From assembly GCA_026197075.1 (NCBI GenBank), contig JAPHQV010000025.1, positions 124,001 to 188,000 of the forward strand: DNA of 64,000 bases, read 5' to 3'. The notes below the pieces were generated by a model, which searched no databases, was not told the DNA's origin, and was given only the letters and a program-made list of their open reading frames with translations. This stretch comes from Gammaproteobacteria bacterium. GTDB lineage: Bacteria; Pseudomonadota; Gammaproteobacteria; DSM-19610. The translations under genes were made by a program, and so were the position numbers. This document shows, piece after piece, positions 1 through 64,000 of the stretch; the stretch's first letter is position 1; the number at the start of each line of letters is the position of its first letter.

Positions 1-1130
1 AGGCCGCCAAGGCCAACGCCTCCGACATCCACATCGAACCCGACGAAACCGTGCTGCGCATCCGCCGTCGCATCGACGGCGTGTTGCACGAGACGGTCAT
101 GGACGACAAGCGTATCGCCCCGGCGCTGATCTCGCGCCTCAAGCTCATGGGCGGCGCCGACATCTCGGAAAAACGCCTGCCCCAGGACGGACGCTTCACC
201 GTGCGCGTACGCGACAAGAGCCTGGATGTGCGCCTGGCCACCATCCCCACCCAGAACGGCGAGGCGGCAGTCATGCGCCTGCTGGACCAGGGCAACGCCA
301 CCCGTAACCTGGCGGAACTGGGCCTGCCCGAGGAACTGCTGCCGCGCCTGCGCCAGGTGATCCACAAGCCGCATGGACTGGTGCTGGTCACCGGCCCCAC
401 GGGCAGCGGCAAGACCACAACCCTCTATGCCGCGCTGACGGAACTCAACAAGCCGCAACGCAAGATCATCACCGTGGAAGACCCGGTGGAATACCGGCTG
501 CCACGCATCAACCAGGTGCAGGTGAACACCAAGATCGGGCTGGATTTCGCGCGCGTGTTGCGCACCGCCCTGCGCCTCGACCCCGACATCATCCTGGTGG
601 GCGAGATCCGCGACCGTGACACCGGCGAGATCGCCCTGCGCGCGGCACTGACCGGCCACCTGGTGTTGTCCACCCTGCATACCAACGATGCCGTGAGCAG
701 TGCCACGCGCCTCATCGACATGGGCATGGAGGGTTACCTGGTGGCCTCCGCCGTGCACGCCATCCTGGCCCAGCGCCTGGTGCGCTGCATCTGCCCCAAA
801 TGCAGCACCGAGGCAACACCCGACGCCGGCGAGGCCGCCTGGCTGCACAGCCAACTGGGCGCGAAGGCCGACGGCATGACCTTTCACCAGGGCGCCGGCT
901 GCAACCACTGCAACCACACCGGCTACAGCGGGCGCATGGGGGTCTACGAGCTGCTGGTGATGGAAGGTGCGCTGGCCGAGGCCTTGCGCCGCAACGACCA
1001 CGAGGGCTTCGAACGCGCGGCCCTGGCCCAGCCCGGCTACCAGCCGCTGGTGATGAACGCCCTCGACTATGCCAGGCAGGGCAAGACCACCCTGGGCGAG
1101 GTCATGCGCCTGAGCGGGTGGGTGGAATAG
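1..1130 (+). CDS. mshE: MSHA-type pilus assembly ATPase MshE (GspE/PilB family), 5' truncated
   Basis: Secretion/pilus assembly ATPase, partial: the frame is open from base 3 and already reads SDIHIEP, a motif internal to GspE/PilB proteins, so the true start lies outside the window. Visible motifs are Walker A GPTGSGKTTT, Walker B ILVGEIRD, the His-box stretch TGHLVLSTLHTND and a C-terminal zinc-type CPKC...CNHC pair. The family powers pilin assembly at the inner membrane by ATP hydrolysis. The next genes are a GspF-like platform protein and a run of prepilins plus a MshI-like protein, which favours MshE over PilB or GspE. Family assignment is firm; the subfamily name rests on context. Confidence 0.85.
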   Translation, partial: AAKANASDIHIEPDETVLRIRRRIDGVLHETVMDDKRIAPALISRLKLMGGADISEKRLPQDGRFTVRVRDKSLDVRLATIPTQNGEAAVMRLLDQGNATRNLAELGLPEELLPRLRQVIHKPHGLVLVTGPTGSGKTTTLYAALTELNKPQRKIITVEDPVEYRLPRINQVQVNTKIGLDFARVLRTALRLDPDIILVGEIRDRDTGEIALRAALTGHLVLSTLHTNDAVSSATRLIDMGMEGYLVASAVHAILAQRLVRCICPKCSTEATPDAGEAAWLHSQLGAKADGMTFHQGAGCNHCNHTGYSGRMGVYELLVMEGALAEALRRNDHEGFERAALAQPGYQPLVMNALDYARQGKTTLGEVMRLSGWVE

Positions 1131-1145
1131 CAGAATTCATGTAGA

Positions 1146-1200
1146 AGCGGCCTCTGGCCGCGAACTGCTCTTGCACGACGCTTCGCGGCCAGAGGCCGCT
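1146..1200. repeat. REP-like palindrome between mshE and mshG
   Basis: Perfect 19-bp inverted repeat (arms 1146-1164 and 1182-1200, core GCGGCCTCTGGCCGCGAA) with a 17-nt loop. The same core recurs at 3603-3670. It resembles the dispersed GTAGGAGCGGC-type REP elements of gammaproteobacteria. It sits within the pilus transcription unit and could attenuate or stabilise the mRNA. Confidence 0.85.
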
Positions 1201-1250
1201 CTTACGGGCAGGGACGTACAGGAAAGGTTTAGACGAGGCACGGGTTCGAA

Positions 1251-2483
1251 ATGGCACTGTTCCAATACAAGGCACGCGGCAGTCGCGGCGACGCAGTGGA
1301 AGGCACCATCGAGGCCGCCTCCAGCGACGCGGCCGCCGCACGCCTGATGGAAGGCGGACTCACGCCCGTGGATATCGTCATGGCCACGGAGACGAAGCGT
1401 GCCGGCGGCCTGAACCGTGACCTGAGCGAGATCTTCCCGCCCAAGGTGGGGCTGGCGGACCTGATCCAGTTCAGCCGCCAGATGCACAGCCTGTTGCGCG
1501 CCGGCGTGCCCATCCTCACGGCCCTGACCGGCCTGGCCGGCAACACCCGCAACCCGACCCTGGCCAAGGCCATCGCCGACATCAATACCAGCCTGGGCGC
1601 CGGTCGCGACCTGGCCTCTTCCCTGAGCCAGCACCCGGAGATTTTTTCGCTGTTCTACGTGAGCCTGGTGCGGGTGGGCGAGACCACCGGCCAGTTGGAT
1701 GAGATCTTCGAACAACTGGGCTTCTACCTGGAGCGCGAGAAACATACCAAGGAACAGGTAAAGTCGGCCCTGCGTTATCCCACCTTCGTGCTGACGGCCA
1801 TCGCCATCGCCATCGTCATCATCAACATCTTCGTCATCCCGGCCTTCGCCACCACCTTCGCCCGCTTCGGCGCCGACCTGCCCCTGGCCACCCGTGGCCT
1901 CATGGGCCTGTCCAGTTTCATGGTGAACCACTGGCCCGGCCTGCTGATCGGTCTGCTGGCGGCCTTCTTTGGCCTGCGCCACTGGCTGCGCACCCCGCAG
2001 GGACGCTATCGCTGGCACAAGCTGCAGTTGCACCTGCCCCTGATCGGTCCGGTGCTGTACCAGGCCACCATGGCGCGCTTCAGCCACCTGTTCTCCATGG
2101 CGCAGCGCTCCGGTGTTCCACTCATCACCGCCTTGTCGGTGGTGGCCAAGGCGCTGGACAACGACTACGCCGAGGAACGCATCCTCACCATGCGTGACGG
2201 CATCGAGCGCGGCGATTCCATCACCCGTACCGCCACTGCCAGTGGGGTTTTCGACCCCCTGGTGCTGCAGATGCTGGCGGTGGGCGAGGAGTCGGGCAAC
2301 CTGGATCAACTTCTGCAGGAGATTGCCGATTACTACAACCGCGAAGTCGACTACGCCATCACCCGCCTGAGCGCCGCCATAGAGCCCATCCTCACCATCG
2401 TCATCGGCCTGCTGGTGCTGGTGCTGGCCATCGGCGTGTTCCTGCCCATGTGGAACCTGGGTTCGGCGGTGATGCAGCGCTAG
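1251..2483 (+). CDS. mshG: MSHA-type pilus inner-membrane platform protein MshG (GspF/PilC family)
   Basis: 410-residue polytopic protein of the GspF/PilC family. It has the N-terminal MALFQYKARG signature, two homologous cytoplasmic T2SSF domains (about 70-190 and 275-395) with the RVGETTGQLDEIFEQL and VGEESGNLDQLL repeats, and three hydrophobic segments (about 178-198, 222-242 and 382-402). The family forms the membrane platform that couples the assembly ATPase to pilin polymerisation. It lies 120 bp after the ATPase gene with a REP hairpin in between, and 141 bp before the major pilin. ATG start at 1251; no strong Shine-Dalgarno is visible. Length is normal for the family. Confidence 0.88.
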   Translation: MALFQYKARGSRGDAVEGTIEAASSDAAAARLMEGGLTPVDIVMATETKRAGGLNRDLSEIFPPKVGLADLIQFSRQMHSLLRAGVPILTALTGLAGNTRNPTLAKAIADINTSLGAGRDLASSLSQHPEIFSLFYVSLVRVGETTGQLDEIFEQLGFYLEREKHTKEQVKSALRYPTFVLTAIAIAIVIINIFVIPAFATTFARFGADLPLATRGLMGLSSFMVNHWPGLLIGLLAAFFGLRHWLRTPQGRYRWHKLQLHLPLIGPVLYQATMARFSHLFSMAQRSGVPLITALSVVAKALDNDYAEERILTMRDGIERGDSITRTATASGVFDPLVLQMLAVGEESGNLDQLLQEIADYYNREVDYAITRLSAAIEPILTIVIGLLVLVLAIGVFLPMWNLGSAVMQR

Positions 2484-2624
2484 GAGCTTGTCGGACTTGG
2501 GCGCTGCTCGCCCGATTTGATGGAAATGGTGCCAGGTCGGTATTTTTTCTAAAGGAAATCTGCTGGGGCGACGCTATATCCCCTAGCAACGGAGGGCGGC
2601 ACGCCCTAACTAAGGAGACAAGCA

Positions 2625-2993
2625 ATGAAACGGCAACAGAGTGGTTTTACCCTGATCGAACTGGTAATGGTGATCGTCATCCTGGGCATCCTCAGCGCCA
2701 TCGCCCTGCCCCGGTTCGTGGACCTGCAAAGCGACGCCCAGGCCGCGGCGGAAGCCGGCATGAGTGGCGCGGTGAAGTCCGCCCATGCCATCGCCATCGC
2801 CGACCTCAAGGGCTTCCCGACCGTGACCGAGCTGGAGACCTATGTGCAAGGCGAAGGGGTCGCTGCCGCATCCGATGGCATCACGGTCGACATCAACGGA
2901 ATTAGTCATACGGTTCCGACCTTTACCGACACCACCTGCACCACCGCCACCAGCGACGTTGGTGACACGGTACAGTGCGTCGGCAGTATCTAG
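2625..2993 (+). CDS. mshA: MshA-like major type IV pilin
   Basis: 122-residue prepilin. A short basic leader precedes the prepilin-peptidase site [17 protein letters not shown] (Gly at residue 8, Glu +5 present), followed by the hydrophobic N-terminal helix. The C-terminal half contains a Cys pair (TTCTTAT and VQCVGSI) suited to a disulfide-bonded D-loop. It has the best ribosome-binding site of the cluster (TAAGGAG, 7 nt before ATG), as expected for the major subunit. A small GC-rich stem (AGGGCG/CGCCCT, 2593-2607) lies just upstream of the Shine-Dalgarno and could modulate initiation. Order relative to MshG and MshC-like genes supports the MshA call. Confidence 0.8.
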
Positions 2994-3108
2994 GCGCCAA
3001 ACGCCACTAGCCCGACGGCGGGCGGATCCGAGCGGGGCGGGCCAATCGGTCCGCCCTCTGTGCCTTCCACAGGGATGGTTCCACTCCCTCGCCACTGGGT
3101 CCAAGCCC

Positions 3109-3576
3109 ATGGCCATGCCATTCCACCACCGCGGCTTCACCCTGATCGAACTGATCATGGTGCTGGTGATTCTGGGCGTGCTGAGCGCCTATGTGCTGGC
3201 ACGCTGGTCACCGGGTGATTCCGCCGTGCATACCGAGGCCGCACAGCTCGCTTGCGACCTGCGCCATGCCCAGGCCCTGGCCATGACCACCGGCACCCCG
3301 CTCGACTTCGAACCCCAGGGCAGCGGTGGTTATCGCGTCACCGACGGCACCAGCATCATCCAGGACCCGTCCCGTGGCGAACCCTTCCTGCACAGCCTCG
3401 CCAATGGCGTGAACCGCGGCGGCACTTGCGGCACCGTGCGTTTCGATACCCTCGGCCGGCCACTGAGCGGTGGCAACCTGATGAGCGCTGCCTGCACCCA
3501 TACCCTGAGCGGTCCATCCGTGAGCAGCACTGTGACGCTCACCCCCGTTACCGGCTTCGTGACGGTGTCGCCATGA
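3109..3576 (+). CDS. mshC: MshC-like minor pilin
   Basis: About 155-residue prepilin-like protein: short leader, cleavage site HHRG|FTLIELIMVLVILG, hydrophobic helix to about residue 30, then a GspH/FimT-like globular domain with two cysteines (GGTCGTV and SAACTHT). ATG at 3109 is chosen, but a second in-frame ATG at 3115 is equally possible; neither has a strong Shine-Dalgarno. The stop overlaps the start of the next gene (ATGA at 3573), so translation is probably coupled. By family it would be a pilus-tip or initiation subunit. Position after the major pilin matches mshC. Confidence 0.72.
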   Translation: MAMPFHHRGFTLIELIMVLVILGVLSAYVLARWSPGDSAVHTEAAQLACDLRHAQALAMTTGTPLDFEPQGSGGYRVTDGTSIIQDPSRGEPFLHSLANGVNRGGTCGTVRFDTLGRPLSGGNLMSAACTHTLSGPSVSSTVTLTPVTGFVTVSP

Positions 3577-4079
3577 ACCGGCGCGCGGGCACCATTGGTT
3601 CCTGTAGGAGCGGCCTCTGGCCGCGAATGAGTCGTGCCACGGCCGTTCGCGGCCAGAGGCCGCTCCTACATGGGGACACAACCAAACATCCCCATGGCAC
3701 GCGTCGCCAGGCCGGCTTCAGCCTCATCGAACTGGTGATCGTCGTCGTGCTGCTGGGCATCGCCGCCGTGGCCCTGCTGCAGCAGTTCAGCCAGGCGGCG
3801 GGCTCGCTGGCCCGCAACGAGCAGATCCAGACCGCTGCACAGCTGGCCCAGGGTTGCGCCGAGCACCTGCTGGCTGTGCGGCGCGGCCAGGACTATCTCA
3901 CGGCCATCGCCAGCGATTGTTCCGGCCTGCCCGGGATCGCCGGCTACACGACCAACGTGGCGCTGCAGGGCAGCCCCGCCGCCTGTCCGCTGGGTGCCAG
4001 CTGCGAGGAACTGCGGGTGACGGTGAGTCGGGGCGCCGATGTCCGCGCGCAGCTGAGCCTGATGCTGGTGGATTACTGA
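3573..4079 (+). CDS. mshD: MshD-like minor pilin with REP-encoded long leader
   Basis: 168-residue prepilin-like protein if translation starts at the ATGA overlap with mshC. The prepilin cleavage site RRQAG|FSLIELVIVVVLLG is not reached until about residue 49, because a 68-bp REP palindrome (3603-3670) is read in frame without a stop and encodes the sequence from about SCRSGLWPR to RPLL. Normal leaders are 5-30 residues. An alternative ATG at 3627, in the loop of the hairpin, gives a 31-residue leader; no start codon lies between the REP and the cleavage site. The globular part has Cys pairs (SDCSGL, ACPLGASCEE). It overlaps mshO by one base (TGATG). Confidence 0.7.
   Translation: MNRRAGTIGSCRSGLWPRMSRATAVRGQRPLLHGDTTKHPHGTRRQAGFSLIELVIVVVLLGIAAVALLQQFSQAAGSLARNEQIQTAAQLAQGCAEHLLAVRRGQDYLTAIASDCSGLPGIAGYTTNVALQGSPAACPLGASCEELRVTVSRGADVRAQLSLMLVDY
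3603..3670. repeat. REP-like palindrome inside mshD leader
   Basis: Perfect 25-bp inverted repeat: arms 3603-3627 and 3646-3670, core TGTAGGAGCGGCCTCTGG, with an 18-nt loop. It is the same family as 1146-1200 but longer and flanked by the TGTAGGAG end typical of these elements. It lies downstream of the only start codon coupled to mshC and is an in-frame insertion in the mshD reading frame. Confidence 0.9.
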
Positions 4080-4594
4080 TGAACGGGCATCGCCAGCGCG
4101 GCTTCACCCTCATGGAACTGGTCATCAGCATCCTGGTGCTGGGTCTCCTCGGCGCCACGGCCGCCTATGGTATCCAGAAGGGCGTCATTGCCTTCCAGAC
4201 CACCCAGGAGGCCCTCGACAGCCTGGGCAAGCTGCGCTATGCCACCGAGCGGGTGAGCCGCGAACTGCGCGAGATCCGCCGCGACCCCCTCGACAGCAGC
4301 CGTTATGACATCGCCACCCTCGGTGGCAGCACCATCGAATTCGTGAAGCAGGACGGCACCGGGGTCATTCTCGACGTCAGCGGCAGCAACCTGACCCTGG
4401 AATATGACAGCCCCGCCGGCGCCCATGTCCTCACCGACCAGCTGAGCGCCTTCAGCCTGGCCTACCTGGACGTCGACGGCAATGCGACCGCCGATGCGGC
4501 ACAGGTGGCCTTCATCGATGTGCAGATCACGCTGATCGATGCCAGCGGCAGCCTGCCCCAGCGCAGCCGCGTGGCCCTGCGGAGCCAGCCATGA
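4079..4594 (+). CDS. mshO: MshO-like minor pilin
   Basis: 171-residue prepilin-like protein with the leader MNGHRQRG, cleavage before FTLMELVISILVLGLLG and a hydrophobic helix to about residue 27. The C-terminal domain is short and lacks the cysteines of its neighbours. Type II secretion GspJ/MshO-type proteins have this layout; family members are often somewhat longer. Start is fixed by a TGATG overlap with mshD, and its stop overlaps the next start by ATGA. Minor pilins of this kind are inferred to form the tip complex. Confidence 0.7.
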   Translation: MNGHRQRGFTLMELVISILVLGLLGATAAYGIQKGVIAFQTTQEALDSLGKLRYATERVSRELREIRRDPLDSSRYDIATLGGSTIEFVKQDGTGVILDVSGSNLTLEYDSPAGAHVLTDQLSAFSLAYLDVDGNATADAAQVAFIDVQITLIDASGSLPQRSRVALRSQP

Positions 4595-5568
4595 GGACGG
4601 CGCGGACACAAGGCGGTGCCGCCACCATCCTGGCGGTGATCTTCCTGGTCATCAGCGTCTCCCTCATGGTGGTGGCCGCTCTCAACATGGCCAGCTCCGA
4701 CATCACCGACACGGCCCTGACCCACGACGCCATCGAGGCCCTGTTCATCGCCGAGAGCGGGGTCGAGCACACCGCCCAGGCCTATGCCAACGGCACACCC
4801 TGCCTGGGACTGGCCCCCGTGGGGTCGATCGCCTTCGGCGCGGGTGAATTCCAGGTGACGGCTGCCAGCAATACCGATTTCGACGCCGTGACGCCCCTGC
4901 CCGCGAACCAGTGCCGCATCGAGGTGCTGGGGCAGGCCGGTCCGCGCGCTGCCCTCCGTCGAGTCGCGGCCATCCTGCAGCAGGGCAGCACCGGCCTCCA
5001 GGAGGATTTCCCCAGCTCCGCCGATTTCGCGGCCGACTGGACGCTCAATGTGACCACGGACCATGGCGGTACGGCCAAGGGCTGGTCCAGCCTGTTCGGC
5101 AACGCCCCGGGTTCCACGGGTGGACACCTGATCGGGCGCACCAACCATGGGGGTGGTGCCAACCAGAACCTCGTCCTGACCGCCACCCGGGATCTCGCCA
5201 CGCCGTTCCTGGCCACCGCCGGCATGAATCTGGAACTCAGCCTCTATTTCCAGAAACCCAACGAGAACACCGGTGGTCCGGACCAGCACAGCCTGCAATT
5301 CCTCGCCGTGGACAGCGGTGGCAACGAATACCTGATCTGGGACCGCAGTGGCCGCGAGAACGTCACCACCTGGACCGCCGTGAACCTGACCCTGGCGGTG
5401 CCGGGTGGCATGGTGGGGCAGACCATCGACCGCATCCGCGTGGCCATGGTGCTGGAGGAACAGGGCAACAACGGTGTCGCCGCCGCCGTGGACGGGATCC
5501 AGTTCGGTCCCAGCGGCAGTACCGGCGGTGGACTCAGCCTCGCCGCCTGGCGCGAGGTCGTGCAGTAA
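4591..5568 (+). CDS. mshP: MshP-like protein with C-terminal jelly-roll (lectin-like) domain
   Basis: 325-residue protein. Residues 1-130 resemble MshP/PilX: an N-terminal hydrophobic segment (about 11-33) without the usual GFTLIE, then the helix ALTHDAIEALFIAESGVEHTAQ. Residues about 135-325 form a separate Gly/Thr/Asn-rich beta domain with an FPSSADFAADW opening and a VDGIQFG end, resembling the concanavalin-like carbohydrate- or protein-binding modules that occur in MshQ proteins. MshP proteins are usually around half this length, so this looks like an MshP core fused to an adhesin module. ATGA overlap with mshO; MshI-like gene 52 bp downstream. The adhesin role is inference. Confidence 0.65.
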   Translation: MRTARTQGGAATILAVIFLVISVSLMVVAALNMASSDITDTALTHDAIEALFIAESGVEHTAQAYANGTPCLGLAPVGSIAFGAGEFQVTAASNTDFDAVTPLPANQCRIEVLGQAGPRAALRRVAAILQQGSTGLQEDFPSSADFAADWTLNVTTDHGGTAKGWSSLFGNAPGSTGGHLIGRTNHGGGANQNLVLTATRDLATPFLATAGMNLELSLYFQKPNENTGGPDQHSLQFLAVDSGGNEYLIWDRSGRENVTTWTAVNLTLAVPGGMVGQTIDRIRVAMVLEEQGNNGVAAAVDGIQFGPSGSTGGGLSLAAWREVVQ

Positions 5569-5620
5569 GGTTGAAACGCGCCCGGCCGATACCCCGGGCA
5601 GGCAACGCTGGGAGGCGAAC

Positions 5621-6553
5621 ATGCTGGCATTACTACGGAAACCGCGCAAACAGGGCTATGTGGCCATCGTGCCGCAGGAGGATGGCTGTGCCCTGGTCCA
5701 ACTGGAACGGGACGGCGAGCGAGATCGCCTGGTACAGCATGCCTTCCTGTCCGGCAACGGGGACAGCCTGTCACAACAACTGGTGGAAACCCTGCGCCAG
5801 CAGCGCCTGGGCACGCTGAGCTGCACGACCCTGATGGACATCGACCAGTACCAGCTACTGCTGGTGGACGCACCCCAGGTGCCGCCGGCCGAGTTGCGCG
5901 CCGCCATCCGCTGGCGCCTGCGCGAACTCATCGACTTCCACGTGGACGACGCCCTGGTGGACGTGTTCGATGCCCCGGCCAGCAGCGCGCGCGGGGTACA
6001 GGACCATCTCTACACGGTGGTGGCACGCAGCAACCTGGTGCAGGAGCGGGTCAACCTGGTGCAGGAGGCCGGTGCCCGCCTGGAGGTGATCGACATCCCC
6101 GAACTGGCGCTGCGCAACATCGTCGACCGCCTGCCGGAAAATCCCGCCGGCGTGGCCATGCTCTATTTCGGCGCCCACCGCGGCCTCATAACCCTGGTGC
6201 GCGACTCCACCCTCTACCTGGCCCGTCCCCTGGACATCGGTTACCGTGACCTGGAACAGTCCAGCGCCGACCCGCGTCCCCTGTGGGACACCCTGGCCCT
6301 GGAGCTGCAACGTTCCATGGATTACTACGACCGCCATTTCCAGCAGGCGCAGATCGGTCATGTGCTGCTGGCGCCCCTGCCGGTGCCGGTGCCCGGCATG
6401 GTGGAGGCCCTGCACGACAGCCTGGGCCTGGCGGTGCGTGCGGTATCCCTGGACGAGGTGGTGGAGGTGTCCGCGCCTCTCGAACCGGCGGAGGCAGCGC
6501 GCTGCTTCCTGGCCGTGGGCGCGGCACTGCGGCGTGAGTTCAAAACTCTATAG
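5621..6553 (+). CDS. mshI: MshI-like pilus biogenesis protein (PilM-type ATPase fold)
   Basis: 310-residue soluble protein resembling MSHA biogenesis protein MshI, a relative of PilM/actin-like proteins. The N-terminus is MLALLRKPRKQGYVAIV, the middle contains AIRWRLRELIDFHVDDALVDVFD, typical of PilM-like domains, and RPLDIGYRD precedes a SMDYYDRHFQ stretch usual in PilM/EpsL-type proteins. Start ATG 5621 is preceded by GGAGG (5611-5615), a good Shine-Dalgarno. Expected role: cytoplasmic part of the pilus alignment complex. In known MSHA loci mshI lies at the upstream end; here it follows mshP, so the locus is rearranged. Confidence 0.75.
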   Translation: MLALLRKPRKQGYVAIVPQEDGCALVQLERDGERDRLVQHAFLSGNGDSLSQQLVETLRQQRLGTLSCTTLMDIDQYQLLLVDAPQVPPAELRAAIRWRLRELIDFHVDDALVDVFDAPASSARGVQDHLYTVVARSNLVQERVNLVQEAGARLEVIDIPELALRNIVDRLPENPAGVAMLYFGAHRGLITLVRDSTLYLARPLDIGYRDLEQSSADPRPLWDTLALELQRSMDYYDRHFQQAQIGHVLLAPLPVPVPGMVEALHDSLGLAVRAVSLDEVVEVSAPLEPAEAARCFLAVGAALRREFKTL

Positions 6554-6636
6554 GTCCAATCTACAGGCGTAGGAACGCTGCGCAGCTAAAATAGCAAGCC
6601 CCGCACGAGCGAGGATTGGCTGGGATGTTTACAGCC

Positions 6637-7029
6637 CTATATTTCTTTTATCTTATTAGCTGTAGATAACAAGATGACCAATGCAGAAAGTAAACCAATT
6701 TGGGCAACAAAAGACAAAGAGAATATTGCCACACTAACTTGCTCAGTCACATTCTCTTTTCCCGCTTCCAGATAATATCTGAGCAACCCCACTAATGCCG
6801 CAATCACTATCCCGCCAAGGCAGAGAAAGTAGTAACTCCAGAAATGTTCGCCGTGTAATCTCATTATCATCGGAGCGAATAAGGCGACCGGATAAATCAC
6901 CTGTATTAAAACAATAGATACCATGTCATACCTGAAATCAGGAAAAGCAATCCCCCTTACTAGAGAGACCATAAGGACATAAAGAACAAGCTGCTTACTA
7001 AATTGCACGTTGTCTAGCAATGTAACCAC
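6637..7029 (-). CDS. Small 4-TM membrane protein, putative immunity protein of the Rhs tip
   Basis: 130-residue hydrophobic protein not recognised by family. Four probable membrane helices are visible (about 14-31, 38-57, 66-86, 100-123) with few charged residues between them and a basic C-terminus (NKIKEI). GTG start: the last base of the Rhs stop codon TAG is the first base of this GTG (TAGTG), so translation should be tightly coupled. Position directly after the variable Rhs tip and low GC matching that tip are the standard arrangement for cognate immunity genes of polymorphic toxins. A membrane location would suit a toxin acting on lipid or at the membrane. Function is inferred from context only. 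Confidence 0.6.
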   Translation of the reverse strand: MVTLLDNVQFSKQLVLYVLMVSLVRGIAFPDFRYDMVSIVLIQVIYPVALFAPMIMRLHGEHFWSYYFLCLGGIVIAALVGLLRYYLEAGKENVTEQVSVAIFSLSFVAQIGLLSALVILLSTANKIKEI

Positions 7030-10000
7030 TACGGATTCGCTCCAAAGTTTTGTTGGAGGTGTTCAAACAATGTACTTGGGAAAATCGTGTTAGGCGTATT
7101 TATTCCGGCTGCGCCCAAACACTGCTGAACAAACTGAGTACAATTATTATTGTACAGATTGTAGTCTTGCTGTTGTTGCGTCCGCGCATCGATACATTGC
7201 TGCACGTTTCGATCCTGCTCTGGCGTGGTCGGTATGGTGATGTTTGATGGTGCAGCCGGATCTGGCGATATTTGCCCTGGAACATTCAGGCCCAACCCCA
7301 TTTGAATAGAACTCGCACCTGGCTGAGGTCTCTGTCCTACTGTATTCGGCGTATTAACACCCAATCCGATATGCCCAAAACCGGCCGCCGCATTGGGATT
7401 AAGCGAAACGGTAAGATCAAGCCCATACGGATCAATCCAGAAAAGCGGGTTATTCAGGGCGTAGGTGTAAGTATTTATGCCGCCGCTGAGACCGATGGGA
7501 TCGCTTGTTATGTACCTACCTGTGGACGGTTCGTAATACCGGAAGTAGTTGTAATGCAGCCCCGTCTCCTTATCGTAATGCTGGCCCGGGAACCGCAAAT
7601 TAAACACCACCTTCACTCCGTCCCCATCCGGATCCTCATCCACCGTGGCCATCCCGAACGGATCGTGTACCGCATGCCATACCCGGTTTCCTGCCGCGTC
7701 AGTCAGAGCCTTGGGCGTGCCCATGTGGTCATTATGGACATAGTACAGCCGGGTTTCATACTCGCCTGCGCGGCAATCTTGGCCGCCGAAGGCGCAGCCC
7801 ACCATGAACATGAAATCATCATAGTTGTTTACGCCATCCCCCGTGATGTCGTAGGCCGGATTTGGCGTGGGGATGTAATGTAAAAAATACCACTCGTAGA
7901 AATCCTCCGCCGTGATCACCCCGTCCCCGTCGAAATCCGCGACCAGGAAGACCTCGCTGCTGGTCGGCACCTGATCCAGCACCGCCAGAGGTTCCCCATC
8001 GAGGTAGAGGTACTCGCGCGTAACCTGGCCGGTGGGGCCGGTTTCGATCAGCAGTTCGCCATTCAGGCCATAGGCAAAGGCACGGCGATGCCCGACACCT
8101 TGTATGCCGGGAATGATCCTGGTCTTGACCACGCGCTGGCCCAGGCCATTGTAGCGGTACTCCCCCAGCCCCGTGACGCTGATTAGCCGGTTGTTGGCAT
8201 TATAGTTGAGGGTCATGCCGCGTAGGTTCGTGGTATTGCCGTTGGCATCCAGGCTGACCGCCTGGCCGCCAACCCCGCCGAGGCGGTTGCTCTGCGACGC
8301 ATAGTCGTAGCTGGTGGACTGCCCGTCGCTGACGAGCAGGGTGCGGTTGCCGTTCTGGTCATATCCGTACTCGCGGCTGCCAAAGGTGGCCGCAGTGGCC
8401 GCTTCCAGCCGGTTCAGGGCATCGTACTGGAATACCGGCTGCTCGCTGCCGGAAAAGGTCAGCAGGTTTCCGTTTCCATCATAGGCATTGTAGGGATTGA
8501 TCCATTGCTGGTAAGGCCCCGAGTATCGCCAGTTGGGACGATAGGCGCTGTCCAGGTAGGCATACCGATACTGAGCGTTCCCAAATACTCCGAACTGGAT
8601 GGGGCCGAAGGGGTATTGACTCTGCACTTGCACCAAGGTAACCGTCGGACTGCCTGGGCGGTCGAGGTCGACGCCCGTGACCTGACCGGCGGCATTGTAG
8701 TGGTAGGTGGCTTCCGCCCCGCTGGGGTAGGTGATGCGAGATACCCGGCCGACAGAGTCGTAGGCATAGTCCAGCGAGGTATCCGCATACTGGGTCCCTT
8801 GCCAGGTGGTCGCGGTCTGGTCGATGCCGGCAACCACTCCGTAGCCAGTATAGCGGTAGGCGACGACTGCTACCGGGCCGGTAATGACGCAAAGCCGTCC
8901 CTGTCCATTGAGGCAGTGGTCATACTCATGGATGAAATCGAATGCCGCAGGTCCATCGATGAGGGTCAGCCGGTTCAGGGCATCGTAGTGGTAGTGGAAC
9001 ACTTGTCCCTTGGCATCCGTCCTGGTCAGGACATTGCCGGCCTCGTCATGGGTAAAGGTGGTGACGCCGGTATCCGGGCTGGCCTGGGACAGCAGGTTGC
9101 CCAGGTCGTCATAGACATAACCGGTGTTGCCGTCGATGGGGTCGGTGACCGAGGCCAGGCGGCCACCAGCATCATAGCCGTACTGGATGGTGGCATTGGC
9201 AGTACCCGGGTCGTTTCCTCCCTGGTCCTGGACCATCTGGGTCAGGCGCTTGAGGGCGTCATAGCTATAGTCGGTGACCGATCCGCGGCCATCGGTGCTG
9301 CGCTCCAGGGTGCCGTCGGGAGCGAAGTCGTAGCTGCGCTGCTCGTTGGCCTGGGCGCTGATGTCGAGGCGGTTGTAGAGATCGAAGGTCTGGGTGAGCT
9401 GTTTCAGCAGGTAACCGTTGCTGTCGTGGATGCGCTCTGCCTCGCGGTTGCCCTCGGTGTCGAGCTGGTACTCGATGTAATTGCCGAGACCGTCGGTGAT
9501 GCGCGTCAGACGGCGGGCATCGTCATAGCCGAAGCTGAGGGTGGTGGCCTCGGGGCTGCCATGGCCCTGGGTGATGCTTTCCACCTCGCCGGTGGCGAGG
9601 TAGGTCCAGAGGGTGATGCGGCTGCTGGTGCCATCGGATTCGGTCAGCGTCTCCAGGCGGTCGTTGCCGTAGTAATAGTCGTAGGCGAGGGTGAGGCCGT
9701 TGGGGCGGGATTCGCTCATGACCTTGCCGGTGGGGGTGTACTGGATCTGGTCGCGTACCGCGACGCCCGTGGCATCGGTTACCCGCTGAAGGCGAGCGCG
9801 GTTGGCGCCCTGGCCGGGATCGTTCGGATAGTAGTTGTAGGTGGTGATGTCGGCCACGTTGCTGCGCGGGCCGTCCATGCGTGATACTTGATGCAACGGG
9901 CCCTGGTACTCCCAGGTGGTGGTGCGGTTGACGGGGGTGCCATCGGGGCGGAAGCCGTTGATGGTTTCTGAAAGGCGGTTGCCCCAGTCGTCATAGGTGT

Positions 10001-11660
10001 AGGTGGTGAGCTTTTGCTGGCCGGGCGCGACTGACGGCTCCTCGATGGAGGTGATCTTGTTGAAGAAGCGGGGGTCGTAGCTGTAATCGGTTCGGCGTTC
10101 TTTCGGTGTACCAACGGCTTCGATCTTATAACCGTACTGGCCCTTGTCGTCGTAATCCCCGTATTGAGCGGTGATGCCGTTTTGGGTCTTGGAAAGTAGA
10201 TTATTATTGTCTACATCAAAATCATAATTCGTATTACTCACGCTGCAACTAGAACATCCAGGGCCGCTGATATCATTCAGCAAGGCAACACCATGTTGTA
10301 ATATAGAGCTATAGGTAGATATTTGTCCTCGACTATTGCTTATAGAGCGCAGGCCATCCGAGTGATATTCAATGTCAATCTTGTTAGCATTTCCTGCGTG
10401 ATAGCTCGAAATGGCTCTACCATCACTTCCGTACTCAAAATACGCATATCGAATCCCTCTCTCATCTGTAATCCCAGTCAGCGCATGAGGGAAATTTGTT
10501 GCTGATGTATATATCTGTTCGTTGTAGTGATAAATCTTGACTTGGTCGTTACCGGAGCCCTCAACATCATTTGGAGGGTACGTTACTTGAATCAAGTTAT
10601 CATCTGAATCGTACTCGTATTGTATGCGTCGACCGTCATTGCTTACTGCCGCATCGGCATATCCATTCGCGCCATAAGTAAAAGATATTGACAGGCCTTG
10701 CTCTCCATTTACGGATTCCAATTTCCCAGATTCTGTATCATAGGTCAGTAATATCGATGCCCCGTTTAGGTTTGTGATGGATAAAAGTTTTGCTGTGCTT
10801 ATCTCATCACTGTATATGGCATTGTCATACGTTTCGACTGTGGAGTCTGTTGTTGTGTATTTCCATCCAGTAGCCGTCTCTTCTAGTTTAGCGTAAACAT
10901 CAGCATCTGAAATCCAACTTCCACCATCTTTCACAAATTGATAGCTCTTGCCGTCTTCTCGATATACCGTGGCAAATTCACCAAAGTCTGAAGTTATTTT
11001 CGTGATGGAACGATCGTATGTGCCGCGCCAATGCCTTCCGAATTGGCCATCCTCAACTAAACCGGCCCTGCTGTTGTAATATCTAAGTAACTCAACAGGG
11101 AAGACACCTTCGCTTATATGGTCAGTTTCAATTTGAAACTTATTACCATTCGCCAAATTTATCGGATTCCCTACAGGGCAGTTATCGTCTGGTTTTCCAG
11201 CATTCTTTCCGGCCGAATAATAGTTAACACCCGAAGCGCAGTAACCGCCGACCATGTAGTGGTCGTCATCTGTTGCATCATGCCAGTGCGTATTATTCAC
11301 ACATCGAAAATTGGTGATGGAGACTGAAGCATGCGAAGCAGAATTCGGGCACCATTCCGTTAGTCGCTTCCAATTAATTTGGTATGTGTTGCCATATAAT
11401 GCTTCTGCATAAACTATATAATCTCTCCATGTGCAGCTTGGGTCGTAATAATTGTAGTCAAGAGTTTCCCAGAACTTGTGTGCAGCCATAAAGGCCTCAT
11501 CTCGAGAGGGGAAGTACTTTCCTCGAGGGTATGTTTGGATATTTGGTTGCGAAAGGTAGTACTGTCCAGCAGCAAAAGTCTGGGATGTAGGTAGCGACAT
11601 CCATGATATGAAGGCTACGAGTATTGAAATCTTTATTTTAGAATTCTCAAAATTTAGCAT
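7029..11660 (-). CDS. Secreted Rhs/YD-repeat polymorphic toxin with permuted papain/LRAT-like tip
   Basis: 1543 residues. A Sec signal peptide (about 1-31, cleavage near TFAAG) is followed by a DUF6531-like entry around NPINLANGN (about 165), many YD repeats (about 290-1230), a pair of dockerin-like EF-hand loops (DFDGDGVITAEDF at 1242 and DITGDGVNNYDDF at 1271), and the Rhs-associated core ending DPIGLSGG...DPYGL (1410-1414), the motif at which Rhs tips are released. The 129-residue tip has GHIGLGV (His1430) and NNCTQFV (Cys1507): His before Cys, as in circularly permuted NlpC/P60 and LRAT-type enzymes. Core is GC-rich; the head (10190-11660), tip and downstream gene are AT-rich. Start ATG 11660 has GAGGA upstream. 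Secreted rather than PAAR/VgrG-linked. Confidence 0.85.
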   Translation of the reverse strand: MLNFENSKIKISILVAFISWMSLPTSQTFAAGQYYLSQPNIQTYPRGKYFPSRDEAFMAAHKFWETLDYNYYDPSCTWRDYIVYAEALYGNTYQINWKRLTEWCPNSASHASVSITNFRCVNNTHWHDATDDDHYMVGGYCASGVNYYSAGKNAGKPDDNCPVGNPINLANGNKFQIETDHISEGVFPVELLRYYNSRAGLVEDGQFGRHWRGTYDRSITKITSDFGEFATVYREDGKSYQFVKDGGSWISDADVYAKLEETATGWKYTTTDSTVETYDNAIYSDEISTAKLLSITNLNGASILLTYDTESGKLESVNGEQGLSISFTYGANGYADAAVSNDGRRIQYEYDSDDNLIQVTYPPNDVEGSGNDQVKIYHYNEQIYTSATNFPHALTGITDERGIRYAYFEYGSDGRAISSYHAGNANKIDIEYHSDGLRSISNSRGQISTYSSILQHGVALLNDISGPGCSSCSVSNTNYDFDVDNNNLLSKTQNGITAQYGDYDDKGQYGYKIEAVGTPKERRTDYSYDPRFFNKITSIEEPSVAPGQQKLTTYTYDDWGNRLSETINGFRPDGTPVNRTTTWEYQGPLHQVSRMDGPRSNVADITTYNYYPNDPGQGANRARLQRVTDATGVAVRDQIQYTPTGKVMSESRPNGLTLAYDYYYGNDRLETLTESDGTSSRITLWTYLATGEVESITQGHGSPEATTLSFGYDDARRLTRITDGLGNYIEYQLDTEGNREAERIHDSNGYLLKQLTQTFDLYNRLDISAQANEQRSYDFAPDGTLERSTDGRGSVTDYSYDALKRLTQMVQDQGGNDPGTANATIQYGYDAGGRLASVTDPIDGNTGYVYDDLGNLLSQASPDTGVTTFTHDEAGNVLTRTDAKGQVFHYHYDALNRLTLIDGPAAFDFIHEYDHCLNGQGRLCVITGPVAVVAYRYTGYGVVAGIDQTATTWQGTQYADTSLDYAYDSVGRVSRITYPSGAEATYHYNAAGQVTGVDLDRPGSPTVTLVQVQSQYPFGPIQFGVFGNAQYRYAYLDSAYRPNWRYSGPYQQWINPYNAYDGNGNLLTFSGSEQPVFQYDALNRLEAATAATFGSREYGYDQNGNRTLLVSDGQSTSYDYASQSNRLGGVGGQAVSLDANGNTTNLRGMTLNYNANNRLISVTGLGEYRYNGLGQRVVKTRIIPGIQGVGHRRAFAYGLNGELLIETGPTGQVTREYLYLDGEPLAVLDQVPTSSEVFLVADFDGDGVITAEDFYEWYFLHYIPTPNPAYDITGDGVNNYDDFMFMVGCAFGGQDCRAGEYETRLYYVHNDHMGTPKALTDAAGNRVWHAVHDPFGMATVDEDPDGDGVKVVFNLRFPGQHYDKETGLHYNYFRYYEPSTGRYITSDPIGLSGGINTYTYALNNPLFWIDPYGLDLTVSLNPNAAAGFGHIGLGVNTPNTVGQRPQPGASSIQMGLGLNVPGQISPDPAAPSNITIPTTPEQDRNVQQCIDARTQQQQDYNLYNNNCTQFVQQCLGAAGINTPNTIFPSTLFEHLQQNFGANP

Positions 11661-12508
11661 GCGATTATCCTCGCAGTTTTAGATTATTGTGTGCACTAAT
11701 GTCGATAGATTAATTTTACGTAGGACGATTGTTATTGTATTTGCATGAAGGCACTTGGCATCACCGCGCCTTCTCCTGGTGTCGTGATGGAAAGAATGCC
11801 TGAGCACGAAAATCCACCGCTCCCTGGATGACTACTTTCAACCTCCCCAGATCCCGATAATCGCTGGCAGTTGGCAGCCTTATGTCCCGTCATGAATTGC
11901 CGCATCCATTGGGTGGTTACGCGCAATTGCGGCGTTGCGGCCTAGGGCGCCAGCAGGTTGCGGGTCTCGTGGTCTGTGGAAATAGGTAGATTGTCGTTAT
12001 GGTTCTAAAATAATGTGTTTGAATTTTTGATTGATAAGGCAAAAACCATACCCGCTTTTGTTGGCTCATTGAAAACAATAGAATAAAGTCTTTTGGCTTG
12101 GGATCTTCTTGTGAATCGTAAAGTATTTCAACGCACTAATGCGAGTGTGCCCAGCGATACCAAGGGAAAGAAATATTTAATTCTCTAATAAACAATAGGT
12201 TAATTATCTGCAGTGTTTCAATCAGGCAATGCGGCCGGAATATTGCTGTAATAAATCTTGACAGGTGCGACCGGTCGGACACGGTGATACAGCAACATAT
12301 TGAAATAGCGATATTATACCCATCCCCACCCAACCCCCGAGCAATAAGACGTTCCACCATTACCTGTGGCTCGAAGAAGGCGCCAGCATCGTCTTGGTCC
12401 AAGGGCGTGCAATGGGCATTTCCGAATCTCTCCATTTACGCATGCTGTGGACTTGAGGGATATCGGGTTGCGGTAACCTATCGAAAATGGGGTCAGAACC
12501 CTTTTTTG
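11661..12508. other. Gene-poor AT-rich intergenic region between Rhs island and ntrC
   Basis: 848 bp without a convincing gene. Open frames of 64 and 99 codons exist on the minus strand, but both lack coding character and recognisable motifs. The composition is AT-rich compared with the flanks, like the Rhs head. It should contain the Rhs promoter; no consensus promoter could be defined. Near its right end is a GGGGTCAGAACCC element (12489-12501), a fragment type often seen at gammaproteobacterial REP sites. Confidence 0.6.
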
Positions 12509-13919
<1,411 letters not shown>

Positions 13920-13927
<8 letters not shown>

Positions 13928-14981
13928 GGTGGGACTCCAGGGGCAGCAGGATGGAGAATTCCGTGCGGCCCGGTTGGCTGGTGCATTCAATGATGCCTCC
14001 CTGTTGATTCACCAGGGACTGGGCAATGGACAGGCCCAGGCCGGTGCCTTCGGCACGACCGGTGACCATGGGATAAAAGATCTGTTCCATCATGCCTTCC
14101 GGAATACCCGGTCCGTTGTCGATGATCTGCAGCTGGACCACCAGCTTGTGGCGCACATGGCCGATGGTGAACTGGCGCTGCGCGCAGGTGCGCAGCAGGA
14201 TATCGGTGGCGCCGGCCTGGACCGCGTTCTTGACAATGTTGAGCACGGCCTGGATGAGCAGTTCGGGATCGACCATCAGGTCGGGAATGCTGGGGTCGTA
14301 GTCACGACGAATGGTGATGGCCTGGCCACCCTCGGCCAGTACCAGGCTGCGCACATGCTCCACCACCTGGTGGATATTGGTGGGGCTGGGGCGGGGCAGG
14401 TTGTTCGGCCCCAGCATGCGGTTGACCAGGTTCTGCAGCCGGTCCGCCTCGCCGATGATGATGCGGGTGTATTCCTTCAGGGCCGCGTCCGGCAGCTCCG
14501 CCTCCAGCAGCTGCGCCGCGCCGCGCAGGCCACCCAGGGGATTCTTGATCTCGTGGGCCAGGCCACGTACCAGTTTGCGCGCCGCCTGTTGCTGGGCGAT
14601 GAGCTGTTCTTCGCGGGAGATACGCAGGTGGCGGTCGATGGGCACCAGCTCCACCAGCAGCCCCGAGACCGCAGCACTGCCCATGGGAGAAACCATGCAG
14701 TCCACGGTGACCACGCGGCTGGGTGTGAATGCCAGGCGCAGTTCGCGGGCCGTGAAGGGATGCTGAGCGACCACGCTGGCCTGCAGCCGCTCCAGCAGGC
14801 CACCGTCATCGCACAGGAAGCGGGCCAGGGGCTGACCCAGGGCCTGGCGCGCACTCTGCTCCAGCAGGTTTTCCCCCGCCGGGTTCAGATAGGCCAGCTC
14901 CAGCCCCGGCGTAAGCAGCAGCACGGCCGTATTGAGACCTTCCAGGATCCCGGGTGCGCGCTCCACTTCGTTCTTCCTCAT
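13920..14981 (-). CDS. glnL: Nitrogen regulation sensor kinase/phosphatase NtrB
   Basis: 353-residue cytoplasmic histidine kinase: PAS domain at the N-terminus (GLNTAVLLLTPGLELAYLNPA), HisKA with the H-box GLAHEIKNPLGGLRGA, then the HATPase domain with N box IVKNAVQAGA, DNGPGIPEG and a GTGLGLSIAQSLV G2 box. It phosphorylates or dephosphorylates NtrC in response to PII and glutamine status. Start ATG 14981 (MRKNEVERA) matches family starts; the upstream in-frame extension has no homologous character. A perfect NtrC box lies about 200 bp upstream, suggesting autoregulation independent of the glnA transcript. Confidence 0.94.
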
Positions 14982-15179
14982 GGCATGCATGCCGTTGGAT
15001 AGTGCAAAAAACAAACCAACCCGGGCACGCCACCCCGACCTTTGCAGCCGAAATCCGGCTCCCATTCTTTTATGTATAAAAACAAGAGAATACTGGGCAG
15101 ATCCGTCACCACGGCAGGTACGCAGGCAGGGGCCCGGGGTGGTGGAGCGGAAAGGTATGCCGGAATGCGGTGCATCATC

Positions 15180-15194
15180 GCACTATTATAGTGC
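15180..15194. promoter_or_regulatory. NtrC binding site upstream of ntrBC
   Basis: GCACTATTATAGTGC is a perfect match to the GCAC-N7-GTGC NtrC operator, with a symmetric AT centre. An overlapping inverted half-site pair (GTGCATCATCGCAC, 15170-15183) abuts it. It is located between the DUF4124 gene and ntrB on the side of the ntrB start, as the repressing NtrC site at glnL is in enteric bacteria. Confidence 0.75.
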
Positions 15195-15242
15195 ATGAAT
15201 GCCCCGGCGGCTGGCGTCATGGCGCCGCGCGGATCTGGAGGG

Positions 15243-15776
15243 TTATTGACGGGCGGGGAACAGGACCGAGGCCTGCCGTACGAACACGGTCACCGGCGGG
15301 GTGGTCATGAGGGTGTTGCCCTCGGCATCGATCAGGCGGGCGGACAGGCTGTGGCTGCCGCGGTTCACGTTCTGGAAGGTCGCTCCGGTATTGGTCGAAG
15401 GTTCGCCCTGGTCCACGCCATCGACCATGAACTGGATGCGATGCCCCTGCTCCACACGCAGGGCGGGCTCCACCCGTACCTGCATGGATACATTGCCCTG
15501 GTTGTCGCGAATGGTGGTTTCCGGGGCGGGCTCGGTCACCACGAAGCTGTTGTAGCCGGCATCCGTGGATTCTTCGTCCTGATCGGACGACGCCTGGACG
15601 GGCGCGGAGACCCGCGGCGCGGGATAGGTGCTCACCGGCGGCAACTTGACCTTCTCGGCCCCTTGCTGCGGCTGGTCGGTGAAGGTGACGCTGCCATCCG
15701 GGTTGACGATGCGATACACCTCCGCCTGGGCGGGCAGGGCGAGCAACAGGGCAGCGGCGACCAGCAAGGGTTTCAT
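15243..15776 (-). CDS. DUF4124 domain-containing periplasmic/exported protein
   Basis: 177-residue exported protein: signal peptide MKPLLVAAALLLALPAQA (1-18), then a DUF4124 motif VYRIVNPDGSVTFTDQP at the mature N-terminus, an acidic/proline linker and a C-terminal beta domain (about 95-170) with VDGVDQG and SHSLSARLIDAEG resembling fibronectin/CARDB-like folds. Start ATG 15776 is chosen for the signal peptide; the upstream frame runs through the glnA terminator. It lies between glnA and ntrB on the same strand, a placement found in several gammaproteobacteria. Its function is unknown; no enzymatic motif is visible. Confidence 0.8.
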   Translation of the reverse strand: MKPLLVAAALLLALPAQAEVYRIVNPDGSVTFTDQPQQGAEKVKLPPVSTYPAPRVSAPVQASSDQDEESTDAGYNSFVVTEPAPETTIRDNQGNVSMQVRVEPALRVEQGHRIQFMVDGVDQGEPSTNTGATFQNVNRGSHSLSARLIDAEGNTLMTTPPVTVFVRQASVLFPARQ

Positions 15777-15840
15777 GAAACAACAGTAGTGCGGAACGCG
15801 AGCCGATTCAACTCTTTGAATGAGAAGCGGGCCACAAAAA

Positions 15841-15870
15841 TGCGAACGCCCCCTGGCGGGGGCGTTCGCA
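15841..15870 (-). terminator. Intrinsic terminator downstream of glnA
   Basis: Perfect 13-bp stem (TGCGAACGCCCCC, 15841-15853, with its complement 15858-15870) and a 4-nt loop, followed on the minus strand by TTTTTG. It lies 66 bp after the glnA stop and would separate glnA from the DUF4124-ntrBC genes, allowing separate levels of expression. Confidence 0.85.
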
Positions 15871-15888
15871 TTGGAGAAATCCCGGGCT

Positions 15889-15919
15889 TCCGTCATTCGG
15901 CATGCGCCGGAATGACGGA
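15889..15919. repeat. REP-like imperfect palindrome (GTCATTC family)
   Basis: TCCGTCATTC at 15889-15898 and its inverse GAATGACGGA at 15910-15919 flank a partly paired GC centre. It is the same family as 35357-35382 and lies between the glnA stop and the glnA terminator. Dispersed GTCATTCC..GGAATGAC elements are common in gammaproteobacterial intergenic DNA. Confidence 0.7.
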
Positions 15920-15935
15920 GGTGCCCGAAGCCTCC

Positions 15936-17345
15936 CTAGCAGCTGTAGTACAGGTCGAACTCCACCGGGTGGGTGCTCATGCGCAGGCGGGTGACCTCGC
16001 CCATCTTCAGCTTGATGTAGCCGTCGATCACGTCGTCGGTGAACACGCCGCCCTTTGTGAGGAACTTGCGGTCGTTGTCCAGTGCATCCAGGGCCTGGTC
16101 GAAGGCGTGGCAGACCTGCGGGATCTGCTTTTCCTCTTCCGGGGGCAGGTCATAGAGGTCCTTGTCCATGGCATCGCCGGGGTGGATCTTGTTCTGGATG
16201 CCGTCCAGGCCGGCCATCAGCATGGCCGAGAAGGCCAGGTAGGGGTTGGCGGTGGAGTCAGGGAAACGCACCTCGATACGACGGCCCTTGGGGTTGGCCA
16301 CGTAGGGGATACGGATGGAGGCGGAGCGGTTACGGGCCGAATAGGCCAGCATGACCGGGGCCTCGAAGCCCGGCACCAGGCGCTTGTAGGAGTTGGTCGA
16401 GGCGTTGGTGAAGGCGTTCAGGGCCCGGGCATGCTTGATGATGCCGCCGATGTAGTACAGGGCGATGTCGGACAGGCCACCGTACTTGTTACCGGAGAAC
16501 AGGTTCTTGCCGGCCTTGGCCAGGGACATGTGCACATGCATGCCACTGCCGTTGTCGCCCACCAGGGGCTTGGGCATGAAGGTGGCGGTCTTGCCATAGG
16601 CGTGCGCGACGTTGTGGATCACGTATTTCAGGATCTGGGTCTCGTCGGCCTTGCGCACCAGGGTGTTGAACACGGTGCCGATTTCGCACTGGCCGGCGGT
16701 GGCCACTTCATGGTGATGCACTTCCGTCTTCACGCCCATTTCTTCCAGGGCCAGACAGGTGGCGGAACGCAGGTCCTGCAGGGAATCGACCGGCGGCACG
16801 GGGAAATAGCCGCCCTTGATGGTCGGACGATGGCCGATGTTGCCATCCTCGAATACACGCTCGGAGTTCCAGGAGGCCTCTTCGGAGTCCACCTTGTAAA
16901 ACGCGCCCTGCATGCTCGCGCCCCAGCGCACGTCGTCGAAAATGAAGTATTCGTTCTCGGGACCGAAATAGGCGGCATCGGCGATCTTGGTGGACTGCAG
17001 GTAGGCCTCGGCGCGCTTGGCCAGGGAGCGCGGGTCACGCTCGTAGCCCTTCATGGTGTTGGGTTCGAGGATGTCGCAGGTGACGATCATGGTGGGCTCG
17101 TCCATGAAGGGGTCGAGCACCGCCGTGGTGGTATCGGGCATCAGTACCATGTCCGATTCATTGATACCCTTCCAGCCGGAGATGGAGGAGCCGTCGAACA
17201 TCTTGCCATCCTTGAAGAAGCCGGCGTCGATGGTATGGGCGGGCACGGTGACATGCTGCTCCTTGCCACGGGTATCGGTGAAACGCAGGTCAACGAACTT
17301 GATGCCGTTGTCCTTCATCATCTTGGTAACCTTTGGTACTGACAT
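15936..17345 (-). CDS. glnA: Glutamine synthetase type I
   Basis: 469-residue glutamine synthetase (glutamate + ammonia + ATP to glutamine), dodecameric cytoplasmic enzyme. Visible signatures: beta-grasp start [20 protein letters not shown], the DGSSISGW motif, [16 protein letters not shown] in the ATP/metal site, and the adenylylation loop DLYDLPPEE with its target Tyr near residue 398, so GlnE-type covalent control is expected. GTG/ATG ambiguity is absent; ATG 17345 has GGAGGG upstream. A sigma-54 promoter and two NtrC boxes precede it, and an intrinsic terminator follows. Length is the family norm. Confidence 0.97.
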
Positions 17346-17427
17346 CGTAAACCCTCCAGGGATTGGTCATTCACCGTACCCGGTCGGGGCGACGGCACTG
17401 TTTCGGAAAATTCGTGACCTTGCATCG

Positions 17428-17443
17428 TGCATGAAGCATGCCA
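17428..17443 (-). promoter_or_regulatory. Sigma-54 promoter of glnA
   Basis: On the minus strand the element reads TGGCATGCTTCATGCA: a GG at -24 and GC at -12 with exactly 10 bases between, close to the consensus TGGCACR-N4-TTGCW. It lies 83 bp upstream of the glnA start codon and 60-110 bp downstream of two NtrC-type boxes, which is the enhancer geometry expected for RpoN/NtrC control. Confidence 0.8.
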
Positions 17444-17505
17444 CGGAATTCATCTATAAAAATCAACAACTAATGTGGTGCCCCGCCATTTGGACCCACG
17501 CTATT

Positions 17506-17520
17506 GCACCATAAAGATGC
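17506..17520. promoter_or_regulatory. NtrC enhancer box 1 upstream of glnA
   Basis: GCACCATAAAGATGC matches GCAC-N7-GTGC with one mismatch. Together with the second box 31 bp further out it forms an enhancer pair at roughly three-turn spacing, typical of glnA. Confidence 0.65.
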
Positions 17521-17536
17521 ATAGTCGCCCCATTTT

Positions 17537-17551
17537 GCACCATTATGGTTC
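17537..17551. promoter_or_regulatory. NtrC enhancer box 2 upstream of glnA
   Basis: GCACCATTATGGTTC matches GCAC-N7-GTGC with one mismatch in the second half-site. Spacing to box 1 is 31 bp centre to centre, so both would lie on the same face of the helix. Confidence 0.65.
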
Positions 17552-17573
17552 GAGCAGGCATCCGGTTTTCAAA

Positions 17574-18758
17574 TCACTCATACACCACCCGCACCCGGCC
17601 CACCACTTCCAGGCCACGCGCCGCCTCCACGAGATCGAGCACGGCCGGCTGCCCGTCGCTGCCCCGTTCCGCGGCCGCATCCAGCGGCAGGGTGAGGTCC
17701 AGGTGCACCTTGCCGTTGAGATAGTGTAGCGTCACATTGCGTACCCGCGCCGCCATGGGCATGCCCTCCCAGGCCCGTCCGAGGGCGGCGAGCAGGTCCT
17801 CACGCAGGGGCAGATGATCGCAGGGTGAATTGCGCTCGTCGTCCTCGGGATCGATATGGACAGTGACATCGCTCACGTCCGAGCTGTCGGCCAACAGGGT
17901 ACGACGCACCCGCTCCCCGATCTGGTGACCTTCGGACACGCTGACCTGCGGGTCCACCAGAATGTGCACATCCACGAAGGCACTGCCACCGCTGCGGCGG
18001 GTGCGCAGCATGTGCAGGGTGCGCACCCCATCCACCTTCATGATGCTGTCGCGGATGCGTTTCACCTCATCCGAATCCAGGGCGGTATCGATGAGCTCGC
18101 GCAGGCTGGACCAGGCCAGGTCCCAGCCGATCCTGGCGATCAGCAAGGCCACCACCACGGCGGCCACGGCATCCAGGAAAGGATAACCCAGCATCACCCC
18201 GATGATGCCGATCACCACCACGATGGAGGAAATCGCATCGCTGCGGCTGTGCCAGGCATTGGCCTTGAGCATATTGGAATTCAGGCGCCGCGCCACGCGC
18301 ATGGTGTAGTGGTAGATCCATTCCTTGCTCAACACCGAGATGATGGCCACGGTGAGGGCCAGCGGGCCGGGTTGCAACAACAGGTCGGGGTCGAACAGGC
18401 GCCGCAGGGAATCCCAGGCGATGCCGGCGGCCACCGCCACCAGTGCAATGCCCAGCGCCACCGTGGCCGCGGTCTCGATGCGGCCATGCCCGTAGGGATG
18501 CTCCCGGTCGGGTTTGCGATGGGCGTGGCGGGCCGCATAGAGCACCATGAAATCCGTACCCAGATCCGACAGGGAATGGATGCCGTCGGCGACCAATGCC
18601 TGGGAATTTGCCAGTGTGCCGACCACGATCTTGGCGATGCCGAGGGTGAGATCGAGCACCGAACCCACCAGGGTGACATTGCGCGTGGCGCGATAGCGTT
18701 CGTCGCTCGCGTCCTCTTCCGCGGACAGCACCGGGGCATGGTGATGATGGTGTCCCAT
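17574..18758 (-). CDS. CDF family divalent cation efflux transporter
   Basis: 394-residue cation diffusion facilitator. Six hydrophobic segments precede a long C-terminal cytoplasmic domain. Metal-site motifs are visible as HSLSD in TM2 (ADGIHSLSDLGTD) and HSRSD in TM5 (NAWHSRSDAISS), the HxxxD pattern of FieF/zinc-type members. The N-terminus begins MGHHHHHAP: a natural His cluster, often metal-binding in CDF proteins, not a tag. The C-terminal region (about 215-394) is longer than in FieF and may hold two ferredoxin-like domains. It starts 2 bp after the TusA-like stop codon, in the same operon. Substrate (Zn, Fe or other) cannot be decided from sequence. Confidence 0.85.
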   Translation of the reverse strand: MGHHHHHAPVLSAEEDASDERYRATRNVTLVGSVLDLTLGIAKIVVGTLANSQALVADGIHSLSDLGTDFMVLYAARHAHRKPDREHPYGHGRIETAATVALGIALVAVAAGIAWDSLRRLFDPDLLLQPGPLALTVAIISVLSKEWIYHYTMRVARRLNSNMLKANAWHSRSDAISSIVVVIGIIGVMLGYPFLDAVAAVVVALLIARIGWDLAWSSLRELIDTALDSDEVKRIRDSIMKVDGVRTLHMLRTRRSGGSAFVDVHILVDPQVSVSEGHQIGERVRRTLLADSSDVSDVTVHIDPEDDERNSPCDHLPLREDLLAALGRAWEGMPMAARVRNVTLHYLNGKVHLDLTLPLDAAAERGSDGQPAVLDLVEAARGLEVVGRVRVVYE

Positions 18759-18760
18759 GC

Positions 18761-18985
18761 TCAGCCGCCCACTTCGATAGTCAGGCAAATTTCCTCGCGG
18801 CCTTCCTCGATGGCCAGCACCTTGTGACCATGCACCTTGCACCAGGCGGGGATGTCATACACCACGCCCGGATCGGTTGCGATCACCCGCAGCACATCGC
18901 CGGGCGACAGCCTGGCCACGGCGTCCTGGGTGCGGATCACGGGCAGGGGACAGAGGATACGCCGCGCATCCAGTTCCTGTTCCAT
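18761..18985 (-). CDS. TusA-like sulfur carrier protein
   Basis: 74-residue TusA/SirA-like protein with the family motif RRILCPLPVIRTQDAV: the Cys of CPxP would carry a persulfide. The rest, VLRVIATDPGVVYDIPAWCKVHGH, is typical including the second conserved Cys region. Start ATG 18985 overlaps the stop of the upstream PP-loop gene by one base (TGATG); a GTG one codon earlier is possible. TusA proteins pass sulfur to tRNA thiolases or to sulfur-oxidation enzymes. Coupling to a PP-loop ATPase suggests a dedicated sulfur donor here. That pairing is inference; the canonical tusA may lie elsewhere. Confidence 0.85.
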   Translation of the reverse strand: MEQELDARRILCPLPVIRTQDAVARLSPGDVLRVIATDPGVVYDIPAWCKVHGHKVLAIEEGREEICLTIEVGG

Positions 18986-20028
18986 CACAGGTACCAGGCC
19001 TTGGGGATATCGTCATTGTGCAGGGGCCGCACCTCCAGGGTACGCGGCGCGCCCTGGTTGTCATCGATTTCCACCTTTACCGCCTCGGCATCGCGACCCT
19101 GGCTGAAACGTGCCGTGATGCGGGCCGCCAACTCCAGATCCGCGGCGCCGACCTGCCCCTCGATGAGCACCATCGGCCCGGTGTGACTCAGCGTCTTCAG
19201 GTGAGTGAACTGCCTGCGATACCCTTCCAGGAAACGGTTTTCGCCTTCCTCGCGGCCGATGATCAGCTTGAAGTGCGGCTTCGGACGCAGGTGCCGGCCG
19301 ACCTTGAGCAGCATGATGTCATCCAGTTCGTAGTCACGGCTGCCGCGATGCTGCCACAGGTCGTTGAGCTTGACCGCGTAGTTGGCGTCGGTGAGAAAAC
19401 AGCAGCCGCCGGCCGGCTGGGCATACTCTTCGAAGCCGAAGCGGGCAGCCAGGGCCATTTGCGGCTTGCGCGAACGGCCGCTGAAGTCATACAGCCGCGC
19501 ACGCTCCACCCAGCCCTCCCGCTCCGGTTTCGTCTCCGGCAGATTCTTCGCGCACAGGGGCCGCAGCAGCAGGTCCTCGGCGCCCGATTCGCGCGCCACC
19601 ACCGGCATGGTGCTCTTGCGCTGGGACATGGGTCGCTGGCCGATCACTTCGCCGGTGATGATGAAGTCGAAGCCCTGTTCCTCGATCCATTGTTTCGCCT
19701 TGGCGACCATGAACACCTTGCAGTCGAGGCAGGGGTTGAGGTTGGCGCCATAGCCATGCTTGGGATTGAGCAGGACCTGCTTGTATTCCTCGATGACGTC
19801 CACGATGTGCAGCTTGATGCCGAGTTGTTCCGCCACCCACAGGGCATTGTTGCGCTTGGGCCGGGCGCGATCCTTGGCGCGGATGGCGTGGGTGTGGCCC
19901 TCGACGCAGAAACCGGTGAAGAAATTGATGCCCTCCACCTGCACGCCCTGCTCCTGCACCACGCGGGCGGCGAGCATGGAATCGAGGCCCCCGGAGATCA
20001 GGGCGATGGCTTTGCGGGGCTGGGTCAT
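18985..20028 (-). CDS. PP-loop ATP pyrophosphatase, MnmA/ThiI-like putative tRNA thiolase
   Basis: 347-residue protein with the PP-loop [15 protein letters not shown] at the N-terminus, as in MnmA, ThiI and other adenylating thiolases. Two Cys pairs stand where MnmA-like enzymes have catalytic cysteines: [10 protein letters not shown] (about 97-100) and [10 protein letters not shown] (about 205). The C-terminal third (about 225-347) differs from MnmA. Annotations of related proteins as MnmA-like tRNA methyltransferases are historical; the chemistry expected is ATP-dependent sulfur insertion, probably into tRNA. ATG 20028 chosen because it directly precedes the PP-loop strand. It is translationally coupled to the TusA-like gene. 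Exact substrate unknown. Confidence 0.72.
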
Positions 20029-20107
20029 GGGTACGGTGGCTCGGGAATGGTGCGCAAGCGGGTATTCTAGCAAGGCGGGATACGGGACGCACCGCGGATC
20101 ACGCCGC

Positions 20108-20137
20108 TTACATCCCCACCCCTTGCCGGGATATACT
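20108..20137 (+). promoter_or_regulatory. Possible sigma-70 promoter of glyQS
   Basis: TTACAT (20108-20113), 18-bp spacer, TATACT (20132-20137), ending 37 bp before the glyQ start. The -10 is good; the -35 is weak. Confidence 0.4.
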
Positions 20138-20174
20138 GCGCCCTTATTTTCCACGGGAAACAGCGGGTTTCGCC

Positions 20175-21098
20175 TTGAGCACCTCCAACCAGGATATCGA
20201 CGTCTCCACCTTCCAGGGGCTGATCTTCGCCCTGCAGCGCTATTGGGCCGCGCAGGGCTGTGTACTGCTGCAGCCCTACGACATGGAAGTGGGCGCCGGC
20301 ACCTTTCACTCGGCCACCTTCCTGCGCGCCATCGGCCCCGAGCCCTGGGCGGTAGCCTATGTGCAGCCCTCGCGCCGCCCCACCGACGGCCGCTACGGCG
20401 AGAATCCGAACCGCCTGCAGCACTACTACCAGTTCCAGGTGCTCATCAAGCCCTCGCCCCTCGATATCCAGGAACTGTACCTGGGCTCGCTGCGCCACCT
20501 CGGCCTCGACCCGCTGGTGCACGACATCCGCTTCGTGGAGGACAACTGGGAATCCCCCACCCTGGGCGCCTGGGGCCTGGGCTGGGAGGTGTGGCTGAAC
20601 GGCATGGAGGTCACCCAGTTCACCTATTTCCAGCAGGTGGGCGGCCTGGACTGCAGGCCGGTGAGTGGCGAGATCACCTACGGTCTGGAGCGCATCGCCA
20701 TGTACCTGCAGGGCGTGGAGAGTGTCTTCGACCTGGTCTGGACCCACACGCCTCACGGCACGGTGACCTACGGCGACGTGTTCCACCAGAACGAAGTGGA
20801 GATGTCCGCCTACAACTTCGAGCAGGCAGACACCGACGCCCTGTTCCAGTGGTTCGACCACTGCGAACGGGAAAGCACCAAGCTCATCGCGGCCAACCTG
20901 CCGCTGCCCGCCTATGAACAGATGCTCAAGGCCTCGCACACCTTCAACCTGCTGGATGCGCGCAGTGCCATCTCGGTGACCGAGCGCCAGCGCTTCATCC
21001 TGCGCGTGCGCGCCCTGGCCCGCGCCGTGGCCCAGGCCTACTACGAACGCCGTGAATCCCTCGGCTTTCCCCTGTGCAAGAACGGGGGTGCCGCATGA
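20175..21098 (+). CDS. glyQ: Glycyl-tRNA synthetase alpha subunit
   Basis: 307-residue alpha subunit of the heterotetrameric bacterial GlyRS, which carries the aminoacylation active site. Diagnostic stretches: [53 protein letters not shown] and [10 protein letters not shown]. The start is TTG at 20175; no ATG or GTG exists between the upstream stop and the conserved core, so a rare start codon seems genuine. Stop overlaps glyS by ATGA, so the two subunits are translationally coupled in equal amounts. Confidence 0.95.
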
Positions 21099-23170
21099 GC
21101 GCGCGCCGTGACCTGCTGGTCGAGATCGGCACCGAGGAATTGCCACCGAAGGCCCTGCGCCGCCTGTCGGAGGCCTTCGCCAGTGGCCTGCGCCAGGGCC
21201 TGACCGATGCCGCCCTGGCGCCCACCGGCCTGCAGGCCTTCGCGGCACCGCGGCGCCTGGCGCTGCTGATCCAGGGCGTGCCGGAACAGCAGCCGGACCG
21301 GGAGAATCTGCGCCGCGGTCCGGCCATGACCGCCGCCTTCGACGGCGAGGGCAATGCCACCAAGGCGGCGCAGGGCTTCGCCGCCTCCTGCGGCGTGACG
21401 GTGGAGGAACTGGACCAGCTGGAGACCGACAAGGGCAGCTTCCTGTCCTACCGCGCCGTGGAGCCGGGCCAGCAGGCCTCCGCCCTGATCCCCGACCTGG
21501 TGCGCAAGGCCCTGGCCGGCCTGCCCATTCCCAAGCGCATGCGCTGGGGGGCCGGCACGGACGAGTTCGTGCGCCCGGTGCACTGGGTGGTGCTGCTGTT
21601 CGGCGACCAGGTGATCGAGGCCGAGATCCTCGGTGTCACGGCCGGGCGCGAGACCCGCGGCCACCGCTTCCACCATCCCGAACCCCTGTACCTGGCGGAG
21701 CCGCAGGCCTATGGACCGTTGCTCGCCACCCAGGGCCATGTGCTGGCGGACCTGGACGCGCGCCGCGAGGCCGTGCGCGCCCAGGTGCTGGAGGCGGGCG
21801 AACGCCTCGGCGGCCGCGCCATGGTGAATGACGACCTGCTCGACGAGGTTACTGCCCTGGTGGAATGGCCGGTGGCCGTCAGCGGCCGCTTCGACACCCG
21901 CTTCCTGGAGGTGCCCGCCGAGGCGCTGATCTCCAGCATGCAGGACCACCAGAAGTATTTTCCCGTGGTGGACCATGAGGGGAAGCTGCTGCCCCATTTC
22001 ATCACCATCGCCAACCTCGACAGCCGCGATCCCGACCAGGTGCGCGCCGGCAACGAACGGGTGATCCGCCCACGTCTGGCCGACGCCGCCTTCTTCTGGA
22101 CACAGGACCGCAAGCAGCGCCTGGAAGAGCGTATCCCGCGCCTGCAGACCATGGTGTTCCAGCAGCGCCTGGGCACCCTGGCGGACAAGCAGCAGCGGGT
22201 GGCGGAGCTGGCCGGCCATATCGCCGCCACCATCGGCGGTAACGCCGATCTTGCACGCCGCGCCGCCGCCCTGGCCAAGTGCGACCTGGTCACCCAGATG
22301 GTGTTCGAGTTCCCCGAGCTGCAGGGCATCATGGGCCGCTACTACGCCGGCCACGACGGCGAGCCGGAGGAGGTGGCCGTCGCCCTGGACGAGCAGTACC
22401 GGCCGCGTTTCGCCGGCGACGACCTGCCCGCCCATGTCACCGGCCAGGCCCTGGCCCTGGCGGACCGGCTCGATTCCCTGGTGGGCATCTTCGCCATCGG
22501 CCAGCCGCCCAGTGGCGACAAGGACCCCTTCGGTCTGCGCCGCGCCGCCCTGGGGGTGCTGCGCATCCTCATCGAGGGCGAGCGCGACCTGGACCTGCAT
22601 GCCCTGCTGGTGCGCGCCGCCGACCTGCTGCCCGCCGACCTGAAGGCCGACCAGGTCGTGGATGCCGTATTCGACTATATGATGGAACGGTTGCGCGGCT
22701 ATTACGCGGACAGCGGCATCGCCATCGACACCTTCGATGCGGTGCTGGCGCGCCGCCCCACGCGGCCGCTGGACTTTCAGCAGCGCCTGCGCGCCGTGGA
22801 GGAGTTCCGTCAGCTGGCGGAATCGCCCAGCCTGGCCGCCGCCAACAAGCGCATCCGCAATATCCTGCGCAAGACGGAAGAGGCCATACCGGAACAGATC
22901 GACGCGGCGCTGCTGCGCGAGGACGCGGAACGGGAACTGGCTCAGGCCCTGGACGGCCTGGCCGACAGCGTGGGTGCACAGTTCGACGCCGGTCAATACA
23001 CGGAAGGCCTGCAACGCCTGGCCGCCCTGCGCGCGCCCGTGGATCGCTTCTTCGACGAGGTGATGGTGATGGTGGATGAACCCGGGCTGCGCGCCAACCG
23101 CCTGGCCCTGCTGGGTTCCCTGGAGGCGCTGTTCCTGCGCGTGGCGGATTTGTCGCGGTTGCAGGGGTAA
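21095..23170 (+). CDS. glyS: Glycyl-tRNA synthetase beta subunit
   Basis: 691-residue beta subunit of GlyRS, needed for tRNA recognition. It begins [21 protein letters not shown], the hallmark of the family, and contains [19 protein letters not shown] and the [17 protein letters not shown] motif; the C-terminus is the DALR-like anticodon-binding region. ATG 21095 lies in the ATGA overlap with glyQ; an earlier in-frame ATG at 21074 is inside glyQ and less likely. Length is normal (about 690). Confidence 0.96.
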
Positions 23171-23177
23171 ACGATCG

Positions 23178-23726
23178 ATGAAACTGGTCATTCTGGAACG
23201 CGAAGGGGTCATCGACCAGGACAGCGGCGCCCAGGCGGACGCCGACTGGCAGGCCCTGCCCGGCAGCCTCGATGCCATCGCCCGGCTCAACCGGGCCGGC
23301 TACCGGGTGGCGGTCATCAGCCAGCCCGTGGACGAGGGTCGTCCCGATCCGGCCCGGCTGCAGCACCGGCAACGGACGCTGAGCCTGGCCGTTGCCGAGG
23401 CTGGCGGGGTGCTGGAGGGGATGTATTTCTGCCCCCATGACCGGGAGCAGGACTGCGACTGTCGCCTGCCGGCGCCCGGCCTGTTCGCGGACCTGGCGCA
23501 ACGCCACCGCGCCGAGTTGCGCGGCGTGCTCGCCATCGGCGATGGCGCCAACTTCCTGCGTGCCGCCGCCGCGGCCGGGGCCGACCCGGTACTGGTACGC
23601 ACCGGCCGGGGCGAGCAAACCCTGGCCGATCTCGGTCACGATGCTCCCGTGATGCGCTTCAGCAGCCTGGCCCGGGTGGTGGATCTGTTGTTGCAGGACC
23701 CGGCCAAGCAGGAAACCACCCCGTGA
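23178..23726 (+). CDS. GmhB-like HAD-IIIA protein with destroyed active site (probable pseudoenzyme)
   Basis: 182-residue homologue of D-glycero-D-manno-heptose-1,7-bisphosphate 7-phosphatase (LPS heptose pathway), in the usual place between glyS and an acyltransferase gene. The fold signatures are present but the catalytic residues are not. Motif I reads ILEREGVID where LDRDGVI is expected, so both Asp (nucleophile and acid/base) are Glu. The zinc loop CPHDREQDCDCRLPAP keeps its Cys/His ligands, but the catalytic Lys of CRKP is Leu. Motif IV is GDGANFLRAA instead of GDSLRDLQAA, losing the second Asp. The frame is intact, GC matches neighbours and the stop overlaps plsC (GTGA), so it is translated. 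Likely a non-catalytic derivative. Confidence 0.75.
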   Translation: MKLVILEREGVIDQDSGAQADADWQALPGSLDAIARLNRAGYRVAVISQPVDEGRPDPARLQHRQRTLSLAVAEAGGVLEGMYFCPHDREQDCDCRLPAPGLFADLAQRHRAELRGVLAIGDGANFLRAAAAAGADPVLVRTGRGEQTLADLGHDAPVMRFSSLARVVDLLLQDPAKQETTP

Positions 23727-24532
23727 GCCGAACCCCTTCCCTGTCCCTGCGTCGCCCCGGGGACCCACCTGAACTCATTCTTTTTATTCGATCTTTTCTA
23801 TTCTGGATCGGATTTTTCTTGTCTACTATATTTTTTGCGATTACTGCTTTATTACTGTATCCGTTTTCTTTTAGGGTACGCTATACCTATATTACCCAGT
23901 GGGCGCGTCTCAACCTCGCCTGGCTGTGGATCACCTGTCGTCTCAAGGGCCATGTCGAGGGTCTGGAGCATATTCCCGCGCAACCCGGCGTGATCCTGGC
24001 CAAGCACCAGTCCACCTGGGAGACCCTGGCCCTGCAGCGCATCTTTCCCATGCAGGCCTGGGTACTGAAACGGGAGCTGCTGCGCATTCCCTTCTTCGGT
24101 TGGGGCCTGGCCCTGATGGACCCCATCGCCATCGACCGTGGCGCCGGGCGCAAGGCGGTGGAGCAGGTGGTGGAGCAGGGCCGGCAGCGGCTGGAAGCAG
24201 GGCGCTGGGTGGTGATCTTCCCGGAAGGTACCCGCATCGCCCCCGGGGAGCGGGGCCGCTACCGCATCGGCGGCGCCCTGCTGGCGGAGCGCGCCGGTGT
24301 GCCCGTGGTCCCCATGGCCCACAACGCCGGCGAGTTCTGGCCCCGGCACGGTTTCATCAAGCGCCCCGGCGTCATCACCGTGCGCCTCGGCCCGGCCATC
24401 GAGCCGGAGGGGAAAACAGCCCAGGAGATCCTGCGTCAGACCGAGGAATGGATCGAGACCACCATGCGGGAGATCACCACGCGACCGGATCTGTATGCGC
24501 CCAACCGAAACGCAAAGGGCGGGGTTAACTGA
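23723..24532 (+). CDS. plsC: 1-acyl-sn-glycerol-3-phosphate acyltransferase family protein
   Basis: 269-residue membrane-associated acyltransferase of the PlsC/LPLAT family, acylating lysophosphatidic acid in phospholipid synthesis. A hydrophobic N-terminal segment (about 20-48, in a locally AT-rich stretch 23780-23880) precedes block I KHQSTWET (HX4E, a variant usual in this proteobacterial subgroup), block III FPEGTRIAPGE and PVVPMAHNAG. GTG start inside a GTGA overlap with the GmhB-like gene. The palindrome at 24512-24545 covers its stop codon. Substrate preference is not evident from sequence. Confidence 0.88.
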   Translation: MSRTPSLSLRRPGDPPELILFIRSFLFWIGFFLSTIFFAITALLLYPFSFRVRYTYITQWARLNLAWLWITCRLKGHVEGLEHIPAQPGVILAKHQSTWETLALQRIFPMQAWVLKRELLRIPFFGWGLALMDPIAIDRGAGRKAVEQVVEQGRQRLEAGRWVVIFPEGTRIAPGERGRYRIGGALLAERAGVPVVPMAHNAGEFWPRHGFIKRPGVITVRLGPAIEPEGKTAQEILRQTEEWIETTMREITTRPDLYAPNRNAKGGVN

Positions 24533-24545
24533 CCCCGCCCTTTGC
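24512..24545. terminator. Bidirectional hairpin between plsC and pilE
   Basis: Perfect 14-bp inverted repeat (GCAAAGGGCGGGGT, arms 24512-24525 and 24532-24545) with a 6-nt loop that includes the plsC stop codon. It lies between two convergent genes. There is no long U-tract on either side, so termination may be partial. Confidence 0.65.
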
Positions 24546-24565
24546 TGGCTGGTCGATAATAACGG

Positions 24566-24988
24566 CTAGCGCCGCCAGCAGTAATCGTTGTCGGCCGAGG
24601 TCCGTGTCCCGGCCTGATTGATGGTGAGGTTTCCGCAGCGGGGGTCTGCATTGACTGGTACGGCGGTCAGGGTAAAGGTTGTGGCAGTGGTCGCTGGCTG
24701 CCCAATGTTGTAGCGGACGCTGGCAGCCGCTGCGCCCTTCGGAGAAACCGTCAAGCCACTCGCAGTCCAGGTTGCGACCGGTACACTGTAGTCATTGTTG
24801 ACGGTGTAGTAGCGCTCCATGAACTGCGCCCCTTCCAGCAGCACCGCCTGGGCATCGGCACGCTGCGACTTGCGCACGTGTTCCTGGTAGGAGGGGTAGG
24901 CGATGGCCGCCAGGATGCCGATGATGGCCACCACGATCATCAGTTCGATGAGGGTGAAGCCGCTGCCGACTCGTCTTGCTGCATACAT
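24566..24988 (-). CDS. pilE: Type IV pilin / minor pilin PilE
   Basis: 140-residue prepilin: leader [10 protein letters not shown], cleavage before [25 protein letters not shown], Glu5 present, and the conserved [20 protein letters not shown] after the hydrophobic helix, matching PilE of the fimU-pilVWXY1Y2E operon. The C-terminal Cys pair (DPRCGN and DYCWRR) encloses a D-region. ATG 24988 is chosen since it has AAAGAGG 8 nt upstream; the longer frame would start at TTG. It is the last gene of the operon. Expected role: minor subunit of the T4P tip/priming complex. Confidence 0.88.
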
Positions 24989-25002
24989 GGCTGAAGCCTC
25001 TT

Positions 25003-25320
25003 TCAATGGTGCGGCAGATCGGAATCCGCGGGGAGGACGAAGATCTTATCGACGCGCTGATCCACACCCCTGAGCAGGACCTTGGAGCCGGGCGCCAGGG
25101 AAGCGGACGACAGCTTTTCACCCTCATTTGAGATCACCGCCGTCGTTCCCTCCAGGCGGTAGCGCTTACCGTCCATGACCACATAGCCAGATCCCGGGTG
25201 GGCTTCCTGCAGTGTGCCGGCGATTTCAAACGAAGTTCCGGCTGCTTCCGCGCTGGCACCGCCGACCGCGATCAGCAGGAGGCCGGCGAGCCATGCACTT
25301 GTACGGTATGTCTTTCTCAT
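25003..25320 (-). CDS. pilY2: PilY2-like small exported protein
   Basis: 105-residue exported protein: signal peptide [21 protein letters not shown] with cleavage near ASA-EA (about 24), then a small beta-rich domain with [24 protein letters not shown] and [19 protein letters not shown]. It is placed between pilY1 (18 bp) and pilE (14 bp), exactly where PilY2 lies in Pseudomonas. Role in pilus biogenesis is known only by association. Sequence alone would not identify it. Confidence 0.65.
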
Positions 25321-25338
25321 ACATTCGATCCTCTGGTT

Positions 25339-28300
25339 CTAGCGCAGCTGGCGCCAGGATTGACGGCCTGATGGCGTGCCGGGTTCCAGCGCACCCATGT
25401 CTTCGCCTTGACCAGTATACAGCTTGGCCTTGCCATCACCGGTCTGGATCACGATCAGCTGCTCGCCGCCGCCGAAATTAATCCCGCTGAAGTTGCGCCC
25501 GCCTTGCATGTCGGATGCGTCGATCTTGCCATCGCCGTTCAGGTCGAATACCGGGTACGTGGCGGCACCACCAGAGCCGATCATGAGATCCATGACGAAG
25601 CCATCGCGGCCTCCATCGCTGGCACAGGGATCCGAGTTGGGAATCATGGTGGTGAAGCGTATACGGTCGCGGGTCGAACCGGTCAACAGTACGGGCTTGC
25701 TGATGACACGCTCACCCGTGAAGGCACTGTTGGCGATCAGGTCCATCACCCAGCCCTTCTGCGTGTTGCCGATGGTCACATCGGAGATCTCCCGCAAGGT
25801 AAAGGTCTGAGTGCCGAAGGTAACGTCACCTTCCCAGATGATCTGCTGCACGGCCAGCTGGCTGCGACTGACCGAGGTGCCGCCATTGTCGAAGATGCCG
25901 TACAGGCTCTGGATCTGGCTGCTGCTGTCATCCTGGTCGCGGAAATAACTGCCCGTGCCGAACAGGACCACTAGGGTATTGGGATCGCCCGGCTTGACGG
26001 CCACTTCCGGCGCCGAGGTGATCGGCTGAGGGTTGTTGCCGCTGTCCACCGCCTGGAACAGGACTCCCCGGTTGCCCTGGTTGGTCCACTGGTTCGTGTT
26101 GGCGGCCGAGACGTCGAAACGCCACAACCTGCCCTTCAGATCGCCGGCGTAAATGAGGTTGGCCGACAGGTCATCGATGGACAGGGTCACCGTGGGCGTC
26201 GATAGCCCGTTGGGGCTGGCGGCCGTATCACTGGCCTGGTTGGTGTCGATCTTGGCCAGCAACTGGCCATCGCTCAGGCGCACGATGAAGAGCACAGCCT
26301 TGTGGTTGGCGCTGTTATAACCATTACCGAACACCGCCGCCCACTCACCATTCTGCATACGCACGATCGACGGCTTGTCCACGCCATAGCCGAGGTCGGG
26401 ATCGGTGAATTCCCAAAGCACCTTGGTCTGGTCGAAATTTTGCGGATAGGTGACATCCAGGGCATACACGCTACGCCCACCGACGCCCATGGTACCGACC
26501 AGTACCGATTTCCAGGACCCACCCCAATGGGCATCCCAGACCGTTGCCGTACCATTCACGTAGTAGCGGTGATCATAGTCCGCGTCCACCAGATGATTGA
26601 TGCGGGCATGGCTGTCACCGCTCTCGGGCAACAGCAGCTCGCTGGGCATGTAGGCAAATACCTCTTCGCCCGTTGTGGCGTCGAAGGCATGCAGCATGCC
26701 GTCATTGGCGCCCACATAGAGGACGTCGGGCCGGTTCTGGTAGGCATTGCTGGCCCGGAAATCGATGTAGGTGGGGGTGAGCCCGGTCAGACGACGGTAG
26801 CCAAAATCGCGCTTGCCGGCGAACTGCGGGTTGGAGCCGATCACGTCGCCCAGGAGGCGGGTGACGGCATTGCCATTGCTGTCCACGCCCTGGCGACTGC
26901 GGAAAGAGGCGTGGGCGCTTTCATCGCCATACAACCACTCTATCCGGTTCGCCGCCAAGCCGTCCGACGTGCCGTCTGGAGCATGGTTGAGGGCGCTCTG
27001 CTGGTTGGCGCTGAGGCCGCCAAGGGCGGTGGGATCGAGTTTCACCCCGTTTCCGGACAACACATGGGTTCCGGCATTGATGGCGCTGCGCACCGAAGTA
27101 TAGATCTCGCGGGTTCCATTGCCGGCCTGCGTAACGAGTTTATCCTCGGCGTTCCACTTGAGCGCAGTCTTCACCGTCCCGTCCGGATTGATTTCACGGG
27201 CGATCAACTGGCCTGACCAGTCCTTGGCACGGAAGCCCGCGGTATAGAGCAGGGAATCGGACTGCAAGGTGGCCGAACTCGCCGCCGCCGAGGTCGCCGA
27301 GCTGTCCACCCGCGCTACGATGGTGCTGAGGAGATCGCCCATTTCCTTGGAGAAGGTGACAGGGTCGGCGGCGCTGAAGAAACCACCCCGACTGTTGATC
27401 GCCGCATGCAGCAGATCGTCGATTCTGGCCGGGCAGGCGCCACCACTGCAATTCGCCGTGCCACTGTCCGGATCAGGCCAGGTGATCGCCGTTCCATTCT
27501 TTTGCGCATCCCAGGCATCCTCGGGGTTAATGGTGCCAGTGACACCCAGGCCAACACCGAAAGTGACCATGTGCTGCCAGAAGGCCACGTTTTGAGGGGT
27601 AATCGGCACCTCGTTGGCCAGGTCAGAGCGCAGATCGCGATTCCAGTAATACATGGCCACGTCGGCCAATGTGTTTCCGCGTTCATCCCTGTAGGGGTCG
27701 GCCGCGGTGTACTGATAGGTGGTGCCATCCGGCGCGGTGATCGAGGGGCCCGTGGAATTGTCCACATTGCTGCGCGCGTCGCTGGTGTCGGCCTGGTAGG
27801 AGGAGCCCCCACTCCAGTAGCCGTCGGTCATCAGAATCGTATAGCTCTGGCGACACTGGAGATGCGCGCTGGTGTCGTCGGTTCCGGGCACCGCGCCCCA
27901 GGGACCGCGATTATCGCTGCGGCTGTAATACTGCCCGACATCATCGAGTGCACGACGTAGCGGCGTGCCTGCCGCGGGTATGTCGCGTTCATAGAGCAGA
28001 TCGAAAAAGTCATCGCGGCTGGTACCGGCGAAAGAACGCACGCCGCGCACAATGGTGCTCGTGCTCACGTTGTCGATGGTGCTGGAGCCTTTGTTGATGG
28101 CGCCATAGCCGACGCGCAGGCTTTCACCTTGCAGGGAGAAGGCCTTGCCGATACCGGCGCGGGCGGTAAGGATGCGCGAGCGATAATAGCTGTACCAGTT
28201 GGCGAAGTTCTGGATCTCCTCGGCATAGGTGCAGGTGGCCGTCGATGCGGCGGCGCAGTCGGTGCGGTTCTCGCGGCCCTCGCCGGTATAGGTAGCCGTG

Positions 28301-28938
28301 GTGCTGCGGATTTCCGTCCGTGTATAGTTGCTCCAGGTCCAGATATCACCGCCGTTGTGCCAGAAATAGGTCGCCGGCCAGAAGGTTTTGCTGGTCGATG
28401 TACTGGAGCATGACGAGGCTGAGGAACAGGAATACCAGCGGGCGCTTTGAGTATTGTTGCTGGTCAGGTCCCGACTACCGGCGCCGGTTTTGGCAGGATT
28501 GTGATAAGCGGCACTGACAACGGCATTGGGCCAGAGCGTCCCGTCTGATTTGCTCCAGGGTGTATAGGTGGTGCCTGGATTATAGTACAGGGCATTGACC
28601 TGCGGCGAGCGCGACAGTGCGTTGTAGGGATTGTTGGCGTCCACGGTAGGGACCCGGTTATTGTAGTCCGAGGGACCATAGACATTGCTGGATCGGGGGA
28701 AGACATAGCGCGCATCCTCCAGGATCAGCCCGTCCGGCATCAGTTCAAAGTGCATGGAGCCCGAGTCGTCTATCACGAACATGATGTTGGGATCCACGCT
28801 GGCGGTGAGGAACAGCGGGATATCGGCGATGTTCACATTTGCCTGGACCGGCGTGGCCAACGCAAGCCCCATCGTGATGCCAAACACCAGCCCCTTCAGG
28901 CTGGTTACCGGGTTTGATGATGCAGTGTTCTTGTTCAT
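25339..28938 (-). CDS. pilY1: PilY1 type IV pilus tip adhesin
   Basis: 1199-residue exported protein. The signal peptide (about 1-33, ending TPVQA) is followed by a von Willebrand A-like region with MIDAS motif DDSGSM (about 57-62) and FGVGLGVTGT, then a seven-bladed beta-propeller C-terminal domain (about 640-1190) with DVLYVGANDGMLHAFDATTGEE and a calcium-type loop DLNGDGKIDASD near 1131. PilY1 proteins sit at the pilus tip, mediate adhesion and mechanosensing and control retraction through Ca2+. ATG 28938 is chosen for the signal peptide; the longer frame reaches into pilX. It lies between pilX and pilY2. Confidence 0.92.
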   Translation of the reverse strand: MNKNTASSNPVTSLKGLVFGITMGLALATPVQANVNIADIPLFLTASVDPNIMFVIDDSGSMHFELMPDGLILEDARYVFPRSSNVYGPSDYNNRVPTVDANNPYNALSRSPQVNALYYNPGTTYTPWSKSDGTLWPNAVVSAAYHNPAKTGAGSRDLTSNNTQSARWYSCSSASSCSSTSTSKTFWPATYFWHNGGDIWTWSNYTRTEIRSTTATYTGEGRENRTDCAAASTATCTYAEEIQNFANWYSYYRSRILTARAGIGKAFSLQGESLRVGYGAINKGSSTIDNVSTSTIVRGVRSFAGTSRDDFFDLLYERDIPAAGTPLRRALDDVGQYYSRSDNRGPWGAVPGTDDTSAHLQCRQSYTILMTDGYWSGGSSYQADTSDARSNVDNSTGPSITAPDGTTYQYTAADPYRDERGNTLADVAMYYWNRDLRSDLANEVPITPQNVAFWQHMVTFGVGLGVTGTINPEDAWDAQKNGTAITWPDPDSGTANCSGGACPARIDDLLHAAINSRGGFFSAADPVTFSKEMGDLLSTIVARVDSSATSAAASSATLQSDSLLYTAGFRAKDWSGQLIAREINPDGTVKTALKWNAEDKLVTQAGNGTREIYTSVRSAINAGTHVLSGNGVKLDPTALGGLSANQQSALNHAPDGTSDGLAANRIEWLYGDESAHASFRSRQGVDSNGNAVTRLLGDVIGSNPQFAGKRDFGYRRLTGLTPTYIDFRASNAYQNRPDVLYVGANDGMLHAFDATTGEEVFAYMPSELLLPESGDSHARINHLVDADYDHRYYVNGTATVWDAHWGGSWKSVLVGTMGVGGRSVYALDVTYPQNFDQTKVLWEFTDPDLGYGVDKPSIVRMQNGEWAAVFGNGYNSANHKAVLFIVRLSDGQLLAKIDTNQASDTAASPNGLSTPTVTLSIDDLSANLIYAGDLKGRLWRFDVSAANTNQWTNQGNRGVLFQAVDSGNNPQPITSAPEVAVKPGDPNTLVVLFGTGSYFRDQDDSSSQIQSLYGIFDNGGTSVSRSQLAVQQIIWEGDVTFGTQTFTLREISDVTIGNTQKGWVMDLIANSAFTGERVISKPVLLTGSTRDRIRFTTMIPNSDPCASDGGRDGFVMDLMIGSGGAATYPVFDLNGDGKIDASDMQGGRNFSGINFGGGEQLIVIQTGDGKAKLYTGQGEDMGALEPGTPSGRQSWRQLR

Positions 28939-28982
28939 GGTTGCTGTCCTCGATGTAACACGGCCCACAATGCCTGGTGACA

Positions 28983-29516
28983 TCATTCAATCGCCTTGAA
29001 GCGGGTATGCAGCATGACGATGGCGTTGGGCGAGCCACCGCTTGCCTGGGCGGTAACCGGATAATAATTCGCAGGTGGCCCCATGCCGCTGGTGGTACCG
29101 GCAAAGTCCGCCGCCTGGCTGCCGCCGTAGAACACCTGCGTCGGCGGCGCCACGTACACGATAGGGGGCGTGGCCACGTATTGCGACGAGGTCATGGTGG
29201 TGCTCAGGGGTGGATTGACGGTGGTGTCCCAGGCAACGGGGTCTGGCAACTCGGCGTGGGTATCCGCCTGTGCCCGGTTCGCCGGGCTTGCAGCCAGCCA
29301 ATTCTCTCCGTCGCGCAGCGCCGATTCCGCCGACTGCAGTGCGAGGTTCATGTCGCGGGTGTTGCCGGCCATGCGTTCCTGCAGGGTCGTGGTCTGCATG
29401 GTGGTCACGCCGATGATGGTCATCAGCAGCAGGAAGATCAGGCTGATGACCAGCACCGCGCCGGCTTGCGCGGCAGCCGTGTTTCCTATATGGCTCGGAT
29501 GGATTTTTCGGTTCAT
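28983..29516 (-). CDS. pilX: PilX-like minor pilin
   Basis: 177-residue protein with a long leader and hydrophobic segment (GAVLVISLIFLLLMTIIGV, about 19-37) followed by TTTLQERMAGNTRDMNLALQSAESALRDGE, the PilX/PilX_N signature; the +5 Glu of classical pilins is absent, as in PilX. ATG 29516 has GGATGAG upstream. The order pilW-pilX-pilY1 matches Pseudomonas. PilX promotes pilus assembly and aggregation as part of the tip complex. Confidence 0.85.
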   Translation of the reverse strand: MNRKIHPSHIGNTAAAQAGAVLVISLIFLLLMTIIGVTTMQTTTLQERMAGNTRDMNLALQSAESALRDGENWLAASPANRAQADTHAELPDPVAWDTTVNPPLSTTMTSSQYVATPPIVYVAPPTQVFYGGSQAADFAGTTSGMGPPANYYPVTAQASGGSPNAIVMLHTRFKAIE

Positions 29517-29527
29517 GGTCTCATCCC

Positions 29528-30664
29528 CTACCGCACCCGGTTGCGGAGTGTGATGCTGTTATGGAACACCTGGCGCAGGCGACGATCATTCGCTGCGTTC
29601 GCCGTGACATCGCCCAGGGTGTAGTTTGCCGCGCCGGTGATATCGTCACTCGTTTCATTGGCCGCCATCAGCAGTGCGATCTGCACGCTGAGCACCGTGG
29701 CCCAGTCGCCGACGAGATCCGCGGTTACATACTGGTCCACCGTGCGGTCGCCGTCGGTATCGACCCCGTAGAGTACCTGCATGCTTTCCACCCCCTCGAC
29801 CACTTCCTCCGGGGTACCCGCACTGGCGGCATTGGCCACGCCCACGCCGAGGGCCCGCCGGAACAGGCCCGGCGGACTGTTGGCGTCGTTATTGCGCTTG
29901 CCCACGTAGTAGATGAAGCTTTCCAGCTTCACCAGCTGGCCGCCCGCCTGGGTCAGGAGGGGTGCGGTGACCACATTGCCCGGCGAACATCCGTTGGAAA
30001 GAACCGCGTTGATCGATGTACCACCACTGATCGCTGTCACATTACAGGCCTGCACCCAGTCGGAACTCTGGCAGTCGGTCAGCAACAGGATATCGTCATC
30101 GTTGATATTGGCATTGGGGGTCACGTTCACCACCGTCTGGGCACCTGGTGCGATATTGTTAATAGTTGCCAGGTTGCCGCTCCCCCTCCAGATGCGCACG
30201 ATATCCGAGCCCGGCACGGACCAGGTGCCGGTATCCAGCTCGGCGCCACCCGAGGTGGGCCAGTTGGCATTGCCGACACCACCGGCCTCCTGGACGGCCG
30301 CATTGTAGGCCGGCAGATTGAAGGTTGCGCCGGCGCCGGTGCCCAGCGCCTCCCAGCCCTGAACCCCCGCGCCCGGGTTGAAGGCCGGTGGTGGTCCGTT
30401 CAGGGTGTTGTTGATGTTTTGCACATAGGACGAACAGCCCATGTCACCCGCCATGCGGATATCGTAGCTCAGGGCGTCGATGGCAAAGCGGGCGTTTTCC
30501 TGCACCCGGGACATGGCATCATGGAAGCGGTAGGTCTGCTTGCTGCCCACGAACAGCTGGATGATGCCGGCTGACAGAATCAATCCCAGCACCATGGCCA
30601 CCATGAGTTCGACCAGGGACAGGCCTTGTTGACGCTCCTGTATGCTCGCTGCGGTCATCTTCAT
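29528..30664 (-). CDS. pilW: PilW-like minor pilin
   Basis: 378-residue prepilin-like protein with leader ending RQQG, cleavage before LSLVELMVAMVLGLILSAG, hydrophobic helix to about 40, and a large globular domain with Cys pairs (AGDMGCSSYV, LLTDCQSSDW, SNGCSPGN). PilW proteins are the largest minor pilins and connect PilY1/PilX to the pilus. ATG 30664 overlaps the pilV stop by ATGA; a second ATG two codons later is possible. Length (about 370) is typical. Confidence 0.86.
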   Translation of the reverse strand: MKMTAASIQERQQGLSLVELMVAMVLGLILSAGIIQLFVGSKQTYRFHDAMSRVQENARFAIDALSYDIRMAGDMGCSSYVQNINNTLNGPPPAFNPGAGVQGWEALGTGAGATFNLPAYNAAVQEAGGVGNANWPTSGGAELDTGTWSVPGSDIVRIWRGSGNLATINNIAPGAQTVVNVTPNANINDDDILLLTDCQSSDWVQACNVTAISGGTSINAVLSNGCSPGNVVTAPLLTQAGGQLVKLESFIYYVGKRNNDANSPPGLFRRALGVGVANAASAGTPEEVVEGVESMQVLYGVDTDGDRTVDQYVTADLVGDWATVLSVQIALLMAANETSDDITGAANYTLGDVTANAANDRRLRQVFHNSITLRNRVR

Positions 30665-31128
30665 AGCTGAACCTCGATGGCGAGTTCCTGGTGTTCTGCA
30701 ACGGTATTGGTGCGGGTGTCGTTCCAGCGCACCGATACGGTAAAGACATCACCATTCTGGACAATCGCGCTGTCCCCCTGCGGCAGCAGGGCGGCGATGC
30801 GGTTACGCCATGCGCCCATGTCGACGGATGCGATGCCGCTGCCCGATACCGTCGCCCCATAGTTGATGTTGTAGGAGCCACCCACCGCCAGGTCACGGTT
30901 GGCGCGCATGATGTCGATGATTTCGTAACCCAGGTAACTGGCCTGGGTGCGCATGTACGCGCTGTGATTACCTTGCATGGAAATCCCTTGCATGGCCGCG
31001 ATGCCCAGCAGGCCGATGGCCAGCACCAGCACTGAAACCAGTACCTCCATCAGTGAAAAGCCCTGACATTTCTGCCATCTTTGAATAGGATTTTTCGTTT
31101 TCCGCTTTAGGTTGAAGGTCGTCTTCAT
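30661..31128 (-). CDS. pilV: PilV-like minor pilin
   Basis: 155-residue prepilin-like protein with a 21-residue basic leader, then CQGFSLMEVLVSVLVLAIGLLGIAAMQ, the classic PilV pattern, and an YEIIDIMRANRD stretch. ATG 31128 is preferred: it has AGGAGAG 9 nt upstream and overlaps the fimU stop by ATGA; a TTG two codons earlier is weaker. It would form the FimU-PilV-PilW-PilX tip complex. Confidence 0.87.
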   Translation of the reverse strand: MKTTFNLKRKTKNPIQRWQKCQGFSLMEVLVSVLVLAIGLLGIAAMQGISMQGNHSAYMRTQASYLGYEIIDIMRANRDLAVGGSYNINYGATVSGSGIASVDMGAWRNRIAALLPQGDSAIVQNGDVFTVSVRWNDTRTNTVAEHQELAIEVQL

Positions 31129-31664
31129 GCGCAATCTCTCCTGACGACACTCGCTCGTCCTGTGTTACTGATCCTTATAGCGCGCGCGCGATCAATCGAA
31201 CCAGTGGCACAATTTTCTGGTTGCAAAAGAATTCTTGTCTCTGTTCCAGCAATGGGGAATTTTTGCCCCCTGCTATTAAATGTAATGGAAGCAACGAACA
31301 CGGTGCCTGGATTATCTTCGTCTCTGATTGCCAGTCCATTGAATCCATCGAACACCCTTAGCACTTCTGCGGCCGGGCATGGTGATCGTCCAGCCCCTGC
31401 CGTTGTATCTGTGCTGACGGTCCATCCTTGTACATAGCCGTTAGCATTAGGATCGATGGTGATATCGCATGACCGCTTGATGGCCTCGCTGCGCGCCAGG
31501 TTCACGGCGGTGATCAGTTCATTGGATTGGGTGGCCAGTCGGTTGTTCTCGATGATGGCCCGAAAGCTGGGTACGCCGATGGCCAGCAGGATGGCCGCGA
31601 TGCTGATGGTGACCATCAGTTCGATGAGCGTGAACCCTCTTGGATCGCGTTTATGGTTTTTCAT
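31125..31664 (-). CDS. fimU: FimU/FimT-like (GspH family) minor pilin
   Basis: 179-residue prepilin-like protein: leader MKNHKRDPRG, cleavage before FTLIELMVTISIAAILLAIG, GspH domain with NNRLATQSNELITAVNLARSEAIKR, the FimT/FimU/GspH hallmark, and Cys residues near the C-terminus. ATG 31664 is selected as the start giving a normal leader. It is the first gene of the seven-gene operon, 119 bp downstream of the gyrB stop on the same strand, so the operon may have its own promoter in that gap. The region 31150-31330 is somewhat AT-rich. Confidence 0.86.
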   Translation of the reverse strand: MKNHKRDPRGFTLIELMVTISIAAILLAIGVPSFRAIIENNRLATQSNELITAVNLARSEAIKRSCDITIDPNANGYVQGWTVSTDTTAGAGRSPCPAAEVLRVFDGFNGLAIRDEDNPGTVFVASITFNSRGQKFPIAGTETRILLQPENCATGSIDRARAIRISNTGRASVVRRDCA

Positions 31665-31783
31665 GGCTACTGTAATAGCAGCCGGCCGACGGGAAACCCA
31701 AGGGCTTTTGGACGAACGGTCAGCCAGGGCCGACAAATGGTGGTCCTGGCGTGGCTCCCTGGCGTTGTGGAACAGTCGGTGGC

Positions 31784-35336
<3,553 letters not shown>

Positions 35337-35356
35337 TTCGGAATGCCCGCTACTTC

Positions 35357-35382
35357 GTCATTCCCGCCTGCGCGGGAATGAC
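35357..35382. repeat. REP-like palindrome between recF and dnaN
   Basis: Perfect 11-bp stem: GTCATTCCCGC (35357-35367) and its complement (35372-35382) with a 4-nt loop. Same family as 15889-15919. It fills the 112-bp recF-dnaN gap and could separate their expression. Confidence 0.85.
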
Positions 35383-35448
35383 AGCAGCGACGATCATGCC
35401 AACCCTGGCCAGACGTCAGCAGGTACATCGTGCAGGGGCATGGCCGAA

Positions 35449-36549
35449 CTACAACCGCATCGGCATGACCACATACTGGCAGCGGGTCGTGCCGGGTTCC
35501 TGGATCAGGCAGCTGCTGTTGGAATCGCTGAGGATCAGTTCCACCTGGCCGGTGCGCAGGGCCGCCAGGGCGTCGAGCAGGTAAGTCACATTGAAACCGA
35601 TCTCCAGGGCCGCACCCTGGTATTCCACTTCCAGTTCCTCGTCGGCCTGTTCCTGCTCCGGGTTATGGGCCTGGATACGCAACACATCGGGATCCAGGTT
35701 CAGGCGGATACCCCGGTATTTCTCGTTGGACAGGATGGAAGTGCGGGTCAGGGCCTGGCGCAGGGACTCGCGGTCGGCCAGCACCCGTTTGTCGCCACCC
35801 TTGGGCACAACCCGCTGGTAGTCGGGGAAACGGCCATCGATGAGCTTGGAGGTGAAGCGCAGCTCCGGAGTGGAGACGCGGATGTGATTGCTGCCGATCT
35901 CCACCTGGGCCTGTACATCGCTGTCATCCAGCAGTCGCACCAGTTCCTGGATGCCCTTGCGGGGTACGATCACCTGCTGTCCCTCGGCACCGTCCACGCT
36001 GGCGACCATGTCGCTCAGGGCCAGGCGGTGTCCGTCGGTGGCCACTGCCCGCACGGAGTCGGGATTCAGTTCCAGCATCAGGCCATTCAGGTAATAACGC
36101 ACATCCTGCTGGGCCATGGAAAAATGGGTGCGCTCGATGAGTTCGCGGAAATCCCGTTGCGCCACGGCAAACTGGCGTGAACCGGCCATGGGCTCCACCA
36201 GGGGAAACTCGGAGGCGGGCAGGGTGGCGAGGGTGAACCGGCTCCGGCCACCCTGCACCAGGATGCGATCATCCTTGAGGGAGATGCTCATGTTCACTCC
36301 CTCGGGCAAGGTTCTGCAGATATCGAACAGCTTGCGTGCCGGGATGGTGATTTCTCCGGGTTCCTCTACCTCCAGACCTACCCGCGCCTGCAGTTCCACT
36401 TCCAGGTCGGTGGCGGTGAGTTCGAGACCCGTGGCACTGGCATTGACCAGCACATTACCCAGGACCGGCAGGGTCTGGCGTCGCTCCACCACGCCAATGA
36501 CCTGCTGCAAGGGTTTGAGGAGTGTTTCGCGTTGAATCTGGAATTTCAT
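35449..36549 (-). CDS. dnaN: DNA polymerase III beta sliding clamp
   Basis: 366-residue processivity clamp. It shows the three-domain repeat: MKFQIQRETLLKPLQQVIGVVERRQTLPVLGNVLV at the N-terminus, then FPLVEPM near 140 and SYQENIFCF-like spacing absent, ending MPMRL, the conserved C-terminus that closes the hydrophobic pocket. It acts as a dimer tethering Pol III to DNA. Start ATG 36549 with an AT-rich leader; 243 bp downstream of the dnaA stop, that gap being the candidate origin. Length matches E. coli DnaN. Confidence 0.97.
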   Translation of the reverse strand: MKFQIQRETLLKPLQQVIGVVERRQTLPVLGNVLVNASATGLELTATDLEVELQARVGLEVEEPGEITIPARKLFDICRTLPEGVNMSISLKDDRILVQGGRSRFTLATLPASEFPLVEPMAGSRQFAVAQRDFRELIERTHFSMAQQDVRYYLNGLMLELNPDSVRAVATDGHRLALSDMVASVDGAEGQQVIVPRKGIQELVRLLDDSDVQAQVEIGSNHIRVSTPELRFTSKLIDGRFPDYQRVVPKGGDKRVLADRESLRQALTRTSILSNEKYRGIRLNLDPDVLRIQAHNPEQEQADEELEVEYQGAALEIGFNVTYLLDALAALRTGQVELILSDSNSSCLIQEPGTTRCQYVVMPMRL

Positions 36550-36738
36550 GGCGATCCGTCGTGGTTCGTGTGTGAAAGAAAATAAAAATTATTGGTGTTT
36601 GCTCTTAAAGTTTCTTTTGGTTGTTACAACTACTAGTCCTGGCCCAAGCGGGGGATAACCGTTATTTTACCTTTAATTTCAATATATTATGTGAATCATA
36701 AACAGGCGCATAAGGTACCGGGCAAGCTGTGTGCGTCC

Positions 36739-36747
36739 TGTGGATAA
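36739..36747 (-). promoter_or_regulatory. DnaA box
   Basis: TGTGGATAA, the reverse complement of the consensus TTATCCACA, a perfect match. Confidence 0.75.
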
Positions 36748-36772
36748 AGTGGGATAAGCCTGCCCCCGATTA

Positions 36773-36781
36773 TTATCCACA
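36773..36781 (+). promoter_or_regulatory. DnaA box
   Basis: TTATCCACA, perfect match, 26 bp from the preceding box in the opposite orientation, directly before the dnaA stop. Confidence 0.75.
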
Positions 36782-36792
36782 GCTTGTCCCCA

Positions 36793-38139
36793 TCATGTGC
36801 TCAGGCTTCTCAACAGGTTGTCAAAATCCTCCTGCATGCGCGCATCGCTTTCCTTCAATTCCACGATCTTGCGGCAGGCATGCAGCACCGTGGTGTGGTC
36901 GCGACCGCCGAAGGCATTGCCGATCTCCGGCAGGCTGTGGCGGGTCAGTTCCTTGGCCAGGGCCATGGCCAGCTGGCGCGGCCGGGTGATGGAGCGGGTA
37001 CGGCGCGCCGACAGCAGGTCGGCGACGCGGATCTTGTAGTACTCGGCCACGGTCTTCTGGATGTTCTCGATGGACACCAGTTTGTCCTGCAGGGCGAGCA
37101 GGTCGCGCAGGGCCTCCTTGGTGAACTCCAGGGTGATGGGTCGGCCGGTGAAACGGGCGCTGGCGATGACGCGGCGCAGGGCACCCTCCAGTTCGCGGAT
37201 ATTGGAGGCGATGCGCTTGGCGATGAAGAAGGCCACGTCGTGGGGCATGTCCACCTGGGCCTGCTCCGCCTTGCTGAGGATGATGGCGACGCGGGTCTCC
37301 AGTTCCGGTGGTTCGATGGCCACCGTCAGGCCCCAGCCGAAACGCGATTGCAGTCGCTCTTCCAGGCCCTGGACCTCCTTGGGGTAGCGGTCGCAGGTGA
37401 GGATCACCTGCTGCTGGCCTTCCAGCAGGGCGTTGAAGGTGTGGAAGAACTCTTCCTGGGAACGCTCCTTGCCGGCGAAGAACTGGATATCATCGATGAG
37501 CAGGGCGTCGACGGAACGGTAATGGCGCTTGAATTCGTTGATGGCGTTGTGCTGCAGGGCCTTCACCATGTCGGCAACGAAACGCTCCGAGTGCAGGTAC
37601 ACCACCTTGGCGGAGGGATTGCCCTCCAGGATCAGGTTGCCGATGGCGTGCATCAGGTGGGTCTTGCCCAGGCCCACGCCGCCATAGATGAACAGCGGGT
37701 TGTAGGCATTGCCCGGGTTCTCCGCCACCTGGCGCGAGGCGGCGCAGGCCAGCTGGTTGGACTTGCCTTCCACGAACAGGGAGAAGGTGTGAGCCGGGTT
37801 GAGGTTGTGGTTGGCGTTCGGGCGGGCGTCGCGGTCCGGGGCCGGGGGACGTGGTGCGCTGACGGCCGCCATGGTGGCCGGCACGGCCTTGGGCTTGCAG
37901 GTGCCGATCTCCAGCCGTACCCGCGGCGCGGCGGGATCGCCCATGCCGGTGACCGTGGCGCTGATGGAATCGATGTAGTGATCGCGTACCCAGTCGAGCA
38001 CGAAACGGTTCGGCGCCAGTAACCGCAGGGCACCCCCTTCCTCGATGGCGTGCAGGGGTCGAATCCAGGTGTTGAATTGCTGCTCAGGCAATTCATTTTC
38101 CAGTCGATTCAAACACTTTTGCCAGAGCGAGCCGTCCAC
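36793..38139 (-). CDS. dnaA: Chromosomal replication initiator protein DnaA
   Basis: 448-residue initiator. N-terminal domain [33 protein letters not shown]+ domain with Walker [18 protein letters not shown] and Walker [24 protein letters not shown]-terminal domain IV with signature [15 protein letters not shown]. It binds DnaA boxes and melts oriC. ATG 38139 matches family starts. Divergent from rpmH, with one DnaA box (38207-38215) in the shared upstream region, consistent with autoregulation. Confidence 0.98.
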
Positions 38140-38206
38140 TCATCACACCTCGATGCTGCCGGTTCAGGGGGGATTGAAGGCCGCAGTCTACCCCCCCGGG
38201 CGCCAC

Positions 38207-38215
38207 TTATCCACA
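38207..38215 (+). promoter_or_regulatory. DnaA box upstream of dnaA
   Basis: TTATCCACA, perfect match, in the 201-bp divergent gap between dnaA and rpmH. May mediate dnaA autoregulation or form part of the origin. Confidence 0.7.
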
Positions 38216-38248
38216 CCCGGCCACAAGTTTTCACCCGTCCCTTTTCAG

Positions 38249-38277
38249 TTGCCAAGGAGAGGGAAAACCAGTACTCT
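38249..38277 (+). promoter_or_regulatory. Possible promoter of rpmH-rnpA
   Basis: TTGCCA (38249-38254), 17-bp spacer, TACTCT (38272-38277). Moderate match, 64 bp before rpmH; a GC stem (CCCGC/GCGGG) lies in the leader. Confidence 0.4.
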
Positions 38278-38340
38278 TCGCGCTTTTCCCTGCCCGCATT
38301 GCGAGCGGGTATTCGCCTTATCATTTCGGAAGCCAAGGTC

Positions 38341-38475
38341 ATGCAGAGAACATTCCAGCCCAGTGTCATCAAGCGCGCCCGTACCCACGGTTTTCGTGCC
38401 CGCATGGCAACCGCGAACGGCCGCAAGGTCCTCAAGGCCCGTCGTGCCAAGGGCCGCGCCCGCCTGATCCCCTGA
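38341..38475 (+). CDS. rpmH: 50S ribosomal protein L34
   Basis: 44-residue ribosomal protein of the large subunit. [20 protein letters not shown] and [18 protein letters not shown] are diagnostic for L34, the smallest highly basic protein of the 50S. ATG 38341 with AAGG upstream; upstream in-frame codons are non-coding. First gene of the rpmH-rnpA-yidD-yidC-mnmE string, divergent from dnaA. The last residues (RLIP) differ slightly from the common RLSA ending. Confidence 0.97.
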
Positions 38476-38489
38476 TCGATCCACGCCCG

Positions 38490-38855
38490 GTGGGGAACAG
38501 CCAGGCTTTTCCCCGCACGGCCCGTGTCACCAGCGCAGGCGAGTATCGCAGGGTCTTCCAGCACAGCCAGTGCAAGTCCAGCGATCGCTGGCTGACGGTA
38601 CTGGCGGTAGGCAATGACCTGGGGCATGCCCGCCTGGGCCTGGCCATCTCGCGCAAGGCGGAGAAGACCGCGGTGGGGCGCAACCGGGTGAAACGCATCA
38701 TCCGGGAGAGTTTCCGCCACCACCAGGACGAGCTGAATGCCTGGGACCTGGTGGTGATCGCTCGCCCCGGCGTGGCCGCGCAGACGCGCAGCGCGTTACA
38801 GGCGGCCCTGGCCAAACACTGGACCCGGTTACAACGCACATGCGTCGAATCCTGA
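38490..38855 (+). CDS. rnpA: Ribonuclease P protein component
   Basis: 121-residue basic protein subunit of RNase P, which matures tRNA 5' ends together with the M1 RNA. Conserved RNR-type motif [16 protein letters not shown] (about 68-83) and [17 protein letters not shown] are present; the start is GTG at 38490 (GTGGGGAAC). It lies 14 bp after rpmH and overlaps yidD by 16 bases. Confidence 0.94.
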
Positions 38856-39076
38856 TTCTGCTCATCCAAGCATACCGCTACCTGTTCAGCCCCTGGCTGG
38901 GCAATCATTGCCGTTTCTATCCCAGCTGTTCCCATTATGCCCAGGAAGCCGTACACACCCACGGCGCCCTGCGTGGCAGCTGGTTGACCTTGCGCCGCCT
39001 CGGCCGTTGCCACCCCTGGCATGCCGGCGGCGTCGATCCCGTACCCCCCAAGGAGTCGCACCGTTCCCATGGATAA
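38840..39076 (+). CDS. yidD: Membrane protein insertion efficiency factor YidD
   Basis: 78-residue protein with the family signature [23 protein letters not shown], including the Cys-x-Phe-x-Pro-Ser-Cys core, an N-terminal amphipathic/hydrophobic helix and [15 protein letters not shown]. It is inner-membrane associated and assists YidC-dependent insertion. ATG 38840 lies within rnpA (16-base overlap), and its own end overlaps yidC by 8 bases, the usual compact arrangement. Confidence 0.94.
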
Positions 39077-40724
39077 TCAGCGCCTGATCCTGTTCATTGC
39101 CCTTTCCTTCGTGGTGCTGCTCATGTGGCAGGCCTGGATGGAGGACTATGGCCAGGCCCCGACGACCGTGGAAAGTGCCAGTGCGCCCGGTACCCCGACG
39201 GATGCCGAACAGGAGCTCCCGGAGCTGCGTCCCCTGGACGCCACCGATACCCCCGCCGCCAGTCCCCTGGAAGATGGCGGACTGCTCAAGTCGGGCAAAA
39301 CGGTACGGGTGGTCACCGATGTGCTGGACCTGGAGATCAGCACCCGCGGCGGCGATGTGCGCAAGCTGCGCCTGCCCACCTACCCGGAGTCCACCGAGCC
39401 CGATGCCGAGCCCATGACGCTCATGAACGACAGCCTGCCCAACCTGTTCGTGGCCCAGTCCGGCCTGCGCAGCGCCGAGGGGCCGGAGCCCACCCACCAC
39501 GTGGAATACCGTGCCGAGCAGGATCACTACGAACTGGCGCCCGGCAGTGATGAACTGCGCGTGCCCCTGCACTGGACCAGCCCGGAAGGTGTGCGTGTCA
39601 CCAAGACCTATATCCTGACGCGTGGCGACTTCGACATCCGGGTGGAACACCGGGTGGAAAACGGCAGCGCCCAGCCCTGGAGCGGACGCGAATACCGCCA
39701 GCTGCAGCGTACCCAGGTGGCGGAGGCCGGCCAGTCCGCCTTCATTTACACCTATATGGGCGGCGTCATCTACAGCCCGGAAAACAAGTACGAGAAGATC
39801 ACCTTCAGCGACATGATGAACGAGCGCCTGCAGCGCGAGATCAGTGGTGGCTGGGCGGCCATGATCCAGCACTACTTCCTCGGTGCCTGGGTGCCCGCCA
39901 GCGACATGCCCGCCGATTACTACAGCATGGTGCTGGGCAACACCCGCTACGTACTGGGCATGGTGGACCTGCAGCCGCGCACCGCGCAGCCGGGAGAGAC
40001 CGTCACCTTCGCCAGCACCCTGTATGCGGGCCCGAAGCTGCAGGATGAGATGAAGGAAGTCGCCCCCGGCCTGGAACTGACCGTGGACTACGGTTTCCTC
40101 ACCGTGCTGGCGCAGCCGCTGTTCTGGCTGCTGAAATGGATCCATGCCGTAGTGGGCAACTGGGGCTGGGCCATCGTGCTGCTGACCCTGCTCATCAAGC
40201 TGGTGTTCTACAAGTTGTCCGAGACCAGCTACAAATCCATGGCCAACATGCGCAAGCTGGCGCCGCGCCTGAAGTCGCTGAAGGAACGCTACGGCGACGA
40301 CAAGCAGCGCCTCAACCAGGCCATGATGGAGATGTACAAGACCGAGAAGATCAACCCGCTGGGTGGCTGTCTGCCCATACTGGTGCAGATCCCGGTGTTC
40401 ATCGCCCTCTACTGGGTGCTGTTGGAAAGCGTCGAGCTGCGCCAGGCGGACTTCATCTTCTGGATCACCGACCTGTCCACCCGCGATCCCTACTTCGTGC
40501 TGCCGGTCATCATGGGCATCACCATGATTATCCAGCAGAAGCTCAACCCCGCGCCCCTGGATCCCATCCAGGCCAAGGTGATGATGATCCTGCCCATCGT
40601 GTTCACCGTGTTCTTTGCCTTCTTCCCCTCGGGTCTGGTGCTCTACTGGGTGGTCAACAACACCCTGTCCATCGCCCAGCAGTGGGTCATCACCCGGCGT
40701 ATCGAGGCCGGCGCCAAGTCATAA
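39069..40724 (+). CDS. yidC: Membrane protein insertase YidC
   Basis: 551-residue insertase. N-terminal membrane anchor (about 5-22), large periplasmic domain (about 60-340), then five C-terminal membrane segments including [27 protein letters not shown] and [17 protein letters not shown]. The hydrophilic groove Arg is in the [13 protein letters not shown] region preceding [17 protein letters not shown]. It inserts proteins alone or with SecYEG. ATG 39069 is chosen over the longer frame since it begins with the conserved [12 protein letters not shown]. Length typical for proteobacteria. Confidence 0.96.
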
Positions 40725-40731
40725 CCCTCGC

Positions 40732-42075
40732 ATGAGCGACACCATCGCCGCCATCGCCACCCCCCCCGGGCGTGGCGGCGTGGGCGTCATCCGAATCTCA
40801 GGCGCAGGGGTTCCCGAACTGGCAGCGCGGTTGCTGGGTCGTCTGCCGCCCCCGCGCCAGGCCAGCCTGCACACCTTCACCGATGCGGGCGGCCGGGCCA
40901 TCGACCAGGGCCTGGCGCTTTATTTCCCCGCCCCGCGTTCCTTCACCGGCGAGCATGTACTGGAACTGCAGGGCCATGGCGGCCCGGTGGTGCTGGACCT
41001 CCTGCTCGCGCGGGTGCTGGACCTGGGCGCCCGCGCCGCCCGCCCCGGCGAGTTTTCCGAACGCGCCTTCCTCAACGACAAGCTCGACCTGGCCCAGGCC
41101 GAGGCCATCGCCGACCTCATCGACAGCGGCACCGCCGAGGCGGCTCGCGCCGCCATGCGTTCCCTGGAAGGAGAGTTCTCGCACCGGGTGAACCGGTTGC
41201 TGGAGGCGCTGATCCAGTTGCGCATGTACGTGGAGGCGGCCATGGATTTCCCCGAGGAAGAGGTCGACTTTCTCTCCGACGGCCAGGTGCAGGCGCAGCT
41301 CACCGCGCTGGAAGAGGCTTTCACGGCCCTGGAGGCCGGTGCCCGCCAGGGCCGCCTGTTGCGCGAGGGCATGACGGTGGTCATCGCCGGCCGCCCCAAT
41401 GCCGGCAAGTCCAGCCTGCTCAACGCCCTCGCCGGCCGCGACGCCGCCATCGTCACCGCCATCGCCGGTACCACCCGCGACGTGCTGCGCGAGCACATCC
41501 AGATCGACGGCATGCCCCTGCACGTGCTGGACACCGCCGGCCTGCGCGAAAGCATGGACCCGGTGGAACAGGAAGGCATGAAACGCGCCTGGAGCGAGAT
41601 CGAACGCGCCGATCGCCTGTTGCTGGTGGTCGATGACGTGGAAGGTTTTGGCGCCGAAGAGGAGGCCATCCTGGCGCGCCTGCCGCCGGCCCTGCCGCGC
41701 ACCCTGGTCTACAACAAGGCCGACCTCACTGGCCGCCCCGTCACCACCCGCATTCACCAGGACATGGAGGCCCTGGTGTTGTCCGCGGAAACGGGTATCG
41801 GCGTCGAGGCCCTGCGCACCTTCCTGAAACGCTGCATGGGCTATGGCGGAGAAACCCAGGACGGATTCACCGCCCGCCGTCGTCACCTCGATGCCCTGCG
41901 TCGCGCGCATGCCCACGTGCGCGAGGGCGAACGCCAGCTGCGCGAACAGCGTGCCGGCGAACTCCTGGCCGAGGAACTGCACCAGGCCCAGCAGGCCCTG
42001 GGCGAGATCACCGGCACCTTCACCAGCGAGGACCTGCTGGGCAGGATCTTCTCCAGTTTCTGCATCGGAAAATAA
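40732..42075 (+). CDS. mnmE: tRNA modification GTPase MnmE
   Basis: 447-residue GTPase that with MnmG installs the cmnm5 group on U34. The N-terminus is [22 protein letters not shown]; the helical domain contains [19 protein letters not shown]; the G domain has P-loop [14 protein letters not shown] and IAGTTRD, and the C-terminus ends FCIGK with the catalytic Cys. Start ATG 40732, 7 bp after yidC. Unusually, mnmG is not adjacent: 4.4 kb with an 81-residue orphan and a MoxR operon intervene. Confidence 0.97.
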
Positions 42076-42216
42076 TCCTGCCGGACTCGCTCCGGAAGAG
42101 GGGCCGGGGTATGCCATCGTGGCAATGGCCTGGTCATCATTCCGTCACGGAATCTTCACGGACCTGCAATCCCCACGCACCATACTGGCGCGGACCTCAT
42201 CAAGGGGAGATATCCC

Positions 42217-42462
42217 ATGCTGGATCACATCCTGAGACAGGTGCAGTCCTACACCCGGACCCACGGTGCGGCCCCCAATGCGGTGTTGATCAGTGCCGAA
42301 CATCTACAGATCCTGCAAGACCTGTATCCGAGGTTGTTCGACAGGGATCCGCAGCTGGAGCTGGGCTTTCGTTTCATCGTGGTACCGGGTTCCGAGAGTC
42401 CGCATCCGCGCGCGGCCCATGTGCCGGAGCGGCGCAGTTCATTGCAGCGCAACGCTGCCTGA
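42217..42462 (+). CDS. Small uncharacterised protein (81 aa)
   Basis: Short protein not recognised. MLDHILRQVQSYTRTHGA begins an amphipathic helix, followed by AVLISAEHLQILQDLYPRLF and a beta-like region LELGFRFIVVPGSESPHP; the tail is basic. Soluble, no signal peptide, no cysteine. It has a strong Shine-Dalgarno (AGGGGAG 8 nt before ATG) and lies 141 bp after mnmE, convergent with the transglutaminase gene whose stop is 20 bp away. Good RBS and host-like GC support a real gene; function unknown. Confidence 0.6.
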   Translation: MLDHILRQVQSYTRTHGAAPNAVLISAEHLQILQDLYPRLFDRDPQLELGFRFIVVPGSESPHPRAAHVPERRSSLQRNAA

Positions 42463-42482
42463 GACGTGCGCCGGGGGTGGGA

Positions 42483-44450
42483 TCAGGGTAGCCCCCGGAT
42501 TCCTCGTTCCAGGCGTTTCAACAGGGCCGCGTCCGGGTGCCGGCCATAGCGCAGGGCGATGTAGTCGCGGCTGATGGCGCGGATGTTTTCCGCCTGCCGC
42601 GGCAGCAGGGCCGCCGCCCGGCGCGCGAATTCCTCCGGCCCCTCCGGGCCATGGCGGCGGATGCCGTGCCGGGCCAGCTTGCGACAGAAACGGTCCCAGA
42701 GTTGCCGTGCCGGTTCCGGGCGCGGCCCGGGCCGGTACAGGATCAGCAGGGCCAGCAACGCCAGCACCAGCACCAGGGCGACGGCCAGCAGGCGGGCAAT
42801 GCCCTGCCAGGACAGGTCCGGAAAGCCCAGCCCCGCCAGCAGTTGCCGCTGCCGTTCGGGGCCATAGCCGAGCACCCACTGGTTCCAGCGATTGTTGAGG
42901 GCGTCCTGGTAGATGCGCAGGCGCTCCAGGCCACTCAGTACCCGTTCGCTGGCGGGCAGGCGGAAGTCCACGGCTTCGCCCTCGCGCATGGGGCGTGGAT
43001 CGATGCCACGCTCGATGCGTTGCGGCGCCACCGCGGCGGTGGGATCCACTCGCCACCAGCCCTCGCCCTCCAGCCAGACCTCGGCCCAGGCATGAGCATC
43101 CGATTGGCGCACCACCAGGTAGTCACCCACCGGGTTGCGCTCCCCGCCCAGGTAGCCCGTCACTACCCGCGCCGGCAGGCCCGCCGCGCGCATCAGCGTG
43201 GTGAAGGCGGCGGCGTAGTGTTCGCAGAATCCGCGCCGCGTCTCGAACAGGAATTCATCCACCGGATCCCGCTCCAGGCGCGGCGGGTTCAGGGTGTAGA
43301 CGAAAGGCTGCTCGTGAAAGTGACGCAGCGCCTGCCCCACCAGCTGGCGCGGCGATGTTGCCTGCTGGCGCCAGCCGTCCGCCAGATCCCGCACCCGTGC
43401 ACTGGTGCCCGGGGGCAGCTGGCGACTGCGCGCCAGCCGCGCCGGGTCTTCCTCGGCGGCGAATACCTGGTGGGAGGTGACCTGGTAGCGCAGGCGTTCG
43501 CGCACCGGGCGGGCCGCGAGCAGCTGGTAGTCCGCTTGCAGGCGCGCGCCGGGCACCCCGCTGGCGGGACGGTCCAGGGCCAGCAAGGAGCGTTCGCCGT
43601 GGGGCTCCAGGGTCACCTGGTGGACGAGGCCATCATCCAGCGGTAGCGGCACGAAGCCTTCGGGTTCCCGTGACGGCTCGCCCGGCGTCCAGCGGCGGCC
43701 GTCGGTATGCTCGAACACCGGCCCGCGCCAGTAGCGCAGCGCCGGTGGCGGGATCTCGCCGGCGAACTCCACCCGGAAGGCCACCGCCTCCGATTGGGCC
43801 AGGGCGCTAATGCGGCCCGGCTCCATTTCATTGCTCAGGCCCGTGACCCCGCTGTGGGCATCGCGCGGCAGGTTCCAGAGCGGGCCGGGGATGCGCGGGA
43901 ACAGCAGGAACAGGATCAGCATCAGCGGCAGGGCCTGCAGCAGCATGGAGCCCGCCAGGCGTGCCGAAGCCGGCAGCGGCCGACTGCCGGCGGGGTCGCT
44001 GAAGGCCACCCAGACGCTGGTGATCACCAGGGTGGTGGCCAGCAGGTAGAGGGCCGTGGGTACCGACTGGCTGAACAGCAACTGCACCACGAGCAGAAAA
44101 TAGGACAGGAATATCAGCAGGTTCAGATCCCGCGGCCCCCTTAGTTCCAGGAACTTGAGGGCCAGCAGCAGTACCAGCAGGGCGGCGCCCGCCTCCCGGC
44201 CGAGCAGGGTGCCGAACTGGACGACCATGGCGGTGGTGGCGAGCAGCAGCAGGAGCAACCGCGTCCAGCCCCCCGGGGCCGGGCGCTGGCGCAGGCCCAG
44301 GTTGAGGCGCCAACCCACCACCAGCAGCCAGGCCAGGGTGGCGGCGAGGGGCAGACGTAGCAGGTGCGGCGCGGCGGTCAGCAGCAGCATCAGGGCCAGG
44401 CCCAGCCACAGGGCGCGGCGTGGATGCCAGGGTACCGTGGCGGCGCTCAT
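42483..44450 (-). CDS. TgpA-type membrane transglutaminase-like protein (DUF3488/DUF4129)
   Basis: 655-residue membrane protein. Roughly six N-terminal helices (about 10-190) precede a periplasmic transglutaminase-like domain whose triad is visible: Cys in RRGFCEHYAAAF, His in SDAHAWAEVW, Asp in WRVDPTAA. One more helix (about 545-565) leads to a DUF4129-like C-terminal tail. TgpA-like proteins are essential in Pseudomonas; the substrate is not defined. ATG 44450 overlaps the DUF58 stop by ATGA; the longer frame upstream is non-coding. The trio MoxR-DUF58-TgpA is a standard operon. Confidence 0.88.
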   Translation of the reverse strand: MSAATVPWHPRRALWLGLALMLLLTAAPHLLRLPLAATLAWLLVVGWRLNLGLRQRPAPGGWTRLLLLLLATTAMVVQFGTLLGREAGAALLVLLLALKFLELRGPRDLNLLIFLSYFLLVVQLLFSQSVPTALYLLATTLVITSVWVAFSDPAGSRPLPASARLAGSMLLQALPLMLILFLLFPRIPGPLWNLPRDAHSGVTGLSNEMEPGRISALAQSEAVAFRVEFAGEIPPPALRYWRGPVFEHTDGRRWTPGEPSREPEGFVPLPLDDGLVHQVTLEPHGERSLLALDRPASGVPGARLQADYQLLAARPVRERLRYQVTSHQVFAAEEDPARLARSRQLPPGTSARVRDLADGWRQQATSPRQLVGQALRHFHEQPFVYTLNPPRLERDPVDEFLFETRRGFCEHYAAAFTTLMRAAGLPARVVTGYLGGERNPVGDYLVVRQSDAHAWAEVWLEGEGWWRVDPTAAVAPQRIERGIDPRPMREGEAVDFRLPASERVLSGLERLRIYQDALNNRWNQWVLGYGPERQRQLLAGLGFPDLSWQGIARLLAVALVLVLALLALLILYRPGPRPEPARQLWDRFCRKLARHGIRRHGPEGPEEFARRAAALLPRQAENIRAISRDYIALRYGRHPDAALLKRLERGIRGLP

Positions 44451-45400
44451 GGTGGCGTACCCTGGTCCGCCAGGGCGCGCAGGCAGCGTTCGCGATGGGC
44501 CGGCCCCTGGTCCGGTTCCAGGCGGCAGGACGGCAGGCGCAGGCCGAAATGCCGTTGCTCCGCGGCGGCATCCAGCACCCAGCGGCACAGCACTGACAAT
44601 CGCGTCTCGGCATCCAGGCCCGCCAGCGTCTCCCAGTCGAACCAGCATTCCTCCACCCGGTCGCCGCCGAACTCCTTGGTGAGCATGCCCTGGCCGCGGG
44701 CCACGGCCTTCCAGTGCACATGGCGCAGGGAGTCACCGCTGTGGAACTGGCGAAAGCCCCGGAAATCATCACTGCCACGGCCCTGGTCGCCGGCCTCGCT
44801 GGGCTGGCGCGGGGCCTGGGGCGGGGGCGGTGCCTGCGTCGGGCGCGGATAGACCCAGGCCGCCTGGTCGAGGCGCAACCGCGTCCAGGCGCGGAACAGG
44901 CCGAGCGGAAAGCGGGTTTCCAACAGCAGCGTGCCGGCCTGCAGGCGCCCGCGCCGGGGCGCCTGGCGCTGCAGCCACAGGGACAGGGTTTGGCCGGCGG
45001 GCAGGCTGGCGATTGCCGGTGCGTCGGCCTCCAGCCAGGCGCGGATGGCGGGCCGCTCGCGGGTGTCGGGATTGCGCAGACGCAGCTCGAACCCGGCCGA
45101 CCCGCCGGCGAAGGCATCGCGGCTTGCACCGGCATGGACCTCCAGGCCGGTGAGGTTGCGATAGGTGTGATAGAGAGCCACCTGCCCAAGCCCTGCGAGC
45201 AGGAAGGTCAGGCCATAGGCCAGGCTGTTGTTGTAGTTGATGGCACCCAGCAACATGATCACCAGCAGCAGGGCGAAGCCCCAGCCCTGGCGGGTGGGCA
45301 GGATGAAGACCTGGCGGTAGGCCAGCCGCACCCGGCCTGCACGATCCGGTGTGGCGATGCGGCTGTCCAGGAACCAGCGGATCGGGTTGGCCAGGGTCAT
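44447..45400 (-). CDS. DUF58 domain-containing protein
   Basis: 317-residue protein with two N-terminal hydrophobic segments (about 32-70) and a DUF58 domain characterised by DDFRGFRQFHSGDSLRHVHWKAVARGQGMLTKEF (split motif, about 205-240). DUF58 proteins are membrane-anchored partners of MoxR ATPases with a von Willebrand-like fold. ATG 45400 begins MTLANPIRWF; the in-frame upstream region lies within moxR. Its start is 1 bp after the MoxR stop and its end overlaps the transglutaminase by ATGA. Confidence 0.86.
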   Translation of the reverse strand: MTLANPIRWFLDSRIATPDRAGRVRLAYRQVFILPTRQGWGFALLLVIMLLGAINYNNSLAYGLTFLLAGLGQVALYHTYRNLTGLEVHAGASRDAFAGGSAGFELRLRNPDTRERPAIRAWLEADAPAIASLPAGQTLSLWLQRQAPRRGRLQAGTLLLETRFPLGLFRAWTRLRLDQAAWVYPRPTQAPPPPQAPRQPSEAGDQGRGSDDFRGFRQFHSGDSLRHVHWKAVARGQGMLTKEFGGDRVEECWFDWETLAGLDAETRLSVLCRWVLDAAAEQRHFGLRLPSCRLEPDQGPAHRERCLRALADQGTPP

Positions 45401-45401
45401 T

Positions 45402-46322
<921 letters not shown>

Positions 46323-46474
46323 GATCACATAAAAAACGATGTTTGCCATGATCCCGAAGTCTGGCACCCGTAGGAGCGGGTTTCCGGCCCTGGTTCCGCA
46401 AGTTTCCAGGGCCATCGATTCTGGCGGCTGGCGGCGGATTTCCGTAGACTAGATGGTCCTTCCGAGGAAATTCC

Positions 46475-48394
46475 ATGGACTATTCACAGGATTTCGATGT
46501 CATCGTGGTCGGCGGCGGCCACGCCGGGACCGAGGCCGCATTGGCCGCGGCGCGCCTGGGTGCGCGTACCCTGCTGCTGACCCACAACATCGAGACCCTG
46601 GGCCAGATGAGCTGCAACCCTGCCATCGGCGGCATCGGCAAGGGCCACCTGGTGAAGGAGATCGACGCCCTGGGCGGCATCATGGCGCGCGCCGCCGACC
46701 ATGCCGGCATCCAGTTTCGCACCCTCAATGCCAGCAAGGGCCCGGCGGTGCGCGCCACCCGCGCCCAGGCCGATCGTGCCCTGTACAAGGCCTTCGTGCG
46801 CGAGGCCCTGGAAAACCAGCCCAATCTCACCCTGTTCCAGCAGGCCGTGGACGACCTGCTGGTGGCGGGCGAACGGGTCACCGGTGTGGTCACCCAGATG
46901 GGGCTGCGCTTTCATGCCTCCACCGTGGTGCTGACCGTGGGCACCTTCCTTGGCGGGCGCATCCACATCGGGCTCGAAAACCATGAAGGCGGCCGCGCCG
47001 GCGACCCGCCCAGCAATGCCCTGGCACGGCGCCTGCGTGAGCTGCCGTTCCGGGTGGAGCGCCTCAAGACCGGCACGCCGCCGCGCATCGACGGCCGCAG
47101 CCTGGACTATGGCCGCCTGCAGGAGCAGCCCGGCGACGACCCGGCGCCGGTATTCTCCTATATGGGCAGCCTGGCGGATCATCCGCCCCAGGTGTCCTGC
47201 TTCATCGCCCACACCAATGAACGCACCCATGACATCATCCGCGGGGGCATGGACCGCTCGCCCATGTACACCGGCATCATCGAAGGCGTGGGGCCGCGCT
47301 ACTGTCCCTCCATCGAAGACAAGGTTGTGCGCTTCGCCGACAAGGGTTCGCACCAGGTGTTCGTGGAGCCGGAAGGCCTGCATACCCACGAGGTCTATCC
47401 CAACGGCATCTCCACCAGCCTGCCCTTCGATGTGCAGCTGGCGCTGGTGCGCTCCATCGCGGGCTTCGAGCAGGCCCACATCACCCGCCCCGGCTATGCC
47501 ATCGAATACGATTACTTCGATCCGCGCGACCTGCGCTACAGCCTGGAGACGAAGCATCTGGGCGGGCTGTTCTTCGCCGGCCAGATCAACGGCACCACCG
47601 GTTACGAGGAGGCGGCGGCCCAGGGCCTGCTGGCGGGCCTCAACGCCGCGCGCCAGGCACTGGAGCAGGAGCCCTGGTGGCCGGGGCGCGACCAGGCCTA
47701 CCTGGGCGTGCTCATCGACGACCTGATCACCCGCGGCACCCTCGAGCCCTATCGCATGTTCACCAGCCGCGCCGAGTATCGCCTGCTGCTGCGCGAGGAC
47801 AATGCCGACCTGCGCCTGACGCCGCGCGGCCGCGAGCTGGGCCTGGTGGACGATGCGCGCTGGGCGCATTTTGAACAGCAGCAGGCCGCGGTGCAGGCGG
47901 AGCAGCAACGCCTGGCGGGGTTGCTGGTGCGCCCCGACTCCGCCATGGCGGCGGCCCTCAATGCGCACCTGGAGAATCCGCTGGTGCGTGAGCACCGCGC
48001 CATGGAACTTCTGCGCCGTCCGGAACTCGATTATGCACGCCTCACCGCCATCGACGGCATCGGTCCCGGCGTCGCCGATCCCCGCGTAGCCGGGCAGGTG
48101 GAGGTGCAGGCCAAGTACGCCGGCTATATCGAGCGGCAGCAGCAGGAGATCGAGCGCCAGCGCCGCCACGAACAACAGGCCTTGCCGGTGGATCTGGACT
48201 ACGCTCAGGTTCGCGGCCTGTCCGCCGAGGTGCGCGAGAAGTTCAGCCGCGTGCGTCCCGAAACCCTGGGTCAGGCGGCGCGTATCCCCGGTGTCACCCC
48301 GGCCGCCATTTCGCTGCTGCTGGTGCACCTGAAAAAACAGGGCACACGGCAGGCCTCGTCCCCGGAGCGGGTCGTTGGCCAGCAAGGCGCCTGA
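46475..48394 (+). CDS. mnmG: tRNA uridine-5-carboxymethylaminomethyl modification enzyme MnmG
   Basis: 639-residue FAD enzyme, partner of MnmE in U34 modification. FAD motif [48 protein letters not shown], and ATPG-type [16 protein letters not shown] are visible; the C-terminal helical domain contains [23 protein letters not shown], which binds MnmE. ATG 46475, with GAGGAAA 8 nt upstream. Start of the plus-strand string mnmG-rsmG-parA-parB. Confidence 0.97.
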
Positions 48395-48435
48395 ACCTGA
48401 ATCATGTTGCGGACGCCCCTACCCCCGATCACTGG

Positions 48436-49068
48436 ATGGCAAATATGACTCCCCAAGCACGGCTGCAAGCCGGTCTGCAGTCCCTCCATTTGCCCCTTTC
48501 CACGACGGTGCAGGAACAGCTGTTGCAGTTCGTGCAACTGCTCATCAAATGGAACCGGGTGTATAACCTGACCTCGGTACGCAAGCCAGATGACATCATC
48601 GTGCGCCACATCCTCGATTCCCTGGTGGTGGTGCCGCACCTGGAGGCGCGGCGGGTGCTGGACGTGGGCACGGGCGCCGGCCTGCCCGGTATCCCCCTGA
48701 GCCTCGCCTGCCCGGATACGCAATTCGTGCTGCTGGACAGCAACAACAAGAAGGTCCGTTTCGTGCGCCAGGCCATCGCCGAAATGGGCCTGGACAATGT
48801 CAGTGTGGAGCAGACCCGGGTGGAGGACTATCGGCCTGACCAGCCCTTCGATGTGGTGGTCAGCCGCGCCTATTCCTCCCTGGCCGAGATGCATGCCCAG
48901 GTGGAACGCCTGCTGGCCCCCGATGGTCGCCTGCTGGCCATGAAGGGTGTCTATCCCCTGGCGGAGATGGATGCCCTGAAGGCGGCCGGTATCGCCTCGG
49001 AAGTCGTTCCCCTGCAGGTGCCGGGGCTGGACGCGGAGCGGAATCTGGTTATCCTGAAGGCCTCATGA
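48436..49068 (+). CDS. rsmG: 16S rRNA (guanine527-N7)-methyltransferase RsmG
   Basis: 210-residue SAM-dependent methyltransferase acting on G527 of 16S rRNA. The motif VLDVGTGAGLPGIPLSLACP binds SAM, with FVLLDSNNKKVRFVRQAI and VVVSRAYSSLAEM following, as in GidB. ATG 48436 (MANMTPQARL) or the ATG at 48445. The stop overlaps parA by ATGA. The position after mnmG is conserved across gammaproteobacteria. Confidence 0.95.
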   Translation: MANMTPQARLQAGLQSLHLPLSTTVQEQLLQFVQLLIKWNRVYNLTSVRKPDDIIVRHILDSLVVVPHLEARRVLDVGTGAGLPGIPLSLACPDTQFVLLDSNNKKVRFVRQAIAEMGLDNVSVEQTRVEDYRPDQPFDVVVSRAYSSLAEMHAQVERLLAPDGRLLAMKGVYPLAEMDALKAAGIASEVVPLQVPGLDAERNLVILKAS

Positions 49069-49859
49069 GTCGCATCATCGCCATTACCAACCAGAAGGGC
49101 GGCGTGGGCAAGACCACCACCTCCGTCAACCTGGCCGCCTCCCTGGCTGGCACCCGGCGCCGCGTGCTGCTGGTGGACCTGGATCCGCAGGGCAACGCCA
49201 CCATGGGCAGCGGCGTCGACAAGCACGAGGTGGAACTCAGCGCCTACGAACTCCTGCTGGGCCATGCCCCCGCCGAGGCCATCATGGTCCAGGCCAGCGA
49301 GGCCGGCTATCACCTGATCCCGAGCAATGCCGACCTCACTGCCGCCGAGGTGGAGCTGATGCAGCTGGAGGGCCGCGAAACCCGGCTGCGCGACGCCCTG
49401 GAGTCGGTGCGCGAGCGCTTCGACTACATCCTCATCGATTGCCCGCCGACCCTGAACATGCTGACCATCAATGCCCTCACCGCCGCGCACGGGGTGCTGA
49501 TCCCCATGCAGTGCGAATACTATGCCCTCGAGGGACTGTCGGCCCTGATGGACACGGTGGAGCAGATCCGCGCCGCCGTGAACCCGGGGCTGGAGATCGA
49601 GGGCCTGCTGCGCACCATGCACGATGCCCGCAACAACCTGGCCAACCAGGTATCGGACCAGCTGCTGGAGCATTTCGGTGACAAGGTCTACCGCACCATC
49701 ATCCCGCGCAACGTGCGCCTGGCCGAGGCCCCCAGCCACGGCCTGCCCATCCTCAAGTACGACCAGGCCTCGCGCGGCTCCCTGGCCTACCTGGCCCTGG
49801 CCGGCGAGCTGGTGCGGCGCGAGCAGGAGCGCCAGCAGCAGGAAGCGGCAGTATCCTAG
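49065..49859 (+). CDS. parA: Chromosome partitioning ATPase ParA (Soj)
   Basis: 264-residue deviant-Walker ATPase. Walker A NQKGGVGKTTTSVNLAA, the Walker A' motif VLLVDLDPQGNATMGSG and IDCPPTLNMLTINAL are clear. With ParB on parS it segregates the origin. ATG 49065 coupled to rsmG. The stop TAG is embedded in the start of a perfect 24-bp palindrome (49859-49882), leaving a 74-bp gap before parB. parS-like sites lie in recF. Confidence 0.95.
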   Translation: MSRIIAITNQKGGVGKTTTSVNLAASLAGTRRRVLLVDLDPQGNATMGSGVDKHEVELSAYELLLGHAPAEAIMVQASEAGYHLIPSNADLTAAEVELMQLEGRETRLRDALESVRERFDYILIDCPPTLNMLTINALTAAHGVLIPMQCEYYALEGLSALMDTVEQIRAAVNPGLEIEGLLRTMHDARNNLANQVSDQLLEHFGDKVYRTIIPRNVRLAEAPSHGLPILKYDQASRGSLAYLALAGELVRREQERQQQEAAVS

Positions 49860-49882
49860 GGGACAGACTTAAGTCTGTCCCC
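49859..49882. repeat. Perfect 24-bp palindrome between parA and parB
   Basis: Each half is GGGGACAGACTT; the centre is TTAAGTC-symmetric with no loop. It begins on the last base of the parA stop. Sequences of this GGGGACAGAC type are frequent REP-like elements in gammaproteobacteria, often beside RAYT-type transposases; none is present here. As DNA it is a cruciform candidate, and as RNA a hairpin between two coupled genes. Confidence 0.9.
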
Positions 49883-49933
49883 ATGCAACTGCTTCCATTA
49901 TGATGGGCGCCTTATCCGATACGACCCGACCCC

Positions 49934-50833
49934 ATGGCAGCCAAGAAACGCGGACTAGGAAAAGGACTCAATGCCCTGCTCGGCAGCAATGTGACGCGCG
50001 CCGCGGCCGCGCCGGTGCCGGCCGTAGCGTCCCCGCAGGACGCGGCTGCCGAGGGCGAGCTGCGTAGCCTGCCCGTGGAGCGCATCCAGCGTGGCGTCTA
50101 TCAGCCGCGCATGGACATGCATACCGAAAGCCTCCAGGACCTGGCCGATTCCATCAAGGCCCAGGGGGTGGTGCAGCCCATCGTGGTGCGGCTGGTGGGC
50201 AAGGGCCAGTACGAGATCATCGCCGGCGAGCGGCGCTGGCGCGCCGCGCAATTGGCCGGCCTGACCGAGATCCCCGCCGTGGTGCGCGAGGTGGACGACC
50301 GCGCCGCCATCGCCATGGCCCTGATCGAGAACATCCAGCGCGAGAACCTCAACCCCCTGGAGGAGGCCAACGCCCTGGAACGGCTGATCCGCGAATTCGA
50401 GCTCACCCACCAGCAGGCGGCCGAGGCCGTGGGTCGTTCCCGCGCCGCCGTGAGCAACCTGCTGCGCCTGCTGGAGCTGCACGACAGCGTCAAGGAAATG
50501 GTGCAGAAAGGGCAGCTGGAGATGGGTCATGCCCGTGCCCTGCTGGCCTTGCCCTTGAAGGCCCAGCCCGATGCGGCACACCAGGTGGCCCACCGGGATC
50601 TCACCGTGCGGGCCACGGAGCGGCTGGTGAAGCAGCTGCTTTCCCATCCTGTCGGGGCCGCCCCGGCGCCAACACCGGCGCAGTCTCCCGACCTGCTGCG
50701 CCTGGAGCAGGACCTGGGGGATCGCCTCGGCGCGCGCGTACAGGTCAAGCACGGCAAGGGCGGCAAGGGACAGCTGGTGATCCAGTACAACAGCCTCGAC
50801 GAACTCGATGGTATTCTGGGCCGGATCCGCTAG
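49934..50833 (+). CDS. parB: Chromosome partitioning protein ParB (Spo0J)
   Basis: 299-residue CTPase/DNA-binding protein. The N-terminal start AAKKRGLGKGLNALLGS binds ParA; the ParB/Srx box contains GERRWRAAQLAGLTEIPAVVRE with ENIQRENLNPLEEA; the helix-turn-helix is THQQAAEAVGRSRAAVSNLLRLL; the C-terminal dimerisation segment ends LDGILGRIR. ATG 49934 (MAAKKRG). It binds parS and spreads; two parS-like sequences are present in recF. A strong promoter for the atp operon follows. Confidence 0.95.
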   Translation: MAAKKRGLGKGLNALLGSNVTRAAAAPVPAVASPQDAAAEGELRSLPVERIQRGVYQPRMDMHTESLQDLADSIKAQGVVQPIVVRLVGKGQYEIIAGERRWRAAQLAGLTEIPAVVREVDDRAAIAMALIENIQRENLNPLEEANALERLIREFELTHQQAAEAVGRSRAAVSNLLRLLELHDSVKEMVQKGQLEMGHARALLALPLKAQPDAAHQVAHRDLTVRATERLVKQLLSHPVGAAPAPTPAQSPDLLRLEQDLGDRLGARVQVKHGKGGKGQLVIQYNSLDELDGILGRIR

Positions 50834-50882
50834 AAATTCCCGGCAGGCCCTGTGGCCATAATTGATTTTTATCCGGCCATCA

Positions 50883-50912
50883 TTGACCCTGCGGCGCGAA
50901 TCTTCCTATAAT
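50883..50912 (+). promoter_or_regulatory. Sigma-70 promoter of the atp operon
   Basis: TTGACC (50883-50888), 18-bp spacer, TATAAT (50907-50912, perfect -10), 116 bp before atpI. Confidence 0.8.
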
Positions 50913-51028
50913 GCGCGCCGGCTCGCACTGGGGACGATCTTGTAATCGCCCCGTTGAATTTCGCCCGTGCGCCGGGGCACAGGCAAGGCTGGAGCCCTTC
51001 TGGCTCGCCGGCTTCCCGACAGGCAGCG

Positions 51029-52262
<1,234 letters not shown>

Positions 52263-52304
52263 TTTTTCTTTGTCTTTAACTTCACGGTAATTCGGTACTT
52301 TTAG

Positions 52305-52550
<246 letters not shown>

Positions 52551-52601
52551 CCTTTCCCGGAAAGGTTTTCGAATTAACTGCCACTATCACGAGGTAGCAG
52601 C

Positions 52602-53072
52602 ATGAATATCAATGCAACCCTCATCGGCCAGTCCATAGCGTTCTTCCTGTTCGTATGGTTCTGCTTGAAGTTCATATGGCCGCCGTTGATCAATGCGCTG
52701 AACGAACGTAAAAAGGCCATCGCCGATGGCTTGGCCGCCGCGGAACGCGGTCAGCACGAGCAGGAGCTTGCCCAGAAGCGAGCTGCCGAAGTGCTGCACG
52801 AAGCCAAACAGCAGGCCAGTGAGATCATCGGTCGCGCCGAAAAGCGTGCCAATGAAATCGTCGAGGAAGCCAAGACCGACGCCAAGCAGGAAGGCGGCCG
52901 CATCCTGACCGCCGCCCAGGCGGAGATCGACCAGGAAGTGCACCGTGCCCGCGAGGCGCTGCGTTCCCAGGTCGTGGGCATCGCCCTCGCCGGCGCCGAG
53001 AAGGTGCTGGAGAGAGAGATCGACGCCAGCACCCACGACGATCTGCTGAACAAGCTGGTCGCGGAAATCTAA
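52602..53072 (+). CDS. atpF: ATP synthase subunit b
   Basis: 156-residue peripheral stalk subunit: one membrane helix (about 6-26: ATLIGQSIAFFLFVWFCLKF, residues 4-23), then a long charged coiled coil ending KLVAEI. Forms a dimer linking Fo to F1. ATG 52602, RBS GAGGTAG. Length equals E. coli b. Confidence 0.95.
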   Translation: MNINATLIGQSIAFFLFVWFCLKFIWPPLINALNERKKAIADGLAAAERGQHEQELAQKRAAEVLHEAKQQASEIIGRAEKRANEIVEEAKTDAKQEGGRILTAAQAEIDQEVHRAREALRSQVVGIALAGAEKVLEREIDASTHDDLLNKLVAEI

Positions 53073-53082
53073 GGGGCCGTTC

Positions 53083-53619
53083 ATGGCGGAAATCACAACC
53101 ATCGCACGACCCTATGCCCAGGCGGTGTTCGAACTGGCCAAGGCGCAGAACGATTTCGCCGGCTGGTCCGACAGTGTGCACCTGCTGGCCATGATCGCCA
53201 CCGACTCCGAGGCGGCCGAATGGCTGGCCAGCCCACGGGTCGGTGCAGACCAGAAAGCCGCCCTGTTGATCGACGTGGGTGGCGACCGGCTTACCCCGGC
53301 CGCGGTAAACCTGGTCAAGGTATTGGCACACAATCAGCGGCTGCCGGCCCTGGCGGAGATTGCCCAGCTCTATGAAGCGCTGCGCAACGACGCGGAAGGG
53401 GTGGTGGAGGCCGAGCTGATCAGCGCACAACCGGCCAGCGAGGAACAGCAGACGCGGGTCACGGCGGCCCTCAAGGCCCGCCTGGGACGCGAGGTGCGCC
53501 TGTCTTGCAGGACCGATGCCGCCCTGCTGGGCGGTGCGATCATCCGCGCGGGCGACCTGGTCATCGACGGTTCGGCACGGGGCAAGCTAGGCCGTTTGGC
53601 CGGCGCCCTGACCCATTAA
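53083..53619 (+). CDS. atpH: ATP synthase subunit delta
   Basis: 178-residue F1 delta subunit: [19 protein letters not shown] at the N-terminus and [23 protein letters not shown] at the C-terminus are the family hallmarks. It connects the b dimer to the alpha3beta3 crown. ATG 53083, 10 bp after atpF. Length normal. Confidence 0.95.
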
Positions 53620-53630
53620 GAGGAATCCCA

Positions 53631-55172
<1,542 letters not shown>

Positions 55173-55233
55173 TCAGGTAATGGCGGGATGTGCAGCCGCG
55201 CATCCCGCAGTCCGGCGAATGAGAGCGTAGAGT

Positions 55234-56094
55234 ATGGCGGTCGGTAAAGAGATACGCACCAAGATCAAGAGCATCCAGAGCACGCGCAAGATCACCAAGG
55301 CGATGGAGATGGTGGCGGCGAGCAAGATGCGCAAGGCACAGGATCGCATGGCGGCCACCCGCCCCTATGCGGAAAAAATGCGCAATGTGATCGCGCACCT
55401 GTACCAGGCCCATCCTGAGTACAAGCATCCCTACCTGATCGAGCGGGACGTGAAGCGGGTCGGTGTGATCCTGATTACCAGTGACCGTGGTCTGTGCGGT
55501 GGCCTGAACATCAACCTGTTCAAGAAGCTGCTCGTCAATATGAAGGGCTGGCGCGACAGCGGTTGGGAAACCGACCTGGCCGTGTTCGGCTCCAAGGGCA
55601 ACCAGTACTTCAAGCGCATCGGCGGCCGCATCGTGGCGCAGGCCACCCACCTGGGTGATACCCCCGGACTCAACGACCTGATCGGGACCGTGAAGGTGAT
55701 GCTGGATGCCTACGACGAAGGTCGCATCGACCGGCTCTATGTGTGTTACAACGATTTCGTCAACACCATGACCCAGCAGCCGATCCTTACCCAGTTGCTG
55801 CCCATCCCGCCCGCCGAGGAGAAGGAGCTGGAGCACCACTGGGACTACATCTACGAGCCGGAGTCCAAGCAGGTCATCGACGGGCTGCTGATGCGCTACG
55901 TGGAATCCCTGGTGTACCAGGGCATGGTGGAAAACCAGGCCTGTGAGCAGGCGGCGCGCATGGTGGCCATGAAGTCCGCCTCCGACAATGCCGGCACCCT
56001 GATCGACGAGCTGCAGCTGGTCTACAACAAGGCGCGCCAGGCGGCGATCACCCAGGAGATTTCCGAAATCGTCTCAGGGGCCGCGGCGGTATAG
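55234..56094 (+). CDS. atpG: ATP synthase subunit gamma
   Basis: 286-residue central-stalk subunit that rotates inside F1. Start [20 protein letters not shown], middle [14 protein letters not shown]-terminal signature [28 protein letters not shown] are diagnostic. ATG 55234. Followed by a 147-bp gap with a REP hairpin before atpD, unusually long for this operon. Confidence 0.96.
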
Positions 56095-57618
<1,524 letters not shown>

Positions 57619-57630
57619 CGGGAGATGAGC

Positions 57631-58056
57631 ATGGCCATGACAATGCACGTGGACATCGTCAGCGCGGAAGCGGAGATCTTCTCCGGCACCGCGACCATGG
57701 TGTTCGCACCGGCGGAAATGGGCGAGCTGGGCATCGCGCCCCGCCACACCCAGCTGCTGACCCGGCTCAAGCCCGGCGAAGTGCGGGTGCTGGACGAAAA
57801 GGGCGACGAGCAGAGCTTCTATGTCTCCGGCGGCATCCTGGAAGTACAGCCCCACGTGGTGACGGTCCTGTCCGACACCGCGCTGCGTGCCAAGGATATC
57901 GACGAGGCGGCGGCACTGCAGGCCAAGGAACAGGCGGAAAAACTGCTCGCCGACAACCAGTCCGATATCGACTATGCGAAGGCCCAGCTGGAACTGGCCG
58001 AGGCCGTCGCCCAGTTGCGCGCCATCCAGAAGATCCGCGACAAATCAGGACGCTGA
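57631..58056 (+). CDS. atpC: ATP synthase subunit epsilon
   Basis: 141-residue F1 epsilon: beta-sandwich with [32 protein letters not shown] and a C-terminal helical hairpin (about 90-138), the inhibitory arm. ATG 57631 ([10 protein letters not shown]) is preferred because GGGAG lies 6 nt upstream; ATG 57625 is too close to it. Final gene of the atp operon. Confidence 0.95.
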
Positions 58057-58117
58057 TGCCGAGCGATGCCGGTATTCGCGGGCATGACGAGCACTGAATC
58101 GATCAGAGGTTCCTCCT

Positions 58118-58606
58118 ATGTCTGACGCGATGGTTGGCAAGCACAAGGTGGTTTCCATTGTCTACCAGATTCGCGATGAAGCCGGGGACATCATGGAGCA
58201 GATCGATTATCCCGTCAGCTATGTACATGGTGGGCCGAGCGATCTGATCGAAAAGGTGGAAAATTCGCTGGAAGGAGCCACAGTGGGTGACAGCGTCGAG
58301 GTGGTGCTGGAACCCGACGAGGCCTTCGGTCCCCACGACCCCTCCCTGACCTTCACCGATGACCTGGAAAACGTGCCGGAGCAGTTTCGCCACGTGGGCG
58401 CCGAGGTCGAGATGCAGAATGACCAGGGGGATTCGCGTACCTTCACCGTGGCCAGGATCGAGGATGGCAAGCTGACGGTGGATGGCAACCACCCCATGGC
58501 CGGCCGGCAGGTCACCTTCATCGTCACGGTGGTGGAGATCCGCGACGCCACGGAAGCCGAAATCAAGCAGGGTGTCACACCCATGACCCAACCGGTGCTG
58601 CACTAG
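58118..58606 (+). CDS. SlyD-like FKBP-type peptidyl-prolyl isomerase
   Basis: 162-residue FKBP-type prolyl isomerase/chaperone. VGKHKVVSIVYQIRDEAGDIMEQ starts the FKBP strand; YVHGGPSDLIEKVENSLEGATVGDSVEVVLEPDEAFG (split) is typical; the insert-in-flap chaperone domain lies at about 78-125. There is no His/Cys-rich metal tail as in E. coli SlyD. Cytoplasmic, no signal peptide. ATG 58118. Located between atpC and glmU, not obviously related to either. Confidence 0.85.
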   Translation: MSDAMVGKHKVVSIVYQIRDEAGDIMEQIDYPVSYVHGGPSDLIEKVENSLEGATVGDSVEVVLEPDEAFGPHDPSLTFTDDLENVPEQFRHVGAEVEMQNDQGDSRTFTVARIEDGKLTVDGNHPMAGRQVTFIVTVVEIRDATEAEIKQGVTPMTQPVLH

Positions 58607-58752
58607 GGCTTTCCGACGACTCCGTCATTCCCCAATGTTCCCTTGCGCCCCTGATTCGGCCTCCCCCCTCCCCATGATATGATTCCCCGCACGGTGTGAA
58701 GATGGCGGGCAGGCCGCCGATAGCACTCAGAACAAAATCATGGGGGCCCGGG

Positions 58753-60117
58753 ATGGGCATGGAAATCATCATACTCGCCGCTGGCCAGGGCACGCGCATG
58801 CGCTCCGCCCTGCCCAAGGTGCTGCACCCCCTGGGGGGCGCGCCACTCCTGCAGCACGTCATCAATACCGCCCGCGCCCTGCAGGCGGATGCCATCCATG
58901 TGGTCTATGGTCACGGCGGGGACCGGGTGCGCACCGTCCTTTCCGATGCCCCGGTCCAATGGGTGGAACAGGCCGAGCAGCTGGGTACCGGCCATGCCGT
59001 GGCCCAGGCCCTGCCGGCCATCGCCGACGACCAGACGGTCCTGATCCTGTACGGCGATGTACCGCTGATCAGCGCCGACACCCTGGGCGCCCTGGCCGCG
59101 CCGGCCATGCAGGGCGACCTGGGCCTGCTTACCGCCCTGCTCGACAATCCCTTCGGCTACGGTCGTATCCTGCGCGATGACACCGGCCGGGTAACGGGCA
59201 TTGTCGAAGAGAAAGATGCCAGCCAGGCCCAGCGCGAAATCCGGGAAGTGAACACCGGCTTCCTGGCCGCCAACGCCGGCCGCCTGAAACAATGGGTGGC
59301 GCAACTCGGCACCGGCAATGCCCAGGGCGAGTATTACCTGACCGACGTGATCGGACTGGCCGCCCAGGCCGGTATGGCCATCCATACTCTGCAGCCTTCC
59401 TCACTGTTCGAGGTGCTGGGTGTCAATGACCGGGTACAGCTCGCCGCCCTGGAACGTCATTACCAGTTCCAGCAGGCCGAGACCCTGATGCGTGACGGCG
59501 TAACAGTGCGCGATCCCTCCCGTATCGACGTGCGCGGCAAGCTCGCCATGGGCCGTGACAGCATGGTGGATGTGAACGTGGTGTTCGAGGGCGAGGTGGT
59601 CATCGGCGAGCGGGTCCGTATCGGCCCCAACTGTTTCATTCGCGACAGTCGTATCGCTGATGACGTGGTGATTCACGCCAACTGCGTCATCGAAGAGGCG
59701 CACATCGGCGCGGACAGCCGCATCGGCCCCTTCGCCCGCCTGCGTCCGGACACACGCCTGGCCGAACAGGTGCATGTGGGGAATTTCGTGGAGATCAAGA
59801 AATCCGAAGTGGCGCTGGGTTCCAAGATCAACCACCTCAGCTATGTGGGTGACACCACGATCGGCAGCCGGGTGAACATCGGCGCCGGCACCATCACCTG
59901 CAACTACGACGGAGCCAACAAGCATCGCACCATCATCGGCGACGACGTGTTCATCGGTTCTGACACCCAGCTGGTGGCCCCGGTGACCGTGGGCGACGGT
60001 GCCACGATCGGCGCCGGCTCCACCATCACCCGCGACGCGCCGCCAGGAGAACTCACCCTGAGCCGCGGCAAGCAGGAAACACGCAAGGGCTGGAAACGGC
60101 CGGTGAAGAAGAAATAG
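58753..60117 (+). CDS. glmU: Bifunctional UDP-N-acetylglucosamine pyrophosphorylase / glucosamine-1-phosphate acetyltransferase
   Basis: 454-residue two-domain enzyme making UDP-GlcNAc for cell wall and LPS. The N-terminal nucleotidyltransferase has LAAGQGTRMRSALPKVLHPLGG and EQLGTGHAVAQALP; the C-terminal left-handed beta-helix (about 250-454) has hexapeptide repeats and the catalytic NHLSYVGDTTIG. ATG 58753 (MGMEIIILAAG); ATG 58759 also fits. Forms a pair with glmS, from which it is separated by a large inverted repeat. Confidence 0.96.
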   Translation: MGMEIIILAAGQGTRMRSALPKVLHPLGGAPLLQHVINTARALQADAIHVVYGHGGDRVRTVLSDAPVQWVEQAEQLGTGHAVAQALPAIADDQTVLILYGDVPLISADTLGALAAPAMQGDLGLLTALLDNPFGYGRILRDDTGRVTGIVEEKDASQAQREIREVNTGFLAANAGRLKQWVAQLGTGNAQGEYYLTDVIGLAAQAGMAIHTLQPSSLFEVLGVNDRVQLAALERHYQFQQAETLMRDGVTVRDPSRIDVRGKLAMGRDSMVDVNVVFEGEVVIGERVRIGPNCFIRDSRIADDVVIHANCVIEEAHIGADSRIGPFARLRPDTRLAEQVHVGNFVEIKKSEVALGSKINHLSYVGDTTIGSRVNIGAGTITCNYDGANKHRTIIGDDVFIGSDTQLVAPVTVGDGATIGAGSTITRDAPPGELTLSRGKQETRKGWKRPVKKK

Positions 60118-60121
60118 CTTG

Positions 60122-60342
60122 AACCGCCAAGACGCCAAGGACGCCATGAAAATCTTTTAATCGCCAAGGCGCCAAGGACGCCAAGTAAAGCAACTAGAAA
60201 AGACAGGAAGAAATCAGCGGGCTGGATGCCGCCGTGCACCTGCATGGTGAAACCTCTAATGCCAGCTTACATACATCTTGGCGCTCTTGGCGCCTTGGCG
60301 GTTTTATCAGCATTTCTTGGCGTCCTTGGCGTCTTGGCGGTT
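60122..60342. repeat. Nested long inverted repeat between glmU and glmS
   Basis: Outer arms 60122-60146 and 60318-60342 pair perfectly over 25 bp; inner arms 60162-60185 and 60277-60300 pair over 22 of 24 bp. All arms are built from a CGCCAAG/CGTCCTTGG heptad (AACCGCCAAGACGCCAAGG). The spacer is 91 nt. It resembles the GCCAAG..GCC repeats seen dispersed in some gammaproteobacteria; a mobile (MITE-like) origin is likely. It ends 31 bp before the glmS start. Confidence 0.9.
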
Positions 60343-60373
60343 AATAAAATCAACATACAAAGGCAATCAAATC

Positions 60374-62200
60374 ATGTGTGGCATCGTAGGCGCAATTGCA
60401 CAACGAGACGTGGCACCGATACTGCTGGAAGGCCTGCGGCGTCTGGAATACCGTGGCTATGACTCCGCCGGCCTGGCCATCCGCGACGATGCCGGAAAAT
60501 TGCAGCGCATCCGCTCCGTGGGCAAGGTGGCGGAACTGCAGGCGCGCCTGGAAGCGACGCCCGTGGACGGCCATCTCGGCATTGCCCATACCCGCTGGGC
60601 CACCCATGGCATTCCCGCCGAGCGTAATGCCCATCCCCACATGAGCGGCGAGACCGTCGCCATCGTGCATAACGGCATCATCGAAAACCATACCGAGCTG
60701 CGCGAACGACTGAGTGCCGAGGGTTACCACTTCAGTTCGGAAACCGACACGGAAGTGATTGCCCATCTGCTGGCCAGCATCCTCGCCACGGAACCGGACC
60801 TGCTGGCCGCCGTGCGCACCGCGATTCGTGAACTGGTGGGCGCTTACGCACTGGCGGTGATCCATCCCGCTGAACCCGATCGCCTGATCGTGGCGCGCGC
60901 CGGCAGCCCATTGGTGGTCGGTGTGGGTGTTGGCGAGCACTTCATTGCTTCCGATGTGTTTGCCCTGTTACCCGTGACCCAGCGCTTCCTGTTCCTGGAG
61001 GAAGGCGACGTGGCAGAGATTCGTCGCGATGGCGTCCAGGTCTTCGACAGCGAAGGCCAGGTTACCGAACGTGCCATTACCGAATCCAGCCTGAGCGCCC
61101 ATACCGCCGATAAAGGTCCCTATCGCCACTACATGCTGAAGGAGATCTTCGAACAGCCGGCGGTAATCGCCGAAACCCTGGAAGGCCGCATCTATAAAGG
61201 CAGGCTGCTGGAAGAGAGCTTCGGTGTAGAGGCCAAGACCCTTTTCGACAAGACCCGCGGGGTGCATATCATCGCCTGTGGCACCAGCTATCATGCCGGC
61301 CTGGTGGCCCGCTATTGGCTGGAGGAAGTCGGCATCCCCTGCAACGTGGAAGTCGCCAGCGAATACCGATACCGCAAAGTGGTGGTGCCGGAAGGCACGC
61401 TGTTCGTATCCATCACCCAGTCCGGTGAGACCGCCGACACCCTCGCCGCCCTGCGTGTGGCCAAGAAGGCCGGCTATGTGGGTAGCCTGGTGGTGTGCAA
61501 CGTGCCGGAAAGCTCTCTGGTGCGCGAATCGGATGTGGCACTCATGACCCGCGCCGGCCCCGAGATCGGTGTCGCATCCACCAAGGCCTTCACAACACAG
61601 CTGGTGGCACTACGTCTCTTGACCCTGGCCCTGGCCCGCCGTGGTGGTATGAGCGTGGAACGGGAAAAGGAACTGGTGGATGAACTGCATGCCTTGCCGC
61701 GCCAGGTGGAAGTGGTGCTGGAACTGAGCGATGCCATCGAGGAGATGGCACAGGCCTTTGCCGATAAGGAGAACGCCCTGTTTCTCGGCCGCGGGCCTTT
61801 CTATCCCATTGCCCTGGAAGGTGCGCTCAAGCTCAAGGAAATCTCCTACATCCATGCCGAGGCCTACCCGGCCGGCGAACTCAAGCACGGACCCCTGGCG
61901 CTGGTGGATGAAAAAATGCCGGTGGTCTGCGCCCTTCCCGACGATCCCTTGCTGGAAAAGGTGCTGTCCAACCTGCAGGAAGTGCGCGCCCGCGGCGGCG
62001 AGCTGTTCCTGTTCAGTGACCAGAAGGTGCGTATTGGCCTCGACCGTTTCCAGAACCTGACACTCGCGGACATCTGCCCCACCACCGCGCCTATCGTCTA
62101 CACTATCCCCCTGCAACTGCTGGCCTATCATGTGGCAGTGCTGAAGGGCACCGACGTCGATCAACCGAGGAATCTGGCGAAATCCGTGACGGTGGAATGA
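60374..62200 (+). CDS. glmS: Glutamine-fructose-6-phosphate aminotransferase (isomerizing)
   Basis: 608-residue enzyme making glucosamine-6-phosphate from fructose-6-phosphate and glutamine. The N-terminal glutaminase begins MCGIVGAIAQ with the Cys nucleophile as residue 2; AIRDDAGKLQRIRSVGKVAEL follows; two SIS domains (about 285-595) end NLAKSVTVE, the conserved tail. ATG 60374 fixes Cys2. Product feeds GlmU through GlmM. No glmS ribozyme fold is apparent; the inverted repeat upstream may affect expression. Confidence 0.97.
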   Translation: MCGIVGAIAQRDVAPILLEGLRRLEYRGYDSAGLAIRDDAGKLQRIRSVGKVAELQARLEATPVDGHLGIAHTRWATHGIPAERNAHPHMSGETVAIVHNGIIENHTELRERLSAEGYHFSSETDTEVIAHLLASILATEPDLLAAVRTAIRELVGAYALAVIHPAEPDRLIVARAGSPLVVGVGVGEHFIASDVFALLPVTQRFLFLEEGDVAEIRRDGVQVFDSEGQVTERAITESSLSAHTADKGPYRHYMLKEIFEQPAVIAETLEGRIYKGRLLEESFGVEAKTLFDKTRGVHIIACGTSYHAGLVARYWLEEVGIPCNVEVASEYRYRKVVVPEGTLFVSITQSGETADTLAALRVAKKAGYVGSLVVCNVPESSLVRESDVALMTRAGPEIGVASTKAFTTQLVALRLLTLALARRGGMSVEREKELVDELHALPRQVEVVLELSDAIEEMAQAFADKENALFLGRGPFYPIALEGALKLKEISYIHAEAYPAGELKHGPLALVDEKMPVVCALPDDPLLEKVLSNLQEVRARGGELFLFSDQKVRIGLDRFQNLTLADICPTTAPIVYTIPLQLLAYHVAVLKGTDVDQPRNLAKSVTVE

Positions 62201-62326
62201 GGTTCCGGTGCAAATAATGAGGTTGTAGCACAAGCCGTTATCTGGGACATTCATGTGTGGATCCCAGGCCACCCTGGCCGGTCCTGTCCAACCTGATTCC
62301 GGGAGACGCGCCAACAAGTCCGTATC

Positions 62327-63844
62327 ATGCCTACCGATGATGCCAACAGCCCCGGCGGCAATGGCCGATGGAAAGGCATCCATCGACTCTCGGATTCCCG
62401 CTACCTTCTACCCGTCTTCGTGCTGGCCCTCACGGTCGTGCTTTGGACCGGCACACTACAGCTCATCAAGGTCGAGCGTAACAACGCCGCCGCCGCCGCT
62501 ATCGCACTTACCCTCGAGCTTACCGATATCTATGAAGCCAGGATGCTGCGCGTCCTGCGTGAGATCGACCAATACCTCAAGATTATCCGCTATGCCTGCG
62601 AGCAGCATGGGGTGGAACGTGCCTTGACGGAGTTGCAGGGACGCGGGCTGTTGCCGCCGGACCTGTTGTTCGATATCAGTATTCTCGATAGCGCTGGCAC
62701 ATTGCTTGCCGGAACTCCCCAGGCCCAAGGACTAGTCATGGACGACGCGCGGTTGAAGGCTCACCAGGACAGTGACCAGATGCGGATTGGCCTGTCCCAT
62801 GAGTCCGGGGAGGAAGGGCGTTACAGGGTCAATTTTTCACAACGACACATGGGGTCAAATGGCAGCCTGGAAGCCATCATCCAGTTCGGGATCGATGCGG
62901 AGTTCTTCGTCAGTACCTATGACAGCAAGCGCATGGGCGATAAGGGGTTGCTCGGATTTCTTTCTGATGATGGCCTGTATCTCGCGCGCAGGAGTGGCAA
63001 GGTTTTTTCGGCGGGTCACCGTCTCGATGCCGCGGTATTGCCACTGGGCCTGGATCTGCAGGAACGCATGGCGACGACGCTGGTATCGCCGCTGGATGGG
63101 GTCGAGCGATACATCAGCATACGGGAGCTCTACGGTTTTCCTCTCGGTGTAGTGGTCGGCCTGTCAACAGAGGAGCAACTCGCTGCCGCCGATGAAATGG
63201 CTCGAACCTACCTGCAACGGGCGATCTATGCCAACCTCCTGTTGCTGCTGGTTGGCGGGCTGTTCTGGCATATGAGCCATAGCCTGGCCGAGAGCCGACA
63301 CCGGGAAACCGAGGCGCGCCAGGCCCAGGCGGAAAAAGTGGAGTACCTGGCCTACCATGACAGCCTGACGGGACTGGCGAACCGCAGGCTGCTCAGCAGC
63401 CTGCTGGGGCAGGTCATCCACCAGGCCCATCGCAGGAAGGGTCGCCTTGCCATATTGTTTCTGGATCTCGATCACTTCAAGGATATCAACGACACCCTGG
63501 GTCATGACGCGGGAGATGAGCTGCTGTGTGAAGTGGCGAGACGGTTGCAGATATGCCTGCGCGAGAGTGACCTGGTGGCGCGTGTTTCCGGAGATGAATT
63601 CATGGTGGTGCTGCCCGAGGTCGAGGACAAGGCTTTGGTGGAAACCGTAGCCAGCAAGATCATCGACATCGTGGCCCAGCCATACACAATAGCGGGCAGT
63701 AAATGCAAGGTGACTGCCAGTATCGGCATCAGCCTCTATCCGGATGATGGCAAGGATGAGGAGACACTCACGAAGCATGCCGATACGGCCATGTACCAGG
63801 CCAAGGAAGGCGGCAAGAATGCCTACCACTTTTATTCGGGATAG
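62327..63844 (+). CDS. Membrane diguanylate cyclase with dCACHE-like sensor
   Basis: 505-residue signalling protein. A TM helix (about 26-46), periplasmic sensor region (about 50-300) with dCACHE character (SILDSAGTLLAGTP, YGFPLGVVVGLS), a second TM (about 302-322), then a GGDEF domain (about 342-503) with HDSLTGLANRR. The active-site motif reads SGDEF (ARVSGDEFMVV), a variant compatible with activity, and the inhibitory I-site RESD lies 5 residues before it. Product c-di-GMP would favour pili and attachment. ATG 62327 (MPTDDANSPG). Sensor ligand unknown. Confidence 0.88.
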   Translation: MPTDDANSPGGNGRWKGIHRLSDSRYLLPVFVLALTVVLWTGTLQLIKVERNNAAAAAIALTLELTDIYEARMLRVLREIDQYLKIIRYACEQHGVERALTELQGRGLLPPDLLFDISILDSAGTLLAGTPQAQGLVMDDARLKAHQDSDQMRIGLSHESGEEGRYRVNFSQRHMGSNGSLEAIIQFGIDAEFFVSTYDSKRMGDKGLLGFLSDDGLYLARRSGKVFSAGHRLDAAVLPLGLDLQERMATTLVSPLDGVERYISIRELYGFPLGVVVGLSTEEQLAAADEMARTYLQRAIYANLLLLLVGGLFWHMSHSLAESRHRETEARQAQAEKVEYLAYHDSLTGLANRRLLSSLLGQVIHQAHRRKGRLAILFLDLDHFKDINDTLGHDAGDELLCEVARRLQICLRESDLVARVSGDEFMVVLPEVEDKALVETVASKIIDIVAQPYTIAGSKCKVTASIGISLYPDDGKDEETLTKHADTAMYQAKEGGKNAYHFYSG

Positions 63845-63860
63845 CTGGCGCTATCTGGTT

Positions 63861-64000
63861 TCAGGGCAGAGACAGGGCCCGGCGCAACAGGCGCACCATC
63901 TCCCAGCCGGCCTCGTCGGCATCCCGGCCAAAACTGACGACTCCGTCCTGGTGACCGCCCATGGCGAGCGCGCCATGTCCATGGAAACCCTGCTCCCGGT
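63861..64000 (-). CDS. Unidentified gene, 3' end only
   Basis: Minus-strand frame open from the window edge to a TGA at 63861-63863, 46 codons visible. The C-terminus contains HGHGALAMGGHQDGVVSFG and ends RRALSLP. The His/Gly-rich motif could be metal-binding, but the family cannot be identified from this fragment. Confidence 0.5.
   Translation of the reverse strand, partial: REQGFHGHGALAMGGHQDGVVSFGRDADEAGWEMVRLLRRALSLP

Follow-up and report, generated by a model that had tools for sequence, protein, structure and literature searches.

Canonical NlpC/P60 enzymes cleave peptidoglycan, and the circularly permuted members of the superfamily, such as LRAT and YiiX, work on lipids (PMC12994826). 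Direct characterization of lipid-targeting permuted NlpC/P60 toxins began in 2026 with a T6SS effector (PMC12994826). Tox-Act1, a T6SS effector of the permuted NlpC/P60 type, cleaves both PG and PE and requires its His and its Cys; its toxicity is confined to the periplasm, its immunity protein has two transmembrane (TM) segments, and DUF4105/Lnb forms a sister clade (PMC12994826). Papain-like tips have also been described on Rhs toxins, in the Tox-NlpC/P60 and Tox-PL clades, but there the Cys comes first (order C, H, D), and the words "permuted" and "LRAT" are absent from the parts of that source consulted here (PMC3482391). The tip of the Rhs protein described below is very probably an uncatalogued relative of the permuted NlpC/P60 toxins, carried by an Rhs protein whose genome lacks a T6SS, and is not categorically new.

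The window (the whole 64,000-nucleotide stretch analyzed) encodes an Rhs protein of 1543 residues at 7029-11660 of the minus strand, on which all features of this protein and its partner lie. The open reading frame and domain profiles define a DUF6531 domain, 11 RHS repeats, an RHS domain, an Rhs-associated core and a variable tip. The hallmarks of an Rhs polymorphic toxin are thus present: RHS/YD repeats, a core ending in DPxGL and a variable C-terminal tip. The protein opens with a likely Sec signal peptide, MLNFENSKIKISILVAFISWMSLPTSQTFAA (residues about 1-31; 11568-11660), as judged by eye. Just before the RHS domain, at 7803-7955 (residues about 1236-1286), lies a dockerin/EF-hand-like pair of calcium loops, DFDGDGVITAEDF...DITGDGVNNYDDF, whose Pfam EF-hand and dockerin matches are weak.

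The core (residues 1333-1414; 7419-7664) matches TIGR03696 (Rhs_assc_core) with an E-value of 9.7e-25, and this match stops exactly at residue 1414, the leucine of the DPYGL boundary or release motif (residues 1410-1414). The first-pass annotation had taken the tip to be the 129 residues that follow this motif, in agreement with the end of the core profile. Its interval of 7029-7417 placed the tip but included the stop codon and began one base late; residues 1415-1543 correspond to 7032-7418. Most of the repeat region has a GC content of 57-66%, the tip 49% and the partner gene 40%, a drop that is the usual rhs mosaic of an exchangeable tip and immunity cassette.

Inspection by eye shows no TM-like segment in the tip, which is hydrophilic and is predicted to be a circularly permuted NlpC/P60 (LRAT-like) cysteine enzyme. 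Its predicted catalytic base, His1430 (7371-7373), lies in FGHIGLG, and its predicted nucleophile, Cys1507 (7140-7142), lies in NNCTQFV and, according to the alignment and models, begins a predicted helix; both residues stand exactly where the first-pass annotation had put them. Between them, Thr1440 (7341-7343) of a T-x-G motif aligns with Thr or Ser in relatives and is a candidate for the third polar residue. Tyr1500 (7161-7163), seven residues before the cysteine, is common to LRAT proteins. Cys1514 (7119-7121), seven residues after it, occupies the position of the second cysteine reported for LRAT (PMC3142127). The pattern FGH[IVL][GS]..N[NSQ]C..F occurs in a single open reading frame of at least 60 residues in the whole window and in none of 100,000 shuffled versions of the tip; since it was composed after inspection of the tip, conservation among relatives makes a better test.

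Orphan cassettes of the same tip subfamily occur elsewhere: one retains only the C-terminal part (L002, 83% identical), whereas that of Candidatus Nitrotoga (L004, 55-57% identical) lacks the His half. More distant full-length Rhs tips are found in L005 (Candidatus Thiodiazotropha endolucinida), L008, L105, L107 and L108, in a second group comprising L011, L104 and L106, and in L012. All of them contain GH (SH in one), followed by a cysteine that is preceded by N, S or Q, and the order is constant. A [T/S]-x-G motif follows the histidine in every one, the tyrosine is found in all aligned tips except L012, and the second cysteine is kept in most, but not all. Both the His and the Cys persist at 30% identity in the tip alignment, and a search for homologues lacking either residue, which would have spoken against the original proposal, found both in the same order in every full-length aligned relative. 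Two more divergent Rhs tips (L010 and L021) have an uncertain His alignment. An actinobacterial protein with NNCTQFV (L006) was rejected as a relative because its Cys precedes its His; as this motif also occurs in proteins of canonical order, it proves little by itself. No match to the tip was found among the phage and plasmid records searched, and no relative among the viral contigs scanned. Tips of the second group share LYTEV..W...FGHVS.N...[SW/SF]GP...NNC, and their partners, where seen, appear exported rather than multi-TM. Three small secreted proteins (L013, L015 and L022), which have no confident Pfam match, carry FYSH..G..FPHAF...DTN.GF...NC[IV]HF and also look permuted papain-like.

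Searches of the tip with Pfam and NCBIfam gave nothing above a curated cut-off, and PHROGs gave only one weak match. Five Pfam matches below the cut-off (RTE1, Lnb_N, PPPDE, LRAT and Amidase_6) all fall at the NC motif; three of these families, Lnb_N, PPPDE and LRAT, are permuted papain-like. The LRAT family (PF04970) scored 15.2 bits against a cut-off of 24.3, and TseH (PF25218) gave no Pfam match at E-values up to 1. Profile comparison with hhalign used LRAT, Lnb_N and canonical NlpC/P60 profiles built from Pfam-defined loci. The window tip alone matched four Pfam-LRAT proteins at 90% (E-value 1.7e-6), while 12 unrelated Rhs tips reached at most 2%. A comparison with both LRAT and NlpC/P60 had been proposed from the sequence; the LRAT side was borne out, and the canonical NlpC/P60 side, at about 3%, was not. 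Precisely, canonical NlpC/P60 (PF00877), in which the residue order is reversed, scored 2.6% with the single tip and 4.8% with a four-tip profile.

The four-tip profile matched LRAT at 78.9% and a secreted permuted family at 88.6%, the latter not an independent result as this family was retrieved with the tip's own profile; reversed profiles scored about 0. Two of the distant tips (L008 and L108) taken singly scored about 1% or less against LRAT. The LRAT match is carried mainly by the half containing the Cys helix, with the His half weakly aligned. The Lnb_N profile match is weak (3-16%). In low-stringency full-length alignments with the secreted permuted family and with Lnb_N, the His residues coincide, as do the Cys residues. 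Rotating the canonical NlpC profile circularly gave no better match; thus, the tip resembles LRAT-type proteins and not NlpC enzymes in rotated form.

AlphaFold, supplied with three sequences in each case, was applied to the window tip and to the L005 tip. The window tip model had a pLDDT of 41 and was unusable, yielding only a chance match in a fold search. The model of the L005 tip (pLDDT 59) consists of five strands, a helix, the Cys helix and a further helix, with the His opening the second strand. This order of strands and helices fits a permuted papain fold, although at such low confidence the model offers hints only. Fold searches of the PDB with the tip models gave no significant match. 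For the L005 model, the top match among viral structures was a PPPDE protein (TM 0.46, not significant), and the PDB match of highest TM was MARTX RID (TM 0.32, E-value 4.6, not significant). Sequence searches of the PDB gave only chance matches with the tip alone and none with its profile. Together, the LRAT profile match, the conservation of His and Cys, and the low-confidence secondary structure of a relative's model support the first-pass proposal of an LRAT-type permuted papain-like tip. We consider the permuted papain-like fold highly probable on the strength of the sequence profiles; support for this fold and for the predicted enzyme class is good.

Comparison with the described families places the tip among them while setting it apart from each. 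The LRAT/HRASLS (PLA/AT) proteins of PF04970 share the hhalign match (79-90%), the [G/N]NC..F motif, the tyrosine at Cys-7 and the second cysteine at Cys+7 (PMC3142127). However, the tip has FGHxGxG...TxG, whereas the bacterial LRAT proteins examined have HH or HTG at the His. The Lnb_N/DUF4105 lipoprotein N-acyltransferases (PF13387) carry FGH as well, followed by N-[FY]-G and, close to the C-terminus, by NC, and their His and Cys align with those of the tip. In this case, the domain is the N-terminal part of a far larger protein, and N-x-G stands where the tip has T-x-G. The likeness to Tox-Act1/Imm-Act1 of the Salmonella SPI-6 T6SS, drawn from its published description, extends to the His-before-Cys order, the polymorphic-toxin setting, an adjacent TM immunity protein, and the same superfamily neighbors (LRAT and DUF4105/Lnb). 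In Tox-Act1, the residues are His43 and Cys151, 108 residues apart, compared to 77 in the window tip. Moreover, Tox-Act1 belongs to the T6SS effectors and its immunity protein has two TM segments, whereas here we find an Rhs tip, a signal-peptide-like start, no T6SS sheath gene and a four-TM partner.

This partner is a candidate immunity protein of 130 residues with a GTG start (6637-7029), which overlaps the Rhs stop codon by one base and has four TM helices as predicted by Kyte-Doolittle analysis. Its two nearest homologues both directly follow copies of the same tip: those behind the L002 and L004 tips are 80% and 39% identical, respectively, each with the one-base overlap. Among 369 genomes of the class, the only close homologue outside the window is the gene next to the L002 tip fragment; a distant one (26% identity) lies elsewhere in the window's own genome. 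The latter, at L112 1498-1896 on contig C35, shares the motif RG[LI].FPD[YF]R and lies among small genes with no obvious adjoining Rhs gene.

Genes downstream of the other tips encode 4 (L005), 3 (L008, L105, L010 and L021) or 2 (L108) TM helices; the partners of L011, L012 and L104, with 0-1 TM helices, appear to be exported, and no adjoining partner was found for L106 and L107 within the sequence read. In a grouping of seven loci chosen after the data had been seen, all seven tips have a partner with at least two TM helices, compared to 4 of the 21 background Rhs genes that have an open reading frame downstream (Fisher p = 0.0003). Over all tips having an adjacent gene, the fraction is 7 of 10 (p = 0.009). 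A membrane-embedded partner points to the envelope as the target, and the protein encoded at 6637-7029 would protect its producer there.

The T6SS sheath gene VipB/TssC (PF05943) is absent from the 99.7% complete assembly, and the Rhs protein has no Pfam match to PAAR. Given also the signal-peptide-like start, export of the Rhs protein through Sec is likely. Immediately to the left of the locus, window positions 1-6553 carry type IV pilus/T2SS-like genes (T2SSE, T2SSF, N_methyl pilin and PilM_2), MSHA-like by arrangement, that converge on the immunity gene.

We consider it probable that this is a Sec-exported Rhs polymorphic toxin whose tip is a permuted thiol enzyme cleaving acyl bonds of envelope lipids, with the four-TM partner providing protection. 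After leaving through Sec, the Rhs protein would be cut at the DPYGL boundary to free the tip. The released tip would then act as a thiol enzyme like LRAT, YiiX, Lnb and Tox-Act1, in which His1430 activates Cys1507 for attack on lipids, presumably phospholipids and, less likely, lipoproteins, at their acyl ester or amide bonds. The target would be the competitor's envelope, with damage to its membrane, and the overlapping four-TM protein would shield the producer at its own membrane. The lipid target is suggested by the membrane partner and by the analogy to Tox-Act1, which makes the acyl bonds of envelope lipids the most likely substrate of the tip. The first-pass annotation had left amidase, peptidase and lipid hydrolase activities all open; among these, the present evidence favors lipid or acyl chemistry.

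The same fold could also serve a protease, deacylase or acyltransferase directed at a protein in the cytoplasm or membrane of the target cell. PPPDE (C97) peptidases are among the weak Pfam matches, Rhs repeats are usually fused to toxins acting in the cytoplasm (PMC12994826), and the L005 model has MARTX RID as its highest-TM PDB match, albeit not a significant one. The membrane-embedded partners found across several distinct tip lineages argue instead for the envelope, which makes a protein target rather unlikely. MARTX RID itself is a permuted papain-like acyltransferase that targets host proteins. Within the envelope, the cell wall would be the substrate if the tip were a peptidoglycan amidase or endopeptidase of the same permuted fold, as NlpC/P60 relatives and T6SS Tae effectors cleave peptidoglycan, and weak matches to Amidase_6 (E-value 0.034, the tip) and to Tae4 (one relative) point the same way. 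We regard this as unlikely: immunity proteins against wall amidases are usually soluble and periplasmic, whereas the partners of these tips are mostly multi-TM; profiles of the canonical wall-cutting NlpC/P60 enzymes reach only 2.6-4.8%; and the His-then-Cys order is that of the lipid-targeting permuted families (PMC12994826, PMC3142127).

That the tip is no papain-like enzyme at all, its His and Cys being structural or coincidental and the toxin being, for example, a membrane-active peptide, seems improbable in view of the LRAT match with its clean controls, the retention of both residues among such divergent relatives and the hydrophilic character of the tip. This reading would be compatible with the low-confidence structure models, the lack of any match passing a curated cut-off and the kind of multi-TM partner observed, which also fits pore-formers; pore-forming toxins typically have multi-TM immunity proteins too. 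Returning to the lipid-cleaving thiol enzyme, one may further imagine that Rhs toxins attacking lipids form a lineage of their own, independent of the T6SS. Its members would be exported by Sec to the producer's periplasm, use a Thr/Ser-assisted permuted thiol site and need multi-TM immunity because the toxin crosses the producer's own membrane, with delivery perhaps by a surface or type II/IV-pilus-like apparatus. We consider such a lineage unlikely.

Since no Pfam or NCBIfam model exists for the tip, such proteins are currently annotated merely as Rhs core proteins. Rhs tips of the permuted enzyme type, with mostly multi-TM partners, widen the known toxin range, and His1430, Cys1507 and the immunity gene are clear points for testing. 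The window's own genome encodes two more Rhs proteins (C11:54168 and C32:50495), one of which has a Cys-rich, unrelated tip next to a lipoprotein-like partner (L045).
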